A DNA stretch of 64,000 bases from Priestia megaterium. Its GTDB lineage: Bacteria; Bacillota; Bacilli; Bacillales; Bacillaceae_H. The stretch spans positions 1,898,001 through 1,962,000 of the forward strand of contig NZ_CP085442.1 in the NCBI RefSeq assembly GCF_023824195.1, in the 5' to 3' direction. Positions 1 through 64,000 of this stretch are shown piece after piece. A program made the translations under genes and the position numbers. Numbering within the stretch: the first letter of the stretch is position 1; the number at the start of each line of letters is the position of its first letter. The notes beneath the pieces were generated by a model, which was not told where the DNA came from, searched no databases, and saw only the letters and a program-made list of their open reading frames with translations.

Positions 1-1
1 C

Positions 2-502
2 AAAATAGAACCATCTTTGTTGGACGCAGTAGTAAGGTTAGCATCTTTGCTAGACGCTCCAAAACATATCCCTGTTCTCGCCCCTTTATTAAAAAAAGAA
101 ATTCTCTATTGGACTCTACAAGGTCCACATGGCGAAGCACTTGAACAAATGGTATTAGAAGGTAGCAATGCCTCTAGAATAAGAGAGGTTATAGACCATA
201 TTATTAATAACTATGAAGAGCCTTTTCGTATTGAAGAGCTTGCTAAAATAGCGAATATGAGTGTTTCATCGCTACACCGGCATTTTAAAGAGGTAACGGC
301 AATGAGCCCCATTCAGTTTCAAAAACAACTGAGATTGCAGGAGGCAAGGCGCTTGTTATTAACAGAATCAACAGATGTAGCCCAGGCCGCATTCAGGGTG
401 GGATACGAAAGTCAATCGCAATTTAGTCGAGAATATTCCCGAATGTTTGGCTTTCCACCTAGAGTAGATATAAGCCGAATAAGAGAAAACTACGTTTATT
501 AA
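2..502 (+). CDS. AraC-family transcriptional regulator, C-terminal part (cut by window edge)
   Basis: The reading frame is open from base 2, so the gene starts left of the window and only its last 166 codons are here. The N-terminal part seen (LLDAVVRLASLLDAP, then a VLAPLLKKEILYWTL stretch) resembles the end of the AraC_N domain. It is followed by a two-helix-turn-helix AraC DNA-binding domain: IEELAKIANMSVSSLHRHFK is the first HTH and VAQAAFRVGYESQSQFSREY the second, with the usual FG.PP tail. Regulators with this N-domain often control a nearby dehydrogenase or oxidoreductase gene, but its partner is not visible. A TTG at 17 is in frame but has no ribosome-binding site and is not the real start. 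Confidence 0.85.
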   Translation, partial: KIEPSLLDAVVRLASLLDAPKHIPVLAPLLKKEILYWTLQGPHGEALEQMVLEGSNASRIREVIDHIINNYEEPFRIEELAKIANMSVSSLHRHFKEVTAMSPIQFQKQLRLQEARRLLLTESTDVAQAAFRVGYESQSQFSREYSRMFGFPPRVDISRIRENYVY

Positions 503-835
503 ATGGAAAAACACTGCAGGTTGTGAAAGGTTGTACTTAAAGTAAAGGATGCTTTAGTGCGATAAGAAATAGTAATTTTAAGATCTTCAAAAATCCGGCG
601 TTTTAATGGAATAAAGAACACAAAATGATTATTGATGCAGTCGTAAATGCAGTGGTAAAAACCATTAAAACAACAGATTTTTTAAATGAGATTAAGTGAA
701 CTAATTGATGTTCATTTCACGTAATAAAAAAGTTTATTTACATATGATTTCCATACATAATTAGTATAAGCTTAAAAAGTATCCAATCATTTTTCATAGA
801 TTCATTTAAAGATGTTATATAAGGAGGAGTCTAGT
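503..835. other. intergenic, with a 24-codon ORF remnant
   Basis: This stretch of about 330 bases separates the AraC gene from the SUKH pair. A short open frame at 625-699 (+) reads MIIDAVVNAVVKTIKTTDF and onwards but has no good ribosome-binding site; it looks like the tail of a decayed gene. The last 100 bases are AT-rich and probably carry the promoter of the SUKH pair. Nothing else is recognised. Confidence 0.3.
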
Positions 836-1351
836 ATGAAGCAGGTTTGGAATGAGCTTGACCAGTGGTTGAAGATAAATCGACCAGAAGCAGTAGGAAC
901 ACTTAATGAAGCAGCTGCTGAATCAGAAATTGCAGAGGTTGAACAAAAGATGGGACTAACCTTCCCCAAAAACCTTAAGAACTGGTTAATGATACATAAT
1001 GGACAGCGTGATGAATATATAGCAGCTATCGAAAATTATACTCTATTACCTTTAGAGGAGATTCTGTATACGTGGCAAACATTAAAAGAGCTTTTAGAAG
1101 GAGGAGAATTTGAAGATTTTCCAGAAATTGAACCTATTGGGCCTGTAAAAAAAGAATTTTGGTGGAACCCACGTTGGATTCCGATTGCCACGAATGGGAG
1201 AGGAGATGATATTTGTATAGACTTGGATCCTGATGAAGGAGGAAAAGTCGGCCAAATTATCACCTTTTGGCACGATTGGGAACAGCGTGAAGTAATAGCA
1301 GACAGCTTAGAAGAATGGGTAATAGCCACGATAAACTATACAGATAATTAA
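836..1351 (+). CDS. SMI1/KNR4 (SUKH-1) family protein, probable immunity protein
   Basis: 171 aa. The start at 836 is chosen because AAGGAGG lies at 821-827, eight bases upstream; the longer frame from 812 has no such site. The pattern ESEIAEVEQKMGLTFPKNLK followed by a W..IHNGQ motif, and later RWIPIATNGRGDDICIDLDP, is typical of the SUKH superfamily (yeast Smi1/Knr4, bacterial immunity proteins for polymorphic toxins). The protein is acidic and soluble with no signal peptide. It is followed after 13 bases by a second gene of similar style (1365), so the two are probably co-transcribed and end at the terminator at 1784. No toxin gene is in the window, so it may be an orphan immunity gene. 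Family assignment is confident; the immunity role is inferred. Confidence 0.8.
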   Translation: MKQVWNELDQWLKINRPEAVGTLNEAAAESEIAEVEQKMGLTFPKNLKNWLMIHNGQRDEYIAAIENYTLLPLEEILYTWQTLKELLEGGEFEDFPEIEPIGPVKKEFWWNPRWIPIATNGRGDDICIDLDPDEGGKVGQIITFWHDWEQREVIADSLEEWVIATINYTDN

Positions 1352-1364
1352 AGGGGAGAAGCAA

Positions 1365-1742
1365 ATGATAAAGCCGGATATAGAGAAGATCTATAAAATT
1401 CTTAAAGCACTTCCAGGTACGTCGGTGAAAGTAGAATTTGAAGATGAAGTGGGAGAAATTCTTTCTACTCCTTATTATATCTACCTTAAAAGCGAGTTTC
1501 TAGATGGACAATTAGGCTACAGAGAAGATTTAGAAGCAAATCCCCTTATAGGAAATCAAGAAGGAGATTGGCAAGAAAACTGGTTTGTCATAGGATATGA
1601 TGAAGAAATAGGCGGTGACCCGCTCTTTATTGATATAGCGAATGAAGATTATCCAGTTTTTACAGCTGAACATGGCATGGGTGAATGGGACCCTTTAGAA
1701 ATGTATGATTCTCTGGAACAGTTTGTAGAAGATGTTACTTAA
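1365..1742 (+). CDS. acidic SUKH-like protein, second gene of the pair
   Basis: 125 aa, very acidic, no membrane segment. A GGGGAG site sits about seven bases before the ATG. The sequence has the look of a small SMI1/KNR4-type domain: an N-terminal amphipathic helix (IEKIYKILKALPG), a GDPLFIDIANEDYPVFTAEHG strand region resembling the GD.IFIDL segment of the family, and a C-terminal helix SLEQFVEDV like the end of SUKH domains. It directly follows another SUKH gene. Two adjacent immunity-type genes without a toxin fit an immunity-gene array that protects against neighbours' toxins. I am less sure of the family here than for the upstream gene. Confidence 0.65.
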   Translation: MIKPDIEKIYKILKALPGTSVKVEFEDEVGEILSTPYYIYLKSEFLDGQLGYREDLEANPLIGNQEGDWQENWFVIGYDEEIGGDPLFIDIANEDYPVFTAEHGMGEWDPLEMYDSLEQFVEDVT

Positions 1743-1783
1743 TTATTGCTTCGTTAAAAGATTTTGATAAGGGTACTGCCAGA

Positions 1784-1821
1784 AGAGGACAGATAGTAGT
1801 TTAGTATCTGTCCTCTTTTTT
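1784..1821 (+). terminator. rho-independent terminator of the SUKH pair
   Basis: A 12-bp perfect stem (AGAGGACAGATA at 1784-1795 with TATCTGTCCTCT at 1805-1816) is followed by a T run. It lies 42 bases past the second SUKH stop. Confidence 0.85.
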
Positions 1822-1901
1822 AGTCCCTATTAAACTTAGAAAGAATGTAGAGGAAGGGAAAGAATAATAGTAGAAATCGATTTCTGTATCACCGATATAC
1901 G

Positions 1902-1938
1902 AAGACGCAAAGGCATTCCTATCCTTTGCGTTCTTTTA
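1902..1938 (+). terminator. second hairpin with T-rich tail
   Basis: ACGCAAAGG at 1905-1913 pairs with CCTTTGCGT at 1923-1931, followed by TCTTTT. It lies between the SUKH operon and the stop of the small minus-strand gene and may back up the first terminator. Confidence 0.5.
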
Positions 1939-2031
1939 TCGTTGAAAACTGCTAACAATTGAATAGTATATGGCTGCAATAATCAAAAGCATGCCAATGA
2001 TGTATAAGGTATATCTTAAAGTTTTGGTCAT
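1936..2031 (-). CDS. 31-aa single-pass membrane peptide
   Basis: A minus-strand ATG at 2029-2031 is preceded by an AAAGGTG ribosome-binding site about eight bases upstream and opens a 31-codon frame. The product is a short basic N-terminus (MTKTLRYTLY), one clear hydrophobic helix (IIGMLLIIAAIYYSIV) and a short basic tail (SSFQR). This is the layout of the many small membrane proteins of Bacillus, often sporulation- or stress-related, but no specific family is recognised. It is too short for usual gene-calling limits. The site and composition support a real gene; the function is unknown. Confidence 0.55.
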   Translation of the reverse strand: MTKTLRYTLYIIGMLLIIAAIYYSIVSSFQR

Positions 2032-2266
2032 AGAGATATTCACCTTTCTGATTTAATTCTAATTCAATAAATTTTTATTAGTTTGTTTAATCAAAGAAAA
2101 TATAATGCACAAAAAGTATAGATTTTTCTTTTGTTTCTTAAAGAACCTCGTCCTTATGGTAACTAGAGTTAGTATTCTCATTCCTGTATAGGATAATCCA
2201 AATTTAGCCATATTAAATGTAGGACTAAATAATACATATGAAAAATTCTTAAAAGGTGGATGTTAT

Positions 2267-3487
2267 ATGCTTGATTCTAAAACGATTGAAATTGTCCAAT
2301 CAACAGTGCCAATTTTGAAGGAACATAGTAAACAAATAGGAAAGAGATTTTATGAATTGTTATTTGAAAAAGCACCAGATTTGTATAATATGTTCAATCA
2401 AACGAATCAAAAAAGAGGAATTCAGCAGGAAGCATTAGGCTATGCCGTGTATGCTGCTGGGGAACATATTACAAACTTAGAAGCCATTAAACCTGTAATT
2501 GAAAGGATTTCACAAAAACATCGTGCGATAGGGGTAAAGGCAGAACAATATCCAGTCGTTGGTGAAACCTTACTTCAAGCAGTAAAGGATGTTTTGGGAG
2601 ATACAGCTTCAGATGAGATTATTGAAGCATGGGGAAAAGCGTACGGATATATTGCAAATGCTTTTATTGAGCTAGAAGAAGCTCTCTACGAAGAGACAGA
2701 GAGTCAACCTGGAGGCTGGGAAGGATATCGAAGCTTTTATATAGATAAGAAGGTAGAGGAAAGTGATAATGTAACATCTTTTTATTTAAAAGCTAAAAAT
2801 GAGAAAGAAATCGCCTCTTATAAAGCAGGACAATACCTTACATTAGCAGCAAATGTTCCGGGAGAAAAGTACACGCATATTCGTCACTATAGTCTTTCTG
2901 AAGCCCCTGGAAAGGATTATTATCGAATCAGTGTAAAACGAGAAGATGCACATGACGGTGCGCCAGCAGGAATCGTGTCAAACTATTTACATAAACAAGT
3001 TCAAACAGGAGATACTCTTAAGTTCTCAGCTCCTGCTGGAGATTTTGTACTTGATCACAGTGAACTTCCTATTGTGCTAATTAGTGGAGGTATAGGTATT
3101 ACACCTTTGCTTAGTATGCTGAATACCATTGTAGAAAAACAACCTACACGTAAGGTTACCTTTCTTCATGCAAGTATTAATGGGAAAACGCATGCTTTTA
3201 AAGAACATGTGGCTCGACTAAATAGAAATAACGAAAATGTTACCTCCTTCATCTGTTATAGCTCGCCTAATGAAGGGGATCGACTTGGTACTGATTTTGA
3301 TAAAGAGGGTTATATTGATTTAGAATTGTTACAATTCGTTGTTCCTTCAAAAGAAGCTGTCTTTTATTTCTGTGGATCGATTCCGTTTATGGAAGCTATT
3401 TTTAAAGCATTACGTAGATGGGATATACCAAACGAACGTATTCATTACGAGGTATTTAGCCCTGTAGCCATTTTAGGAGAAAAATAA
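2267..3487 (+). CDS. hmp: flavohemoglobin, nitric oxide dioxygenase
   Basis: 406 aa, the usual family length. Residues 1-140 are a globin domain with the proximal His85 (ISQKHRAIGV). Next comes a ferredoxin-reductase-like FAD domain (RHYSLSEAPG) and an NAD-binding domain (VLISGGIGITPLLSML, later YFCGSIPFM and a C-terminal EVFSP). Hmp converts NO and O2 to nitrate using NAD(P)H and FAD in the cytosol. AAAAGGTGG lies before the ATG. In Bacillus subtilis the gene is under NsrR and ResDE; I did not identify a convincing site here. It stands alone, ending in a terminator at 3558. Its presence together with the Fnr-linked quinol oxidase further along suggests exposure to low oxygen and nitrogen oxides, but this is inference. 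Confidence 0.95.
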   Translation: MLDSKTIEIVQSTVPILKEHSKQIGKRFYELLFEKAPDLYNMFNQTNQKRGIQQEALGYAVYAAGEHITNLEAIKPVIERISQKHRAIGVKAEQYPVVGETLLQAVKDVLGDTASDEIIEAWGKAYGYIANAFIELEEALYEETESQPGGWEGYRSFYIDKKVEESDNVTSFYLKAKNEKEIASYKAGQYLTLAANVPGEKYTHIRHYSLSEAPGKDYYRISVKREDAHDGAPAGIVSNYLHKQVQTGDTLKFSAPAGDFVLDHSELPIVLISGGIGITPLLSMLNTIVEKQPTRKVTFLHASINGKTHAFKEHVARLNRNNENVTSFICYSSPNEGDRLGTDFDKEGYIDLELLQFVVPSKEAVFYFCGSIPFMEAIFKALRRWDIPNERIHYEVFSPVAILGEK

Positions 3488-3557
3488 AGAAGTAATTGTC
3501 ACCAGTAAACAGAAAATGTTCGATTAAAACACACGTCCTGTTTAAATAAATATGTTG

Positions 3558-3588
3558 TAAAAAAGCACTCTTGTGAGTGCTTTTTTAC
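3558..3588 (+). terminator. terminator of hmp
   Basis: AAAAAAGCACTC and GAGTGCTTTTTT form a strong short stem with a TTGT loop and T tail. Confidence 0.9.
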
Positions 3589-3737
3589 TTTGCCTTAAGG
3601 AGCAATTCTAAAAAAGATCATTTTTATATACAGGAATTTCGACACTCTCTATGTACAAAAAACTGAAAAAAATTATCTTTGGTAATTTATAATAATAGAG
3701 AATTATGTCGAATCCTAAATATTGAAGAGATTACTAT

Positions 3738-4120
3738 ATGAGAAGACTACTCCCTTTTATAATTTTTATAATTTATTGCATTCCATGCGTTTATTTATCT
3801 ATGCGAAAAGATTTTGAGGATGATTCAAAGGTAAACTATATAATCATGGCCATAGTTACAGTAGCACTGTCTTGTATAAGTGGGCTTATTAGAGCGGATT
3901 TATCACTTATTTTAGGAAATATATTTTCTTTTAGTACTTCATATTTTATAACGCATTAAGGCTTCCTGATTCTAAATGGGAAAAATATTTTACACCTTTT
4001 AATTCTGTCGAACAAATCATACTGATAAGCCTTGGGGGGCTTGTCCTGCAGGTAATTATTTATACACTTGCTAGAAAACGAGCGAAGAGATACATCCGTA
4101 ACGCTATGATTTCAAAATAG
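3738..4120 (+). pseudogene. membrane protein gene broken by a one-base frameshift
   Basis: The frame from ATG 3738 gives 73 aa with two hydrophobic stretches and stops at 3957. From 3944 a second frame continues without a break to TAG at 4118-4120 (FYNALRLPDSKWEKYFTPFN, a hydrophobic segment ILISLGGLVLQVIIYTLA, then a basic tail RKRAKRYIRN). The two parts read as one protein of about 128 aa with three to four membrane segments if one T is added to the TTTT run at 3944-3947. The basic cytoplasmic end and the hydrophobic helix after the shift argue that the second half was once coding. It could be a true loss, a sequencing error in a homopolymer or polymerase slippage. The family is not recognised. 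Two Spo0A-box-like heptamers lie upstream (3638-3644 and 3706-3712). Confidence 0.65.
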
Positions 4121-7092
<2,972 letters not shown>

Positions 7093-7181
7093 AAGCTAAA
7101 GATGCTTGCGCTGTTTTTCTTCTTTTTACCTAATTAATAGATGAAAATTTGTCTAGATTCCTATGCGTATCTTCAGTTAAT

Positions 7182-7219
7182 ACAAAAAGGCAGGCCATTA
7201 TAACGGCCTGCCTTTTTGT
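7182..7219. terminator. bidirectional terminator between rph and the amidotransferase gene
   Basis: CAAAAAGGCAGGCC and GGCCTGCCTTTTTG form a near-perfect stem with A and T runs on both sides, serving the two convergent genes. Confidence 0.9.
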
Positions 7220-7244
7220 ATTGGTGACGCAGTAGATTGAAACG

Positions 7245-7991
7245 TCAAATGCTGACTTTTTTTACAGCCGACTGCTGCACATGCTCCATAAACAGTTTAA
7301 ACAAGTTTAGCATTGAAGTATGTTCTTTTGCCATCATTTCTGGATGCCACTGGACGCCGACTACAAATTGCTCTCCTTGTTTTTCAATGGCTTCAATGAC
7401 TCCATCTTTTGCCCATGCGGAAACTTCAAAACCTGGCGCTACGTCTTTAATAGCTTGGTGGTGAAATGAATTAATAAGAGCTTGATTACCGTAAAGGTCA
7501 TGTAGGCGTGTTCCGTCTTTAATCATGATGGAATGAGAAGGGTCGCTTGTATTGTTGTATTGATCATGTTTGATAAATGACTCTTTAATGTCTGACATGT
7601 CTTGATAAAGAGTGCCTCCGTAAGCAACGTTTAAAATTTGTAAGCCGCGGCAAATCGCTAATACCGGCTTTCCTTGATCAATCACATGCTTTAACAATAG
7701 CTGTTCAGACTGATCTCGTGCTAAAAAAGGTGAGCCTGTTTTAGTTGTCGGTTCTTCTCCGTATAAAAGGGGATTAACGTCTTGTCCACCTGATAAAATC
7801 AACCCGTCTATACTTTCTGCCTGCGCTTTAATCATTTCTTCGTCTTTTAGCACTGGCAAGATAAAAGGAACTCCGCCGCTGAGCGCTGTTGATTCGATAT
7901 AGTCGTTATTCACATACGCTCGCTTATAGCCTGGAAAGCGTCCTCCTTGATCCACAATAATGCTTCCTGATATACCAATTAAAAATCCCAC
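7245..7991 (-). CDS. PuuD-type glutamine amidotransferase-like hydrolase (peptidase C26)
   Basis: 248 aa class I glutamine amidotransferase fold. The nucleophile elbow is AICRGLQ with Cys114, and the other triad residues are in WHPE (His216, Glu218). An oxyanion-type GLILSGGQDVNP segment lies near residue 65. Members of this group hydrolyse gamma-glutamyl bonds, for example gamma-glutamyl-GABA in putrescine breakdown, acting in the cytosol. Divergent from it across 290 bases is a peptide ABC transporter; the pair could together take in and cut gamma-glutamyl or other peptides, but this is inference. No polyamine genes are near. The substrate remains open; the family call is firm. Confidence 0.85.
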   Translation of the reverse strand: MGFLIGISGSIIVDQGGRFPGYKRAYVNNDYIESTALSGGVPFILPVLKDEEMIKAQAESIDGLILSGGQDVNPLLYGEEPTTKTGSPFLARDQSEQLLLKHVIDQGKPVLAICRGLQILNVAYGGTLYQDMSDIKESFIKHDQYNNTSDPSHSIMIKDGTRLHDLYGNQALINSFHHQAIKDVAPGFEVSAWAKDGVIEAIEKQGEQFVVGVQWHPEMMAKEHTSMLNLFKLFMEHVQQSAVKKVSI

Positions 7992-8122
7992 TGTTGTTTT
8001 CTCCTTTTTTGTTAAATTACCATTTCTTGAGATGTTTTTTCTTTTTTACTGCTTTGATAAAGTGTTCTCAATCGCTTGCTTTATAAGAAATAAATGGTTC
8101 TTTTGTTCAACTATTATACATA

Positions 8123-8154
8123 TATACCATATTTATTTAACAGAAAATGGTATA
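8123..8154. promoter_or_regulatory. inverted repeat in the divergent promoter region
   Basis: TATACCAT (8123-8130) and ATGGTATA (8147-8154) form an 8-bp dyad in the AT-rich gap between the hydrolase and the peptide-binding protein gene. The right arm overlaps a possible -10 (GGTATAATAG). It may be an operator shared by the divergent genes. The rest of 7992-8282 shows no gene. Confidence 0.3.
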
Positions 8155-8282
8155 ATAGCCTCTGTATGTTAAAAATACTAATTGCCAAAGGTAGAAGGTA
8201 GTGCTACAATTGTTCACATTCCTACTATTCTTCTTATTATAGTCGGATTAAAATTTTATACAAGGAAATAGGAGTGATTTTA

Positions 8283-9821
8283 GTGAAAAGGACTTATTTA
8301 CTTTTCATCTCTCTTTTAACCATTGTCCTCATGGTAGCAGGGTGCAGTGGTAACGCAAGTAAAAATACTTCTAGTGAAAAAGAAGGAAAAGAAGGCGGAA
8401 CGCTAAACGTCGCGTCTCAAAGTGAGCCAGCAACGCTAGATGCTCAAATCACTGGGGACTCAGATGTGAAAGATGCAACGCGCAGTATCTATGAAGGGTT
8501 AATGATTTTAGACGACAAAGGAAATCCTAAGCCTGACTTAGCGTCTAAAGTAGATATTAGCGATGATAAAAAAACATACACGTTCCATTTAAGAAAAGGG
8601 GTTAAATTCCATAACGGTAAAGAAATGACTGCAGATGACGTTGTCGCTTCTATTAACCGCTGGATTAAGCTATCATCCCTTGGGAAAACAAACTTCTCTG
8701 GTGCTGAAATGACAAAAACCAATGCTGATACGGTGGAGCTTCATTTACCATCACCAAATGTTAACACGCTATCTTTATTAGCTGATCCAATCCCCGCAGC
8801 AGCTATTTTACCAAAAGAAGTGGTTGACAATGCATCTGATGAAGGGATCAAAGACTACATAGGAACAGGTCCATATAAAGTAAAAGAATGGAAGAAAAAT
8901 CAATATCTTTTATTAGAGAAATTTAAAGATTATTCTTCGAAAGGCCGCGAAGTTAAGAAAACTCCTCACGTCGATGAAATTAAGATTAGTTTCGTAAGCG
9001 ATGAGTCAACTAGGATTTCTGGTATTACAACCGGACAATTTGACGTTGCGCTATCTGTATCAAGCGATAATGCCAAACAAGTTGAAGGCAGTCAAAATGC
9101 AAAAGTAGAAACATCACCAGGCGGATTTATGGGACTTTTCTACAACGCAGATAAAGGCGTCTTTAAAGACATCAATGCACGAAAAGCAGTTAACGCAGCT
9201 CTTAACTCAAAAGATATTTTAGATAGTTCTTACGGAAGCTCAGATTATTACAAGCTTTCTTCATCCATTGTGAACAAAGAGTATCCAAATTACTACAGTA
9301 CAGCTGGAAAAGAAGAATATAACCAGCATGATAAGAAAAAAGCAAAAGAATATTTGAAGAAATCTGGTTATAACGGGGAAGAAATTCGCTTAATGGCGTC
9401 TCGTGATTATCAAGATCAATACAATACAGCGGTTGTGGTTCAACAAGAATTAAAAGACATTGGTATGAATGTAAAGCTAGAAGTATACGACTGGGCGACA
9501 TTCAGCGATAAAATGAGCGATACAAACCAATGGGACATTTATCCTGTTGACTGGAATGCTCGTTCTACCATTTTCCAAGGATTCTGGACTACAAAAGGTA
9601 CATCAGTTGAAAAATCAATGGACTACTTAAACAAAATTAAAGCTGCTCCTTCTGTTAAAGAAGCTCGCGGTGACATTGATGCAATTCAGCAATACGTATG
9701 GGACGAGCTTCCGTTTACGCTTATTGGTCATAAAGTGAACATCAATGCCGTTTCTAACAATGCAAAAGGCTATGAGTATAATTTAGGTCCAATTTTCTAC
9801 AATATGAGTTTAACAAAATAA
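8283..9821 (+). CDS. oligopeptide ABC transporter, substrate-binding lipoprotein (OppA/DppE type)
   Basis: 512 aa from the GTG at 8283, chosen because GGAG at 8271-8274 is eight bases upstream; the longer frame from 8274 would start inside that site. A signal peptide (KRTYLLFISLLTIVLMVAGC) ends in a lipobox, so the protein is anchored outside the membrane by its Cys. The body is a family 5 solute-binding protein (SBP_bac_5): GGTLNVASQSEPATLDAQ at the mature N-terminus and the signature-like YEGLMILDDKGNPKPDLASK region. It delivers di- or oligopeptides to the permease encoded by the next four genes. A hairpin at 9840 separates it from the permease genes and probably lets the binding protein be made in excess. 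Confidence 0.92.
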   Translation: MKRTYLLFISLLTIVLMVAGCSGNASKNTSSEKEGKEGGTLNVASQSEPATLDAQITGDSDVKDATRSIYEGLMILDDKGNPKPDLASKVDISDDKKTYTFHLRKGVKFHNGKEMTADDVVASINRWIKLSSLGKTNFSGAEMTKTNADTVELHLPSPNVNTLSLLADPIPAAAILPKEVVDNASDEGIKDYIGTGPYKVKEWKKNQYLLLEKFKDYSSKGREVKKTPHVDEIKISFVSDESTRISGITTGQFDVALSVSSDNAKQVEGSQNAKVETSPGGFMGLFYNADKGVFKDINARKAVNAALNSKDILDSSYGSSDYYKLSSSIVNKEYPNYYSTAGKEEYNQHDKKKAKEYLKKSGYNGEEIRLMASRDYQDQYNTAVVVQQELKDIGMNVKLEVYDWATFSDKMSDTNQWDIYPVDWNARSTIFQGFWTTKGTSVEKSMDYLNKIKAAPSVKEARGDIDAIQQYVWDELPFTLIGHKVNINAVSNNAKGYEYNLGPIFYNMSLTK

Positions 9822-9839
9822 TATCTTATTATTCTAATA

Positions 9840-9866
9840 AACAGAGGGCTTATGCTCTCTGTTTTA
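9840..9866 (+). terminator. intra-operon hairpin (partial terminator)
   Basis: ACAGAGGGC pairs with GCTCTCTGT around a TTAT loop and is followed by TTTT, 19 bases after the binding-protein stop and just before the permease ribosome-binding site. Such hairpins in opp/dpp operons usually cut down transcription of the downstream genes. Confidence 0.7.
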
Positions 9867-9880
9867 GAAAGGAGTTTACG

Positions 9881-10834
9881 ATGGGAGCTTATACACTTAA
9901 GAGACTTTTTGCACTAATTCCTGTTTTATTCATTGTATCTATTGTTGTGTTCTTAATTACGCGCTTAACGCCTGGGAGTCCCGCAGCAATCATTTTAGGA
10001 CAAGGCGCAAGTCCGGAACAAATTGCAGCACTGAGCAAAGAAATGGGATTGGATGAGCCTGTGGTAAATCAATACTTTATCTGGCTATCTAACATGTTTC
10101 ACGGAGATTTTGGCTATTCCTACTTTTTAAATAAACCTGTGCTCGGGGCAATTTGGGATAATGTAGGTCCTACGGTTTCTCTAGCTATACTCGCGCAAAT
10201 TTTTGGCGTGGCGTTTGCTTTACTATTTGGTATATATGCAGCTAAACATAAAGGAACGATTCGTGATGAAAGCATTATGGGAGCCAGCCTTTTAGGTATT
10301 TCCATTCCTAGCTTTCTTCTCGGTTCATTCCTTATTTTGCTTTTTGCGGTACAGCTTCGAATTTTTCCTGTTTCAGGATACGTTCCGTTAAATACTGGAT
10401 TATTTGAGTATTTAAAGTACTTAGTTTTACCAATGATTACGCTTGGAGCGATTCAAGCTGCATTAATTACGCGTATGACGCGTTCATCTTTGCTCGATAC
10501 CATTTCTGAGAACTTTGTTAAAACAGCAAAAGCAAAAGGATTAAATGAACGCACAATTATGCTTAAGCATACGCTGCGCGTGAGTTTTTTACCGATTTTA
10601 ACAGTTATCGGAGAATCATTTGCGGGGCTTGTGACCGGAGCGGCGGTAACAGAATCATTATTTAACATCCCGGGGTTAGGTCAGCTGATTGTTTCATCAA
10701 TTGAACGCCGTGATTACGCGCTTATTCAAGGAGCCGTACTTTTAATTACGGTTGCTTATGTGGTCATCAATTTAGTTGTTGATTTGCTGTATGCAGTGAT
10801 CGATCCGCGTGTACGCAATTCTTATCATGATTAA
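9881..10834 (+). CDS. peptide ABC transporter permease (DppB/OppB type)
   Basis: 317 aa integral membrane protein. It begins with the typical MGAYTLKRLFALIPVLFIVSIVVF first helix, then RLTPGSPAAIILGQGASPEQ, and has six predicted membrane segments. The EAA loop (ENFVKTAKAKGLNERTIMLK followed by HTLR) contacts the ATPases, and the C-terminal motif AVIDPRVR is conserved in the DppB family. AAAGGAG lies before the ATG. It forms one half of the translocation channel with the next gene. Confidence 0.93.
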   Translation: MGAYTLKRLFALIPVLFIVSIVVFLITRLTPGSPAAIILGQGASPEQIAALSKEMGLDEPVVNQYFIWLSNMFHGDFGYSYFLNKPVLGAIWDNVGPTVSLAILAQIFGVAFALLFGIYAAKHKGTIRDESIMGASLLGISIPSFLLGSFLILLFAVQLRIFPVSGYVPLNTGLFEYLKYLVLPMITLGAIQAALITRMTRSSLLDTISENFVKTAKAKGLNERTIMLKHTLRVSFLPILTVIGESFAGLVTGAAVTESLFNIPGLGQLIVSSIERRDYALIQGAVLLITVAYVVINLVVDLLYAVIDPRVRNSYHD

Positions 10835-10849
10835 AGGAGGGTGATGAAT

Positions 10850-11752
10850 GTGAACGCACAACAAAATACAGAGACCATTTCAGTAATTGCAAAGAAAAAA
10901 AGAAACCCAGCGGTAGCGCGCTTTTTCTCAAATCGTTTGCTAGTAAGAGGAGCTATACTTATTTTATTATCTATTTTGATTGCTGTTTTTGCTCCGCTCA
11001 TTTCTCCTTTTGGCAGCTTACAAATCGACCCTGCAAATCGATTAGCACCGCCGTCAAGCACGCACTGGTTTGGAACGGATAACTTTGGACGAGATGTATT
11101 TAGTAGGACAATGTACGGCGTCAGAATATCGTTAATGATTGGAGCCGCAGTAACGATTATTGCTACTGTACTTGGTTTAATCGTTGGACTTTTATCTTCT
11201 TATTATAAAATTCTTGATTATATTTTAATGAGAATTTGTGACGGCTTGTTTGCTTTTCCATCTATTTTACTAGCAATTGCCATTATGTCTGCTTTAGGAC
11301 CTAAAACAAGCAACGTTATTATCGCACTGAGCCTTGTATTTATTCCTTCGATTGCGAGAATTGTTCGTTCAGCTGCGCTTGTTGTAAAAGAAAAAACGTT
11401 TATTGAAGCGCTAAAAGCTCAAGGAGCAAGCTCACTTCGAATCATTTGTTTTCATATGGCGCCAAACGTCTTATCGCCTTTAATCGTTCAAGTAACATAC
11501 GTGTTTGCCGTGACGATTTTAACAGAGGCTTCGCTAAGCTTTTTAGGAGCCGGAATTCCTGCGCCGACACCAAGCTTAGGAAATATGCTGTATGACGGAA
11601 AGCTTGCGATTTACAACGCGTGGTGGATGACCGTGTTTCCGGGTGTATTCATCATTTTAATTGTACTTGGCCTTAATTTATTTGGTGACGGTCTGCGCGA
11701 CTGGTTAAATCCGAAAAACGTAATGCTGAAGAAAAGGAGGAAAAAACGTTGA
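10850..11752 (+). CDS. peptide ABC transporter permease (DppC/OppC type)
   Basis: 300 aa from the GTG at 10850, which is nine bases after AAAGGAGG (10833-10840); upstream in-frame GTG 10841 and ATG 10844 lie too close to that site. The N-terminus is basic and soluble, followed by the family landmark LAPPSSTHWFGTDNFGRDVF and membrane helices. The EAA loop is EALKAQGASSLRIICFHMAP. It ends in GLRDWLNPK, the common DppC tail. The stop overlaps the start of the ATPase gene by four bases, so translation is coupled. Confidence 0.93.
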   Translation: MNAQQNTETISVIAKKKRNPAVARFFSNRLLVRGAILILLSILIAVFAPLISPFGSLQIDPANRLAPPSSTHWFGTDNFGRDVFSRTMYGVRISLMIGAAVTIIATVLGLIVGLLSSYYKILDYILMRICDGLFAFPSILLAIAIMSALGPKTSNVIIALSLVFIPSIARIVRSAALVVKEKTFIEALKAQGASSLRIICFHMAPNVLSPLIVQVTYVFAVTILTEASLSFLGAGIPAPTPSLGNMLYDGKLAIYNAWWMTVFPGVFIILIVLGLNLFGDGLRDWLNPKNVMLKKRRKKR

Positions 11753-12747
11753 GTAACGCCCTTTTAAAATTAGAAGACTTACAAGTAACTTTTACAACGT
11801 ATAGCGGAGAAGTAACGGCTGTTGACAATGTATCTCTTCAATTAAATAAAGGAGAAGTATTAGGCATTGTCGGTGAATCCGGATCAGGAAAAAGCGTAAC
11901 GTCCGAATCTATTCTTCAGCTATTAGATGAAGACTTAACAAGCTACGATGGCAAGATTTTGTTTGAAGGAAAAAACTTATTAGACATGTCTTCAAAGCAA
12001 ATTCAGAAGCTAAGAGGAAACGAAATCTCAATGATTTTCCAAGATCCAATGTCGTCATTAAATCCCGTTATGCCAATTGGAAAACAAATTGCTGAAGTGA
12101 TTCGTCTGCATCAGAAAGTCTCTAAAAAAGAAGCGCAAAAGAAAGTCGTAGAGCTTTTGAGACTAACTGGCATTCCGTCTCCAGAACAGCGAGCAAAAGA
12201 GTATCCGCATGAAATTTCCGGTGGGATGAGGCAGCGCATTATGATTGCGATGGCTTTAGCCTGTGAGCCAAAGCTTCTTATTGCCGATGAGCCAACAACG
12301 GCTTTAGACGTAACCATTCAAGCGCAAATCCTTGACCTCATGATGGATTTAAAAGATAAGCTCAACATGGGCGTGCTTTTCATCACCCATGATTTAGGCG
12401 TTGTAGCTAATATTTGTACAAAAGTAGCCGTGATGTATTTAGGACAAGTGATGGAAGAAACGGACGTTAAAACGCTGTTTTCAAAGCCGCTTCATCCTTA
12501 TACAATGGGCCTAATTAAGTCGGTTCCTCACTTAGATGGCGACAGAACACAAGAGCTTTCGTCCATTCCCGGAACGGTTCCGCCGCTTTCAAACGTGCCA
12601 GACGGCTGTCGTTTTGCACCAAGATGCCCATTTGCAACGGAAAAATGCCATAAAGAAGTACCTGTTTTAGAGCATGCCGATGATACACATCGCGTTCGAT
12701 GCTGGCACTATGAAAAAATTCAAGAAGGAGAGGTTGCGTATGTCTAG
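11749..12747 (+). CDS. peptide ABC transporter ATP-binding protein (DppD/OppD type)
   Basis: 332 aa starting at a TTG that overlaps the upstream stop (TTGA), with AAAAGGAGG well placed before it. Walker A is GESGSGKS (residues about 44-51), the signature is SGGMRQR, Walker B is LLIADEPTTALD and the switch His is in ITHDLG. The C-terminal oligo_HPY segment (SVPHLDGDRTQELSSIPGTV followed by RCPFATEKC) is specific to peptide importers and carries the Cys pattern that can bind a 4Fe-4S cluster in DppD proteins. It pairs with the next ATPase. Confidence 0.93.
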   Translation: MSNALLKLEDLQVTFTTYSGEVTAVDNVSLQLNKGEVLGIVGESGSGKSVTSESILQLLDEDLTSYDGKILFEGKNLLDMSSKQIQKLRGNEISMIFQDPMSSLNPVMPIGKQIAEVIRLHQKVSKKEAQKKVVELLRLTGIPSPEQRAKEYPHEISGGMRQRIMIAMALACEPKLLIADEPTTALDVTIQAQILDLMMDLKDKLNMGVLFITHDLGVVANICTKVAVMYLGQVMEETDVKTLFSKPLHPYTMGLIKSVPHLDGDRTQELSSIPGTVPPLSNVPDGCRFAPRCPFATEKCHKEVPVLEHADDTHRVRCWHYEKIQEGEVAYV

Positions 12748-13729
12748 TGAAGCAAAGCAGCAAAGCGTGAAGCCCTTGCTTGAAGTTCGCAACCTGCAAA
12801 AATATTATCCGGTTCGTTCTGCCTTAGGAAAAGCGAAAGGCCAAATCAAAGCAGTTCAAGATTTATCCTTTGATATTTATGAAGGCGAAACGTACGGATT
12901 AGTAGGTGAATCTGGCTGCGGGAAAAGTACAGCGGGGCGCACGCTTTTAAAATTAGTAGAACCAACGGGCGGAGAAGCACAGTTTAATGGAGAAAGTATT
13001 TTCGAATCTAAAGCATCACGCTTACGAACAATTCGTAAAGATTTACAAATGATTTTCCAAGATCCGCATACTTCTCTTAATCCAAGGAAAAAAATTGGTG
13101 CTTCCATCCAAGAAACATTAACAATTCATAATGCAGGCGCAAAAAGCGAACGAAAGCAACTTGTCATTGAGTTATTAAAAAAGCTTGGATTTAACGAAGA
13201 AGATTACAACCGCTATCCGCACGAATTTTCAGGCGGTCAGCGCCAGCGCATAGGCATTGCGCGTTCATTGATTTTAAACCCCAAGCTTATCATTTGTGAT
13301 GAGCCGGTTTCAGCACTGGACGTATCCATTCAAGCACAAATCTTAAACTTACTGCGCAGTTTGCAAAGAGAAATGAAGCTTTCATATCTTTTTATCTCCC
13401 ACGATTTAAGCGTCGTAAGACATATTGCAGACCGCGTTGGTGTGATGTATTTAGGAAGATTAGTAGAAGAAGGGCCAACAGATGAGATTTTTTCAAATCC
13501 TCGTCATCCTTACACAAAACTTCTTTTATCATCTGTCCCGGCAATTCACGAACATGAAAAACGCGAAAAAATTGAGGTTAAAGGTGAAATTCCTTCTCCT
13601 CTTAATCCACCTTCAGGCTGTGCGTTTCATAAAAGATGCCCGTTCGCATTTGACCGCTGCATGAAAGAAACACCTGAAGATAAAGTGATTGACAGCAAGC
13701 ATAAAGTAAAATGTCATCTTTATAATTAA
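12740..13729 (+). CDS. peptide ABC transporter ATP-binding protein (DppF/OppF type)
   Basis: 329 aa from the ATG at 12740, which overlaps the upstream gene by eight bases and has AAGGAGAGG at 12724-12732. Walker A is GESGCGKS, the signature is SGGQRQR, Walker B is LIICDEPVSALD and the switch His is in ISHDLS. The C-terminal GCAFHKRCPFAFDRC segment again belongs to the oligo_HPY region. It completes the transporter. A strong terminator follows at 13797, so the operon is the five genes from 8283 to 13729. Confidence 0.93.
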   Translation: MSSEAKQQSVKPLLEVRNLQKYYPVRSALGKAKGQIKAVQDLSFDIYEGETYGLVGESGCGKSTAGRTLLKLVEPTGGEAQFNGESIFESKASRLRTIRKDLQMIFQDPHTSLNPRKKIGASIQETLTIHNAGAKSERKQLVIELLKKLGFNEEDYNRYPHEFSGGQRQRIGIARSLILNPKLIICDEPVSALDVSIQAQILNLLRSLQREMKLSYLFISHDLSVVRHIADRVGVMYLGRLVEEGPTDEIFSNPRHPYTKLLLSSVPAIHEHEKREKIEVKGEIPSPLNPPSGCAFHKRCPFAFDRCMKETPEDKVIDSKHKVKCHLYN

Positions 13730-13796
13730 GATGACAAGCTGTAGCGATATAGAAAACAAACGTATTGATGCAGCAGAACAATCGAATATATAGAAA

Positions 13797-13832
13797 TGAA
13801 AAAAGTCACTAGTGCCTCTAGTGGCTTTTTTG
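13797..13832 (+). terminator. terminator of the peptide transporter operon
   Basis: AAAAGTCACTAG and CTAGTGGCTTTTTT form a stem of about nine pairs (one G-T) with a T run. Confidence 0.85.
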
Positions 13833-13961
13833 TGTGAAAACAGCGGGTTTAAAGGGTGGACAAAAGTCATTATTTAACATAATAGATTCATTTTTATGTA
13901 AAAAAACGAATATTTTAATGATAATATAGTTCTATAAATATACATAAAAAGGGGTTTTTAG

Positions 13962-14966
13962 ATGAAAAAGGAAACTTTTGTTTTGGGGATTTCGTTACTG
14001 TTATGTGTAGGCAGCTTAACCGGGTGTGGCTTTTTAGATGAAAAGGAAACTGCTACAAGCAGTCAAGCAATTGAGGAGAGCGCAACAAAGAAAAATGTAG
14101 AAACAACAGGAGAAAGTAACCAAGCAATCAAGAAGAAAGAGCCTCAAGACAATGCTACGAAAGAGTCAGATAAAGAAACAAATAAAGTCGCAGAAAAAGA
14201 GAAAGACTCCTCAAAGCAAGGGAATAAACAGGAAGAAAATTCTACGAAAGTAGCAGATAAAACTGAACAAGCACCTAGTCGAGTTGACTGGGGTAGCACA
14301 TGGAGCAGAAATATTGATACTGATCCTGCTGGAATAGATATTACTAATCTAAAAGGCGACACGTTTAAGTTTAAATTAAACGCGAATCATTTTGATAACC
14401 CAGAAGATGTTAGTTCGGGGATTGCGAGCGCAGGGGACGTGGAAGGAACAGCGAAGATTGAAGGAAATGTCGCTACTCAAATAACGGATGATATAGAAAG
14501 CGGTTGTATGATTACGATGACTAACCATACGAGTTATATCCAAGTTAAAGAGATTTCTAATTGTTCAAGAGCTGGAGGGATAGGCGTTTACTACGAAGGT
14601 ACATATCAAAAAGGTGATATAGCGTCACAAGAAGAGAGAACGGATGACAATACGACTTCAGAGGATGCCGAAGAAGGTAAGCAAGACCAAGAAAAGAGCG
14701 AAGAATCAACCACAGAAGAAATTCCATCAGGAAAATCACAAAATCTGTTGACACACGAAGAGGCAGAACAGCGTGTAAAAGAATTTCTGAGTTTATCAAT
14801 GGATAATATGTATTATGTATATGATGGGGATACTCCGGAAGGGAACTATTCAATACGTGTCTATCAATACCAAGAAGCAACAGCCGATTCTACTGAGCAT
14901 GAGGCTTATTATGGATTCTATTCAGTAGATCCAAGGTCGGGGGAAGTTAAAGATTATTCGCAGTAA
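13962..14966 (+). CDS. secreted lipoprotein with long low-complexity linkers, unknown function
   Basis: 334 aa. A lipoprotein signal (FVLGISLLLCVGSLTGC) ends with lipobox LTGC, so the mature protein is membrane-anchored outside the cell. Residues about 30-105 are a Glu/Lys/Ser/Thr-rich disordered linker. A globular domain of about 105-215 starts VDWGSTWSRNIDTDPAGIDI and includes two Cys (ESGCMI and ISNCSR). A second acidic linker follows, then a C-terminal domain of about 255-334 with AEQRVKEFLSL and GFYSVDPRSGEVKDYS, resembling small PepSY-like or DUF modules that end many Bacillus lipoproteins. No enzyme motif is seen. AAAAGGGG precedes the ATG. It is monocistronic. Confidence 0.8.
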   Translation: MKKETFVLGISLLLCVGSLTGCGFLDEKETATSSQAIEESATKKNVETTGESNQAIKKKEPQDNATKESDKETNKVAEKEKDSSKQGNKQEENSTKVADKTEQAPSRVDWGSTWSRNIDTDPAGIDITNLKGDTFKFKLNANHFDNPEDVSSGIASAGDVEGTAKIEGNVATQITDDIESGCMITMTNHTSYIQVKEISNCSRAGGIGVYYEGTYQKGDIASQEERTDDNTTSEDAEEGKQDQEKSEESTTEEIPSGKSQNLLTHEEAEQRVKEFLSLSMDNMYYVYDGDTPEGNYSIRVYQYQEATADSTEHEAYYGFYSVDPRSGEVKDYSQ

Positions 14967-15104
14967 CTCGTAGATGAAAACTAATGGTAAAAGAGAACAA
15001 CGGTTGTATCACAATAAAAGATATGACTAATCCTTGCTAAGCTACCTATCCTAATATATGGAGATATGAAAACAAAACGTGTTATGATGGTAGCGGTGAT
15101 AATT

Positions 15105-15587
15105 ATGGGTAAAAAAGCAGATAAAACGAATGTAATGCGAATTTTAGATCAGAAAAAAATTGAGTACAACTATTATTCTTATGACACTAAAAATCTGAGT
15201 GGGGTACAGGTAGCTATTTCGCTTGGAGAAGACCTTTCTAAAGTATTTAAGACACTGGTGACCGTGGGGAAATCAAAAGAACATTATGTCTTCATGGTGC
15301 CGGTTGAAAAGGAGCTTGATTTAAAGAAAGCGGCAAAAGCGGCTGGTGAAAAGTCCTTAGAAATGATTCCTCAAAGAGAGCTGTTACCTCTTACAGGATA
15401 TGTTCACGGCGGGTGTTCTCCTATCGGAATGAAAAAGCAGTTTACAACCTTCATTGACTCTACCGCAGAAGATTGTGAAACGATTTATTTTTCCGGTGGG
15501 CGTGTAGGTCACCAGATACAGTTACCACTAAGTGACCTATCAAAAGTAATGCGTATACGTTCGGCAGACATCACAAAAGATAATTGA
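15105..15587 (+). CDS. YbaK/EbsC-type Cys-tRNA(Pro) deacylase
   Basis: 160 aa from the ATG at 15105. The frame is open further up to 15066, but homologues start with KK..KTNVMR.LD.., so the inner ATG is preferred. Family landmarks are TNVMRILDQKKIEY, the catalytic-site lysine region LSKVFKTLVTVG, and GYVHGGCSPIGMKKQFTTFI near the end. These enzymes hydrolyse mischarged Cys-tRNA(Pro) in the cytosol and protect translation fidelity. The ribosome-binding site (GGTGAT) is weak. A strong terminator follows. Confidence 0.88.
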   Translation: MGKKADKTNVMRILDQKKIEYNYYSYDTKNLSGVQVAISLGEDLSKVFKTLVTVGKSKEHYVFMVPVEKELDLKKAAKAAGEKSLEMIPQRELLPLTGYVHGGCSPIGMKKQFTTFIDSTAEDCETIYFSGGRVGHQIQLPLSDLSKVMRIRSADITKDN

Positions 15588-15601
15588 AATTTAGCGGCCT
15601 T

Positions 15602-15640
15602 GAGCGAAACGCTTTTAGACATAAGCGTTTCGCTTTTTTA
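15602..15640 (+). terminator. terminator of the ybaK-type gene
   Basis: GCGAAACGCTT pairs with AAGCGTTTCGC around a short loop and is followed by TTTTTT. Confidence 0.9.
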
Positions 15641-15763
15641 GTTGCTTTAATTACTGCCTTTTTACTTGTTGGGATAACAAAAACAAAAGTAAAAATATAG
15701 AAAAAATGATATTATATTGTTAATATGTGAAAAATTTATAAAAAGGCTAGGAGGAAGACAAAA

Positions 15764-16048
15764 ATGATTAAATCAATTATTGGCGGGTTCATTTTATCTT
15801 TTATTCTTTTAGTAGCATGTACAATAGCTAACGTAAACTCAGAAACAGTACTTTTCACAGCTTTCATTATATTAGCGGGGCTAGCTCTTATCATATCTGG
15901 AGCAGCTGTAAGCGGTGATCGAATGAGAGCTAATCTAGCCACAGAATCAAAAACAGACAAGAAGTGGAGAATTACAAATTCAATAAACCTTATGTTAGCT
16001 GCCACTCCAGTTCTAGCCGTGCTTCTTCTTATTCATTACTTCGTGTAG
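15764..16048 (+). CDS. small membrane protein, DUF5316-like
   Basis: 94 aa with three hydrophobic helices (residues about 2-22, 29-47 and 72-92). Between the second and third lies the segment SGAAVSGDRMRANLATESK, which I recognise as the core of the DUF5316 family of Bacillus membrane proteins. AGGAGGAAG is well placed before the ATG. The function of the family is not known. The gene stands alone ahead of a GNAT gene. Confidence 0.75.
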   Translation: MIKSIIGGFILSFILLVACTIANVNSETVLFTAFIILAGLALIISGAAVSGDRMRANLATESKTDKKWRITNSINLMLAATPVLAVLLLIHYFV

Positions 16049-16136
16049 TTTATTCTTTGTCATGTGAGGGCAAGCCACAAAGGCCCTAAGAAATAAACTA
16101 ATTATTCATAAGATAATGAGGAAAGGCGGTGCCAGG

Positions 16137-16547
16137 ATGAAAGAAATCACTTCAACTGTGGTGAATCCGGCAATAAAAAAACTCTTATCTTATGCAACTT
16201 TAGAAGAGAAGGTTAATGAGGAGTATAAAAAATACACTTGTTTGCCAAGTCGGAAATTGTATAGTATTGAAGCCAATGGAGAGACAGTTAGCTGTATGGG
16301 AGTTGAATTTCTTAATTCCAAAGAAGCTGTTATAAAACATATAGGTGTTTTACCAAGAGAAAGAGTTAAGGGAATAGGAAGCAGTATGATTAGCTTTTTT
16401 TGTAAAAAACATGATATACACTCTATTTTTGCTGAGACAGATAAAGAGGCAGTTAACTTCTATTCTAAGTTTGGTTTCCAAATAACAAGCTTAGGTGAAA
16501 AATATCTTGGAATGGAACGCTTTTTGTGTGAATTTAAAGTTAAATGA
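16137..16547 (+). CDS. GNAT-family N-acetyltransferase
   Basis: 136 aa from the ATG at 16137, preceded by GAAAGGCGGT; the longer frame from 16116 lacks a site. The acetyl-CoA binding loop is seen in IGVLPRERVKGIGSSMISFF (R/Q-x-x-G-x-G type, here RVKGIG), followed by a beta-strand and the typical AVNFYSKFGFQ end of GNAT domains. The substrate cannot be read from the sequence. The N-terminal part is short, as in small-molecule acetyltransferases of Bacillus. Confidence 0.8.
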   Translation: MKEITSTVVNPAIKKLLSYATLEEKVNEEYKKYTCLPSRKLYSIEANGETVSCMGVEFLNSKEAVIKHIGVLPRERVKGIGSSMISFFCKKHDIHSIFAETDKEAVNFYSKFGFQITSLGEKYLGMERFLCEFKVK

Positions 16548-16650
16548 AATAGATCAAGATCGGTGTATGGCAAAATCAAGTAGAGTAAACACAAACGAAT
16601 AGGTGTTTACTGCATACTACGGTGATTATAAAGAAAATGGAGGTATAAAT

Positions 16651-16740
16651 ATGGAATTTTTAACGGCAGTCGCAGTAACGATTTCAATTTTGTCTTTAGC
16701 TTGGATTGCAGGACAAAGAGAGCAGCAGGATGACCAATAA
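16651..16740 (+). CDS. 29-aa membrane peptide
   Basis: ATG 16651 follows a strong GGAGGT site (16639-16644) by six bases. The product MEFLTAVAVTISILSLAWIA with tail GQREQQDDQ has one hydrophobic helix and a hydrophilic end, like many Bacillus microproteins. No family is recognised. The good ribosome-binding site and composition are the only support. Confidence 0.5.
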   Translation: MEFLTAVAVTISILSLAWIAGQREQQDDQ

Positions 16741-16903
16741 CGAAAGCAAATAAAAGGCAGTTAAAATATGATATAATAAGTTTAGCAGCCCCTTATATTT
16801 ATAGAGTTAAAATTACGTTACATACAACTTAACATCAAAGAAGCTAAAGGCGGAGCGTAAAAGAATATTAATCACCGGACAAATATGTTTTGTTTGCGAT
16901 AAT

Positions 16904-16933
16904 AAAAAGCCTCTAGAAAGAGGCTTTTCTTTA
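16904..16933 (+). terminator. terminator before the sensor kinase gene
   Basis: AAAAAGCCTCT and AGAGGCTTTT pair around an AGAA loop with T-rich tail. Confidence 0.85.
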
Positions 16934-17071
16934 TAAAAATGATTGACAGAATATTTCAATATCATTTTGTTTTAGTTCTTAAAATTTGAATACTTTATGC
17001 AATACATAATAATAAAAGAAATTTTTCATCTACTTAACGAAAGGTTTTTAAAAAGGAGACAGCTATATCTT

Positions 17072-19135
17072 ATGCATGTTACACTCCGTCCACTTTGTTT
17101 TATTTTATCTATTATCTTACTTCTAGCTTATCTTCCGCCTTCTGTAAAAGCCGAAACTGTACCCGGTGAAAAAGCCAATCACGCAGACGAAAAAAAAATA
17201 TACCGCATTGCTGGAGAAAAGCATCTTGCGCCTTTTTCTTACGTGAATGATGAAGGAGTGTTTACTGGTTTTAGTATTGATATGCTCAATCAAATAGCGA
17301 AAGAAGAAAATGTGAAATTCACATATATTCCAATGGACCTTTATCAAGCAACAAAAGCACTGCAAGAAGGCAAAATTGATGCCATTATGGGCTTGGAGTA
17401 TTCAGCTAACCAAAATCAAGTGTTTAAATTTTCCGATCCATATTTTACGATGGCAGATGCCGTAGTTATCCCGAACTCCTTGAAATCTTCGGTTACATCT
17501 TTAACTGATTTACGAGGTAAAACAGTTGCCATGCGAGAAGACAAAATTTCCTTTGAGCTGCTGATGAATGTAAGAAACATAGAGTTTCAGATGGCTTTGA
17601 ATCCAGAAAATGCGCTCAATCTCCTGTTTTTAAATCGGGCCGATGCGTTTTTTTCAAACAAATGGACTGCGGAGTTTTATCTTGAGAAATCAAAGAAAAA
17701 GGGACAGTACACTATACTCGATAATGTAGGGATACCTTCAGAGTTTGCAGTTGCAACCCGGCCTGAAAATACAAAACTTTTATCGGTCATTAACCGTTCG
17801 ATTTCACATATGCAAGCGGATGGAACATATCAAGAATTATATAGAAAATGGTTTGTTTCTTCTTCAGAAGAACGCTTAAAAGAATTGCGTAATTGGATTA
17901 TCGTGCTTCTTGTTATAGTTGTATTAACACTAGGTAGTTTATTTATCATATATCTTTGGAACAAGCGATTAAAAAAAGAAGTGAAAAAGCGTACATCCGC
18001 GCTTGCTGATGCGAATCAAAAGCTGCAGGTTCAGCAAAAAGCAATTTCACAGGCTCATGCATTTCAGACACAAGTTATTAACCATATGTATTATGGAATT
18101 CTTACATTTGATCAATCGCTAAATCTTACAACTATCAATCAACGGGCAAAAGAAATTCTTCTTATAAAGGATGAAACATTTCAATCTAGTCATATTCATA
18201 AACATCCGCTTATCCAGCAAATTTTTAAAACGTATAAAACGATAAAGCAATCGCAAATGGCATTGCCATTTACAAAAGAAATTCAGCATAAACAAAATGG
18301 AGAAATCTATTTTGTATTGTATCGAGTGATTCCACTTTATGAAGATACAAATAAAATGAACGGTTATTTACTTACACTAGCCGATCGTTCTGAAGAAAGA
18401 TTGCTTGAGAAGAAGTTAGCTACTCAAGAGAAAATGCGTGCTCTAGGTCAGCTCGTAGCAGGCGTAGCGCATGAAATTCGCAATCCGCTTACATCCGTAA
18501 AAACATTTATTGATTTGCTGCCAAATAAATATGAAAATCCAGAGTTTCGAAAAGAGCTGTCTAAGCATGTTCCAGAAGCACTAAGAAGAATGAATCGTAT
18601 TGTTGAAAGTTTAGTAGATTATGCCCGGCCTAAATACCCTCAGAAAGCAGCTTTTGATGTAGAAACGTTTATAAACTCTGTAGCGGTTATTATTAGTCCT
18701 ACGTTAAAAAAGAAAGCGGTTCACTTATCCCTTGATATCGAATCAGGTATGCAGCTTTACAGTGATCCTGATCAAATCAAACAAATTATGCTAAATCTTA
18801 TGTTAAATGCGCTGGACGCGATGGAAAACAGTCCTCGCAAGCAGCTCTCTATCAGAGCTGTAACAGAAAATGGGTTAGGTTTTATTGATGTTAGTGATAC
18901 AGGAAAAGGCATAGATGAAAAAGACGTACCGCATATTATGGAACCTTTCTATACAACAAAAAAGCAGGGAGTAGGCCTTGGTTTATCGCTATGCTATCAA
19001 TGGATAGAAGAGAATAACGGAGAAATTACGATGCAAACAAAACAAGGAAATGGTACCACATTTACAATTATCTTGCCTGTTACGAAAGAAAAAGGAGGAC
19101 ATTCATATGAAACCGACCGTTCTCATACTCGATGA
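17072..19135 (+). CDS. sensor histidine kinase with fused solute-binding domain
   Basis: 687 aa from the ATG at 17072, which gives a proper signal peptide (PLCFILSIILLLAYLPPSVKA); AAAAGGAG lies 13 bases upstream. Order of domains: an extracellular family 3 solute-binding domain (about 45-275; AGEKHLAPFSYVNDEGVFTG, DLRGKTVAMREDK, MQADGTYQELYRKWF), one membrane helix (about 280-305), a PAS-like domain (about 345-430), then HisKA with His467 (LVAGVAHEIRNPLTS) and an HATPase domain (N box LMLNALDAM, G boxes DTGKGID and GVGLGLSL). Kinases with this core are NtrB-like and serve sigma-54 activators. It overlaps the regulator gene by 29 bases. The likely ligand is a substrate of the transport genes downstream; that is inferred. 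Confidence 0.9.
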   Translation: MHVTLRPLCFILSIILLLAYLPPSVKAETVPGEKANHADEKKIYRIAGEKHLAPFSYVNDEGVFTGFSIDMLNQIAKEENVKFTYIPMDLYQATKALQEGKIDAIMGLEYSANQNQVFKFSDPYFTMADAVVIPNSLKSSVTSLTDLRGKTVAMREDKISFELLMNVRNIEFQMALNPENALNLLFLNRADAFFSNKWTAEFYLEKSKKKGQYTILDNVGIPSEFAVATRPENTKLLSVINRSISHMQADGTYQELYRKWFVSSSEERLKELRNWIIVLLVIVVLTLGSLFIIYLWNKRLKKEVKKRTSALADANQKLQVQQKAISQAHAFQTQVINHMYYGILTFDQSLNLTTINQRAKEILLIKDETFQSSHIHKHPLIQQIFKTYKTIKQSQMALPFTKEIQHKQNGEIYFVLYRVIPLYEDTNKMNGYLLTLADRSEERLLEKKLATQEKMRALGQLVAGVAHEIRNPLTSVKTFIDLLPNKYENPEFRKELSKHVPEALRRMNRIVESLVDYARPKYPQKAAFDVETFINSVAVIISPTLKKKAVHLSLDIESGMQLYSDPDQIKQIMLNLMLNALDAMENSPRKQLSIRAVTENGLGFIDVSDTGKGIDEKDVPHIMEPFYTTKKQGVGLGLSLCYQWIEENNGEITMQTKQGNGTTFTIILPVTKEKGGHSYETDRSHTR

Positions 19136-20519
19136 CGAACCTGCTATTGGTTCATCTCTTCGTTTCGCTCTAGAAACGAACTATGAAGTGACCAATCTTA
19201 CAGAAGTACCGGAAGCTTATCAATTTTTACGCAGTCAGCCTGTGCATGTTGTTTTGTTGGATTGGCGCCTGGGCGAATACAATGGGCTTGAAGTGCTGAG
19301 TGAAATTAAAGATATTCAGCCTCAAACATCCATTATTATGATGACAGCTTATGGCACGATTGAATCTTCTATAGAAGCTATTAAGAGAGGAGCTTATCAT
19401 TACATTACGAAGCCTCTTGATATTGAAGAGCTTCATATCTTAATCGAAAAAACGCTTGAACACCAGGAACTTCATGATAAAGTTCGTGAACTAAGTGAAA
19501 CGATTGAGAAAATAAAAGGCTACGATCAAATGATTGGTGAAAGTGCAGCCATGAAACAAGTTTTTTCGATTATTAATAGAGTAAAAGACATTGATTCGAA
19601 CGTACTTATATTTGGGGAAAGCGGCACTGGAAAAGAACTAGTAGCGCGAGGGATTCACCGGCAGGGAAAGAGAGCAAACGGACCATTTATTTCTGTTAAC
19701 TGTGCGGCTATTCCAGAGACTTTACTCGAAAGTGAACTTTTTGGTTTTGTAAAAGGTGCTTTTACAGGAGCTACTCGCAATCAAAGCGGGAAAGTAGCCG
19801 CAGCTGATGGAGGAACTCTTTTTTTAGATGAAATTGGTGAAATGCCTCCGTCCTTGCAAGCAAAAATGCTTCGATTTTTACAAGAAAAAGAAATAACACC
19901 TCTTGGCTCATCGGAAACAAGAAAAGTAGATGTTCGTATTGTGAGTGCCACTAATAAAGAATTAAATCGTATGGTAAAGGAAAATGGCTTTCGCGAAGAT
20001 TTATATTTCCGCTTAAATGTCATTCCTATCACACTACCGCCATTACGTGAACGAAAGGAAGATATAGCGCTTCTTATTCCATACTTTTTGCAGAAATACT
20101 CAGAAGAAATGGAGAAACCGCTTTGTGTGCTTTCTTCAGGTGCATATAAAAAGCTTTTAACGTATGATTACCCCGGAAATATAAGACAGCTAGGAAACAT
20201 TCTTGAATATGCCGTTGCTATGACCAAAGATGGAACGATTATGGAAAAAGATTTACCTATAACTGTTCAACACGAACAAGAGACTTCTTTGTCACGCTAT
20301 GAGAATGAGAACTTCACTGAAGAAACAAAATTAATTAATATTCCAATTAACTACACGATGAAAGAAGCAGAACAGCTAATCATCGAGTCAGTCCTTGAAG
20401 AGTGTGGAGGCAACCGCAGAAAAACAGCTCAGGCACTGGGTATCAGTGAACGAAGTATCCGTAACAAACTTCATCTTTATCGCACAATTCAACAAAAGGA
20501 GGCAAAAAATGCCGAGTAG
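19107..20519 (+). CDS. NtrC-family sigma-54-dependent response regulator
   Basis: 470 aa from the ATG at 19107, which has AAAGGAGG nine bases upstream. The receiver domain has Asp9/Asp10, the phosphorylated Asp52 (VVLLDWRLGEYNG) and Lys102. The AAA+ domain has Walker A GESGTGKE, the sigma-54 loop GAFTGA, and Walker B LFLDEIGEMP. A Fis-type HTH closes the protein (NRRKTAQALGISERSIRNKL). It should bind upstream of the -24/-12 promoter at 20596 and open it when phosphorylated by the kinase encoded just before. The stop lies inside the left arm of the terminator hairpin at 20501. Confidence 0.93.
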   Translation: MKPTVLILDDEPAIGSSLRFALETNYEVTNLTEVPEAYQFLRSQPVHVVLLDWRLGEYNGLEVLSEIKDIQPQTSIIMMTAYGTIESSIEAIKRGAYHYITKPLDIEELHILIEKTLEHQELHDKVRELSETIEKIKGYDQMIGESAAMKQVFSIINRVKDIDSNVLIFGESGTGKELVARGIHRQGKRANGPFISVNCAAIPETLLESELFGFVKGAFTGATRNQSGKVAAADGGTLFLDEIGEMPPSLQAKMLRFLQEKEITPLGSSETRKVDVRIVSATNKELNRMVKENGFREDLYFRLNVIPITLPPLRERKEDIALLIPYFLQKYSEEMEKPLCVLSSGAYKKLLTYDYPGNIRQLGNILEYAVAMTKDGTIMEKDLPITVQHEQETSLSRYENENFTEETKLINIPINYTMKEAEQLIIESVLEECGGNRRKTAQALGISERSIRNKLHLYRTIQQKEAKNAE

Positions 20520-20555
20520 GAACATATTTCCGTTTCTACCCGGCATTTTTTGCCG
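20501..20555 (+). terminator. large hairpin terminator overlapping the regulator stop codon
   Basis: GGCAAAAAATGCCGAGTAGG (20501-20520) pairs with CTACCCGGCATTTTTTGCC (20535-20553) apart from small mismatches. The stem contains A6/T6 tracts and can end transcription in both directions; it isolates the kinase-regulator operon from the sigma-54 promoter 43 bases later. Confidence 0.8.
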
Positions 20556-20595
20556 GGTTCTTGTTAGTTTCTCTGCCATTTAAGTGATTTTTTGT

Positions 20596-20611
20596 TGGCA
20601 CGAAACTTGCA
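20596..20611 (+). promoter_or_regulatory. sigma-54 (SigL) -24/-12 promoter
   Basis: TGGCACGAAACTTGCA matches the consensus TGGCAC-N5-TTGCW at every fixed position. It lies 47 bases before the TAXI gene, directly after the gene for an NtrC-type activator. Confidence 0.93.
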
Positions 20612-20619
20612 GTATATTA

Positions 20620-20634
20620 TTGTAAGCGCCCACA
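20620..20634 (+). promoter_or_regulatory. cre-like site (CcpA) at the expected transcription start
   Basis: TTGTAAGCGCCCACA agrees with the cre consensus WTGNAANCGNWNNCW at all but one position. It begins nine bases after the -12 element, so it covers the expected start point. Binding of CcpA here would block the sigma-54 promoter when glucose is present. Confidence 0.7.
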
Positions 20635-20657
20635 TTAAAGAAAATAGAGGTGAATAA

Positions 20658-21677
20658 ATGAAAAGATATATAGCGGCGGCGCTCGTTTTCTGTTTGATAT
20701 TTATCATTGCGGTCTTAAATAGAGATCTACTAACTATTCATCATGAAAAAGAAAACAGCACTAACTCTAACATAAAAACTAGTGAAAAGGTTGATGACAA
20801 ACCACTTACAATTTTGACCGGAGGCCCTACAGGTGTTTACTTTCAGTTAGGCAATGCTCTAGCCAGAATTTATGGAGAAAAACTAGGAATCCAAGCCAGT
20901 GTACAAACAACGGAAGCTTCTGTAGAAAATATTAGTAAAATTGCACACAAAAAAGCCGAGCTTGGTTTTTCTATGGCAGATATGCTGGCAAGTTCTCAGG
21001 GAAAAGAAGAAGCCATAATTGATAAGAAAGATTTATCCAATGTAAGAGCAGTGGCTTCTTTATATCCAAACTATATGCAAATTGTAGCTCTTAAGTCGGC
21101 TAAAATCCATACGCTTCAAGACTTAAAAGGAAAAAACGTGGTGGTAGGAGCGCTTGGCAGCGGTACAGAGGTATTGGCTATGCGAATTCTAAATGAAATG
21201 GACATCAATACTCAAGATTTTCATGCACGGTTCTTACCTTTTTCTGAAGGAATTGAAGGAATTAAAAATGGGACCGCAGATGCAGCTTTTCTTTCTTCTG
21301 GATATCCTAACTCGGGAATTACAGAGTTAGCTTCAACGAACGAAATTGAACTGATTTCAGTACCCGAAGAAGTGACAGAAAAACTAAAAAAATCATATCC
21401 GCCGCTAGGAGTTGGGGTCATCCCGGCTGATACGTATAAGGATATCAACACAGAAACAAAAACAGTTATGGTCAATAACCTTTTGATTACCAATAAAGAT
21501 ATGCCTCAAAAAAAAGTATATGAACTGACAAAAGCTTTGTTTGAGAACGCAGAAGAACTTGAGCAAACAAATAGCTCTGCTGAAAAAATAACGTTAGCAA
21601 AAGCGGCAGAACAACTTCCTTTACCGTTGCACTCAGGTGCCAAAAAGTACTACAAAGAAAAAGGCATTATAAAATAA
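20658..21677 (+). CDS. TAXI-family TRAP solute-binding protein with N-terminal membrane anchor
   Basis: 339 aa. A hydrophobic helix at residues 4-21 has no lipobox or clear cleavage site, so it may remain as an anchor. The TAXI domain begins LTILTGGPTGVYFQLGNALA, followed by VQTTEASVENISKI, AELGFSMADML, a DLKGKNVVVGALGSGTEVLA segment and LPFSEGIEGIKNGTADAAF; these are family landmarks. Known TAXI receptors work with fused DctQM-type TRAP membrane proteins and several bind C4/C5 dicarboxylates or glutamate. Here no TRAP permease follows; the next gene is an MHS permease 58 bases away. It sits under a perfect sigma-54 promoter controlled by the upstream two-component system. It may feed the permease or act as a co-sensor; both are inference. 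Confidence 0.88.
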   Translation: MKRYIAAALVFCLIFIIAVLNRDLLTIHHEKENSTNSNIKTSEKVDDKPLTILTGGPTGVYFQLGNALARIYGEKLGIQASVQTTEASVENISKIAHKKAELGFSMADMLASSQGKEEAIIDKKDLSNVRAVASLYPNYMQIVALKSAKIHTLQDLKGKNVVVGALGSGTEVLAMRILNEMDINTQDFHARFLPFSEGIEGIKNGTADAAFLSSGYPNSGITELASTNEIELISVPEEVTEKLKKSYPPLGVGVIPADTYKDINTETKTVMVNNLLITNKDMPQKKVYELTKALFENAEELEQTNSSAEKITLAKAAEQLPLPLHSGAKKYYKEKGIIK

Positions 21678-21735
21678 GCTAAATCTCTACCAAAATAGTA
21701 TAGAAGATACTAATCAAAGAAAAGAGGGATCACTC

Positions 21736-23082
21736 ATGGCTCATACCAGTGAAGCTGCAAACAACAGGCGTATTACGAGTAATATTTTCAAAGGATCTGT
21801 TGGGAACTTAATTGAATGGTACGATTGGTACGTTTACTCTGCTTTTGCCGTCTATTTTTCATCGCAATTCTTCCCGGAAGGTGACCCAACAAGTCAGCTG
21901 CTTAACACAGCGGCAATCTTTGCTGTCGGTTTCTTAATGCGTCCAATCGGAAGTTTATTAATGGGGCGCTATGCGGATCGATATGGTCGTCGGGCTGCGC
22001 TTACCTTATCTATTACCATTATGGCGAGCGGTTCTTTTATTATCGCTTGTACTCCTAGCTATGGCACGATAGGGTTATTATCTCCTATTATTCTAGTACT
22101 AGCGCGTTTACTGCAAGGAATCTCCTTAGGAGGAGAATACGGAACTTCTGCAACTTACCTTTCTGAAATGGCAAGCAGCGGGCGAAGAGGATTTTATTCA
22201 AGCTTTCAGTATGTGACGCTTGTTGCTGGTCAGCTGGTGGCATTAGGTGTTCAAATTATTCTGCAAAACGTTCTTAGTGAAGCAGATATGATTTCATGGG
22301 GCTGGCGTATTCCTTTTGTTATTGGAGCAATCGGCGCGCTAAGCGTTTTATGGTTGCGCCGTACAATGGATGAGTCAGAACAATTTTCTAAAATGGACTC
22401 TGAAAGCCGTGAAAATGCAGGGACTATTAAAGCACTTATGAAGCATCCTAAAGCAGTGTTAACCGTTATTGGCTTAACATTAGGAGGAACGGTCGCTTTT
22501 TATACGTATACAACGTATTTGCAAAAATTTATGGTAAACAGTGTAGGGCTGGATAAAGGAGTTGTAAGCTGGATTAACTTCTGTGCGCTGCTTGTATTTG
22601 TTGTCATTCAGCCAATAGCAGGTATGCTATCGGATAAAATTGGACGCAGACCTCTGTTAATGAGCTTTGGTATTTTAGGAACATTACTGACAGTACCGCT
22701 GTTTCTTTTTATGAAACAAGCTCACAACCCAGTCATGGCTTTTTTATTAATGACAATTGGACTTATCATTGTAACAGGTTATACATCGATTAACGCTATT
22801 GTAAAAGCTGAGCTTTTCCCAACAGAAATTCGAGCTCTTGGTGTTGGGTTACCGTACGGACTTACAGTTGCCATATTTGGAGGTACTGCAGAATTTATTG
22901 CCCTATGGCTGAAAAGTATCGGCCATGAATCACTTTTCTTTTTCTATGTAGCAGGATGTATCGCCATCAGCTTTGTTGTTTATTGGCGTATGGGAGAATC
23001 CTCTAAAGATTCATACATAGAGTCTGAGCTGAAGACAGATGACAAAGACGACAGCATCCCGCCAAATAATATCAGTTTTTAA
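21736..23082 (+). CDS. MHS-family major facilitator permease (KgtP-like organic acid transporter)
   Basis: 448 aa with 12 predicted membrane helices. The N-terminus (GNLIEWYDWYVYSAFAVYFS) and the loop GRYADRYGRRAALTLSI are hallmarks of the metabolite:H+ symporter family that includes alpha-ketoglutarate permease KgtP, ProP and ShiA; LLQGISLGGEYGTSATYLSE is the helix 4-5 signature. The second-half loop is SDKIGRRPLL. The protein probably brings in a di- or tricarboxylate with protons. It follows the TAXI gene in the same operon and ends in a strong terminator at 23114. The exact substrate is unknown, but TAXI plus sigma-54 plus cre control point to a carbon source such as a C4/C5 dicarboxylate. 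Confidence 0.9.
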   Translation: MAHTSEAANNRRITSNIFKGSVGNLIEWYDWYVYSAFAVYFSSQFFPEGDPTSQLLNTAAIFAVGFLMRPIGSLLMGRYADRYGRRAALTLSITIMASGSFIIACTPSYGTIGLLSPIILVLARLLQGISLGGEYGTSATYLSEMASSGRRGFYSSFQYVTLVAGQLVALGVQIILQNVLSEADMISWGWRIPFVIGAIGALSVLWLRRTMDESEQFSKMDSESRENAGTIKALMKHPKAVLTVIGLTLGGTVAFYTYTTYLQKFMVNSVGLDKGVVSWINFCALLVFVVIQPIAGMLSDKIGRRPLLMSFGILGTLLTVPLFLFMKQAHNPVMAFLLMTIGLIIVTGYTSINAIVKAELFPTEIRALGVGLPYGLTVAIFGGTAEFIALWLKSIGHESLFFFYVAGCIAISFVVYWRMGESSKDSYIESELKTDDKDDSIPPNNISF

Positions 23083-23113
23083 TTTTGTTTAAACAAATAA
23101 GCGTTTGATAACA

Positions 23114-23151
23114 TAAAAAAGGACTGGCTTTTTATAGCCAGTCCTTTTTTA
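23114..23151 (+). terminator. terminator of the TAXI-MHS operon
   Basis: AAAAAAGGACTGGCT and AGCCAGTCCTTTTTT form a perfect stem around a short loop. Confidence 0.92.
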
Positions 23152-23167
23152 TTCTCTTAAAAGACAC

Positions 23168-23326
23168 TTATTTTGTAGTTGGTTCAGAATATGGAAAGAT
23201 AGGTTCTTTTAAGCTAAACTCACGCGTGCCTTCTTCGATAAGACCCACTGCTTTATCGCTATAGTAAAGAGCTAATAGAAACTCAGCCATTTCTTTTGAC
23301 GTATGGTACTTAGAAACTTTCCCCTT
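23168..23326 (-). pseudogene. C-terminal gene remnant
   Basis: On the minus strand an open frame of about 52 codons ends at TAA 23168-23170 and reads KYHTSKEMAEFLLALYYSDK, later VGLIEEGTREFSLKEPIFPY. Stops close the frame upstream near 23327, and an in-frame ATG at 23288-23290 has no ribosome-binding site. It looks like the tail of a deleted gene whose family I do not recognise. The following bases to 23616 contain no gene and hold the promoter of the esterase. Confidence 0.4.
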
Positions 23327-23616
23327 TTATCACAAATTTATCCTACCCATTAGTTTAGTAGCAGGATACATTCGAAATTACGTTCATTATCCTTTGTCTA
23401 CTATTCCACGCGTATACTTGTATTAAACATACTAAATCACTTAAAGTTGTTATCCAGCGCAGAGCGTAACTTACTCTATGAATTTGTACCACTAAAGAGT
23501 GAAGAGGAAAATGATGGAAGGCATATAAGAAAGATGAGATACATAATAAAAGGATTATTTTGTGATATAACGAAATAAAGAGTATATATATCAGAAATAG
23601 AGAGAGGGTAAACTCC

Positions 23617-24585
23617 GTGAATACTTTATATTCCTTTTTTACGAATCCAGTTTTAACTGCTTCTACGTTTTTAATAGAATTACAGAGCGTGTTCTTTCAA
23701 CCTATTTGGAAAGAGTATAATTATGATGATTATTTTACCTACAAGGTGTATATTCCAAGTACATATACTGGGTTAAGTAAAGTACCATTAATCGTTATGC
23801 TTCATGGATGTCAACAAGATGCAGATGATTTTGCTGCGGGTACGGAGATGAATAAGCTAGCGGAAGAAAAAGGGTTTATTGTTCTCTACCCTCAAATGAA
23901 TTACTTTGCTAATTCCAACGGGTGCTGGAATTGGTTTTATGAGTATAACCAGTTTCGCGGTAATGGAGAACCAGACATAATAAAAGATATGATTGATCAC
24001 ATAACCGCTAAATATGCAATTGATTCTGCTAATATATACCTTGCTGGCATGTCAGCGGGAGGCTTTATGGCAAATGTGATGGCTATTGCTTATCCTGATG
24101 TATTTAAAGCGGTAGGCATTCATTCAGCAGGCAGTAATGCGTATGCTGTAGACCTCATCACAGCTGGAGAAGTCATGCTATATGGATCTCTAAATCCTGA
24201 ACTTGACGGTGATGAAGCTTATAAAAAAATGGGACCTTATGCACGGCCTGTTCCCATCATTACGTTTCATGGTCAATCAGATACAACAGTCACTCCAATT
24301 AATGCGTCTACATTAATCCAGCAGTGGATTTATACATATAAGAATTTCGGTATAAACCTACATGAAAATGCTGTTTTTTATACGTCACAAGACAACGGAA
24401 ATCATTATAGCTACATAATGTCTGACTACGTAGATGCAGAAAATAAAATCTGGATGAAAAAAATTATGGTAGAGGATATGGGGCATGCATGGTCAGGAGG
24501 AAATGACAATGGATCAGATACTGATTCAAAAGGTCCTAATGCTTCAAAAATGATGTGGGATTTTTTTGAAGCACAGAATGATTAA
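23617..24585 (+). CDS. PHB-depolymerase/feruloyl-esterase family alpha/beta hydrolase
   Basis: 322 aa from a GTG start with GAGAGAGGGT upstream. The esterase_phb pattern is clear: VPLIVMLHGCQQDADDFAAG (oxyanion region), FIVLYPQMN, GCWNWF, and the nucleophile elbow AGMSAGG with Ser146. The later segment PIITFHGQSDTTVTPINAST holds the catalytic Asp region, and GHAWSGG carries the catalytic His. The N-terminal 25 residues are hydrophobic but lack a convincing signal peptide or lipobox. Family members cut polyhydroxybutyrate or hydroxycinnamate esters. Whether it acts on storage polymer inside the cell or on an external ester is open. It is monocistronic with a terminator at 24671. Confidence 0.87.
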   Translation: MNTLYSFFTNPVLTASTFLIELQSVFFQPIWKEYNYDDYFTYKVYIPSTYTGLSKVPLIVMLHGCQQDADDFAAGTEMNKLAEEKGFIVLYPQMNYFANSNGCWNWFYEYNQFRGNGEPDIIKDMIDHITAKYAIDSANIYLAGMSAGGFMANVMAIAYPDVFKAVGIHSAGSNAYAVDLITAGEVMLYGSLNPELDGDEAYKKMGPYARPVPIITFHGQSDTTVTPINASTLIQQWIYTYKNFGINLHENAVFYTSQDNGNHYSYIMSDYVDAENKIWMKKIMVEDMGHAWSGGNDNGSDTDSKGPNASKMMWDFFEAQND

Positions 24586-24670
24586 ATAGAGTATGAACGA
24601 GCGATCAAGATGTACTACTAAATAACATCAGCCTTCATTTTTTTTTGAAACAAATAATTGTCTGCCAACA

Positions 24671-24704
24671 GCAAAAAAGGATCTTATCGAAAGATCCTTT
24701 TTCT
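24671..24704 (+). terminator. terminator of the esterase gene
   Basis: AAAAAAGGATCTT and AAGATCCTTTTT pair around ATCGA. It may also serve the convergent Spo0E-like gene. Confidence 0.85.
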
Positions 24705-24722
24705 GTTATCCACCAGCATTTC

Positions 24723-24878
24723 TTAACAAGTAGCTTCAAACCGATTTAACAATACATCTAGATCCTGACTGATTTTAATCGTATTACTACTTGTAAACCC
24801 TTCTTCTAGGGCAATCATCATCATCATTTTTCGTATAAATTCTATCTTTATCAGCAGTAGTCTACATTTGGAACACAT
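24723..24878 (-). CDS. Spo0E-family aspartyl-phosphate phosphatase
   Basis: 51 aa on the minus strand from ATG 24876-24878, with GTGGAGGAAAC about six bases upstream. The core IEFIRKMMMMIALEEGFTSS followed by TIKISQDLDVLLNRF matches the Spo0E motif (I..R..M...A...G......I...LD.LLN): the Arg and Met of helix 1 and the SxxLD of helix 2 are present. Such two-helix phosphatases remove phosphate from Spo0A~P and delay sporulation. The N-terminus is short with two Cys (MCSKC). Two Spo0A-box-like heptamers ten bases apart lie about 115 bases upstream (24992-25008), which would allow feedback control. Its length places it below common ORF cut-offs. Confidence 0.85.
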   Translation of the reverse strand: MCSKCRLLLIKIEFIRKMMMMIALEEGFTSSNTIKISQDLDVLLNRFEATC

Positions 24879-24991
24879 TAAGTTTCCTCCACTTGCCACG
24901 TCATTTTAAAAGCTTAAATTATTGAATTATTTATGTAAAAATGGTTCCAATCTAAAAATAGAACCTAAAAAATATAGTAACAAATAGATAG

Positions 24992-25008
24992 TGTCGAAGT
25001 CTGTCGTA
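24992..25008. promoter_or_regulatory. tandem Spo0A-box-like heptamers
   Basis: TGTCGAA (24992-24998, perfect 0A box) and TGTCGTA (25002-25008, one mismatch) are in the same direction with a 10-bp period, the spacing at which Spo0A dimers bind in tandem. They lie between the divergent Spo0E-like gene (start 24878) and the membrane protein gene (25205). The rest of 24879-25204 is AT-rich, with a short dyad (GAGC..GCTC type) near 25090-25125 and no gene. Confidence 0.5.
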
Positions 25009-25204
25009 TTTTGAATTCGGATGTTTTCATTTAAAAAGAATTAGCTCTTAAACGTTTTGCTGGAAGCTGTGCTCTGTCTTAATCATGATTGTTCCACCGG
25101 TTGTAAATAACTCACAGAGCAACAGAGCTTATCCTGTTTTTTGGATATAGGCATAATCCGATTACATTTAGGCATGTTAACATAAGAAAGGAGAATTTAC
25201 TGAT

Positions 25205-25651
25205 ATGCCCAATGTCATCAGAATTCTTCAATTGTTTCTTCCGTGGATTTCCCTTGTTTTTATGCCGAAAAAATCAATTAGAACCTATTTTCCCGCTTTT
25301 CTTTTTGCCTCATCTTTAGTAATTGGAATGTGCTCATTAGCTATTCCTTACAAGTGGTGGAGTGTAAAAGGAGGGTGGAAAGGGAAAATTCTAAACGATA
25401 GCAGTTTTATTTTTGGCCCCTTTTTGATAGGGACACTGTGGATCTTTCATTTTACGTTTGGCAGCTTTAAGAGATTTTTTTTCGTTAATTTACTTATGGA
25501 TTCACTATTTGCTTTTCCGCTAAGTTACTTGTATCAAAAATTGGACTTATTTAAGTTAGTTAACTTTAAGCCAAAACATATCTTTTTTTCGTTTATTAGT
25601 TTCTGCTTAACTATTTATGGCTATCAGGCACTGACAAATAAAGATAAATGA
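25205..25651 (+). CDS. membrane protein, paralogue of the gene at 33921
   Basis: 148 aa with four to five hydrophobic segments and no signal cleavage. AGAAAGGAG precedes the ATG. It aligns over its length with the protein at 33921-34385: shared landmarks are LPW.S.V, a conserved Trp-Trp pair (YKWWSVKG here, FTWWKVRK there), SFIFGPF, then W.F..T.G.FK...L.N...D..FA.PL..L..KL...K.VN. The repeated SFIFGPF and FAFPLSYL segments suggest a conserved four-helix core. I do not know the family or function. It is monocistronic with a terminator at 25700. Confidence 0.75.
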   Translation: MPNVIRILQLFLPWISLVFMPKKSIRTYFPAFLFASSLVIGMCSLAIPYKWWSVKGGWKGKILNDSSFIFGPFLIGTLWIFHFTFGSFKRFFFVNLLMDSLFAFPLSYLYQKLDLFKLVNFKPKHIFFSFISFCLTIYGYQALTNKDK

Positions 25652-25699
25652 TAGGTGAGGGCCGTTTCTAACCGCTATAGACTTTGTAAAAAGCGCAAC

Positions 25700-25727
25700 A
25701 AAAAAGCGTCTGTTAAGACGCTTTATA
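25700..25727. terminator. terminator between convergent small genes
   Basis: AAAAAGCGTCT and AGACGCTTTA pair around GTTA. It serves the plus-strand membrane gene and overlaps the stop of the minus-strand gene at 25723. Confidence 0.75.
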
Positions 25728-25863
25728 TATAATACATATACTGCTCTTCTTTATTGGCATTTGTTGTTTCATGGATTATTTCTTCCGGGATATTGGACGT
25801 CCGGTTAGTAAAAAGCATAAACAAAGCAATAATTGATGCCACAAAACCTAAAGTAACAATCAC
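25723..25863 (-). CDS. 46-aa single-pass membrane protein
   Basis: A minus-strand GTG at 25861-25863 follows a very strong AAAGGGAGGG site. The product has an N-terminal membrane helix (MIVTLGFVASIIALFMLF) and an acidic soluble tail (TNRTSNIPEEIIHETTNANK and onwards to YMYYI). The strong site and helix make it a likely gene; the family is not recognised. Its N-out or N-in placement and function are unknown. Confidence 0.6.
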   Translation of the reverse strand: MIVTLGFVASIIALFMLFTNRTSNIPEEIIHETTNANKEEQYMYYI

Positions 25864-26379
25864 AATAAATCCCTCCCTTTAGAATATATATTCTACTTTT
25901 ATCTTCATTTTCCTATATTTATTTTATACCCTTATTTCATTTTTTCAACACATAGAATAAAAAGAGTATATGCATCGCCTGGATACCTCATCTAAAGTAA
26001 ATACAATCAAAGGAACTTAAAACAGCCATTTCACTTAAAAAGGTAGAAAGCCATAAAGATTTCTTCATATTTGGGATATAAATCATTAAAATTATTAATC
26101 GTTGAGATAACTTATTTGTATTGTACGAATGAAAGAAATTTATATATATTAAAAATACAAAATATTCATTAAATTATACAAGGCTTTGTTTTGGAGTTAA
26201 AAAGAAAAAAGCTGCTGCTTTAAAGGCAACAAGTTTAAGGAAGTTACAAGCGATATAAAAAGTTATAGAAATGGATACAGCTAGAATTCTTTTTTGCTCA
26301 GATATTCACAGAGTTTTCATTCGTGAAAAAGACTGAAAATTTTGATAATAAATTTTACTTTTATTAAGGGGGACTTTTT
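25864..26379. other. AT-rich intergenic region before gapN
   Basis: No gene is seen in these 516 bases. A short open frame near 26190-26260 (KKKAAALKATSLRKLQAI) has no ribosome-binding site. The last 60 bases should hold the gapN promoter. Confidence 0.4.
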
Positions 26380-27831
26380 ATGACAACAACGGTATTAAAT
26401 GTATCAACTTATTCTTTTTATCTTAACGGTGAGTGGAAAGAAAGCAAATCAGAGCAGACGATCGATATTGTTTCTCCATACCGTCATGACGTGATTGGAA
26501 AAGTGCAGGCTATCACAAAAGAAGAGGTCGATGAAGCAGTACATGCCGCACAGAAAGCTCAGAAAGTGTGGGCAGAAATTTCTCTGCAAGAACGTGCCAA
26601 ATATTTATACAAGTGGGCAGATGAGCTGGTGAAAATGCAGAGTGAAATTGCCGAAATTATTATGAAGGAAGTTGGAAAAAGCTTAAAAGATGCAAGGAAT
26701 GAAGTAGTGCGCACAGCTGATTTCATTCGCTATACAGTTGAAGAAGCACTTCATATGAACGGAGAAAGCATGAAGGGAGATAGTTTTCCTGGCGGTTCTA
26801 AGTCTAAAGTTGCCATTGTTGAACGCGTGCCTTTAGGTGTTGTACTCGCAATTCCTCCTTTTAATTATCCGGTAAATTTAGCAGCTGCTAAACTGGCGCC
26901 TGCGCTTATTTCAGGAAATGCAGTTATCTTTAAACCTGCAACGCAAGGAGCGATCAGCGGTATTAAGATGATTGAAGCTCTTCATCAAGCAGGTATTCCA
27001 CAAGGTCTTGTAAACGTCGTAACGGGTCGCGGATCTGTTATTGGGGATTATTTGGTTGAACATAAAGGCATTAACATGATTTCATTTACCGGAGGAACAA
27101 ACACGGGTACTAAATTAGCTAAAAAGGCAGGCATGATTCCTCTTGTACTAGAACTTGGAGGAAAAGACCCGGGTATTGTATGTGAAGATGCAGATCTACA
27201 GGAAGCAGCAAAACATATTATAAGCGGAGCATTTTCTTATTCCGGTCAGCGCTGTACAGCCATTAAACGTGTACTTGTGCATGAAAAAGTGGCAAACGAG
27301 CTCGTAAATATTTTAAAAGAAGAAGTACATAAACTATCAGTCGGTTCTCCTGAAGATGGATGTACGATCGTTCCATTAATTGATAGCAAGGCAGCGGACT
27401 TTATTCAGATTTTAATTGCAGATGCACTAGGAAAAGGTGCAACAGTTGTGACTGGAAACAAGCGTGAAGGAAACCTTATCTATCCTACGCTTTTAGATGA
27501 CGTGAATGATACTATGCGCGTGGCATGGGAAGAACCATTTGGTCCTGTTTTACCAATTATCCGCGTCGCTTCTGATCAAGAAGCCGTTGACATCGCAAAT
27601 GAATCAGAATTTGGCTTACAAGCAAGCGTTTTTACAAAAGATATTAATAAAGCCTTCTCAATTGCAAATAAAATTGAAGTTGGCTCCGTTCAAATCAACG
27701 GTCGTACAGAACGCGGCCCTGATCATTTTCCTTTTATCGGCGTAAAAGGATCCGGTATGGGCGCTCAAGGTATTCGTAAAAGCATTGAATCCATGACTCG
27801 TGAAAAAGTAACGGTATTAAACCTTCAATGA
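26380..27831 (+). CDS. gapN: non-phosphorylating NADP-dependent glyceraldehyde-3-phosphate dehydrogenase
   Basis: 483 aa aldehyde dehydrogenase. The catalytic residues are Glu258 (LVLELGGKDPGIV) and Cys292 (YSGQRCTAIKR). The segment SVQINGRTERGPDHFPFIGV near residue 445 is characteristic of GapN and distinguishes it from other aldehyde dehydrogenases. GapN oxidises glyceraldehyde-3-phosphate directly to 3-phosphoglycerate and makes NADPH, bypassing phosphoglycerate kinase and its ATP. AAGGGGGAC precedes the ATG. The gene is alone, ending in a terminator at 27884. It supplies NADPH during glycolytic growth. Confidence 0.93.
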   Translation: MTTTVLNVSTYSFYLNGEWKESKSEQTIDIVSPYRHDVIGKVQAITKEEVDEAVHAAQKAQKVWAEISLQERAKYLYKWADELVKMQSEIAEIIMKEVGKSLKDARNEVVRTADFIRYTVEEALHMNGESMKGDSFPGGSKSKVAIVERVPLGVVLAIPPFNYPVNLAAAKLAPALISGNAVIFKPATQGAISGIKMIEALHQAGIPQGLVNVVTGRGSVIGDYLVEHKGINMISFTGGTNTGTKLAKKAGMIPLVLELGGKDPGIVCEDADLQEAAKHIISGAFSYSGQRCTAIKRVLVHEKVANELVNILKEEVHKLSVGSPEDGCTIVPLIDSKAADFIQILIADALGKGATVVTGNKREGNLIYPTLLDDVNDTMRVAWEEPFGPVLPIIRVASDQEAVDIANESEFGLQASVFTKDINKAFSIANKIEVGSVQINGRTERGPDHFPFIGVKGSGMGAQGIRKSIESMTREKVTVLNLQ

Positions 27832-27883
27832 TTGAATTCCAAGAGCTCTCCAAATCGAGCAGCAGAGTGTAGAGAATCTCATG

Positions 27884-27921
27884 GAAAAAAGCCTGTGCTC
27901 CAAAAAGCACAGGCTTTCAAA
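27884..27921. terminator. terminator downstream of gapN
   Basis: AAAAAAGCCTGTGCT and AGCACAGGCTTT pair perfectly around CCAAAA. Confidence 0.9.
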
Positions 27922-27936
27922 CGTCTTATTTATCTA

Positions 27937-28233
27937 TCACTCGATTCCATCTTTATAGTTCTTATGCCAGTTTTTATCACCTTTGTGCTCGATATCCTCA
28001 ACGGTTTTTTCAAGCTCTGACATAATGAGTGTTTTCACTTGATAAATGGTATCAAAAAAAGCTTTCTCTTCATCCGGATTCGGCTTTATTTTGGCTGCTG
28101 CCGAAATATCAACATATCTGCGATGTTCAGTTGTTAATTTATCAAGCGCATCAAAAATATGAGAGGTCAGAACAGCAACCTCCTTATGATTATCAGGCAG
28201 CTTTTCTTTTAATGTTTCAATTCTCTTATCCAT
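27937..28233 (-). CDS. 98-aa helical soluble protein, unknown function
   Basis: Minus-strand gene with AAGGGGA before the ATG. The product is charged and mostly helical (MDKRIETLKEKLPDNHKEVA, then SHIFDALDKLTTEHRRYVDI, then YQVKTLIMSELEKTVEDIEH) with no membrane segment or Cys. It looks like a small alpha-helical bundle. I do not recognise the family. It converges with gapN across the shared terminator. Confidence 0.65.
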   Translation of the reverse strand: MDKRIETLKEKLPDNHKEVAVLTSHIFDALDKLTTEHRRYVDISAAAKIKPNPDEEKAFFDTIYQVKTLIMSELEKTVEDIEHKGDKNWHKNYKDGIE

Positions 28234-28731
28234 GTTAACATCCCCTTATTTCTAACTTGTTGTATTTATGTAACTTTCCCACTAATAAAAATGAATAACC
28301 TTAAATAGCAAAAATTTATAGGAATTAGCACGTGAAACAAAAGTATACTACAGGATATCATGTTAAAGTGAAAAAACGGTGAAACGAGTGGGTATATTTT
28401 TGCAGAGAGGGTATGTAATAAAAGTCGGTTTTTTTTTTGAAAAGGTAATTACCTTAAGATACATTGAAGCACGCAATCAACATAAAAGTTCATCTATTTT
28501 TAATAGATAATGACCTTTTTTGACTACTTTTTTTCGATTTTATGACTTTTTTTGAATGAATTTGATTGTTTTTGATGATTTTTCGAATAATCTGATATAT
28601 AATGAAAGCGTAAACAGTAAAACATGTCGGCTGGTTAAGAAAAACATCCACAAAACTGGATTCGTTATTACATAAAATCAGACCTCTGTTTTTTATAAAA
28701 ATAAATAGAATTTGAGAAAAGGAGAATGAGG
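28234..28731. other. intergenic, T-rich
   Basis: No gene is seen. Between about 28425 and 28595 the plus strand has repeated T-tracts (TTTTTTTTT, then several TTTTTGA-like units about 15-19 bases apart), which could bend the DNA. TATATAATG near 28600 is a candidate -10 for the gene at 28732. Confidence 0.4.
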
Positions 28732-29241
28732 ATGGACATATTGGATGCAAAAGTAGTGAATACAAAGTACGGTTTAGAAACATATCTGGATGTACCAGAA
28801 AGCGTAGAAATAAAAGAAATTCATATGCCGAGTTCAGAGAACCAATCTCATAAAATTAAATTTGGAATCAAATATTTTCTTTTAAGAGAAGGAAAGTATT
28901 ACGATAGCCAAAAAGGTTATTTTTGGCTTTGTATGAATCACGATTTTAGCAGCCTTATGCTGAGTGAAACGGAAACAGAGAGTTTGTTTGCGGTTAAAAG
29001 TGATGAAGAAAGAGAAGCAACAAAAACACTATTAGCAGAATGGTTTATCGAAACGAAAGCGTACAAAGAAGTCATCAACGAATGTATCCATCAGATTAAA
29101 ACGGAGAATATTCGTACAGAAGAAGACATTGAAGACCGTGTGGACGCCATACAATTTTTAGAAAAATTAAAAGTATTAACTGCAAAAGAGATTGAAAACG
29201 CTTCTATAGAAAACCTATATGCGCTGCAGCAAATTGGCTAG
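28732..29241 (+). CDS. 169-aa cytosolic protein, unknown function
   Basis: The start at 28732 is chosen because AAAAGGAG (28717-28724) is seven bases away; the ATG at 28726 lies too close. The protein has no membrane segment. The first half is strand-rich (DILDAKVVNTKYGLETYLDV, IKFGIKYFLLREGKYYDSQK, FWLCMNHDF); the second half is helical and acidic (ATKTLLAEWFIETKAYKEVI, TEEDIEDRVDAIQFLEKLKV). I do not recognise a family. It precedes the transaldolase gene by 60 bases, and no terminator is seen between them, so read-through is possible. Confidence 0.7.
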   Translation: MDILDAKVVNTKYGLETYLDVPESVEIKEIHMPSSENQSHKIKFGIKYFLLREGKYYDSQKGYFWLCMNHDFSSLMLSETETESLFAVKSDEEREATKTLLAEWFIETKAYKEVINECIHQIKTENIRTEEDIEDRVDAIQFLEKLKVLTAKEIENASIENLYALQQIG

Positions 29242-29301
29242 GCTATAGTTAGCATACGTTGAAATATAGATTTATGTACAACAATAAGGAGGAATAGTGA
29301 G

Positions 29302-29970
29302 ATGAAATTTTTTATTGATACAGCAAACCTTGAGGATATTAAGAAAGCATACAAAGTAGGTGTTCTAGCTGGTGTGACAACCAATCCATCTCTAGTAGCA
29401 AAAGAAGGCGTAAGATTTGAAGACCGCATCGAAGAAATTCTTCAAATGGTACCGGAAGTTGAATCCGTTTCCGCTGAAGTAACTCCTGACGCACTTTCTG
29501 CTGAAGACATGATTGCTCAAGCTGAAGAACTGATTAAAATTAACGACGGAGATAAAAACATTACGATTAAGCTGCCTATGACATTAGCTGGCTTGGAAGC
29601 GACACGTTACCTTGCAAAAAAAGGCGTAAAAACAAATGTAACCCTGATCTTTACAGTAAACCAAGCACTTCTAGCAGCTCGTGCTGGAGCAACATATGTT
29701 TCTCCATTTTTAGGGCGTCTTGATGATATTTCAGAAGACGGGGTACAGCTAGTATCTAAAATCGCTGAGTTATTCCGCGTTCAAAACATTGACTCTCAAA
29801 TTATTGCGGCATCTGTAAGACATCCGGATCATGTAACGCGCGTAGCACTTGCAGGGGCTCATATTGCCACAATTCCATACGCTGTTATTGAGCAATTAGC
29901 AAAACATCCGTTAACTGACCAAGGAATGGAAAAATTTGCAGCAGATTGGGAAAAAGCAGTTAAAGCTTAA
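29302..29970 (+). CDS. tal: transaldolase / fructose-6-phosphate aldolase-type (short form)
   Basis: 222 aa, the length of the short TalC/FSA-like family (B. subtilis YwjH). Signature at the start: [16 protein letters not shown] and [13 protein letters not shown]. Lys90 in [11 protein letters not shown] is the Schiff-base residue. Later landmarks are [20 protein letters not shown] and [14 protein letters not shown]. Most Bacillus members of this group are true transaldolases of the pentose phosphate pathway. AAGGAGG precedes the ATG. It ends in a strong terminator shared with the convergent Myb-like gene. Confidence 0.92.
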
Positions 29971-29985
29971 AAAAAAGTCATATCA

Positions 29986-30028
29986 ATAAAAAAGCTTGGG
30001 GTAAGCATAGCTTATTCCAAGCTTTTTA
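29986..30028. terminator. bidirectional terminator between tal and the Myb-like gene
   Basis: AAAAAGCTTGGGGTAAGC and GCTTATTCCAAGCTTTTT form a long stem with a four-base loop and A/T runs on both sides. Confidence 0.9.
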
Positions 30029-30032
30029 TCGT

Positions 30033-30947
30033 TTAACTAGCTAGTTTCTTTTTACGTAAACGCTCTAAGCGTCGCTGCACGCTATTTCTCGAACGCCCGA
30101 GCAGCTGCCCAATTTCTCGCTGATTGCGCTTTTCCTGATAAAACATACGCCACAATCTGGCATCTTCTTCTGCTGTCCACTTTTTATGCTCGTATTTAGG
30201 GCGCTTTACATAGTCTAGTTTTCTTTGTGCATCTACCCACGCTGGTTCTGGAATAAGCGTATTTTTAGGTATTTTAAAAAAATTAAGGCACGATTTATTT
30301 TGTTCAGCCCACTTCCAAAAAGATTGAATGTCAATTCCCATGAATGTTCTGGTCTTGGCGATGATCATTTTATACGGTAGATTCTCTTTATGAATCCACT
30401 TGTAAATTGTATGAACATCTACTTCAAGGCAGGCTGCTAGTTCACACGCTGTAATGTGTCCTACGTGCGCTTTGGCTCCATACACCTCTAAACGATTTAA
30501 CCTCGATTCTAGTGCTTGCACACTTCGCTGTAATTTAGCTGATATGTGTGAAAGAGGTTTTACCCCGTAATACCTTAGCAAATATTCGTCTTCTTGTACT
30601 GTCCATCTTCGCATCGCAGTTTTTCGTGTTAGTCCCAAAACTTTTATGCGCGTAGCAATAGAAGAAGGACTTCTGCCTAAGGATTGTGCCATTTCATGGT
30701 TATTCATGATATCAATGTTCTCCTGTAAAAAAGCATCTTGTTCAAGCGTCCATTTTTTACGTAAAGCTGTATCCGAAGCACGAAGATTTAATCGAGTAAG
30801 TCGTTTATTAACTGATTCCTTGCTTCTATGTAAATGCTCACCCATCTTTTGAAGCGTCATAGCGCCATAGTGTTGGATAAGAAATCTATCTTCTTCTTTT
30901 GTCCATCGCTTTTGATTTTTACTCACTGTTGTCTCACTCCAATTCAC
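30033..30947 (-). CDS. DNA-binding protein with four Myb/SANT-like repeats
   Basis: 304 aa, very basic. Four copies of a W-T-x-E-x-D helix-turn-helix unit are seen: about 14-53 (RWTKEEDRFLIQHYG to SVNKRLTRL), 65-104 (KWTLEQDAFLQENID to SIATRIKVL), 113-153 (RWTVQEDEYLLRYYG to LESRLNRL) and 257-298 (KWTAEEDARLWRMFYQ to SVQRRLERL). Each ends in an (I/L)G..L.RS..S...R...L recognition helix. Between repeats three and four, at about 163-215, is an excisionase/MerR-like helix-turn-helix (ACELAACLEVDVHTIYKWIH). The protein is therefore built only of DNA-binding modules. It could be a transcription factor or a prophage-derived regulator. No phage genes are near. It is divergent from the DinB gene across 280 bases. 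Confidence 0.8.
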   Translation of the reverse strand: MNWSETTVSKNQKRWTKEEDRFLIQHYGAMTLQKMGEHLHRSKESVNKRLTRLNLRASDTALRKKWTLEQDAFLQENIDIMNNHEMAQSLGRSPSSIATRIKVLGLTRKTAMRRWTVQEDEYLLRYYGVKPLSHISAKLQRSVQALESRLNRLEVYGAKAHVGHITACELAACLEVDVHTIYKWIHKENLPYKMIIAKTRTFMGIDIQSFWKWAEQNKSCLNFFKIPKNTLIPEPAWVDAQRKLDYVKRPKYEHKKWTAEEDARLWRMFYQEKRNQREIGQLLGRSRNSVQRRLERLRKKKLAS

Positions 30948-31228
30948 ACGGAAAGCTCAAGATGAAAAAAGTCGCTAGCAATTTATTTTACCGATGAGCA
31001 GAGTCTATTCAGACTGATACTCACTGCGTTCTAGCCTATATATATTTTATCATACCTTTACAGAAAAACCAAACGTGTGTTCTTATTTTGTTTTAGTCAG
31101 CATAAAAGGAATTAGAAAAATAGTTGGCTCCTTTAATAGAAGCGAATTATGGTAAAATTGACTATAATCTCTAAAGGATTTACATAAGTGACAGCTCAGC
31201 ATCATTACGTTGAGAAAGGGGAATTTAT

Positions 31229-31753
31229 ATGAATTTTAATTTAAAAGAAGCGATTGAAATACTTGAGCATACGCCACAAACGCTTGAAAAACTTTTGTCT
31301 GGTCTATCTGCAGGGTGGCTGCAATGCAATGAAGGAGAAGGAACGTGGAATACCTCCGAAGTCATAGAACATTTAATAGAAGCAGAAAAAAACAATTGGA
31401 TACCAAGGCTAGAATTTATTCTTGAAGAAGGAAGAAAGGGAGCTTTTCCTCCGTTTGACCGCTATGCCCATTTAAACAAGGAATCTACTAGTTCTATTGA
31501 AGAGAAGCTTCTTGAATTCAACATGATAAGAATGCAGAATTTACAACAACTAAAGCTGCTAGTTAAGGATGAAAAGCACCTTGAAGTGAGAGGAGAACAC
31601 CCGGAGTTTGGGGAAGTAAAAGTCAGAGAGCTGCTCTCGACTTGGGTTGCTCATGATTTAACGCATATTGCGCAAATTGTTCGAGTAATGGCAGAACGAT
31701 ACAGAGAAGATGTAGGACCTTGGGAAGAATACTTAGGAATACTGAAGAAATAG
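31229..31753 (+). CDS. DinB-family (YfiT-like) putative metal-dependent hydrolase/transferase
   Basis: 174 aa four-helix bundle of the DinB_2 group. The metal-binding His pattern is present: His in [11 protein letters not shown] (about residue 47) and His-x3-His in [15 protein letters not shown] (about 141 and 145). [20 protein letters not shown] is the family entry motif. Members include thiol-dependent S-transferases (for example bacillithiol transferase) and metal-binding proteins of unknown activity. GAAAGGGG lies before the ATG. A 43-codon frame starts two bases after its stop. Confidence 0.85.
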
Positions 31754-31755
31754 CA

Positions 31756-31887
31756 ATGACAAACAGTAGCCAGCCTTTATCATTCAAGCTTGAATTAGGA
31801 AATGTACGCGATTACAATAAAATGAGAATAATGAAGATTCAGGAAGGATTGCAGAGGGAACTATATGAACATATCCGAGGTTTATAA
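31756..31887 (+). CDS. possible 43-aa small ORF downstream of DinB
   Basis: ATG 31756 lies two bases after the DinB stop, so translation could be coupled. The product (MTNSSQPLSFKLELGNVRDY and a basic helical tail) has no recognised family. The ribosome-binding site is poor. It may be a remnant of a longer gene rather than an active one. Confidence 0.3.
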   Translation: MTNSSQPLSFKLELGNVRDYNKMRIMKIQEGLQRELYEHIRGL

Positions 31888-31942
31888 CATGTAGGGTCCG
31901 TTAAGCAATTTACGAATAAAAAGAGGATTGGACTGATTAAAA

Positions 31943-32998
31943 GTGAAAGTGAACTCAGAGAAATTTGGCGAACTAAACAATCAAGCTGTACATGCTTATA
32001 CCTTATTAAATGATGAAGGACTTAAAATCACCTGCCTTGACTATGGATGTGTGATATCAAATATTGAAATGACGGATTCTGAAGGGAAGATTGAAAGTGT
32101 TGTATTGGGATTTGATTCAATAGAAGAATACCAAAAGTATTCTCCTTATTTCGGAGCTGTGGTCGGACGCGTAGCAGGGCGTATAGGGGGAGCAGCTTTT
32201 GAGCTTAATAATGAAACCTATCGTCTAGAGAAAAATGAAGGAAACAACCATTTGCATGGCGGATCAGAAGGATTTAGTCACAAAATATGGAATGCCAAAA
32301 CAATTGAAGCAAGTGATCATGTAGGTGTTGAATTTACATATTTAAGTAAAGACGGAGAAGAAGGGTATCCCGGTAACCTTGAAGTGAAAGTTACGTATAC
32401 ATTAACGAATAAAAATGAGTTCCATATTTCTTATGAGGGAACAACAGATCAAGATACTCTTATCAATTTAACAAATCATACGTATTTCAATTTAAGCGGA
32501 AATTTAAAAGATACGGTCTTGGATCATGTTTTGAAGCTGAAAAGCAACGAATTCTTAGAGCTGAATGATGATCTTTTACCTACTGGAGAAACGATAAACG
32601 TCACAGATACCCCATTTGATTTTAGAGAAGGACATAGTCTCAAGGAAGGAGTGGAATCCACACATCCGCAAAATATATTAGTGGGTAAAGGATACGATCA
32701 TCCATTTCTTTTAGAAGCAGCAGCTGAAAATCAGATGTCATTATTTGATCCTGCAAGCGGCCGCAAAATAGAAGTCAAAACGGATCAGCCTTCAGTTGTT
32801 CTCTATACTGGAAATCATCTAGACGAAGAATTCGAAATTAGAGGGGTTCACTCAGAGAAATACCTCGGTGTTTGCCTAGAAACACAAGGTTTACCAGACG
32901 CTATTCATCATAAGCATTTTCCTACTTGTGTATTAAAGCCAGGTGAGAAGTATGAAGCATATACTCACTATACATTTATAACTGATCGCAGCCTGTAA
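31943..32998 (+). CDS. galM: aldose 1-epimerase (galactose mutarotase)
   Basis: 351 aa from a GTG start; AGAGGA about 15 bases upstream is a rather distant site. Family motifs: the Asn/Arg substrate-binding region FGAVVGRVAGRIGGAAF, NHLHGGSEGFSHKIWNA with the catalytic His, LTNHTYFNLSG with the second conserved His, and the Glu base near the end in GVCLETQGLPDAI. The enzyme interconverts alpha and beta anomers of galactose or glucose in the cytosol. No gal operon is adjacent. A terminator follows at 33014. Confidence 0.93.
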   Translation: MKVNSEKFGELNNQAVHAYTLLNDEGLKITCLDYGCVISNIEMTDSEGKIESVVLGFDSIEEYQKYSPYFGAVVGRVAGRIGGAAFELNNETYRLEKNEGNNHLHGGSEGFSHKIWNAKTIEASDHVGVEFTYLSKDGEEGYPGNLEVKVTYTLTNKNEFHISYEGTTDQDTLINLTNHTYFNLSGNLKDTVLDHVLKLKSNEFLELNDDLLPTGETINVTDTPFDFREGHSLKEGVESTHPQNILVGKGYDHPFLLEAAAENQMSLFDPASGRKIEVKTDQPSVVLYTGNHLDEEFEIRGVHSEKYLGVCLETQGLPDAIHHKHFPTCVLKPGEKYEAYTHYTFITDRSL

Positions 32999-33013
32999 CA
33001 AAGCGGGATGATA

Positions 33014-33057
33014 AAAAGGATTACAAACGAGCCTCTGCCGATTGTAATCCTTTTTTA
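33014..33057. terminator. terminator downstream of galM
   Basis: AAAAGGATTACAA pairs with TTGTAATCCTTTTTT around a 15-base loop; A and T runs allow use from both sides. Confidence 0.88.
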
Positions 33058-33060
33058 TTG

Positions 33061-33186
33061 TTATTTTTTCTTTTGGCTTTTTGCACGATTAGCGTCAAGC
33101 TCAGCCGCATATTCCTCTTGAGACTTTCCTTGCTTTTGACTCTCAGACTGAATCTTTTTAAATTTGTTATCGTTTAAATTTGGCAT
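33061..33186 (-). CDS. 41-aa hydrophilic small protein
   Basis: Minus-strand ATG 33184-33186 follows a textbook AAGGAGGTG by about five bases. The product MPNLNDNKFKKIQSESQKQG followed by SQEEYAAELDANRAKSQKKK is entirely hydrophilic, rich in Lys, Gln and Ser, with no Cys. It resembles the small acid-soluble or stress-type peptides of Bacillus but matches none that I can name. It lies 65 bases after the CBS gene on the same strand and could be co-transcribed with it. Confidence 0.65.
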   Translation of the reverse strand: MPNLNDNKFKKIQSESQKQGKSQEEYAAELDANRAKSQKKK

Positions 33187-33251
33187 ATTAGCACCTCCTT
33201 GCAGACAGGGTTATTTTGTACAAGCATTAAGGATTTATATGCTGAAAAGTT

Positions 33252-33674
33252 TTAATGAACTTGGTTAGAAATTTCGCTTAATGCTGCACCGGCTTCATCA
33301 ACATATACGTTCACTGTCGCAAGGTCGCCGATTGCGCAGATTCCAACCATATTATTATTCTCCACTACAATAATGCGGCGAATTTGATGGTCAGCCATCA
33401 TACGTGCACACTCATGAATATCCGTATCCGGAGAACAAGTAATTACATCTTTAGTCATACAATCATGGCAATGCACAGTGTTGCAATCTTTTCCGTCCGC
33501 GACGCAATTTAACACGATATCACGGTCTGTAATCATTCCCATTACTCGATTTTCTTGACAAACAGGTACAGAGCCACAATTAATATCACGCATTAATTTT
33601 GCTGCTGCTGTTACTGGGTCGTGTGGTGCACAAGCTTTCACATCTTTAGTCATAACTTCACGTACTGTAGTCAT
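33252..33674 (-). CDS. two-CBS-domain protein (YhcV-like)
   Basis: 140 aa made of two CBS motifs: VREVMTKDVKACAPHDPVTA to VMGMITDRDIVLN, and CMTKDVITCSPDTDIHECAR to MVGICAIGDLAT. The G.ITDRDI motif is the usual end of the first motif. Such stand-alone pairs bind adenine nucleotides and sense energy state. The stretch NTVHCHDCMTKDVITC is unusually rich in Cys and His and might bind metal or sense redox state. GGAGGAATT precedes the ATG. The target is not known. Confidence 0.88.
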   Translation of the reverse strand: MTTVREVMTKDVKACAPHDPVTAAAKLMRDINCGSVPVCQENRVMGMITDRDIVLNCVADGKDCNTVHCHDCMTKDVITCSPDTDIHECARMMADHQIRRIIVVENNNMVGICAIGDLATVNVYVDEAGAALSEISNQVH

Positions 33675-33920
33675 TTTTAATTCCTCCTTTTAAACATTCA
33701 CCTCCGTATTTTCTCCATGCACATGCAGAATATGAGAATCAATAATTTCCTGAAAGCAAAAAAATACAGGATTAAAATAAAGAAAGGAAAAAATCTTGTA
33801 ATAAAAGGCGAATAAAAGAACTAACACAGTGTAATAAGCACATAAAAAAGAGCCTATTACGTAAACTAAAGAGGATATGATCTAGCTTACATTTTCGTAA
33901 CGGCAGGAGTTGGGTACATA

Positions 33921-34385
33921 ATGAAAGGAAAGTTAGTGCTTTTGGCAGTACTTTTATTGCCTTGGCTGTCTATAGTAAAAGTTGATAAATTTGTCTTTAA
34001 AAAATACCTACCTGTTTTGACCTTTAGTTCATTGGTGATTGCCTTTATCAGTGAGTTATCTAAAAGCTTTACTTGGTGGAAAGTGAGAAAACCTCTTTTT
34101 CCTAAACTTTCAAGCGACATTTCTTTTATCTTTGGACCATTTTTTGTAGCTAATTTTTGGGTATTCAAGCTGACCTATGGGAATTTCAAAAAATATTTGC
34201 TGATTAACGTTCTATTTGATTATCTATTTGCTTATCCTTTGACGAGTCTGGCAGAAAAACTAAAGGTATACAAAATGGTCAACATGACGCGTTTTCAACT
34301 TTTTATCATCTCGATTGCGACTGCCCTTATTAATTATTTGTATCAGTATTTTATAGAAGATGCTTTAAGGCAGAGAAGGCAATAG
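33921..34385 (+). CDS. membrane protein, paralogue of the gene at 25205
   Basis: 154 aa, four to five hydrophobic segments. It shares with the product of 25205-25651 the order LPWLS, a Trp-Trp pair (FTWWKVRK), SFIFGPFF, W.FKLTYGNFKKYLLINV, a D..FAYPLTSL segment and KMVN. The ATG at 33921 has only a weak site (GGAG 13 bases upstream). The family is not recognised. The two copies are 8.7 kb apart with unrelated neighbours, so one probably arose by dispersed duplication or was acquired separately. Confidence 0.72.
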   Translation: MKGKLVLLAVLLLPWLSIVKVDKFVFKKYLPVLTFSSLVIAFISELSKSFTWWKVRKPLFPKLSSDISFIFGPFFVANFWVFKLTYGNFKKYLLINVLFDYLFAYPLTSLAEKLKVYKMVNMTRFQLFIISIATALINYLYQYFIEDALRQRRQ

Positions 34386-34519
34386 CTGATATTTCGTTAA
34401 CCAGCTCATCGTCACTTAAATTTCGGTACTGCTACCTTTAAATTATATTGAAGCCCTCTCAAATTTGGTACATAAATCCTTAAACGAGATAATAAAAGCG
34501 TAGTAAATAACATGATAAA

Positions 34520-34567
34520 AGAAAAGAGAAACATGAGAGAGAAGATAAACCTCTTTCACGTTTCTCT
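34520..34567 (-). terminator. terminator of the P450 gene at 34589
   Basis: Read on the minus strand, AGAGAAACGTGAAAGAGG pairs imperfectly with CTCTCTCATGTTTCTCT and is followed by TTTCTTTT. Confidence 0.7.
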
Positions 34568-34588
34568 GCTTTGTCATGTACACAAACT

Positions 34589-35821
34589 TTATCTGTACAC
34601 CGTCATGGGCAAGTATGTTAAAGATTGCCCCGTAGCTGAAGCTGTTAAATGCGACTCTAATTCAAAATCTTCAAATGGTTCGATGTGAGAAAATGCCTCT
34701 AAAAACGCTTCTAATATGATTTTCATTTCAAGTCGGGCAAGAGGGGCGCCCAAACAAAAATGAGGTCCGTTACCGAATGTTAAGTGCTTTTTATTAGATG
34801 GACGGTGAATATCTACAGAAAAAGGGTTTTTAAACATATTTTCATCCATATTACATGCACTCATCCACGCAATAACCACATCTCCTTTTTTTAGCTTAAC
34901 GCCTAATAACTCGTTATCTCGTTTAACCGTCCGATCTCGTCTGGAGATGTGAAACCGATATCGAAGCATTTCTTCTACTGCTTTTGGAGCTAATTCTCTA
35001 TTCTTTCTCAGCTCGCTATATAACGACTCGTCGTCATATAAAAAAGAATAAAACATATTTGCAATGGCATGACTTGTGGTTTCAACTCCTGCACCTAAAA
35101 GCAGCATGGTAGCGTGCACAATTTCTTCATCTGTGAATGTTTCACCATCAACTTCCGCTTGAATTAAGTCTGAGATAATATCATCAGAAAGGTTGGAGCG
35201 CTTTTCAATGACAATCGGGTAGAGGTATTGAAAATATTCAGCTCCTGCACGTTGCTTTTCTTGTTCAATCTCTTCTAATCTTTCTTGGTCATAAGGCTGA
35301 AAAAGAATATCTACCCATTTTTTAAACTGATATCGGTCTTTTACCGGTACGCCGAATAAATCTGCTATAACTAAACTAGGAAAAGGAGAAGATAAATCTT
35401 CAATAATATTAATAGTTGAATTCTTTTGTATCGCTTCTACAAGGTCTGCTGCAATTTGCTTGATTCGCGGTTCCCAGTTCTTTAAACTGCGAGGAGTAAA
35501 GGCTGCAGCAAGCAAAGATCGCGCTTTCCGGTGGTCAGGAGGATCTAAGTTTGTAAGATTGGTGATTGGAGATGTGCTTTTTTTCTTACTATTATCTCCA
35601 ACGAAAATAGTGGTTCTTTGTCCATCGCTTGAAAAAAATTCGTAGTTGCTCAAGACTTGTTTAACATGGTCGTATTGGAATACATTCCATGTGTTTGTTT
35701 CTTCATGAAAATAAACAGGGTGGTTGTTCAGCATTTCTTTATACCATTGGATAGGGAAAAACTCTTCTGCACGTGATTGGAATTTTGGAATTTCTGTAAC
35801 GGGAATGACTTCTTTATTCAT
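34589..35821 (-). CDS. cyp106A1: cytochrome P450 CYP106A1 (P450BM-1)
   Basis: 410 aa. From memory the sequence is nearly identical to P450BM-1 of Bacillus megaterium (start NKEVIPVTEIPKFQSRAEEF). The I-helix oxygen-binding motif is LLLGAGVETTSH, the ExxR motif is in EEML..R, and the heme ligand is Cys356 in FGNGPHFCLGAPLARLE. CYP106A enzymes hydroxylate steroids and fatty acids and need separate ferredoxin and reductase partners; none is encoded nearby. AGGAGGAATAAG precedes the ATG. A second P450 gene lies 119 bases upstream on the same strand. In the literature this gene is inducible by barbiturates and fatty acids; I did not find the published regulatory box here with confidence. Confidence 0.93.
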   Translation of the reverse strand: MNKEVIPVTEIPKFQSRAEEFFPIQWYKEMLNNHPVYFHEETNTWNVFQYDHVKQVLSNYEFFSSDGQRTTIFVGDNSKKKSTSPITNLTNLDPPDHRKARSLLAAAFTPRSLKNWEPRIKQIAADLVEAIQKNSTINIIEDLSSPFPSLVIADLFGVPVKDRYQFKKWVDILFQPYDQERLEEIEQEKQRAGAEYFQYLYPIVIEKRSNLSDDIISDLIQAEVDGETFTDEEIVHATMLLLGAGVETTSHAIANMFYSFLYDDESLYSELRKNRELAPKAVEEMLRYRFHISRRDRTVKRDNELLGVKLKKGDVVIAWMSACNMDENMFKNPFSVDIHRPSNKKHLTFGNGPHFCLGAPLARLEMKIILEAFLEAFSHIEPFEDFELESHLTASATGQSLTYLPMTVYR

Positions 35822-35940
35822 ATGATCTTATTCCTCCTTCAGAATAGGTATAAATTTGGAATCTACTAGCTACATAGCGCTCAGTAGTTGTCACTTGCTA
35901 GATAAATAGTTACTTTGTTGAATTGTACTTTTTAGATGTT

Positions 35941-37194
35941 TTAAAAAATAACCGGCAATGAAGTTACTCCTTGTGAGCTCAGTGTAAAATGTAAATTTAC
36001 TTCTTCCCGAGGAATGGAAAGGCGCAGATTAGGCATACGTCTTAGTAGAGTAGAAAAGGCAACATCTGCTTCTATGCGAGCTAGCGGAGCTCCTAAGCAC
36101 ATATGAATACCATGACCAAAGGCCAAGTGGCGCTTCATAGTACGTGTAATATCAAGTTCCTCTGAATCTACAAACTGCTGCTCATCACGATTTGCTGACT
36201 TTAAGACAGGAATCACCATATCGCCTTTTTTAATGTGCTGACCGCCCAATTCAAGATCTTTTTTAGCATAACGAGGTCCTGAAATAGTGGCTGGCCCGTT
36301 AAAGCGAAGCAATTCTTCAACAGCTGATGATACTAAATCAGGGTGGGCTTTAATTTTTTCCAGCTGTTCAGGATGATCAAATAACATTAAAGATCCGGTC
36401 GCGATTAAATTTGATGTAGTCTCATGACCAGCAAAAATTAATAATGTAATCATTGAAAGCAATTCTGTTTCACTCAAGCGATCTCCTTCTTCTTCAATCA
36501 AGACTAACTGACTTATTAAGTCGTCGGCAGGGTGCTTACGCTTAGCATCTACTAGCTGCATGGTGTACGTTCCAAAAGCTTTTATTTGCTTTTCCACGCC
36601 AGGATCTCTTCTCCCTAAGCTCAGTCCTTTTGCAATAGCAGCAGACCAGCCGTGAATTTTTTCTTTGTCTTCTTTTGGAACACCGAGCATGTCAGAAATA
36701 ACGTTGATGGGTAACGGATAGGCGTAGTCTTTAACAAGATCCATTTTCCCTTTGTCCTGTACTTCATCGAGTAGCTCATCGGCTATTTCTTGTACACGCG
36801 GACGTAAGCTTTCCATATATCTTGGCGTGAATGCTTTTGATACAAGCTTGCGTAGGCGCCGGTGATCTGGATTATCAACAGAAAGCATCGATTGTCCGCC
36901 AAAAAATGTAGGGGGATCAGACTCATCAGCTTTATGTTTTCGCGTATCATGAGTTGTGCTAATAGAACTTTGGTCTACCGTAAAATGATGGTGATCTTTC
37001 AGAACTTGCATAGCCTCTTCCATACGAGTCACTACCCATGCCTGCGTTTTTATTTCTTCCATCGGAGAAGGAATAGGAATAACAGCTCCCATCTTCCGCA
37101 TTTTCGAAAATAACACAAATGGATTTTCACGGCTCTTACCACTAAATAAGTCTAAAACTTCCTTGTCTTCTACGGTCTTATCTAGGTTTTTCAC
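35941..37194 (-). CDS. cytochrome P450, CYP107-like class I bacterial enzyme
   Basis: 417 aa. The I-helix motif is LLIFAGHETTSN, the K-helix ExxR is EELLRF, and the heme ligand is Cys366 in FGHGIHMCLGAPLARIE. The overall pattern (SVDNPDHRRLRKLVSKAFTP, ISDMLGVP, GPRYAKKD) is that of the CYP107 family, whose members oxidise macrolides, statin-like compounds and fatty acids. It needs an external electron supply. It is first in line behind the large dyad at 37248, so the divergent TetR regulator probably controls it and perhaps the CYP106A1 gene behind it. The substrate is unknown. Confidence 0.88.
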   Translation of the reverse strand: MKNLDKTVEDKEVLDLFSGKSRENPFVLFSKMRKMGAVIPIPSPMEEIKTQAWVVTRMEEAMQVLKDHHHFTVDQSSISTTHDTRKHKADESDPPTFFGGQSMLSVDNPDHRRLRKLVSKAFTPRYMESLRPRVQEIADELLDEVQDKGKMDLVKDYAYPLPINVISDMLGVPKEDKEKIHGWSAAIAKGLSLGRRDPGVEKQIKAFGTYTMQLVDAKRKHPADDLISQLVLIEEEGDRLSETELLSMITLLIFAGHETTSNLIATGSLMLFDHPEQLEKIKAHPDLVSSAVEELLRFNGPATISGPRYAKKDLELGGQHIKKGDMVIPVLKSANRDEQQFVDSEELDITRTMKRHLAFGHGIHMCLGAPLARIEADVAFSTLLRRMPNLRLSIPREEVNLHFTLSSQGVTSLPVIF

Positions 37195-37247
37195 AAAAAC
37201 ATTCCTTTCTCCATATAGTTGTAGCCGGATATAGCTTTTTTTACGGG

Positions 37248-37300
37248 TATACTATCAGTACATTTTTATACTAACTGTATAAAAATGTACTGATAGTATA
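37248..37300. promoter_or_regulatory. perfect 24-bp-arm dyad, probable TetR operator
   Basis: The left arm at 37248-37271 and right arm at 37277-37300 are exact reverse complements (inner part GTATAAAAATGTACTGATAG on the right), with a five-base spacer. Each arm holds a smaller TACT-N3-AGTA dyad, so two TetR dimers could bind. It lies 54 bases before the P450 start and 108 before the TetR start, covering the likely divergent promoters. Confidence 0.85.
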
Positions 37301-37407
37301 TAATTATTTTTACTTGTTTATCAAGGAAAAAGGATAAAATTCACGTAGGAAAAGACAGATAAGTTATACTAAATAAAAAGTAAATTGTAAACAGAGGAGT
37401 AACAGCA

Positions 37408-38301
37408 ATGAATCAAAAACAGCTCGATATTTTAGGGCATACACACCAGCTTTTTATGGAAAAAGGATACGTAGACACTTCGGTACAAGATATATTAGAA
37501 AGAAGCGGTATTTCAAAAGGAACATTTTATAAATATTTCTCATCTAAAAGCGAACTGCTTATCTCATTACTTTCATCTTTGCAAGAATCACTTATTCTAC
37601 AAAGAGAAAAAGTAGCCATTGAATATAGAGGGGATAATCAGAAGGTATTTCAAGAACAGATGATCTTTATGCTGAACTTTGCAGAGCAAAACAAAATTCC
37701 TGAAATTATTGAAAGTACACTCGTTTTAAATGAAGTTAAAACATTTCATTATATAGAGGAATTAAAAGCTGCAACATTCAACTGGATATATGAACGTTTT
37801 CAGCAGATTTTTCCGTCTAAGACTTCTGCTTATTTATTTGATGGAGCTGTGCTGTTAGAAGGAATGCTTAATAATATGTTTAAAATGAATAAAGCACTAA
37901 ATTATCCATTGCCTATTGAACAAATTGTCACTTATTGTATGAAGCGTACAGAGGAAATCGTAATCGAAGTAGCAGAACAAAAAGAACAATTATTTAATCC
38001 TTCCATTTACTCTGCGGTATTTAATGAAAAAACGGAAAGTCATTTTTCGACGGATCTGACACGTGTAACCGCGAAGTTAAAACGGGTGATTGAAAATAAA
38101 CTAACAAACGAAGAGGAGCGGAGAAAGAGTCTAGAATTTGTTACGTTTATATCTGATGAATTACTGCAAAATGATACGGAGCCTCGCACATTTATTATTC
38201 AGAGCTCTCTTTTATCGCTAGAGAAAATTAAAAATCTTGCACAGAGCAAAGAGCTAGAGGAATACAAGGAAGTTATAACTGTCTTAACAGAAAATAATTG
38301 A
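37408..38301 (+). CDS. TetR-family regulator, long form
   Basis: 297 aa, longer than the usual 190-220. The N-terminal HTH is typical: LFMEKGYVDTSVQDILERSG then ISKGTFYKYFSSKSELL. The remaining 240 residues are helical and include a Glu-rich tail region (NKLTNEEERRKSLEFVTFIS); the extra C-terminal length resembles YcnC/LmrA-type Bacillus regulators only loosely. AGAGGAG precedes the ATG. It is divergent from two P450 genes with the perfect dyad between them, so it most likely represses both itself and the P450s until a hydrophobic ligand binds. Confidence 0.88.
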   Translation: MNQKQLDILGHTHQLFMEKGYVDTSVQDILERSGISKGTFYKYFSSKSELLISLLSSLQESLILQREKVAIEYRGDNQKVFQEQMIFMLNFAEQNKIPEIIESTLVLNEVKTFHYIEELKAATFNWIYERFQQIFPSKTSAYLFDGAVLLEGMLNNMFKMNKALNYPLPIEQIVTYCMKRTEEIVIEVAEQKEQLFNPSIYSAVFNEKTESHFSTDLTRVTAKLKRVIENKLTNEEERRKSLEFVTFISDELLQNDTEPRTFIIQSSLLSLEKIKNLAQSKELEEYKEVITVLTENN

Positions 38302-38370
38302 TTGAGTATTTGGGCAGGTCAAGCAAACAAATTAGTACAAATTAAAGCTCCATATCTTATCTATTACTCA

Positions 38371-38413
38371 TAAAAAAGCTCTTCCAGTTAATAAGAACTG
38401 GAAGAGCTTTTTG
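38371..38413 (+). terminator. terminator of the TetR gene
   Basis: AAAAAAGCTCTTCCAGTT and AACTGGAAGAGCTTTTT pair perfectly around AATAAG. Confidence 0.92.
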
Positions 38414-38528
38414 CTTTTATTAGGCTAGTCGCAAGGCAATGCTGACCTTCCTTCTACACACCACATTTAACCAAATATGTGACGAAATTATGGTAAAGGC
38501 GTTCAAACTACATAAAAATCGCTTCAAG

Positions 38529-38544
38529 TGTGATAAATATCACA
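38529..38544 (+). promoter_or_regulatory. Fnr-type box of the qox operon
   Basis: TGTGATAAATATCACA is a perfect palindrome (extended by G/C to 18 bases) matching the Bacillus Fnr consensus TGTGA-N6-TCACA. A GATAAT -10 lies at 38564-38569, so the box centre is about 40-41 bases before the likely start, the class II activator position. A TGTCATGACA palindrome follows at 38589. The box is 172 bases before qoxA. A Rex-type reading is possible but the inner bases fit Fnr better. Confidence 0.8.
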
Positions 38545-38715
38545 CCCTTTAACAACCCAACATGATAATTTTTTAGGAGTAAGCAATATGTCATGACAAA
38601 CTTCAATATGTTAGGAGGTTATTAGCCTTTTGATCTGTTGAGATGCATCTCTAATATGAACGTTTATATACCATTATTATGTACAGAGATTTAAAGGAAG
38701 GGAGCCTGAGCTTAG

Positions 38716-39672
38716 GTGAGAAAGCAAAAATCAATGCATATTGGCAAGTTAATCATTCTCTCCATATTCATTACAATTTTTTTAGCAGGCTGTGATAGTC
38801 GTTATTTGATTTTAAATCCACAGGGGGCGGTGGCTCAAAAAGAATACCATTTAATTATTTTTTCCATATTTTTATGCGCAATTGTCGTTATTCCTGTTTT
38901 AGGTCTGCTTGTGTATATCGTTTTACGCTACCGTGATAAGCCTGGAAACAAGGCTCCGTATCGACCGGACTGGGACGATAGTAAGCGTCTTGAATTTATT
39001 TGGTGGGGGATCCCCATTATTATTATTGGTATTTTAGGTTTCGCTACGGCCAAGACGACGTATGACTTAGTAGATCCGCCGAAAAAAGATGTAAAGCCGC
39101 TAACAATTGAAGTAACATCCCTTGATTGGAAATGGTTATTTCAGTATCCGGATCAAAATATTGCGACAGTCAACTATGTCGAAATTCCAAAAGATGTGCC
39201 CGTTCAATTCGTTCTAACGTCAGATGCACCTATGAATTCTTTTTGGGTACCCCAGCTGGGAGGACAATTATATACCATGCCGGGAATGGCAATGGGGCTT
39301 TGGCTGCAAGCTGATCGCAAGGGAGAATATTTTGGTTCAGGTGCTAATTTTACGGGTGAAGGATTTGCTCATATGAACTTTAAAGTTAAATCTACATCGA
39401 CAAAAGAATTTAATCAATGGGTAAAGCAAGTGAAAGAAACCGCACCAGCTTTAACAAAAGCTGATTATAACAGTCTTGCCAAACAAGGTCTTTCCTTGGA
39501 AAAATCGTATTCTACTATTCCTAAAGGTTTATTCCAAGAAATTGTCATTAAAAACGGTGGTCAATATTATAGTCAGCATCACCATATGAAAAATGAAGAC
39601 ATGAAGACCATGAATGTGGCTTCTGATGAACAAACACATACACAGCACGAGCACCAGGAAGGAGGAAAATAA
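38716..39672 (+). CDS. qoxA: aa3-type quinol oxidase subunit II
   Basis: 318 aa from a GTG start. A lipoprotein-type signal (IILSIFITIFLAGC) is followed by two membrane helices and a periplasm-facing cupredoxin-like domain (SLDWKWLFQYPDQNIATVNY, DAPMNSFWVPQLGGQLYTMP). The Cys and His ligands of the CuA centre are absent at the GGQLYTMPGMAM position, which marks a quinol oxidase and not a cytochrome c oxidase. The tail is His-rich (SQHHHMKNEDMK). First gene of qoxABCD; the oxidase takes electrons from menaquinol and pumps protons. Its Fnr-type box upstream is unexpected for this enzyme. Confidence 0.93.
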   Translation: MRKQKSMHIGKLIILSIFITIFLAGCDSRYLILNPQGAVAQKEYHLIIFSIFLCAIVVIPVLGLLVYIVLRYRDKPGNKAPYRPDWDDSKRLEFIWWGIPIIIIGILGFATAKTTYDLVDPPKKDVKPLTIEVTSLDWKWLFQYPDQNIATVNYVEIPKDVPVQFVLTSDAPMNSFWVPQLGGQLYTMPGMAMGLWLQADRKGEYFGSGANFTGEGFAHMNFKVKSTSTKEFNQWVKQVKETAPALTKADYNSLAKQGLSLEKSYSTIPKGLFQEIVIKNGGQYYSQHHHMKNEDMKTMNVASDEQTHTQHEHQEGGK

Positions 39673-39673
39673 G

Positions 39674-41641
39674 TTGTTAGACAAATTAAAAGATTTTTCA
39701 TCTCGTTTTTTTGTGACAGGGGAGCCGATGATTTACGGAGCTGATGTCGCCATTTTGTTAACACTAGCCGGTATTATTTTTGTTCTTACGTATCTTAAAA
39801 AGTGGAAGTGGCTATGGCGTGAGTGGCTTACAACGGTAGATCATAAAAAAATTGGAATCATGTATATGCTTTCTTCATTATTAATGCTGTTTCGAGGCGG
39901 AGTAGATGCACTATTAATGCGTATTCAACTAGCATTTCCTCAGTGGCATTTTCTAGATTCTAATCATTACAATGAAATTTTTACTACGCACGGAACCATT
40001 ATGATTCTATTTATGGCAATGCCGCTTATGTTTGCTTTCTTTAATATTGTTGTGCCGCTTCAAATTGGAGCAAGAGATGTCGCCTATCCTTTTTTAAACG
40101 CGGTAAGCTTTTGGCTATTTTTCTTTGGCGCCATGCTTTTCAATTTGTCGTTTGTAATCGGCGGCTCGCCAGATGCAGGATGGTTGAGTTATCCGCCGCT
40201 TTCTGGCATGCAGTTCAGTCCTGGACCAGGTCAAGATTTTTATATTTGGGGTATTCAAATATCAGGTATTGGCAGCTTGGCTTCTGGAATTAATTTTATT
40301 ATGACTATTTTAAAAATGCGTGCGCCGGGCATGAAACTTATGCATATGCCGTTATTCACGTGGTCCGTTCTAGCAAGCTGTATTATTATTATTTTTGCAT
40401 TCCCTGTATTAACCGTAACGCTTGCTTTATTGTTTATCGACCGCTTCTTTGACGGACACTTATTTACTATGACCGGCGGAGGAAATCCGATGATGTACAT
40501 TAACTTAATTTGGATGTGGGGACATCCTGAAGTGTATATCGTTGTACTTCCTGCATTCGGCATTTTTTCTGAAATCGTTGCAACGTTTTCTCAAAAGAAA
40601 ATATTTGGCTATAAATCTATGGTTTTTTCAATGATGATTATTAGCGTTCTATCGTATTTCACATGGGTGCATCATTTCTTTACGATGGGTGCAGGCGCTA
40701 ATGTGAATGTGTTTTTTGCTATTACCACGATGGCCATCGGAATTCCAACGGGTGTTAAAGTGTTCAACTGGTTATTTACGATGTTCCGCGGCCGTATTCA
40801 AATGACGCAGCCAATGTTATGGACAATTGCTTTTATCCCGTGCTTTGTTGTGGGAGGAGCAACGGGTGTTATGCTTTCAGCAGCTCCCGCAGACTATCAG
40901 TATCATAATAGCTACTTTTTAGTTGCACACTTTCACCAAGTGTTAATCGGAGGCGTTGTATTCGGCTTTTTTGCAGGTTTGTACTATTGGTGGCCAAAAA
41001 TGTTTGGCTTTAAACTAAATGACCGTCTTGGTAAATGGGCGTTTTGGACGTGGAATATTGGTTTTTATGTATGTTTCATGCCTCAATACGCATTAGGGTT
41101 TATGGGAATGACGCGCCGTATTTATACGTACGACTTTGACATGGGATGGGGACCGCTGAACGTTATCTCTACAGTCGGAGCTTTCTTTATGGGCATAGGG
41201 TTTATCTTTCAAGCATGGCAGATTCTTCATGGCATTAAGTACGGAGAACGAGATGTAACAGGGGATCCGTGGAATGGACGTACATTAGAATGGTCCATCC
41301 CTTCACCGCCGCCGCACTACAATTTTGCAGTGATTCCAACAGTAACGGGGCAAGATGCGTGGTGGACAATAAAAGAAGAAAGAAAAAAGAAAAAAGCGAA
41401 GGAAACAGCTGTTTTTTCTCCGATTCATATGCCTAAGAATTCAGGTATTCCATTTATCATGTCGGTTTTCTGGTTCATTGCTGGTTTTGGCTTAACGTTC
41501 CACTGGGTGTGGATGGCGATATTCGGTTTGACAGGAGTAGGAGCCTGTTTACTAGCTCGTTCCTTTCAATACAACTCGGACTATTATATTCCCGTGGATG
41601 AAATTCGACATACAGAAGATTCAGTAGGGAGGGTTGGCTGA
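39674..41641 (+). CDS. qoxB: aa3-type quinol oxidase subunit I
   Basis: 655 aa from the TTG at 39674, eight bases after AAGGAGG; the start two bases past the qoxA stop matches the N-terminus of known QoxB, whereas the longer frame from 39614 overlaps qoxA. Key motifs: TTVDHKKIGIMYMLSSLLML, the low-spin heme His in FTTHGTIMILFM, WGHPEVYIVVLPAFGIFSEI with the CuB His and cross-linked Tyr, THHFF-type CuB ligands (WVHHFFTMGA), and VAHFHQVLIGG with the high-spin heme His. It holds the heme a, heme a3 and CuB centres where oxygen is reduced. Confidence 0.95.
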   Translation: MLDKLKDFSSRFFVTGEPMIYGADVAILLTLAGIIFVLTYLKKWKWLWREWLTTVDHKKIGIMYMLSSLLMLFRGGVDALLMRIQLAFPQWHFLDSNHYNEIFTTHGTIMILFMAMPLMFAFFNIVVPLQIGARDVAYPFLNAVSFWLFFFGAMLFNLSFVIGGSPDAGWLSYPPLSGMQFSPGPGQDFYIWGIQISGIGSLASGINFIMTILKMRAPGMKLMHMPLFTWSVLASCIIIIFAFPVLTVTLALLFIDRFFDGHLFTMTGGGNPMMYINLIWMWGHPEVYIVVLPAFGIFSEIVATFSQKKIFGYKSMVFSMMIISVLSYFTWVHHFFTMGAGANVNVFFAITTMAIGIPTGVKVFNWLFTMFRGRIQMTQPMLWTIAFIPCFVVGGATGVMLSAAPADYQYHNSYFLVAHFHQVLIGGVVFGFFAGLYYWWPKMFGFKLNDRLGKWAFWTWNIGFYVCFMPQYALGFMGMTRRIYTYDFDMGWGPLNVISTVGAFFMGIGFIFQAWQILHGIKYGERDVTGDPWNGRTLEWSIPSPPPHYNFAVIPTVTGQDAWWTIKEERKKKKAKETAVFSPIHMPKNSGIPFIMSVFWFIAGFGLTFHWVWMAIFGLTGVGACLLARSFQYNSDYYIPVDEIRHTEDSVGRVG

Positions 41642-41642
41642 C

Positions 41643-42242
41643 ATGGCTTATGCGACAGCGCACCACGAAGAACATCATCATGAACATGATGAAGGAATCA
41701 AAGTTATGGGTTTTTGGCTTTTCCTCGTAACGGACTGCATCTTATTTGGAGCATTATTTGCTACGTATGCCGTTCTTGTTAATCATACTGCGGGAGGCCT
41801 TACAGGAAAGGAATTTTTTGAAGTTCCAGGATTTGTTTCTGAAACGTTTATCTTATTAACGAGCAGCTTTACGAGCGGATTAGCTGTGCTGAGCATGCAC
41901 AAGGAAAAAATAAAGCCTTTAATTGGCTGGCTAATCGTAACTCTGCTTTTAGGTATGTGCTTTGTTGGCCTTGAAATTCATGAATTTCAAACAATGGTTC
42001 ATGAAGGAGCAACCATTTCCACCAGCGCATTTTTTACAGCTTTCTATACGCTAGTTAGTACGCACGGACTGCACGTTTCTGTCGGCATCATTTGGATGAT
42101 TTCAATTACAATCCAATTAAAACGATACGGAATTACCTCTGTAACAAAGCGAAAAGTGACGATTATCAGCTTATACTGGCATTTTCTTGATGCTGTCTGG
42201 ATCTTCCTTTACACGGTTGTGTATTTAATGGGGGTGATGTAG
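41643..42242 (+). CDS. qoxC: aa3-type quinol oxidase subunit III
   Basis: 199 aa from the ATG at 41643, which follows AGGGAGGGTT and lies one base past the qoxB stop. Five membrane helices; KVMGFWLFLVTDCILFGALF and STHGLHVSVGIIWMISI are conserved subunit III segments. The N-terminus is His-rich (AHHEEHHHEHDE). Part of the quinol oxidase complex; the stop abuts the qoxD start. Confidence 0.94.
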   Translation: MAYATAHHEEHHHEHDEGIKVMGFWLFLVTDCILFGALFATYAVLVNHTAGGLTGKEFFEVPGFVSETFILLTSSFTSGLAVLSMHKEKIKPLIGWLIVTLLLGMCFVGLEIHEFQTMVHEGATISTSAFFTAFYTLVSTHGLHVSVGIIWMISITIQLKRYGITSVTKRKVTIISLYWHFLDAVWIFLYTVVYLMGVM

Positions 42243-42539
42243 ATGGAGAACCATGGGTCGTTAAAAGCTTATACAATAGGATTTATTTTCTCGATTATTT
42301 TAACCGTTATTCCTCTGATGCTGGTATTAAACCATGTATTTGCTAAAAATATATTACTAGCTGGCATTCTAGGAATGGCCGTGCTTCAATTTTTCATTCA
42401 ACTGTTTTTCTTTATGCATATTAAAGACGGAGAGAAGCCTCGTTATAATGTGATGGCTTTAATACTTGGAATCGTTTTTGTTATTACGATTGTAGCAGGA
42501 TCGATTTGGATAATGACTTTTAACTCTCAAGTTCAATAA
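42243..42539 (+). CDS. qoxD: aa3-type quinol oxidase subunit IV
   Basis: 98 aa with three membrane helices (about 8-30, 37-58 and 70-92). The AFYF-type family pattern LQFFIQLFFFMHIKDGEKPR in the second helix is typical of QoxD/CyoD. It starts on the base after the qoxC stop. The protein is shorter than the B. subtilis version at its N-terminus. A terminator follows. Confidence 0.92.
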   Translation: MENHGSLKAYTIGFIFSIILTVIPLMLVLNHVFAKNILLAGILGMAVLQFFIQLFFFMHIKDGEKPRYNVMALILGIVFVITIVAGSIWIMTFNSQVQ

Positions 42540-42543
42540 AAAT

Positions 42544-42575
42544 GGAGCCGTGCACTACACACGGCTCTATTTTTT
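42544..42575 (+). terminator. terminator of qoxABCD
   Basis: GAGCCGTG pairs with CACGGCTC and is followed by TATTTTTT. Confidence 0.85.
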
Positions 42576-42589
42576 AAATTTCTCTACCT

Positions 42590-42605
42590 TGTGATAAAAA
42601 TCACA
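42590..42605 (+). promoter_or_regulatory. Fnr-type box of the uspA-like gene
   Basis: TGTGATAAAAATCACA matches TGTGA-N6-TCACA. A TAAAAT -10 at 42627-42632 puts the likely start near 42639, so the box centre is at about -41.5, the textbook class II position. Confidence 0.82.
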
Positions 42606-42682
42606 TACTTTCGTTTGCGCAAGAAGTAAAATAAAAGTGTAGCAAGGAAAGTTCTTTATAAACGAAAGACAAAGGAGAGAGT

Positions 42683-43180
42683 ATGATGAATATGGCTTAT
42701 CGTAACATCCTCGTAGCAGTAGATGGTTCTGTAGAAGCAGAGTGGGCATTCAAAAAAGCAGTTAACAGTGCGAAAAAAAATAACGCTCATTTGATAATTT
42801 GTCACGTTATCGACATACAGGCGCTAAGTCCATCACCTTATGCATTCTATACGGATACACGCTTTCAAGATGCAGAGAAATTTGCTGAAGAACTTTTAAC
42901 TAACTATAGTAAGCTAGCCACGAAGGCCGGAGTAACGAAAGTCGAGACATTAATTGAACACGGCTCCCCTAAAACAAAAATATCTAAAAAAATTGCCCCT
43001 GAAAAACACGTTGATTTAATTGTGTGCGGTGCAACCGGGTTAAACGCCGTAGAGCGTATCTTAATCGGAAGCGTATCTCAGCATATTTTACGCTATGCCA
43101 AATGTGATGTGTTAATCGTTCGCACTCCTAAAGAGGCCGAAGAAGAATCAAAGCCTTTACAAGTGGAACTAACAGAGTAG
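42683..43180 (+). CDS. universal stress protein UspA family
   Basis: 165 aa single Usp domain. It begins YRNILVAVDGSVEAEWAFKK and ends with the ATP-binding motif GATGLNAVERILIGSVSQHI followed by CDVLIVR (the G-2x-G-9x-G(S/T) pattern). AAAGGAGAG precedes the ATG. Its own Fnr-type box at 42590 suggests it is made when oxygen falls, in parallel with the quinol oxidase. It ends before the dispersed repeat at 43250, whose hairpin can serve as its terminator. Confidence 0.9.
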   Translation: MMNMAYRNILVAVDGSVEAEWAFKKAVNSAKKNNAHLIICHVIDIQALSPSPYAFYTDTRFQDAEKFAEELLTNYSKLATKAGVTKVETLIEHGSPKTKISKKIAPEKHVDLIVCGATGLNAVERILIGSVSQHILRYAKCDVLIVRTPKEAEEESKPLQVELTE

Positions 43181-43249
43181 CAGGACAGAAGAGAAAGAAA
43201 GCTTATTGTTCACAGCAAAATACAAAGCTCTCACCATTTATTTAAAGAG

Positions 43250-43408
43250 GGGGGATAAACGTATTTTAGTTGAAAGCAGATCCGAACGAGGAATCGAGAT
43301 TCTTAAGGGAGAATCCAAATCGTTCGGATTTTTTCATGGTAATGGTGAACGTAGGTTTCATGTATGCAGCTGTTTCTAGCTTTTGATTGAAAGGCACGGG
43401 GAAGGGCA
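43250..43408 (+). repeat. dispersed intergenic repeat, copy 1, with terminator-like hairpin
   Basis: The sequence matches 59026-59170 at many positions (TAGTTGAA, then GATCCGAACGA, GGAGAATC, TCGTTCGGATTTTTTCAT, GAACGTAGGTTTCATGTATG, GATTGAA-GGCA). The hairpin at 43279-43336 (GATCCGAACGA with TCGTTCGGAT plus T6) can end uspA-like transcription. About 70 more conserved bases follow the hairpin. Confidence 0.75.
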
Positions 43409-43446
43409 ATGAAAGAAACGTGAGGATAATAGAGCACATCAAACAT

Positions 43447-43471
43447 GTTTACTAAAGAAGCAGACGGGAAG
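43447..43471 (+). promoter_or_regulatory. possible SigB-type promoter
   Basis: GTTTAC and GGGAAG spaced by 13 bases partly match the sigma-B consensus GTTTAA-N12-14-GGGTAT. Related SDR genes of Bacillus are general-stress genes, which is why it is noted; the match is imperfect. Confidence 0.35.
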
Positions 43472-43534
43472 AACAAGTATATAGAAAACTTTTCCTTAGT
43501 TGGTTAAGGATTCATTCATAAAGGAGTGACGAAT

Positions 43535-44419
43535 ATGTCAAAACTAAACAATCCATTAACTCAGTATTTTCATGAAGACTATCCAAAACAGTATCAAGAA
43601 CCGCCTGGTGTACAAAAAGAAATGAACGTCATTCCAGACTGCGGGGAGAATAGTTACATAGGTGCAGGTAAATTAAAAGGTAGAAAAGCTCTTGTGACAG
43701 GTGGAGATTCAGGTATTGGCCGAGCAGCAGCTATCGCTTACGCAAGAGAAGGGGCAGACGTTGCGCTTAATTACTTGCCACAAGAGCAAGCAGATGCAGA
43801 AGAAGTACAAAAGCTTATTGAAGCAGAAGGAAGAAAAGCCGTGCTCATACCTGGCGATGTAGGCGAAGAATCTTTTTGCAAGGAGCTAGTAGAAAAAGCT
43901 TATAAAGAATTAGATGGTTTAGATGTTCTAGCGCTCGTAGCAGGCAAACAGCAGGCAGTAGAAGATCTTGCTGATTTAGAAACGGACCAACTGCGCAAAA
44001 CCTTTGAAGTGAATGTTTTCTCTTTATATTGGACCGTAAAAGCAGCGCTGCCTTATTTACCGGCAGGTGCTTCTATTATTACAACAAGTTCTGTACAAGG
44101 CTATAGCCCAAGCCCTAATTTATTAGATTATGCAGCTACAAAGTTTGCCATTAACGGATTCACTCGCGGACTAGCCAAGCAATTAGCTCCAAAAGGTATT
44201 CGCGTCAACTCCGTTGCTCCAGGACCTATCTGGACGCCGCTGCAAATTTCTGGAGGGCAGCCAAGCGATGCTATTCCAGGCTTTGGACAAGATACACCTT
44301 TGCAGCGTGCTGGTCAGCCGGTAGAGTTAGCAAATGTATACGTATTTTTAGCTTCAACGGATGCAAGCTACGTAACAGCTCAAGTTTACGGGATTACAGG
44401 CGGAATAGAACTAGCTTAA
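43535..44419 (+). CDS. short-chain dehydrogenase, YghA/YdaD-like stress type
   Basis: 294 aa from the ATG at 43535 with AAGGAGTG nine bases upstream. The N-terminal extension of about 45 residues ([20 protein letters not shown]) is typical of the YghA/YdaD/YhxC subgroup. The cofactor motif is [10 protein letters not shown] and the active site is Ser...YAATK ([20 protein letters not shown]), though the loop NAG is replaced by VAG (LVAGKQQ). C-terminal [10 protein letters not shown] is usual. It is an NAD(P)H oxidoreductase of unknown substrate, often under general stress control. It ends at the strong terminator at 44422. Confidence 0.9.
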
Positions 44420-44421
44420 CT

Positions 44422-44463
44422 CAAAAAAACACGTGCAGCTATGAACTGCACGTGTTTTTTTGA
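44422..44463. terminator. bidirectional terminator between the SDR gene and ctaA
   Basis: AAAAAACACGTGCAG and CTGCACGTGTTTTTT pair perfectly around CTATGAA. Confidence 0.93.
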
Positions 44464-44475
44464 GCTATTTCTGTT

Positions 44476-45378
44476 TTATTGTCTTTTTCCTTTTAAAGTC
44501 TGTACACAAATGTAGCTAAGCGTAGCGAATAAAGCTGTAATGAATGCCGAGTGAGACAGTGTAGCAAAGACATTTAAACGAGACATTACAACAAAGATAC
44601 CGCTAAATATTTGAGCAATGGTTAAAGCAACCGCAATGATGGACGCGTAGTAAATATCACGGCGGGTTTCTTTATACTGTTTGATGGCAGATACCATAAT
44701 CCAAATGATAAGAACAAACAGCACAAGAGCAGCAAATCGGTGGGCAAAATGAATACCTGTTGTTCCTGAAAGTTTTGGAATAAGAGTATTGCCATAACAA
44801 GCAGGAAAGCTTGTACATGCTAAGCTTGCACCTTTGTGACGTACATATGCCCCTAAATAAATATCGCAGTAAGTAAACAGAAGCGTAAACCATGCGAGCC
44901 ATTTAAATTTGCCTGTAACCGCTCCTTTAATAAAATGATCCGAACGGTCTTTTTGAATAACAAACATTGAAAGTAAAAATACGCCGGTAAACGCAATAAG
45001 CGAAAGACCGAAATGAAGCGCTAGCGCTTCAGCTGACTGAGGCCAGATAACTGCAGAAGCTCCGAGTAATGACTCAATAACGATAAATGCAATACTCATA
45101 ATCGCTAAAATTTTCACTTCACGGTTTCTGCGATAACGAATCCAAGCCCAAATAGAAAACGCTAAAACAAGAAGACCTGCAAATGCGGTAATCAAACGAT
45201 GCGTATATTCAATCATTGTTGCTACTGCGTATTCGGGTATTAACTGCCCGTTACACAGTGGCCACTCGTTGCCGCATCCTAATCCAGATCCTGTGGTTGT
45301 TACAAGGCTGCCGGCAATCATCAAAATAAACATAACAATCGTTGTAAATATAGCTGTTATTTTAAATAAATTTCTCAT
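44476..45378 (-). CDS. ctaA: heme A synthase
   Basis: 300 aa with eight membrane helices in two similar halves. Conserved features: VTTTGSGLGCGNEWPLCNGQ with the paired Cys of the first extracytoplasmic loop, EYTHRL (heme-binding His), ALHFGLS, the second loop ASLACTSFPACYGN, HFAHRFAAL and the last His in ATLSHSAF. CtaA oxidises heme O to heme A for aa3 oxidases, so it supplies the qox enzyme encoded 2 kb away. It is not next to ctaB or the cta operon, so it may be an extra copy or a separately placed one. AAAGGGAG precedes the ATG. Confidence 0.95.
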   Translation of the reverse strand: MRNLFKITAIFTTIVMFILMIAGSLVTTTGSGLGCGNEWPLCNGQLIPEYAVATMIEYTHRLITAFAGLLVLAFSIWAWIRYRRNREVKILAIMSIAFIVIESLLGASAVIWPQSAEALALHFGLSLIAFTGVFLLSMFVIQKDRSDHFIKGAVTGKFKWLAWFTLLFTYCDIYLGAYVRHKGASLACTSFPACYGNTLIPKLSGTTGIHFAHRFAALVLFVLIIWIMVSAIKQYKETRRDIYYASIIAVALTIAQIFSGIFVVMSRLNVFATLSHSAFITALFATLSYICVQTLKGKRQ

Positions 45379-45768
45379 ACGCTGACTCCCTTTGCTGAGT
45401 TACTAATTATGACTATAGATTTGATGAATACGATAGTCAAGTAGTAGAGCGTAATTAACAAATAACTGTCACAAACTTACACACGCTCTCCTTAAAATTG
45501 ATGTCAGAAAAGCTTTCTTCATTAAACTTTGTAATGGTTTTTTCCTTTTAAACGATGTAAATATGATTCCATACATAAGATATAAAAAAATATATTAGTG
45601 ATTTTATACAATTTGTAAAAAAAACTTTAGAGAGAATGGAGATACAATCATATTCCAAAAGTGATAATATAAATATAAATCAAATGATGTTATAAAACCT
45701 ATCATTTTATGTTAGGTATAAAATAAACTTTTTATCACAGAGAAACTTTATTGAAAGGAGAGATAACG
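45379..45768. other. intergenic region between divergent ctaA and the flavoprotein gene
   Basis: No gene in these 390 bases. The region is strongly AT-rich with several possible -10 elements (GATAATATAAATATAAA near 45663-45680). No clear Fnr-type box was found here. Confidence 0.4.
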
Positions 45769-47205
45769 ATGAGCTTAGAAGCTTTAAATAAAAGAGTAGA
45801 AACCGATCTTTCTTACCTTTCCTTCAGGAAACCAACAGAGGTCCAGCCAATTATCCCTAAGAGCGGACACGTATACGATGTAATCATTATTGGAGGAGGT
45901 CAAAGCGGTTTAGGAACGGCCTTTGGCTTGCTGCGAGAACGCGTGTCGAATATTCTTGTTATTGATGAAAACCGTTCGGGTTTAGAAGGGCCGTGGGAAA
46001 CGTATGCGCGAATGATCACGTTAAGAACGCCCAAAAACTTAACGTCTATCGATTTAGGTATGCCTTCGCTTACGTTTCAAGCGTGGTGGGAAGCACAATT
46101 CGGCTCAGAAGGCTGGGAAGCTCTTGACAAAATCCCAAGAGGAGACTGGATGAATTATTTGCGCTGGTATCGGAATATTCTTAACCTTCCTGTGGCAAAT
46201 GAAATAAAATTAACCTTAATTGAGCCTGCAGAAACAGGTATCCATCGCTTGCATATTGAAGGAAATGGAGCCGTGTGTCCTACACTGATGGCACGTAAAG
46301 TTATACTAGCTACAGGAATTCAAGGAGGAGGAGAGTGGCATGTCCCGCCTATGATTTCTGAAAAATTGCCGCCTCATCTTTATTCTCACACTTCACAAAC
46401 CATTGATTTTACTACGTTGAAGAACAAAAAAGTAGCTGTTTTGGGAGGAGGAGCTTCAGCGTTTGATAACGCCAACTATGCGCTTTCCGAAGGGGTTGCT
46501 GAAGCTCATGTATTTGTTCGACGAAAAGAACTCCCGCGTATTAATCCAATCAGACAAATGGAAGCTTCAGGAATGATTGAACGTTTCCATGCTCTGTCAG
46601 ATGCTGAAAAATATGAAGTGATGGCTCATTTTTCCGAATACAATCAGCCGCCTACGAATGATACATTTGGACGCGCTTCCTCATGGCCAGGTTTTCATTT
46701 GCACGTACATGCCCCATGGCTCGATGTCGAGGAAAAACACGACAAAGCAGTTGTAACGACTCCTCAGGGAACGTTTACGTTTGACTATTTAATTATTAGC
46801 ACCGGGCTTCTAACAGATCCGGCTCTGCGTCCAGAATTGCTACTTGTTGAAAGACACATCGCCCGCTGGAGCGATCATTACAAAGCACCACATGAAATCG
46901 CCAACCCAGTATTGGATGCCCATCCTTACCTCAGTAACGGCTTTGCTTTTTTAAATCGCGATAAAGAAGGTCAAAAAATGGTATATGGCCTTTTTGCTTT
47001 TAATTATTCCGCTTTAATTAGCTGTGGAATTTCTGCATCCGCTCTTTCAGGGCTAAAATATGCGATACCAAAGCTCGTATCAGAAGTCGCCAATCAGCTT
47101 TTTATTGATAACCGCCACGAGAATTTAACCAATTTCTTTGACTATGATGAGCCTGAATTTGTCGGCAGCTGGTCAAAGGACAATAATCAAGTGAAAACAA
47201 TATAG
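45769..47205 (+). CDS. FAD/NAD(P)-dependent oxidoreductase, flavin-monooxygenase-like
   Basis: 478 aa from the ATG at 45769 with GAAAGGAGAG eight bases upstream; the TTG at 45751 is not used. The first Rossmann motif is VIIIGGGQSGLGTA (residues about 38-51), and the second nucleotide-binding motif is VAVLGGGASAFDNA near 225. A C-terminal DYLIISTGL (ATG-like) motif closes the fold. The pattern fits two-dinucleotide-binding flavoproteins such as Baeyer-Villiger or N-hydroxylating monooxygenases, but the FxGxxxHxxxW fingerprint is not seen in its standard form. The substrate is unknown. It is followed after 37 bases by a DUF2294-like gene. Confidence 0.82.
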   Translation: MSLEALNKRVETDLSYLSFRKPTEVQPIIPKSGHVYDVIIIGGGQSGLGTAFGLLRERVSNILVIDENRSGLEGPWETYARMITLRTPKNLTSIDLGMPSLTFQAWWEAQFGSEGWEALDKIPRGDWMNYLRWYRNILNLPVANEIKLTLIEPAETGIHRLHIEGNGAVCPTLMARKVILATGIQGGGEWHVPPMISEKLPPHLYSHTSQTIDFTTLKNKKVAVLGGGASAFDNANYALSEGVAEAHVFVRRKELPRINPIRQMEASGMIERFHALSDAEKYEVMAHFSEYNQPPTNDTFGRASSWPGFHLHVHAPWLDVEEKHDKAVVTTPQGTFTFDYLIISTGLLTDPALRPELLLVERHIARWSDHYKAPHEIANPVLDAHPYLSNGFAFLNRDKEGQKMVYGLFAFNYSALISCGISASALSGLKYAIPKLVSEVANQLFIDNRHENLTNFFDYDEPEFVGSWSKDNNQVKTI

Positions 47206-47242
47206 CAAAAACATATTTTTAACAATGAAAAAGGTGAAGCAT

Positions 47243-47569
47243 ATGGAGCCGATCTCTAAAAAGAAGATAGCTACTTTGTATACTCAAATTAGCCAAGAAA
47301 TTTTTAATGTAGGCGTGAATACTCAAAAAATAGATATTATTGATAATAAAATTCTTATACTAGCTCAATCAAAAAGAATGCCGGCACTAGAAGCCCTAAG
47401 TGAAGAATATAGAGAATTAGTGATGTCTCTTGATGCCGCTTTGTCGACTATATATAAAAAAATGCTAAAGCAAAAAGTGGAGCTTTTATTTGATATCCAG
47501 GTCACTTCTTTATTTAGAGATTATGATCCTGTTACAGAGAATTCTTGTACGGTTATTTGCTTTAAATAA
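47243..47569 (+). CDS. DUF2294-family protein
   Basis: 108 aa from the ATG at 47243, which follows AAAAAGGTG; the ATG at 47225 would start upstream of that site. The layout (KKKIATLYTQISQEIFNVGV, then IIDNKILILAQSKRMPALEA, then a helix ALSTIYKKMLKQKVELLFDI and a final C-terminal strand TENSCTVICFK) fits the DUF2294 family, small soluble proteins of unknown role found in Bacillus and other bacteria. It probably shares a transcript with the flavoprotein gene ahead. Confidence 0.7.
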   Translation: MEPISKKKIATLYTQISQEIFNVGVNTQKIDIIDNKILILAQSKRMPALEALSEEYRELVMSLDAALSTIYKKMLKQKVELLFDIQVTSLFRDYDPVTENSCTVICFK

Positions 47570-47658
47570 CTTCTCTATATAAATTGCAAAACGTTCGATG
47601 AAATCGTTTGTTTTGCAAAACACGTAAAAGACGGATGCTTATCTTCTGTTTACAGAAG

Positions 47659-47709
47659 CAAAGAGCCGTGAAGATAGAAGGATTTCCTTCTGTTTTCACG
47701 GCTCTTTTT
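47659..47709 (+). terminator. terminator after the DUF2294 gene
   Basis: AAGAGCCGTGAA pairs with TTCACGGCTCTT, with an inner GAAGG/CCTTC stem and a T run. Confidence 0.88.
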
Positions 47710-47824
47710 ATAGATATTTTCATAAAAAAGAGAGGCGAAATGGCTAAAAACACACTGTTTTATAGAGGAGCTGTAAAAGCGAGTTAAAAGAAGATGAATC
47801 GAAAATTAAAGGAGTGAAAAGCAA

Positions 47825-49201
47825 GTGGCGATGAATGAAAAAGTTGAAGCTCAGCATATGGAACTAACAAAAAAATCAGCACCTAATCCTTCATGGTTGG
47901 ATAAGCTGTTTCATTTAACCGAACGCAAAACAGATGTAAAAACAGAAATTCTTGCTGGAATTACTACTTTTGTGACGATGAGCTATATTATCTTTGTTAA
48001 TCCGACGATTTTAGCAGATGCAGGCATTCCAAAAGAAGCGGCAATTGCGGCGACGATTTTTGCCACTGTCTTTGCAACTCTTTTGTTTGCATTGTGGGCG
48101 AACATGCCTATTGCAGTAGCACCCGGGATGGGGCTAAACGCTTTTTTTACGTATACAGTGGTATTGGGTGAAGGGTTAACGTGGCAAACAGGTTTAGGAG
48201 CCGTATTTATTTCAGGGGTTGTGTTTTTTATTTTAACAATAACAGGCTTACGCAAGAAGATTATTGAAGGGATACCCGCTATTTTAAAAAGTGCTATTTC
48301 TGTTGGAATCGGTCTATTTATTGCTTTTATCGGTTTTAAGCAAGCAGGAATTATTGTAAGCAACAAAGAAAATTTAGTAGCCCTTGGTCAACTTACAAAA
48401 TCGGGCCCATTACTTGCTTTATTAGGTTTTATCGCGGTAACTGTATTAACTGCTCGAAAAATTAAAGGAGCTGCCCTAATTAGCATTTTGCTAGTATCAA
48501 TTGCCGGGATGGTGCTGGGCATAGTAGAAGCACCTAAAAGCATCAGCAGCGTGGTGTCGTTTTCAATGCCGAGCATGTCAGAAACTTTTTTACAAATGGA
48601 TATTAAATCTGCTCTTCATTACGGTCTTTTCTCTATTATTTTTTCATTTACACTTGTGGAGCTATTTGATAATTTAGGATCGATGATTGGATTATCTAAA
48701 AAAGCTGGATTAATGGATGAAAAAGGAGAAATTAAAGGGTTAGATAAAGCGCTTATGGCAGATTCTCTTGCGACTGTAGCCAGTGCTGCTATGGGATCTA
48801 CTGCAATGAATGCGTATGTAGAAAATGCTGCGGGAATTGCAGAAGGAGGCAAAACGGGCCTTAAAGCACTGGTCGTTGCCATGTTGTTTTTAGTGAGCAT
48901 TTTATTTACGCCATTAATTAGCATTATTCCTGCTTTTGCTACAGCGCCTATTTTAATTATGGTTGGAGCTCTCATGTTAACGGAAATCAAAAACATTCCT
49001 TTAGACGAGATAACAGATGCTGTGCCTGCTTTTTGTACCATTATTTTGATGCCGTTAACGTTTAGTATCGGCGAAGGCTTAGCGCTAGGATTTTTATCTT
49101 ATACATTCGTTAAATTGTTAGCCGGCAGGGCAAAGGAAATTCATTGGATTATGTACATTATTAGCGCCGCTTTTATTATCAACTTCGTTTGGGCCGCCTG
49201 A
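47825..49201 (+). CDS. NCS2/AzgA-type purine (adenine/hypoxanthine/guanine) permease
   Basis: 458 aa, about 12-14 membrane helices. Start GTG 47825 is ten bases after AAAGGAG. AzgA/PbuG landmarks: TEILAGITTFVTMSYIIFVN, ATLLFALWANMPIAVAPGMG followed by LNAFFTYTVV, GLRKKIIEGIP, FTLVELFDNLGSMIGLSKKA, the substrate motif AMGSTAMNAYVENAAGIAEG and FKLLAGRAKEI-like end. It imports purine bases with protons. No purine riboswitch structure was recognised upstream, unlike pbuG of B. subtilis. It ends at a palindromic terminator shared with the next minus-strand gene. Confidence 0.92.
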   Translation: MAMNEKVEAQHMELTKKSAPNPSWLDKLFHLTERKTDVKTEILAGITTFVTMSYIIFVNPTILADAGIPKEAAIAATIFATVFATLLFALWANMPIAVAPGMGLNAFFTYTVVLGEGLTWQTGLGAVFISGVVFFILTITGLRKKIIEGIPAILKSAISVGIGLFIAFIGFKQAGIIVSNKENLVALGQLTKSGPLLALLGFIAVTVLTARKIKGAALISILLVSIAGMVLGIVEAPKSISSVVSFSMPSMSETFLQMDIKSALHYGLFSIIFSFTLVELFDNLGSMIGLSKKAGLMDEKGEIKGLDKALMADSLATVASAAMGSTAMNAYVENAAGIAEGGKTGLKALVVAMLFLVSILFTPLISIIPAFATAPILIMVGALMLTEIKNIPLDEITDAVPAFCTIILMPLTFSIGEGLALGFLSYTFVKLLAGRAKEIHWIMYIISAAFIINFVWAA

Positions 49202-49218
49202 GTGCATATACCTAGAGC

Positions 49219-49251
49219 AAAAAAGACTTCTCAATTGAGAAGTCTTTTTTA
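49219..49251. terminator. bidirectional terminator
   Basis: AAAAAAGACTTCTC and GAGAAGTCTTTTTT are perfectly complementary around AATT, serving both convergent transporter genes. Confidence 0.93.
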
Positions 49252-49281
49252 CTGTTCTTGTAGATTTCAATTTCTCTTCCC

Positions 49282-50640
49282 TTACAGGAATAAAAGATAG
49301 CGAAGGAAGATATATAACGTTGAAATCAAAAGAGATACGAGCGTGATGGGAGCTCCAATTTTCAAAAAGTCCATAAACGAAAATTTATGTCCTTTTTTTA
49401 CAGCCATGCCAGCTACAATTACGTTAGCAGACGCTCCAATTAACGTACCGTTTCCTCCCAAACATGCTCCTAGAGCCAGTGACCACCATAGTACACTGAT
49501 TTGAGCAGAATCAGGGCTCATTCCCATCCCATGAGCCATATCTTGAATAAGTGGAATCATTGTAGCAACAAAAGGAATATTGTCAATAACAGCTGAAGCA
49601 ATTCCGCTAATCCATAAAATGAGATAGGCTGACAGTGCGATGTTGCCGTCTGTAACGTTTAACGCGCCTGCAGCAAGTTTTTTGATGATGCCTACATCGA
49701 TTAATCCTCCGACAAGAACAAACAAACCTGCAAAGAAGATAATGGTTGTCCATTCAACAGAATCAAACGCGCTTTCTACTTCATCATGAGTTCTTAATCC
49801 AATTACCAATAATACAGCAGCACCTGTAATGGCTACCATAGCGGCATCGATATGTAAAACGGAATGCAGGGTAAAACCCAAAATCGTTAATACTAATACA
49901 GTTAACGATTTTTTCATTAAAACGGAATCTTGAATATAATCTTTTTCATTTAAACTCATTAGCTCTTGCTTTTTACTATCTTCTACTTTTAACTTTTTAC
50001 GATAGATAAGAACAAGAATCCCCAGCGTAACAACACCGATAATCAGTACTGCAGGAGTTAAATTTAATAAAAAAGCATTAAAATCAAGGTGAGGGTTCGC
50101 TGCCCCAATCATGATATTAGGCGGGTCTCCTATTAAAGTTGCCGTTCCTCCAATATTTGAAAACAGTACTTCTGATATAAGAAACGGAAAAGGATTAATA
50201 TTTAAAATAGTAGTAATTGAAAAGGTAACGGGAACAATTAATAAAACCGTTGTTACATTGTCTAAAAAAGCTGATCCCACGCCTGTTAAGATCGATAAAA
50301 TAACTAGAATTCGAACTGGATCACCTTTAGCGATTTTAGCAGACTTGATGGCTGCGTATTGAAACACGCCTGTTTTATTTGTAATGCCGACTAAAATCAT
50401 CATACCCATAAGAAGGACAATCGTTTCCCACTGAATGTGTTCGGTAATAGCATTATTAAAATCAACAATACCTAATAAAATCATTAATATAGCACCTAAA
50501 AGAGCTGCTGAAGCGCGATTGATCTTTTCAGTCATAATCAGAAAATATGTAATGATAAATATAATAATGGCTGCGTATACATGAAAACTTGTAATGTGTT
50601 GAATTGCATTGTGCATAACAGTAACCTGGCGATATGTCAT
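49282..50640 (-). CDS. ArsB/NhaD-superfamily ion transporter
   Basis: 452 aa with about 11-12 membrane helices. Two inverted halves carry the signature loops: LDNVTTVLLIVPVTFSIT with GGTATLIGDPPNIMIGAANP in the first, and IDNIPFVATMIPLI with LGGNGTLIGASANVIVAGMA in the second, the pattern of the ion transporter superfamily that includes arsenite pump ArsB, Na+/H+ antiporter NhaD and citrate carriers. The substrate (Na+/H+, arsenite or an organic anion) cannot be fixed; no ars genes are near. The ATG at 50638-50640 overlaps the stop of a 13-codon leader frame (ATGA). An inner ATG at 50614-50616 is an alternative start. Confidence 0.87.
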   Translation of the reverse strand: MTYRQVTVMHNAIQHITSFHVYAAIIIFIITYFLIMTEKINRASAALLGAILMILLGIVDFNNAITEHIQWETIVLLMGMMILVGITNKTGVFQYAAIKSAKIAKGDPVRILVILSILTGVGSAFLDNVTTVLLIVPVTFSITTILNINPFPFLISEVLFSNIGGTATLIGDPPNIMIGAANPHLDFNAFLLNLTPAVLIIGVVTLGILVLIYRKKLKVEDSKKQELMSLNEKDYIQDSVLMKKSLTVLVLTILGFTLHSVLHIDAAMVAITGAAVLLVIGLRTHDEVESAFDSVEWTTIIFFAGLFVLVGGLIDVGIIKKLAAGALNVTDGNIALSAYLILWISGIASAVIDNIPFVATMIPLIQDMAHGMGMSPDSAQISVLWWSLALGACLGGNGTLIGASANVIVAGMAVKKGHKFSFMDFLKIGAPITLVSLLISTLYIFLRYLLFL

Positions 50641-50678
50641 CTAGTGACGAGAACTTTGGATGTTGTCCAGGTTTTCAC
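50637..50678 (-). CDS. possible 13-aa leader peptide coupled to the transporter gene
   Basis: A GTG at 50676-50678 opens MKTWTTSKVLVTR and stops in a TGA that overlaps the transporter ATG (ATGA). GAGGAAAGATGAG lies just upstream as a ribosome-binding site. The AACCTGG just after its start can pair with CCAGGTT inside the first codons of the transporter, so the peptide's translation could control access to the main start. This is read from sequence only. Confidence 0.4.
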   Translation of the reverse strand: MKTWTTSKVLVTR

Positions 50679-50810
50679 CTCATCTTTCCTCGATTAATTT
50701 ACATCCAGCTTTACGGTAAAACTTTTATAAAACCCGTTTTACTTTAACCAACCTCCTTTAAAAGCTTTGGTGTTCTTCAAAATTAAGACGATTCCTTCAG
50801 CATTATATCA
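50641..50810 (-). promoter_or_regulatory. extended -10 promoter and structured 5' leader of the transporter gene
   Basis: On the minus strand TGATATAAT (TATAAT at 50807-50802) is a strong extended -10; the start would be near 50795, leaving a leader of about 155-180 nt. The leader can form GTAAAAC/GTTTTAC, GGATGT/ACATCC and AACCTGG/CCAGGTT stems. It may be a riboswitch or a leader-peptide control element; no known riboswitch class was recognised. Confidence 0.5.
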
Positions 50811-50902
50811 TATTTACATAAAAGCTTTCTTGTTGATTATTCAATGTTGTTTTCGTCACGCAAGCTTATTATGTACCTTAAATTCAGTTTACATGATTTA
50901 TC

Positions 50903-50961
50903 TGTCTAATTTTGGACAAAGTTAGACAAAGCTGGAATGGTGTCCAATTTTGTCTAACTTT
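50903..50961. promoter_or_regulatory. upstream activator site for AcoR
   Basis: AAAGTTAGACAAA (50918-50930) and TTTGTCTAACTTT (50949-50961) are exact inverted repeats; further half sites GTCTAATTTTGGAC (50903-50916) and GTCCAATTTTGTC overlap them. The dyad lies 50-108 bases before the -24 element of acoA, the usual place for enhancer binding by a sigma-54 activator. Confidence 0.75.
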
Positions 50962-51010
50962 ACGAGACAAAATAAAACAATAGATTGCTAGTACAAGGCG
51001 ATTTCAATGT

Positions 51011-51026
51011 TGGCACGGTACTTGCA
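51011..51026 (+). promoter_or_regulatory. sigma-54 (SigL) -24/-12 promoter of acoABCL
   Basis: TGGCACGGTACTTGCA matches TGGCAC-N5-TTGCW at every fixed position, 48 bases before the acoA start. Confidence 0.95.
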
Positions 51027-51073
51027 AGAATAGTTAAGTGAAGTCTAGAAATCAAATGAGGAGGCTCACTATA

Positions 51074-52066
51074 ATGAAAACTGCTCAAAATAAAACAGAA
51101 AAGCTCACGAAAGAAAAAGCCAGCTGGATGTATCAGAAAATGGTAGAAATTCGAAAGTTTGAAGATGAAGTACATCAAATTTTCGCAAAAGGAGTACTGC
51201 CTGGTTTTGTTCATTTGTATGCAGGTGAAGAAGCAGTCGCGGTTGGAATGTGCGCTCATCTTAACGATAGTGACAGTATTACGAGCACTCATCGCGGACA
51301 CGGCCATTGTATTGCTAAAGGCGGCGATTTAGATGGAATGATGGCTGAACTTTTTGGAAAGGTAACCGGGTTAGGCAAAGGAAAAGGCGGATCCATGCAT
51401 ATCGCGGATTTGGATAAAGGAATTTTAGGAGCAAATGGAATTGTCGGAGGAGGCTTTCCGCTTGCATGTGGTTCTGCTTTAACCTCTAAGTATAAAAAGA
51501 CAAAAGATGTAAGCGTTTGCTTTTTTGGCGACGGAGCGGGCAATGAAGGAACGTTTCATGAAGGAATTAACTTAGCAGCCATTTGGAAACTGCCGGTTGT
51601 TTTTGTTGCTGAAAATAATGGCTACGGAGAGGCAACTCCATTTTCTTATGCTTCAAGCTGCAGCGCAATTGCAGACCGTGCAGCATCTTATAACATTCCA
51701 GGCGTACGAGTGGATGGAAAAGACGTGATGGCTGTTTATGAAGCAGCTGCAGAAGCTATCCAAAGAGCTCGCAGAGGGGAAGGTCCAACATTAATTGAAT
51801 GTGTAACGTATCGAAATTACGGGCATTTCGAAGGCGACGCACAAACGTATAAATCAGGAAATGAAAAGAAAGAACATCTTCAGGAAAAAGATGCTATTGC
51901 TCTTTTTGAAAACTATTTGCTTTCAGAACAAGTAGTAACAGAAAAAGAGCTAAGAGATATTGATGATGATGTAGAAAAAGCAGTAAAACGCGCAGTGGAG
52001 CTAGCAGAAACAAGCGATTATCCTGATGCTTCGGAACTATTAACGGATGTTTATATATCTTACTAA
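51074..52066 (+). CDS. acoA: acetoin dehydrogenase E1 component, alpha subunit
   Basis: 330 aa from the ATG at 51074 with GAGGAGGC upstream. TPP-binding E1-alpha: MVEIRKFEDEVHQIFAKGVL, GFVHLYAGEEAVAVG, THRGHGHCIAKGGD, KGKGGSMHIAD, and the TPP/Mg motif FFGDGAGNEGTFHEGINLAA with ENNGY. With AcoB it cleaves acetoin to acetaldehyde and an acetyl group. First gene of the sigma-54-driven operon. Confidence 0.96.
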   Translation: MKTAQNKTEKLTKEKASWMYQKMVEIRKFEDEVHQIFAKGVLPGFVHLYAGEEAVAVGMCAHLNDSDSITSTHRGHGHCIAKGGDLDGMMAELFGKVTGLGKGKGGSMHIADLDKGILGANGIVGGGFPLACGSALTSKYKKTKDVSVCFFGDGAGNEGTFHEGINLAAIWKLPVVFVAENNGYGEATPFSYASSCSAIADRAASYNIPGVRVDGKDVMAVYEAAAEAIQRARRGEGPTLIECVTYRNYGHFEGDAQTYKSGNEKKEHLQEKDAIALFENYLLSEQVVTEKELRDIDDDVEKAVKRAVELAETSDYPDASELLTDVYISY

Positions 52067-52084
52067 TTGAAGGGGGAAAAGAAA

Positions 52085-53119
52085 ATGACTAGAAAATTAA
52101 GCATGTCTGAAGCTATTAACGAAGCTATGAAACTAGCGATGCGAAAAGATGAGAATGTGATTCTTTTGGGAGAAGATGTAGCTGGCGGAGCGGAAATTGA
52201 CCACCTGCAAGATGATGAGGCGTGGGGCGGGGTCCTTGGAGTTACGAAGGGGCTTGTACAAGAATTTGGACGTGAAAGAATTCTTGATACGCCTATTTCA
52301 GAAGCAGCTTATATAGGAGCTGCAATGGGAGCGGCAGCTACAGGGTTAAGACCGGTTGCAGAATTAATGTTTAATGACTTTATTGGCTGCTGTTTAGATC
52401 AAGTGCTAAATCAAGGTGCTAAATTTAGATACATGTTTGGAGGAAAAGCAGAAGTGCCCGTCACGATTCGAACGACTCATGGAGCAGGATTTAGGGCTGC
52501 AGCTCAGCATTCTCAGAGCTTGTACGCTTTGTTCACTAGCATTCCTGGCATTAAAGTAGTGGTGCCTTCTAACCCTTACGATGCAAAAGGATTATTGTTG
52601 GCAGCAATCGAAGACAATGATCCGGTTATCTTTTTTGAAGACAAAACATTGTACAACATGAAAGGAGAGGTTCCTGAAGGCTACTATACGATTCCGTTAG
52701 GGAAAGCTGACGTGAAACGCGAAGGAACAGATTTAACCATTGTAGCAATTGGAAAACAAGTAAATACTGCACTTACGGCAGCAGATCAATTATCTCACAA
52801 GGGAATTGACGTAGAAGTAGTCGATCCGCGAAGTCTATCACCTTTTGATGAAGAGACCATTCTTTCGTCTGTAGAAAAAACAAATCGATTAATTGTCATT
52901 GATGAAGCCAATCCAAGATGCAGCATAGCAACAGATATTGCTGCGCTAGTTGCCGATAAAGGATTTGACATGCTTGATGCACCTATTAAACGAATTACAG
53001 CACCACATACACCTGTGCCATTTTCTCCTCCATTAGAAGATATTTATCTGCCAACGCCACAAAAAGTAATTGAAGTTGTATCGGAGTTACTAGGAGATAA
53101 ATCGCTTCTAAGCGTGTAA
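52085..53119 (+). CDS. acoB: acetoin dehydrogenase E1 component, beta subunit
   Basis: 344 aa from the ATG at 52085, which follows AAGGGGGAAAAG; the frame from 52067 lacks a site. Landmarks: VILLGEDVAGGAEIDHLQDD (TPP-binding Glu), DTPISEAAYIGAAMGAAATG, ELMFNDFIGCCLDQVLNQGA, FAAAQHSQS-like RAAAQHSQSLYAL and the C-terminal half transketolase domain. Pairs with AcoA. Only 18 bases separate the two genes. Confidence 0.95.
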   Translation: MTRKLSMSEAINEAMKLAMRKDENVILLGEDVAGGAEIDHLQDDEAWGGVLGVTKGLVQEFGRERILDTPISEAAYIGAAMGAAATGLRPVAELMFNDFIGCCLDQVLNQGAKFRYMFGGKAEVPVTIRTTHGAGFRAAAQHSQSLYALFTSIPGIKVVVPSNPYDAKGLLLAAIEDNDPVIFFEDKTLYNMKGEVPEGYYTIPLGKADVKREGTDLTIVAIGKQVNTALTAADQLSHKGIDVEVVDPRSLSPFDEETILSSVEKTNRLIVIDEANPRCSIATDIAALVADKGFDMLDAPIKRITAPHTPVPFSPPLEDIYLPTPQKVIEVVSELLGDKSLLSV

Positions 53120-53143
53120 TTAAAGAAAAGGAGGAGGAAGAAA

Positions 53144-54373
53144 ATGGCTGCAGAGGTTGTAATGCCAAAACTAGGCATGGCAATGAAAGAAGGAACCGTT
53201 TCGACATGGAACAAAAAAGTTGGAGACTCCGTTTCAAAAGGAGATATGATTGCAAGCATTAATTCTGAAAAAATAGAAATGGAGATTGAAGCTCCGCAGG
53301 ACGGCGTGATTCTTGATATTCTTGTGCAAGAAGATGTAGGAGTGCCTCCTGGAACGATTATCTGTTATGTTGGAAAGCCAAACGAGCAGCTTACTGAGCA
53401 AAACAGTTCAGCAAATGAGCTGCAAGCGCCTAAAAACGAGGTAGCGGCTGCTGTCTCTTTAGAAGAGCCACCAGCAAACGCAGCTCCATCAAAAAAGAGG
53501 AAAGAAACTGTGCTTATTTCACCAATTGCACGGAAAATAGCAGAATCTGAAAACCTTAATGTTGAAACGATTAAAGGCACAGGACCAAAAGGAAGAATCA
53601 CAAAAGCAGATGTGGAGAAAGTGCTGGCGGAAAGAGCTTCAGAAGCGAGTCCCCCATCGGTAGAAAGAGATAACCTCGCTATAAACAAAGAAACGCTTCC
53701 AGTAGCGGGCATGAGGAAAGTCATTGCAGGTCGAATGCATAATAGTTTATTAAACAGTGCCCAATTAACGATTAATATGAAAGCTGACGTGACGGATTTA
53801 CTGTCTCTTCAGAGAGAAATCAAAGATGTGATCCAACAACGCCATAAGGTGAAAATCTCTCTAACCGATTTTATTGCTCGCGCTGTTGTTCTTTCACTTC
53901 AAGAACATAAACAAATGAACAGTGCCTATATAGATAACGAAATTCATCTCTATAACCATGTTCATCTTGGAATGGCCGTAGCTTTAGAAAATGGGTTAGT
54001 TGTTCCTGTTATACAACATGCTGAAAAGATGTCGTTAGTTGAATTAGCTGCAGAGCTTAAAACACGAGCAGCGAATGCTCGGCAAGGTCAGCTGAGTGCT
54101 GATAGAATGCAAGGTTCTACATTTACTATTACTAATCTAGGTGCTTACGGAGTAGAGTATTTTACACCTGTATTAAACCCGCCTGAAACAGGAATTCTTG
54201 GTGTTGGAGCTACTGAAGATGTACCGATGTATCAAGGAGACGAATTACAAAAAAGAAACTTGCTGCCTTTAAGCCTGACGTTTGATCATCGCGTACTGGA
54301 CGGAGCACCTGCAGCTAATTTCCTTGGAACCATCAAACAATACTTAGAACAGCCTATTTTACTACTCTTATAG
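53144..54373 (+). CDS. acoC: acetoin dehydrogenase E2 component, dihydrolipoamide acetyltransferase
   Basis: 409 aa. The lipoyl domain (1-76) has Lys43 in the NSEKIEMEIEAP motif. A linker rich in Ala, Glu and Pro leads to the E3/E1-binding domain (about 120-160, ISPIARKIAESENLNVETIK then GTGPKGRITKADVEKV). The catalytic domain (about 180-409) ends with the active-site motif LTFDHRVLDGAPAANFL. It passes the acetyl group from E1 to CoA. GGAGGAGG precedes the ATG. Confidence 0.95.
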   Translation: MAAEVVMPKLGMAMKEGTVSTWNKKVGDSVSKGDMIASINSEKIEMEIEAPQDGVILDILVQEDVGVPPGTIICYVGKPNEQLTEQNSSANELQAPKNEVAAAVSLEEPPANAAPSKKRKETVLISPIARKIAESENLNVETIKGTGPKGRITKADVEKVLAERASEASPPSVERDNLAINKETLPVAGMRKVIAGRMHNSLLNSAQLTINMKADVTDLLSLQREIKDVIQQRHKVKISLTDFIARAVVLSLQEHKQMNSAYIDNEIHLYNHVHLGMAVALENGLVVPVIQHAEKMSLVELAAELKTRAANARQGQLSADRMQGSTFTITNLGAYGVEYFTPVLNPPETGILGVGATEDVPMYQGDELQKRNLLPLSLTFDHRVLDGAPAANFLGTIKQYLEQPILLLL

Positions 54374-54388
54374 AAAGGGGTGCATCCC

Positions 54389-55768
54389 GTGAATAATTTA
54401 GTTGTGATTGGCGGCGGTCCTGCAGGATATGTGGCTGCAATCACTGCCGCCCGGCAAGGAAAAAAAGTTACGTTAATTGAACAAAAAGATTTAGGGGGAA
54501 CATGTTTAAATGAGGGCTGTATGCCAACAAAGTCATTATTAGCAAGCGCGGAAACCTATGAGAAAATTAAGAAAGCTGAGCAATTCGGCATCACTCTTCC
54601 TTTAGAACAAGTGAAAATTAACTGGGATGGCGTTCAGCATCATAAAACAAACATTGTTAAAAAACTGGTTCAGGGAATTGGCTATTTGATGAAAAAAAAC
54701 AGTATTAAAGTCATGAAAGGAGAAGCTTCCTTTTTGACAAATCATCGTCTAGCCGTGCGGAACGAAAATCAAGTAGAAGAGGTAGAGGCTGAACAGTTTA
54801 TTATTGCTGCGGGTTCAGAACCTGCTAGCCTGCCATTTTCTCCATTTGATGGAAAATGGATCATTCACAGTGGACAAGCGATGTCGCTGCCTGCTATCCC
54901 TTCATCTCTTTTAATAGTAGGAGGGGGTGTAATTGGGTGTGAATTTGCAAGCATTTACAGCCAAATGGGAACAAAAGTAACGATTGTGGAAGCGGCAGAA
55001 CAGCTGCTTCCTGGTGAAGATCCCGATATCGCATTTACGTTACGGGAAGAGTTAGAGAAAAAAGGCGTAGCGATTTATACATCCTCTTCGTTAACAGAAA
55101 TGCAGCCAGAAGATAAAACAGCTCTATTTAAACATAAAGAAGAGCTGCATGAACTGCAATCTGACTATGCATTAATTTCAATTGGAAGAAAACCTAGAGT
55201 GCTAGGTTTAGGTTTAGAAAAGGTTGGCATACATTTTTCAAAACAAGGAATTGATGTTAATGAGCATATGCAAACGAATATACCTAATATCTATGCTTGT
55301 GGAGATGTAGTTGGCGGAATTCAGCTTGCTCATGTAGCCTTTCATGAAGGCACAGTTGCTGCTTTGCACGCATGTGGAAAAGATAAGAACGTAAATTACC
55401 GAGCTGTACCACGCTGCATCTATACTCATCCTGAAATTGCAAGTGTCGGTATGACAGAAAAGCAGGCCCGAGACGCATACGGCGATATTCGTGTCGGAGA
55501 ATTCTCGTTTACGGCAAACGGCAAAGCAATGATTGCAAATGAGTCCGTTGGAAAAGTGAAGGTAATAGTAGAACCACAGTTTAATGAAATTATTGGGCTT
55601 TCCATTGTAGGTTCACATGCTACAGAATTAATTGGACAAGGAACCATCATGCTGCACGGAGAATTGACCACAGATGTAATGGAAGATTTTATTGCTGCTC
55701 ATCCTACATTATCCGAAGCAATTCATGAAGCTCTTTTGCATTCAGCGGGTCAGGCCGTTCACTCCTGA
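54389..55768 (+). CDS. acoL: dihydrolipoamide dehydrogenase (E3) of the acetoin complex
   Basis: 459 aa from the GTG at 54389, with GAAAGGGG upstream; the frame from 54380 would begin inside that site. FAD motif VVIGGGPAGYVAAITAARQG, redox-active disulfide GGTCLNEGCMPTKSLL, NAD motif LLIVGGGVIGCEFASIYSQM, FAD motif NIYACGDVVGG and the C-terminal His-Glu pair in HPTLSEAIHEA. It reoxidises the lipoyl group of AcoC with NAD+. There is no N-terminal lipoyl domain. Last gene of the operon. Confidence 0.95.
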   Translation: MNNLVVIGGGPAGYVAAITAARQGKKVTLIEQKDLGGTCLNEGCMPTKSLLASAETYEKIKKAEQFGITLPLEQVKINWDGVQHHKTNIVKKLVQGIGYLMKKNSIKVMKGEASFLTNHRLAVRNENQVEEVEAEQFIIAAGSEPASLPFSPFDGKWIIHSGQAMSLPAIPSSLLIVGGGVIGCEFASIYSQMGTKVTIVEAAEQLLPGEDPDIAFTLREELEKKGVAIYTSSSLTEMQPEDKTALFKHKEELHELQSDYALISIGRKPRVLGLGLEKVGIHFSKQGIDVNEHMQTNIPNIYACGDVVGGIQLAHVAFHEGTVAALHACGKDKNVNYRAVPRCIYTHPEIASVGMTEKQARDAYGDIRVGEFSFTANGKAMIANESVGKVKVIVEPQFNEIIGLSIVGSHATELIGQGTIMLHGELTTDVMEDFIAAHPTLSEAIHEALLHSAGQAVHS

Positions 55769-55835
55769 TTACGCAGGTGCCCAAGTTATTAAACTCTTTA
55801 AGGATGAAAAGTAAAAATGAATAATTCAAAAAGAT

Positions 55836-55905
55836 AAACTAGAGGATGAAGGAATCACAGAAGAGGTATAGGAGTTTTCCTGCATCCTCGTCTAGTTTCT
55901 TTATT
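55836..55905 (+). terminator. terminator of acoABCL
   Basis: AAACTAGAGGATG pairs with CATCCTCGTCTAGTTT (one bulged base) across a 35-base loop and is followed by a T-rich stretch. Confidence 0.7.
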
Positions 55906-55947
55906 AATTTTTACATAACGTGAGTTTAAAAATCTATCTTTGATAAT

Positions 55948-55961
55948 GATAACGTTTTCTT
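55948..55961 (+). promoter_or_regulatory. cre-like site upstream of acoR
   Basis: TGATAACGTTTTCT matches TGNNANCGNTNNCA except for the last base. It lies about 70-85 bases before the acoR start; CcpA control of aco genes is known in B. subtilis. Confidence 0.6.
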
Positions 55962-56032
55962 TGTGATTTATAATAATGGTAACAAGCCTTGATTTACTAT
56001 ATTCAATTAAGTTTATAGGGGAGAGGTATAGA

Positions 56033-57910
56033 ATGGAATCCACACTTTCTTTAAACACATGGAAACGTTTTGTAAACGAAGGGGCACTTGAATCCTCAAG
56101 GTTAAACGACATTATTGTAAAGTCATGGCATCGTTGTAAAAGCGCAGATGTTAATCCTTACCTAGATAAAGGCAGATCGATTCTAAGAAATGAAGCCTTT
56201 CATTCTCGAAAACAAATGAACTCTTTATTTCTTGATACGGCTTTGCCGCACTTAGAAAGAATAAAACAGTCAACGGCGGATTTAGGAATGGTTGCTCTAT
56301 TAATTGACCCAGAAGGCTATATTCTATCTATTACAGGAAATAGACTTACATTGAATGAAGCAAGGAAAATTAATTTTGTGGAAGGAGCCTGTTGGACAGA
56401 GAAAGAAGTAGGAACAAATGCAATCGGCACGGCTCTGCAAACTGAAGAGCCCATTATGATAACGGGTACAGAACATTATTCGATTGCTTCGCATCAATGG
56501 AGCTGTTCAGCAGCGCCTGTTCGAAATGACGACGGAAATTTAATTGGGATTATTAATATTTCTTGTCCTGTAAACAGAGCTCACCCTTATATGCTTGGAA
56601 TGGTTACGTCCATCGCGTATACAATTGAGCGGGAATTAAGCATTCGAATGCACAAAGACGAAATTGAGTTGGTTCATGCTTCTATGAATTTTGTTGATAG
56701 CAAGCAGCTCTTGCTGCTTTGCAATTACAAAGAAGTGATTGTAGGAGCAAGTACAACCGTTCGGGAATGTATACCAAAATGGTCAGGCCTGCAGTTGAAC
56801 ACGATTGTACAACAGGGATTTCGTATAGTGATGGAAGTGCCTGTAATTTCAAAAAGACACGGTCATTCTATTGGAAAGATTATTTATTTATCAGAAGAAG
56901 CAACTCATAACCAAACAACTAAACAGATCTCTGCTCAATCATTTTGTTTTAAAGGAGAAGCAGGCATAAGCCGTTCCTTTCAGCAAACACTAGAAGAAAT
57001 AAAGCATGCGGCTCCTACGGATACAACGGTCTATATTTTAGGGGAAACAGGTACTGGAAAAGAAGTAGTAGCCCGAACGATTCATGAAAACAGTTCGCGT
57101 AAAAACGGGCCTTTTATTGCTCTTAATTGTGGTGCCATTCCGAAGGAACTTATGGAAAGTGAATTATTTGGCTATGTGGAAGGAGCGTTTACAGGAGCAC
57201 GGCGTCAAGGATATCAAGGAAAGTTTGAGCAGGCTAATCACGGTACGATTTTTCTTGATGAAATAGGTGAACTTCCTCATTCTATGCAAGTTTCTTTGTT
57301 AAGAGTATTGCAAGAGCGCAAGGTAACGCCTGTTGGAAGCAATCAGGAAATTTCGGTAGACATCCGGATTATTACCGCTACTCATCGAGATCTTCGTCAA
57401 CTTGTCAGTGAAGGGAAGTTTCGAGAAGATTTATACTATCGACTTCACGTGTATCCCGTGCATGTTCCGCCTTTGCGAGAAAGGAAAGAAGATATTCCAC
57501 ATCTGATGCGCTACTTTTGTCAAAAGAATGCTTGGAATATGAATTTCCCCAAGGAATTAGTAGATAAATTAATAGATTACCAGTGGCCCGGCAATATTCG
57601 AGAATTATTTAATGTACTTGAACGCTTGAAGATCTCGCTTAAAACAGAAGCAGAAAAAGAGAGGATATTGAATTATTTAAGTTCTTTAAATCTTGGTGGC
57701 CAGAAGAACATCTCTCACTCTGATACTTCACAAGAAATAGAAGACAATGATTCTACGTCCCTACCCGCACTCACATTTCGTGAAAAAGTTCAAAAAGACC
57801 TAATGATGGATGCTTTACGTAAAACACAGGGAAATGTGTCACTTGCCGCTAAGCTGTTAGATATACCAAGAAGTACATTTTATAACAGATTAAAAAAATT
57901 CAATTTGTAA
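56033..57910 (+). CDS. acoR: AcoR, sigma-54-dependent activator of acetoin catabolism
   Basis: 625 aa from the ATG at 56033 with GGGGAGAGG upstream; the frame from 55976 has no site. A GAF-like sensor region (about 75-215: TADLGMVALLIDPEGYILSI, NFVEGACWTEKEVGTNAIGT, ITGTEHYSIASHQWSCSAAP) is followed by an AAA+ domain with GETGTGKEVVARTIH, GAFTGARR and FLDEIGELP, and a Fis-type HTH at the end (QGNVSLAAKLLDIPRSTFYN). It should bind the dyad at 50903-50961 and open the sigma-54 promoter at 51011 when acetoin is present. Confidence 0.95.
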   Translation: MESTLSLNTWKRFVNEGALESSRLNDIIVKSWHRCKSADVNPYLDKGRSILRNEAFHSRKQMNSLFLDTALPHLERIKQSTADLGMVALLIDPEGYILSITGNRLTLNEARKINFVEGACWTEKEVGTNAIGTALQTEEPIMITGTEHYSIASHQWSCSAAPVRNDDGNLIGIINISCPVNRAHPYMLGMVTSIAYTIERELSIRMHKDEIELVHASMNFVDSKQLLLLCNYKEVIVGASTTVRECIPKWSGLQLNTIVQQGFRIVMEVPVISKRHGHSIGKIIYLSEEATHNQTTKQISAQSFCFKGEAGISRSFQQTLEEIKHAAPTDTTVYILGETGTGKEVVARTIHENSSRKNGPFIALNCGAIPKELMESELFGYVEGAFTGARRQGYQGKFEQANHGTIFLDEIGELPHSMQVSLLRVLQERKVTPVGSNQEISVDIRIITATHRDLRQLVSEGKFREDLYYRLHVYPVHVPPLRERKEDIPHLMRYFCQKNAWNMNFPKELVDKLIDYQWPGNIRELFNVLERLKISLKTEAEKERILNYLSSLNLGGQKNISHSDTSQEIEDNDSTSLPALTFREKVQKDLMMDALRKTQGNVSLAAKLLDIPRSTFYNRLKKFNL

Positions 57911-57964
57911 GCTGAGAGTTCGTAGCTGTTTTAAACTTTTAAATAAGGATAGGAGCTGAGTAGA

Positions 57965-59014
57965 ATGAAAGCATTAAGATGGCATGGCGTTAAAGATGTA
58001 AGGTTAGAACATATTGCAGAACCTACCGTCTCTCAAGGGAAAGTGAAAATTAAAGTAGAATGGTGTGGAATTTGCGGAAGTGATTTGCATGAGTACACGG
58101 CAGGACCAATTTTTATTCCTACAGAAGAATCCCATCCATTAAGCAAAGATAAAGCGCCGGTTGTGCTGGGGCATGAATTTTCTGGACAAGTTGTAGAAAT
58201 CGGAGAAGGTATTACGAATGTAAAAGTCGGAGACAGAGTAGTAGTAGAACCTATCTATGCATGCGGAGAGTGTGAAGGCTGTAAACAAGGAAAGTATAAT
58301 CTTTGTAATAAAATGGGGTTTTATGGTCTTGCAGGAGGAGGCGGAGGTTTTTCTGAGTATGCCTCCATACCGGTAGAAATGATTCATAAAATACCGGAAA
58401 CGGTGTCTTACGAGCAAGGAGCTCTGGTAGAGCCTTCAGCTGTGGCTCTTCATGCTGTGCGCCAAAGCAAACTAAAGGTAGGGGATAAAGCCGCTGTATT
58501 TGGGACGGGGCCAATCGGTTTGTTAGTCATTGAAGCGTTAAAGGCATCGGGTGCATCTGAAATTTATGCCATTGAACTATCGGAACAGCGTAGACAGAAA
58601 GCAGAAGAACTTGGGGCGATTGTCATTAACCCGCAAGAATACGATCCCGTAGCAGAAGTACATAAGCGCACAGGCGGAGGTGCAGATGTTTCATACGAAG
58701 TTACAGGTGTTCCCTTAGTTTTAACTCAAGCCATTAACTCTACCAAAAGTGGCGGAGAGACAATGATTGTTAGTATATTTGAAAAAGAAGCGTCCATTCA
58801 TCCCCAAACAATCGTTTTACAGGAGCGTACAGTAACAGGTATTATTGGCTACCGCGATGTATTTCCAGCGGTTATTAGTTTAATGGCAAAAGGATATTTT
58901 TCTGCTGATAAACTGGTGACAAAACGTATCAAGCTAGAGAATGTGATTGAAGAAGGTTTTGAGACATTGTTAAAAGAAAGAGAACAGGTGAAAATTTTGG
59001 TGAAAGCTGAATAA
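57965..59014 (+). CDS. bdhA: 2,3-butanediol dehydrogenase, zinc-containing
   Basis: 349 aa medium-chain alcohol dehydrogenase. The catalytic zinc ligands are in EWCGICGSDLHEY and GHEFSGQVVEIGEG; the structural zinc Cys cluster is ACGECEGCKQGKYNLC. The glycine-rich NAD motif is VFGTGPIGLLVIEA. The sequence EPSAVALHAVRQSKLK and overall pattern match the (R,R)-butanediol dehydrogenase BdhA of B. subtilis. It interconverts acetoin and 2,3-butanediol, so butanediol can feed into the aco complex. It follows acoR by 54 bases without its own sigma-54 site, so it may be read from acoR. The hairpin of the dispersed repeat follows. Confidence 0.9.
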   Translation: MKALRWHGVKDVRLEHIAEPTVSQGKVKIKVEWCGICGSDLHEYTAGPIFIPTEESHPLSKDKAPVVLGHEFSGQVVEIGEGITNVKVGDRVVVEPIYACGECEGCKQGKYNLCNKMGFYGLAGGGGGFSEYASIPVEMIHKIPETVSYEQGALVEPSAVALHAVRQSKLKVGDKAAVFGTGPIGLLVIEALKASGASEIYAIELSEQRRQKAEELGAIVINPQEYDPVAEVHKRTGGGADVSYEVTGVPLVLTQAINSTKSGGETMIVSIFEKEASIHPQTIVLQERTVTGIIGYRDVFPAVISLMAKGYFSADKLVTKRIKLENVIEEGFETLLKEREQVKILVKAE

Positions 59015-59025
59015 TAAATAAGAGA

Positions 59026-59222
59026 CGGGGACAAAAGTAGTTTAGTTGAAGGAAGATCCGAACGAGTTTGATTCTTCATGGAGAATCAACTTCGTTCGGA
59101 TTTTTTCATTGGTATGGGAAACGTAGGCTTCATGTATGTAAGTGCTTCTAACGGTTGATTGAAGGGCAAGGTCCACCCGCCGCCCGCGGAAAGCGAAGTC
59201 ATGTACGGAAATCAACAGCGGT
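59026..59222 (+). repeat. dispersed intergenic repeat, copy 2, with terminator-like hairpin
   Basis: Homologous to 43250-43408. The hairpin at 59055-59107 (GATCCGAACGA, inner GATTCT/AGAATC, TCGTTCGGATTTTTTC) is stronger here and can end bdhA transcription. The copy continues with a GC-rich segment at 59170-59200 (CCACCCGCCGCCCGCGGAAA) absent from copy 1. Confidence 0.75.
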
Positions 59223-59358
59223 GTCACAAGCACTCCAGATCATTTATTCAATTCGTTCGTCCTTGGATTGGATTGATTTCGTTATGTCTTGATCTATTTT
59301 AAATTTAATGAGGAATGTACGTATATTTTATTATCAGATTATTCTGTACTATATACAG

Positions 59359-59376
59359 TATATTGTATACAATATA
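59359..59376. promoter_or_regulatory. perfect 18-bp palindrome before the PLP enzyme gene
   Basis: TATATTGTATACAATATA is fully self-complementary and lies 46 bases before the gene at 59422, within its probable promoter. It is a candidate operator for the ScoC-like regulator encoded downstream or for another factor. Confidence 0.5.
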
Positions 59377-59421
59377 TAATCTAATCATTATCTAATTAAT
59401 AAAACCAGAGGTGATGAGTGA

Positions 59422-60636
59422 ATGACAGACAAACAGTTTAGAAATGTACAAGACGGAACAAAAGCGGTATGGGCAGGAGAAAAAGAATCGCTTGCTTACA
59501 ATGCCACTCAAGTTCCTGTCGTCTTCAGCGTAGCTTATAATTATGATGATGTAGACGAATGGCAAGAAGTTGCGTTAGGAAACAAACCAGGCTATACGTA
59601 TAATCGCATGAGTAATCCTACGGTTAAAGCTTTTGAAGAAAAAGTAAGGATACTTGAAGAAGCAGAAGAAGCGGTCGCATTTTCCTCCGGAATGGCGGCT
59701 ATTAGCAGCACATTATACACTTTTTTAAAACCGGGAGACCGCGTCGTATCGGTAAAAGATACATATGGAGGAACAAATAAAATCTTCACTGAGTTCCTTC
59801 CTAACATCGGAGTTGATGTAACCTTATGCAATACGGGAAATCATGAAGAAATTGAAGCGGAAGTAAATAAAGGATGTAAAGTGCTATATTTAGAGTCGCC
59901 TACAAATCCTACGATGAAAATTATTGATATTGAAAGAACAGCGAAAGCAGGAAAATCGGTAGGGGCAGTCGTCATTATTGATAATACATTTGCGACACCC
60001 ATTAATCAAAACCCTCTTCAATTAGGGGTAGATTTTGTCATTCACAGCGCAACAAAATTTTTAAGCGGACATGCGGATGCCTTAGGAGGGGTAGTATGCG
60101 GCTCTAAAGAATTAATGCAGCATGTGTATCACTACCGTGAGATCAATGGCGCGACCATGGATCCCATGTCAGCGTATCTTATTTTAAGAGGAATGAAAAC
60201 GTTAAAATTACGTATACGTCAACAAGAACGAAGTGCTTTGGAAATTGCTAAATTTCTTCAAAAGAAAGAAGCTGTTGAAGCCGTCTATTATCCTGGATTG
60301 GAAACACACCCTCATCATCATATTGCCAAAAAACAAATGAAAGGCTTTGGCGGAATATTAAGCTTTGTTTTAAAAGGAGAAATGGAAGCTATTAAAATTT
60401 TGCTGCCAAAGTTAACGTATGCAAATAAAGCCGGCAATTTAGGAGCGGTTGAAACGATTTATGGACCAGCAAGAACGACTAGTCACGTAGAATGTACGCT
60501 TGAAGAACGTAAAGCCCTTGGAATATCTGAAGGACTGGTTCGCATATCTGTAGGAATTGAAGATACGGAAGATTTAATTGCAGACTTAGAACAAGCATTT
60601 GCTCACTTAGAATCCGCATCATCTATTAGTAATTAA
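59422..60636 (+). CDS. Cys/Met metabolism PLP-dependent enzyme (cystathionine gamma-synthase/lyase family)
   Basis: 404 aa. Family landmarks: GYTYNRMSNPTVKAFEEKVR, EEAVAFSSGMAAISSTLYTF, DTYGGTNKIF, the segment YLESPTNPTMKIIDIE, IIDNTFATPINQNPLQLGVD and the PLP lysine in HSATKFLSGHADALGG. The C-terminal SVGIEDTEDLIADLEQAF is standard. Members make or split sulfur amino acids (cystathionine gamma-synthase, methionine gamma-lyase, O-acetylhomoserine sulfhydrylase); the substrate cannot be chosen from sequence. AGAGGTG precedes the ATG. No SAM or T-box leader is seen. A perfect palindrome lies upstream. Confidence 0.9.
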   Translation: MTDKQFRNVQDGTKAVWAGEKESLAYNATQVPVVFSVAYNYDDVDEWQEVALGNKPGYTYNRMSNPTVKAFEEKVRILEEAEEAVAFSSGMAAISSTLYTFLKPGDRVVSVKDTYGGTNKIFTEFLPNIGVDVTLCNTGNHEEIEAEVNKGCKVLYLESPTNPTMKIIDIERTAKAGKSVGAVVIIDNTFATPINQNPLQLGVDFVIHSATKFLSGHADALGGVVCGSKELMQHVYHYREINGATMDPMSAYLILRGMKTLKLRIRQQERSALEIAKFLQKKEAVEAVYYPGLETHPHHHIAKKQMKGFGGILSFVLKGEMEAIKILLPKLTYANKAGNLGAVETIYGPARTTSHVECTLEERKALGISEGLVRISVGIEDTEDLIADLEQAFAHLESASSISN

Positions 60637-60868
60637 AAAGACACGTATTACTTTTTTTAATAAAAATAAAGTAAGCACCTCTTTTTAGTTGGTAGACACT
60701 TCTTCAAAATTGCAGAGGTTTTGTGGAATAAAGCTGATAAATTAAACTGTACGTGTATTTTTTCGTCTGATTTTGTAGGTATACTGATAAATTAGATGAA
60801 ATAAAAATGTTTTTTCGCGTTTTAAAAATAAACTAACTTAAAACAGCCTACAAATAAGGAATGATAGT

Positions 60869-61450
60869 ATGTCGAAACAAGAAAGTGAATACACAATAAA
60901 AGACGCATCATTGTTTGGATTAAAATTAATGCAGGTAAGTAAAGCCATCTGGAGAGCTGCGGAAGATGACTGGGAGCAATGGGTGAAACCTTATGGTCTG
61001 AATGTAAATGAGCATCATATTTTATGTTTAGCTAGTAACACGGGAGAAATCTCTATGTCAGAGTTAGCTAATTTAGGAGCTATGCATATCTCTACAGCAT
61101 TTAATTTTTCGAAAAAATTAGAAAATCAAGGGTATCTGCATTTGTCCAAAAGAGAAAATGATAAAAGAAACACCTACATCAAATTGACTGAAAGCGGAGA
61201 ACAATTATTGCTTGATACGCTCAAAGGGTATGAACCACATAACAGTAAGATATGTAAAGGCGCACTTCCTTTAAAAACGTTATACGGCAAATTTCCCGCT
61301 TTTCCAGAGCTAGTAACCGTTGTTCGCCATGTTTGCGGCGGCGAGCTTGTGACCGTTGCTGATCAACCTTTTGTGAATATAGAAGAAGTGGGAATAGAAG
61401 AAAATGAAGAAAATGAAGAAAAGAAAGAAGTCCAGCTAACTAGTAATTGA
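60869..61450 (+). CDS. ScoC/Hpr-like MarR-family transition-state regulator
   Basis: 193 aa. It follows the ScoC/Hpr pattern of B. subtilis closely: a long N-terminal helix (ASLFGLKLMQVSKAIWRAAE), WVKPYGLNVNEHHILCLAS, the winged helix MSELANLGAMHISTAFNFSK then KLENQGYLHLSKRENDKRNT, and the C-terminal PLKTLYGKFPAFPEL. ScoC represses protease, peptide-transport and sporulation genes. The tail here is acidic and repetitive (VGIEENEENEEKKEV). Because ScoC is a core chromosomal gene, this is either the main copy or a paralogue carried on an accessory replicon. AAGGAATG lies before the ATG. Confidence 0.88.
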   Translation: MSKQESEYTIKDASLFGLKLMQVSKAIWRAAEDDWEQWVKPYGLNVNEHHILCLASNTGEISMSELANLGAMHISTAFNFSKKLENQGYLHLSKRENDKRNTYIKLTESGEQLLLDTLKGYEPHNSKICKGALPLKTLYGKFPAFPELVTVVRHVCGGELVTVADQPFVNIEEVGIEENEENEEKKEVQLTSN

Positions 61451-61493
61451 ACGTAGTGAATAGGGCTTCGTGAAAATATGTGAATAACAGGCT

Positions 61494-61541
61494 GAGCTGT
61501 TTTATACGTGAGAAATTTGACGTATAAAACAGCTTTTTTTA
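61494..61541 (+). terminator. terminator of the scoC-like gene
   Basis: AGCTGTTTTATACG and CGTATAAAACAGCT are exact complements around a 12-base loop, followed by T7. Confidence 0.95.
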
Positions 61542-62028
61542 TCAGCTGAATTAAATCAACTCATGATTATATCTCATAGATTAGCTTCATCATTTCATAT
61601 ATATACCTGCTATTTATTTGATGCCCTTTATTTTAGAGACATTACTATACATTTATAAGAGATTAAAAAGAAATTAAAGAAATTAAAAACATTGTTAAAA
61701 CTTATATTGGTAAAAGCCTTCTGCTGACTGAGATTAAAGGGAATTAAGCAATCAAAAAAATTGCAGTTTGCTACAAGAATTTTCACGAAAAAATATAGGC
61801 TTTTTTTATACTAGCTATATTTTTTACGCAGTAGTTTGAAAAATAACGTTTATTTATTGTATTTTTTGTTCATTTAGTTGATTTTTTTCATGAAAACGAA
61901 AATCATTATCATTTAAAAAGGTTCATTAGAGTTGATAGGCAAATATGTTTTAGTAAGTTAAAGAGAAAAGAAGAATATGAGGAAAATAGAGTAGAAATGA
62001 GTAAAAAAAGGCATAACAAAAAAGAGTA
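61542..62028. other. AT-rich region between convergent scoC-like and initiator-like genes
   Basis: No gene in 487 bases. A Fur-box-like sequence (CGAAAATCATTATCA at 61897-61911, two mismatches to the 7-1-7 consensus) is present but no gene starts nearby to use it. Downstream of it are only very short frames. Confidence 0.4.
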
Positions 62029-63168
62029 TTATAGAGCGTTAATTTTTGCCTGATAATACCCGTTGGCAATTTTTCGTATATACGTAAAGAAATTGGACTC
62101 CATTTCATGCACAAGAGGGCGAAATGTATCCATCCTTTCTTCTATGTAAGTTTGTTGTAAGTAACGCTGAACGGACGTTAATGATTTTTCGATTATATCT
62201 ATACCAAACTCATGTACAATGGAATGAATATCTTCCTTTTTAATTGAATAATGGCCAAAAGATTTAAAGAAATTCTTAAACTGAGCAAATGCATGCTCTC
62301 CACGGATTTTTTCGATTTCTTTTTGTTTTTTACTATCATGAGCACCAGTTAAATTAAAGCTTAAAATAAAACCATCCTTGATTTTTTCAATAATTGATTT
62401 TCTTGGCTGCTTTTCTTCTAATAATGTTTTGACACAATCATCTTTTTCTAGTACATCGATACGGAAAATTGTACTCAATTTACTAGCCATTTCTTTAATA
62501 GCAGCTTTATAGCCAATGTATTTTGGAAGAATGTGTTTTACCTCGGTGTAAGATAAAAGTGCTTCTGAATCTTTCTTTACGTTTACATCAGATTCGTATA
62601 CATACAACGCACGTAAAGCCAGACGCAGCATGTTGATATTTTTAATAGCCAGCAATTGATAAATCACTTCCATCGAAACAGAAGTATAACCACCTTTTGA
62701 AGTATATGTACTGTGATCTTCATCAAGCATTTCAGGATTATATGATATGTTTTGAACATCAGCAGCTTCTTTTATATGTAAATCTAAAAAATCCTCTAAA
62801 TAGTTGTTTAAAGAAACTTGAATATAGTCTCCCCATAAACGATCCCAGCGAATGATGTCATAGTCTTCTAAAAGCTTATTATTATTTTGGACGGTCCGAA
62901 CGGAACATTGGATTGTATTAGCCAGTTCTTGCTCAGAAATAATTGAAATATGCCCTTGGCTGTTACATTTGGCTACGTAAGCTAAAATTTGCTTCATCAG
63001 AGAACCCGTCCACTTTATGTCTACAAAGTTTTTTGCAAGACCAAATGAATGTTTTTCATAGTAATAGCTATTGTCTCGTTTAGTGTTTCTATTCAAGCCG
63101 CTCATAACAATCAGCAGTTTATTTGCTACAAGGGTGTGCCGTTTTAGTGACAGCTTTTGTATACTCAT
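62029..63168 (-). CDS. putative iteron-binding replication initiator (winged-helix protein)
   Basis: 379 aa, basic, no membrane segment. GAAAGGAGG lies before the ATG. An N-terminal winged-helix is seen at about 45-110 (FVDIKWTGSLMKQILAYVAK, SEQELANTIQCSVRTVQNNN, LLEDYDIIRWDR). The middle (about 165-225) is helical with VIYQLLAIKNINMLRLALRA, and a region of about 225-290 (LSYTEVKHILPKYIGYKAAI) could form a second wing domain, as in two-winged-helix initiators. I do not recognise a named Rep family. The reasons to call it an initiator are context: its promoter at 63210-63238 abuts the first of at least 11 same-direction repeats that run to the window edge. A repressor of an unknown locus is the alternative. 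Confidence 0.6.
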   Translation of the reverse strand: MSIQKLSLKRHTLVANKLLIVMSGLNRNTKRDNSYYYEKHSFGLAKNFVDIKWTGSLMKQILAYVAKCNSQGHISIISEQELANTIQCSVRTVQNNNKLLEDYDIIRWDRLWGDYIQVSLNNYLEDFLDLHIKEAADVQNISYNPEMLDEDHSTYTSKGGYTSVSMEVIYQLLAIKNINMLRLALRALYVYESDVNVKKDSEALLSYTEVKHILPKYIGYKAAIKEMASKLSTIFRIDVLEKDDCVKTLLEEKQPRKSIIEKIKDGFILSFNLTGAHDSKKQKEIEKIRGEHAFAQFKNFFKSFGHYSIKKEDIHSIVHEFGIDIIEKSLTSVQRYLQQTYIEERMDTFRPLVHEMESNFFTYIRKIANGYYQAKINAL

Positions 63169-63209
63169 GTAGTTACCTCCTTTCTAAAACTATATACGTC
63201 GTCTTTTAC

Positions 63210-63238
63210 AGTATAGACACAGTCATATAGGCTGTAAA
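63210..63238 (-). promoter_or_regulatory. promoter of the initiator-like gene with inverted flanks
   Basis: On the minus strand TTTACA (63238-63233) and TATACT (63215-63210) are spaced by exactly 17 bases, a good sigma-A promoter. Its elements lie within an inverted repeat (TTTTACAG at 63204-63211, CTGTAAAA at 63232-63239), and the first iteron begins at 63239, touching the -35. Binding there would block transcription, which fits self-control of an initiator. Confidence 0.75.
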
Positions 63239-64000
63239 ATGACATATTTACACGGAAAATTGGTGCATTTTTTTACAAGACTAGTGATACCAAGGGACGA
63301 GACATCTATTTAAAAGGTGACATATTTGCACGGAGATGTGGAGCAAAAATAGCGTTATATTTCATAAACGTTGATAAAACAGCATTCTGAAAACAAATGT
63401 CGTATTATGACGGATGAAATACACAAAATGCGACAAATTCAAAAAAATTTTTGATGTAAAAATGACATATTCGCACGGAGAATAGGAGCAAAAATGATAA
63501 AAATAAAAATTCGAGTGGCAAAGTGACACATTTGCACGGAAAATAGGGACAAAAAAAAGAAAAATGCCCTTTTTGAGACACAAAAAGTTCACATTTTTAG
63601 AGGGGATAAACAAACATTTGCAGCAAAAATAGTGTTTTTTTAAGAAAGTGGCATGTTTACACGGGAATCTGGAGCAAAAAACACTTTTGCACGGAGGTGT
63701 GGAGCAAAAATTGGAGAAAACGAAGAGGGAAAGTCGCTGTCACAAGAAAATTTATGTAAAAGTGGCATATTTGCACGGAAGATTGGAGCCAAACTTATAG
63801 TAAATGCAGTATAGGAAGAAAAACGACACATTTGCACGGGAATCTGGAGCAAAAAACAATTATAATACTTTTTTCAGACACAAAAAGTTCACAAAATGAT
63901 GAGGAAAGTGAAGTTTAATAGCTATATTAGCAGGGGAAATAATATGTTTACATGGAGAATTGGAGCAAAAAAACACTTTTGCACGGAAATGTGGAGCAAA
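63239..64000 (+). repeat. iteron-like direct repeat array, at least 11 copies
   Basis: The unit is about 32 bp: TGRCAYATTTGCACGGRRAT followed by NTGGAGCAAAAA. Copies begin near 63239, 63318, 63463, 63523, 63612 (degenerate), 63649, 63681, 63762, 63824, 63942 and 63972; all point the same way and the last runs off the window. Positions of the CACGG core are 63251, 63329, 63474, 63535, 63660, 63690, 63774, 63835, 63951 (CATGG) and 63982. Two pairs are head-to-tail with 30-31 bp period and two pairs have 61 bp period. There is no CRISPR-like constant spacing and no cas gene. Frames inside the array carry repeated peptides on the minus strand only because of the repeats. Confidence 0.92.
63451..64000 (+). 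repeat. ~300-bp tandem higher-order repeat within the iteron array
   Basis: The block 63451-63750 is repeated from 63751 on. In both, an ATGTAAAA sequence is followed by two iterons 61 bp apart, then AGACACAAAAAGTTCACA (63576-63593 and 63876-63893, exactly 300 bp apart), then two iterons 30-31 bp apart. Matching cores are displaced by 300, 300, 291 and 292 bp. Confidence 0.85.

Follow-up and report, generated by a model that had tools for sequence, protein, structure and literature searches.

In the RepE (mini-F) and pi (R6K) systems, the iteron array adjoins the initiator gene and an iteron lies at the initiator promoter. The iterons of these systems are about 20 bp long. DnaA boxes are common but not universal in iteron plasmid origins, and titration and handcuffing form the incompatibility mechanism between iteron plasmids. 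To our knowledge, bacterial chromosomes are thought to use just one origin. In the Bacillus cereus group, the large plasmid pXO1 has a minireplicon, ORF14/ORF16, that depends on two genes (PMC3256208). Both ori1 and ori2 are reported to be carried by Vibrio cholerae strains whose chromosomes have fused into one (PMC6284228, PMC5603330).

Sequence comparison points to a two-protein iteron family, so far unnamed, of which the Priestia megaterium group has two intact copies in its chromosome. One of these (locus 1) lies at the right end of the window, i.e. the whole 64,000-nucleotide stretch of DNA that was analysed, and is probably a plasmid replicon by descent that has been captured in this chromosome and is still functional.

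Organization of locus 1

Gene B (62029..63168, minus strand) encodes a tandem winged-helix initiator-like protein of 379 aa. Its ribosome binding site, AGGAGGT (63175..63181, minus strand), was read from the sequence, and a promoter-like TTTACA-N17-TATACT (63210..63238, minus strand) was located by a scan and a comparison of five genomes. On its own the promoter scan is no evidence, since it returned 8 promoter-like sites compared with 9.3 in shuffles. The site is, however, identical across the five genomes, and the nearest iteron overlaps its -35 by 2-3 bp, as described in the first-pass annotation, which had the first repeat touching the -35 of a promoter reading into this gene.

The iteron array (63237..64000, minus strand; repeat search) has 10 full copies of 33 bp, starting at 63237, 63315, 63460, 63521, 63646, 63676, 63760, 63821, 63937 and 63968, and runs 2 bp past the window. 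All 10 share one direction and are 64-100% identical to the reference copy; the minus-strand consensus is TTTTTGcTCCAnnTnTCCGTGcAAAtaTGTca. A shortened iteron with its middle missing (about 63613..63632, minus strand; read from the sequence and the repeat listing) would be the eleventh in the earlier count of at least 11 same-direction repeats of ~32 bp. The gap between A and B holds 9 copies at 16/20 matches, compared with at most 2 in 15 dinucleotide shuffles. With up to 3 mismatches allowed, the whole 5.98-Mb assembly contains 8 forward iteron matches, all at locus 1, and 0 reverse matches (reversed-pattern control, 0). This confinement rules out a chromosomal repeat scattered over unlinked sites, an alternative that had been raised at the outset.

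A second repeated element, TGTGAACTTTTTGTGTCT, occurs inside the array in two copies exactly 300 bp apart, at 63576..63593 (minus strand, within a repeat family) and 63876..63893 (minus strand, repeat search). The corresponding gap of the P. koreensis plasmid holds a similar element, GTGAACAAAAAGTGTC, and the pair may possibly be a second binding site. The DnaA box TTATNCACA, allowing one mismatch, is found 0 times at locus 1 and once at locus 2; across 13 gaps there was no excess of DnaA boxes, with counts within the range of 50 single-base shuffles.

The window edge cuts a three-part unit, the order of which along the reading direction is A, a 0.9-kb iteron gap, and B. Gene A (C1:1962068-1963504, minus strand) encodes 478 aa and lies wholly beyond this edge, with its 3' end 66 bp beyond the end of the array. 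Based on the strong stem-loop downstream of A (-21.4 kcal/mol, z -7.8), B seems to use its own promoter, although a terminator scan found none despite this folding. The proposal of one initiator at one locus was partly supported but incomplete, having missed both A past the edge and a second locus elsewhere in the chromosome. Of what was to be sought past the right edge, the array continues for 2 bp and gene A follows, whereas no partition gene was recognised by eye among the ORFs flanking either chromosomal copy.

Contig C1 is 5,155,594 bp long with dnaA at its start, and the carrier is therefore the chromosome. Among the carriers suggested in the first-pass annotation, a large plasmid and a chromid are thus ruled out, and an integrated plasmid stands. 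A P. aryabhattai B8W22 record encodes B at 97% identity. The left neighbour of locus 1 is hpr/scoC (an Hpr/ScoC-type regulator gene, window:60869-61450), and its distance from gene B ranges from 0.6 to 16 kb across the five large genomes compared, each of which has at least 2 further hpr matches at ~51-52% identity, one of them (in G006) with a stop. The right-hand neighbours we take to be a glyoxalase-like gene, an AI-2E-type transporter gene and a uronate isomerase gene. The presumed AI-2E transporter-like gene stays near A in all five large genomes; in three small genomes no other gene of the locus 1 stretch was matched beside it, and the comparison did not delimit an empty site for locus 1.

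Protein families

The predicted model of B has a tandem winged-helix fold over about residues 8-276, matching RepE and pi among the families compared, and an additional C-terminal helical part (277-379). The regulator CodY came ~1 Z unit below RepE against this model, over one domain only. No family in Pfam or NCBIfam matched B above its curated cut-off, and no Rep family, including Rep_3 (PF01051), was found in 7 members searched. The model supports reading B as an initiator-like protein with winged helices, and the searches place it in no named family, in line with the earlier remark that it belongs to no Rep family that could be named. Nor did a phage or regulator family account for it: B has only weak PHROG matches and is without a match in 50,697 phage records. 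A phage origin was rejected on this absence of B from the phage records and on the presence of A relatives on Clostridioides plasmids; the one PHROG family that A matches (2e-12) is of unknown function.

Among relatives of A, one member out of 11 matches Rep3_N (E 0.0044), and 3 of the 15 scanned match RPA (PF10134, Replication initiator protein A), the best at 26.4 bits (residues 263-391 of one relative) and two others at E 1.4e-4 and 0.013; the curated cut-off of RPA is 27 bits and the two displayed scores (26.4, 15.5) lie below it. The window genome's own A gave no RPA match. In protein database clusters, B stands for 359 sequences and A for 141.

Relatives on plasmids

A tblastn search of 72,556 plasmid records placed B in 15 and A in 35, in Exiguobacterium, Paenibacillus, Clostridioides, Jeotgalibacillus, Terribacillus, Virgibacillus, Niallia, Priestia and other hosts. 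All 15 records with B also have A, and in 14 of them B is downstream of A on the same strand, at most 3.6 kb away. On an Aneurinibacillus plasmid (NZ_CP116888.1:306251-309216), A and B are divergent, unlike the other 14. Seven Clostridioides plasmid records of ~127-136 kb carry A relatives. The same collection, searched with A or B at E 1e-5, gave no genus Bacillus record; strains of the B. cereus group have B relatives of ~50% identity on contigs of ~490 kb (P0022, P0023). Among 397 genomes of the order, A is matched in 16, in two cases by fragments only.

Downstream of 18 A genes, both chromosomal ones included, 17 gaps hold 5-30 repeats, compared with at most 3 in 15 shuffles of each, the set including two closely related pairs (G243/G050 and G129/Alkalihalophilus) and so being less than fully independent, the gap being a fixed 1,200 bp after A in G129, G169, G216 and G152 (running into the next gene in the first three), and another gene lying between A and the tested gap on the Terribacillus plasmid. 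The sole gap without repeats follows a broken A in another chromosome. This gene (G152, another genus; L089:6733-8679) is interrupted by an in-frame stop, is free of iterons and is a decayed chromosomal copy. At each of the 17 intact loci the array is followed by a large ORF on the same strand, which belongs to the B family at 10 and to other sequence families at 7. A is therefore the constant part of the unit and B the variable part.

Relatives of B occur on complete circular plasmids on which the unit is a likely replicon, and one of these, pMC1 of Exiguobacterium (NC_023287.1), was checked in full. It is a 71-kb, circular, relaxase-bearing multi-resistance plasmid whose only replication candidate, in an incomplete gene table, is the A-B unit, annotated as hypothetical proteins; two ParA genes follow shortly after B. 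None of 9 plasmid records examined gives a replicon type. The open-access literature, in which subscription papers are mostly absent, gave no description of an A-B replicon or of extra origins in P. megaterium, and nothing on point for iterons or a second origin in this species. Together with the RepE/pi-like fold, these relatives on large plasmids bear out the first-pass reading of an iteron layout with a winged-helix protein.

In Priestia, A matches only two plasmid records, those of P. koreensis and of the distant P. megaterium megaplasmid pFDU301A (37% identity), in a collection that may omit records close to the window's genome. pFDU301A (L039:9285-10558) has ~30 iterons between A and a 523-aa downstream gene, mostly in alternating 31- and 33-bp steps, and the array reads as a spurious ORF on the opposite strand.

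A second chromosomal locus

Locus 2, at C1:2.944-2.948 Mb, comprises A2 (487 aa), 16 iterons and B2 (340 aa). Its iterons are mostly spaced in ~31-bp steps and are unlike those of locus 1 in sequence. Of 10 genomes compared within the genus, the five of 5.1-6.0 Mb all have both loci, intact and in the same places; neither was found in the five genomes of 3.9-4.2 Mb.

A stretch of ~10.5 kb with locus 2 is absent at the matching place of G002, a small-genome relative, where relatives of the two genes flanking the stretch adjoin each other, one flank, truncated where the piece ends, showing only 55% identity over 119 residues. The stretch (L030:653-11131, C1 ~2.9387-2.9491 Mb) also includes what we take to be malate:quinone oxidoreductase-, second pyruvate-phosphate-dikinase regulator- and small mechanosensitive channel-like genes. 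Close matches to the second regulator gene are confined to the five large genomes.

Midpoint-rooted trees of both A and B place locus 1 with the P. koreensis plasmid, whereas locus 2 groups with Alkalihalophilus (A) and with Virgibacillus and relatives (B). Judging from this separate grouping, the units seem to stem from two captures and not from a duplication. Iterons of locus 1 are very similar to the P. koreensis plasmid iterons, and those of locus 2 and of pFDU301A are different; the difference between the two loci is what compatible replicons need.

The large and small genomes of the genus differ by ~1 Mb, which is like the distance between the loci. That this ~1 Mb is one integrated megaplasmid is not supported by a comparison of samples from the large genome G009 with G002. 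A 20-kb sample of G009 taken at 1.90 Mb has 16 ORFs, 5 of which have their matches at 1.62-1.64 Mb of G002, a position consistent with those of the samples on either side. Samples inside the inter-locus interval do match less (8/75 ORFs vs. 66/235 outside), the comparison being with pieces that cover ~38% of G002, one of them wholly masked.

Selection on proteins and iterons

In comparisons with four further genomes, the dN/dS values are 0.008-0.033 (A), 0.079-0.109 (B), 0.005-0.022 (A2) and 0.073-0.164 (B2). Those of ten neighbouring genes span 0 to 0.36; hpr, uxaC, metC and adh had matches in some of the four genomes only, owing to the fetched range or ungapped matching. A is among the most constrained genes compared, and the dN/dS of B is ordinary for the neighbourhood.

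In the five-genome alignment, specified iteron positions vary 5.8% vs. 17.1% outside iterons at locus 1 (the 8 of 10 copies meeting the threshold) and 7.7% vs. 19.3% at locus 2 (16 copies), i.e. 2.5-3 times less than spacers, using motifs taken from the alignment's reference genome, which may slightly favour the result. Circular shifts reach this constraint in 0.16% (locus 1) and 0.12% (locus 2) of trials. Unspecified positions within iterons are at least as variable as the spacers (21.9% and 53.1%, respectively), as expected if the consensus and not the stretch is under selection. Since proteins and sites are both constrained, the units are unlike a dead relic.

Possible present roles of the units

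The case for a replicon is strong, with support from the layout, the kinship with plasmids, the predicted RepE/pi-like fold of B, and the selection on proteins and iterons. In the mechanism that we propose, B would be transcribed from the promoter touching the iterons, and its two winged helices would bind the iterons and thus repress its own gene. A, expressed from a separate upstream unit, is the family's constant partner and would probably join B in DNA opening or helicase loading. The unit probably still works as a protein-DNA system, and any replication from it would be rare or conditional; it may also set incompatibility with related plasmids. Alternatives for the present job of the units can be true together with descent from a replicon.

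Plasmid exclusion, in which the iterons and initiators of the chromosome would make incoming plasmids of this type incompatible, is a possible but less likely role. The likeness of locus 1 iterons to the P. koreensis plasmid is in keeping with it, as is the divergence of locus 2 and pFDU301A, which coexisting replicons need. The small number of Priestia plasmids matching A also fits, but is weak given the possible omissions of the collection, and exclusion alone has no obvious need for both proteins to be intact.

That the units are active accessory origins, initiating replication during normal growth or under stress and contributing to the copying of the terminus half of a large chromosome, seems unlikely. 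The conservation of proteins and iterons in both units agrees with such activity, and so does their position. In 20 samples of 20 kb from G009, GC skew switches between 2.32 and 2.50 Mb, and the units flank this switch, locus 1 at 1.85 Mb where skew is positive and locus 2 at 2.80 Mb where it is negative, each transcribed away from it. However, there is no skew flip beside locus 1 (64 kb) or locus 2 (14-16 kb), hence nothing that points to strong bidirectional firing. Skew is positive in each of the window's eight 8-kb bins (minimum +0.025), the lowest sample on the locus 1 side is +0.031 at 1.70 Mb of G009, and skew is negative throughout the 14-16 kb around locus 2. The positive skew around locus 1 argues against frequent leftward forks over evolutionary time. 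It does not argue against rare firing, or against unidirectional firing towards the terminus, which would leave no skew mark. P. megaterium is polyploid. We also regard as rather doubtful the wider idea that its chromosome is naturally multi-origin, with oriC and two distinct captured plasmid-type origins flanking the terminus, each with its own two-protein initiator, that lie dormant and fire rarely or under stress.

It is improbable that the units are purely regulatory, with A and B having become transcription factors that target the array or other sites and play no part in replication. A functionless fragment of an integrated plasmid is very improbable: locus 2 does lie in a stretch absent from one small-genome relative, and the broken A of another chromosome indicates that decay happens, but the very low dN/dS of A, the constraint on iteron positions and the intactness of both loci in all five large genomes speak against it.

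The layout and sequence given here describe a replicon family of large Bacillales plasmids that is seemingly untyped, and should aid plasmid classification, including that of the resistance plasmid pMC1. P. megaterium is common in soil and in laboratories, and the two intact plasmid-type units under selection in its chromosome offer a natural test of the one-origin rule; their present chromosomal job is an interesting question.

Comparison with known replicons

A close likeness is to RepE and pi, which have a tandem winged-helix fold like that predicted for residues ~8-276 of B, and share with the B locus an array beside the gene and an iteron at its promoter. The B locus differs from them in its longer iterons (~33 bp), in the absence of a Rep_3 sequence match, in the extra C-terminal helical part of B (277-379), in having a second conserved protein, A, across the array, and in showing no excess of DnaA boxes at up to one mismatch. 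Compared with RPA (PF10134), relatives of A match in part, with displayed scores under the 27-bit cut-off. The pXO1 ORF14/ORF16 minireplicon resembles the A-B unit in being a two-gene replicon of a large plasmid. As in the fused strains of V. cholerae, the P. megaterium group has a putative plasmid-like origin in the main chromosome; the V. cholerae cases are reported to be exceptional strains of a two-chromosome species, whereas here two small units stand in the same places in five related genomes.
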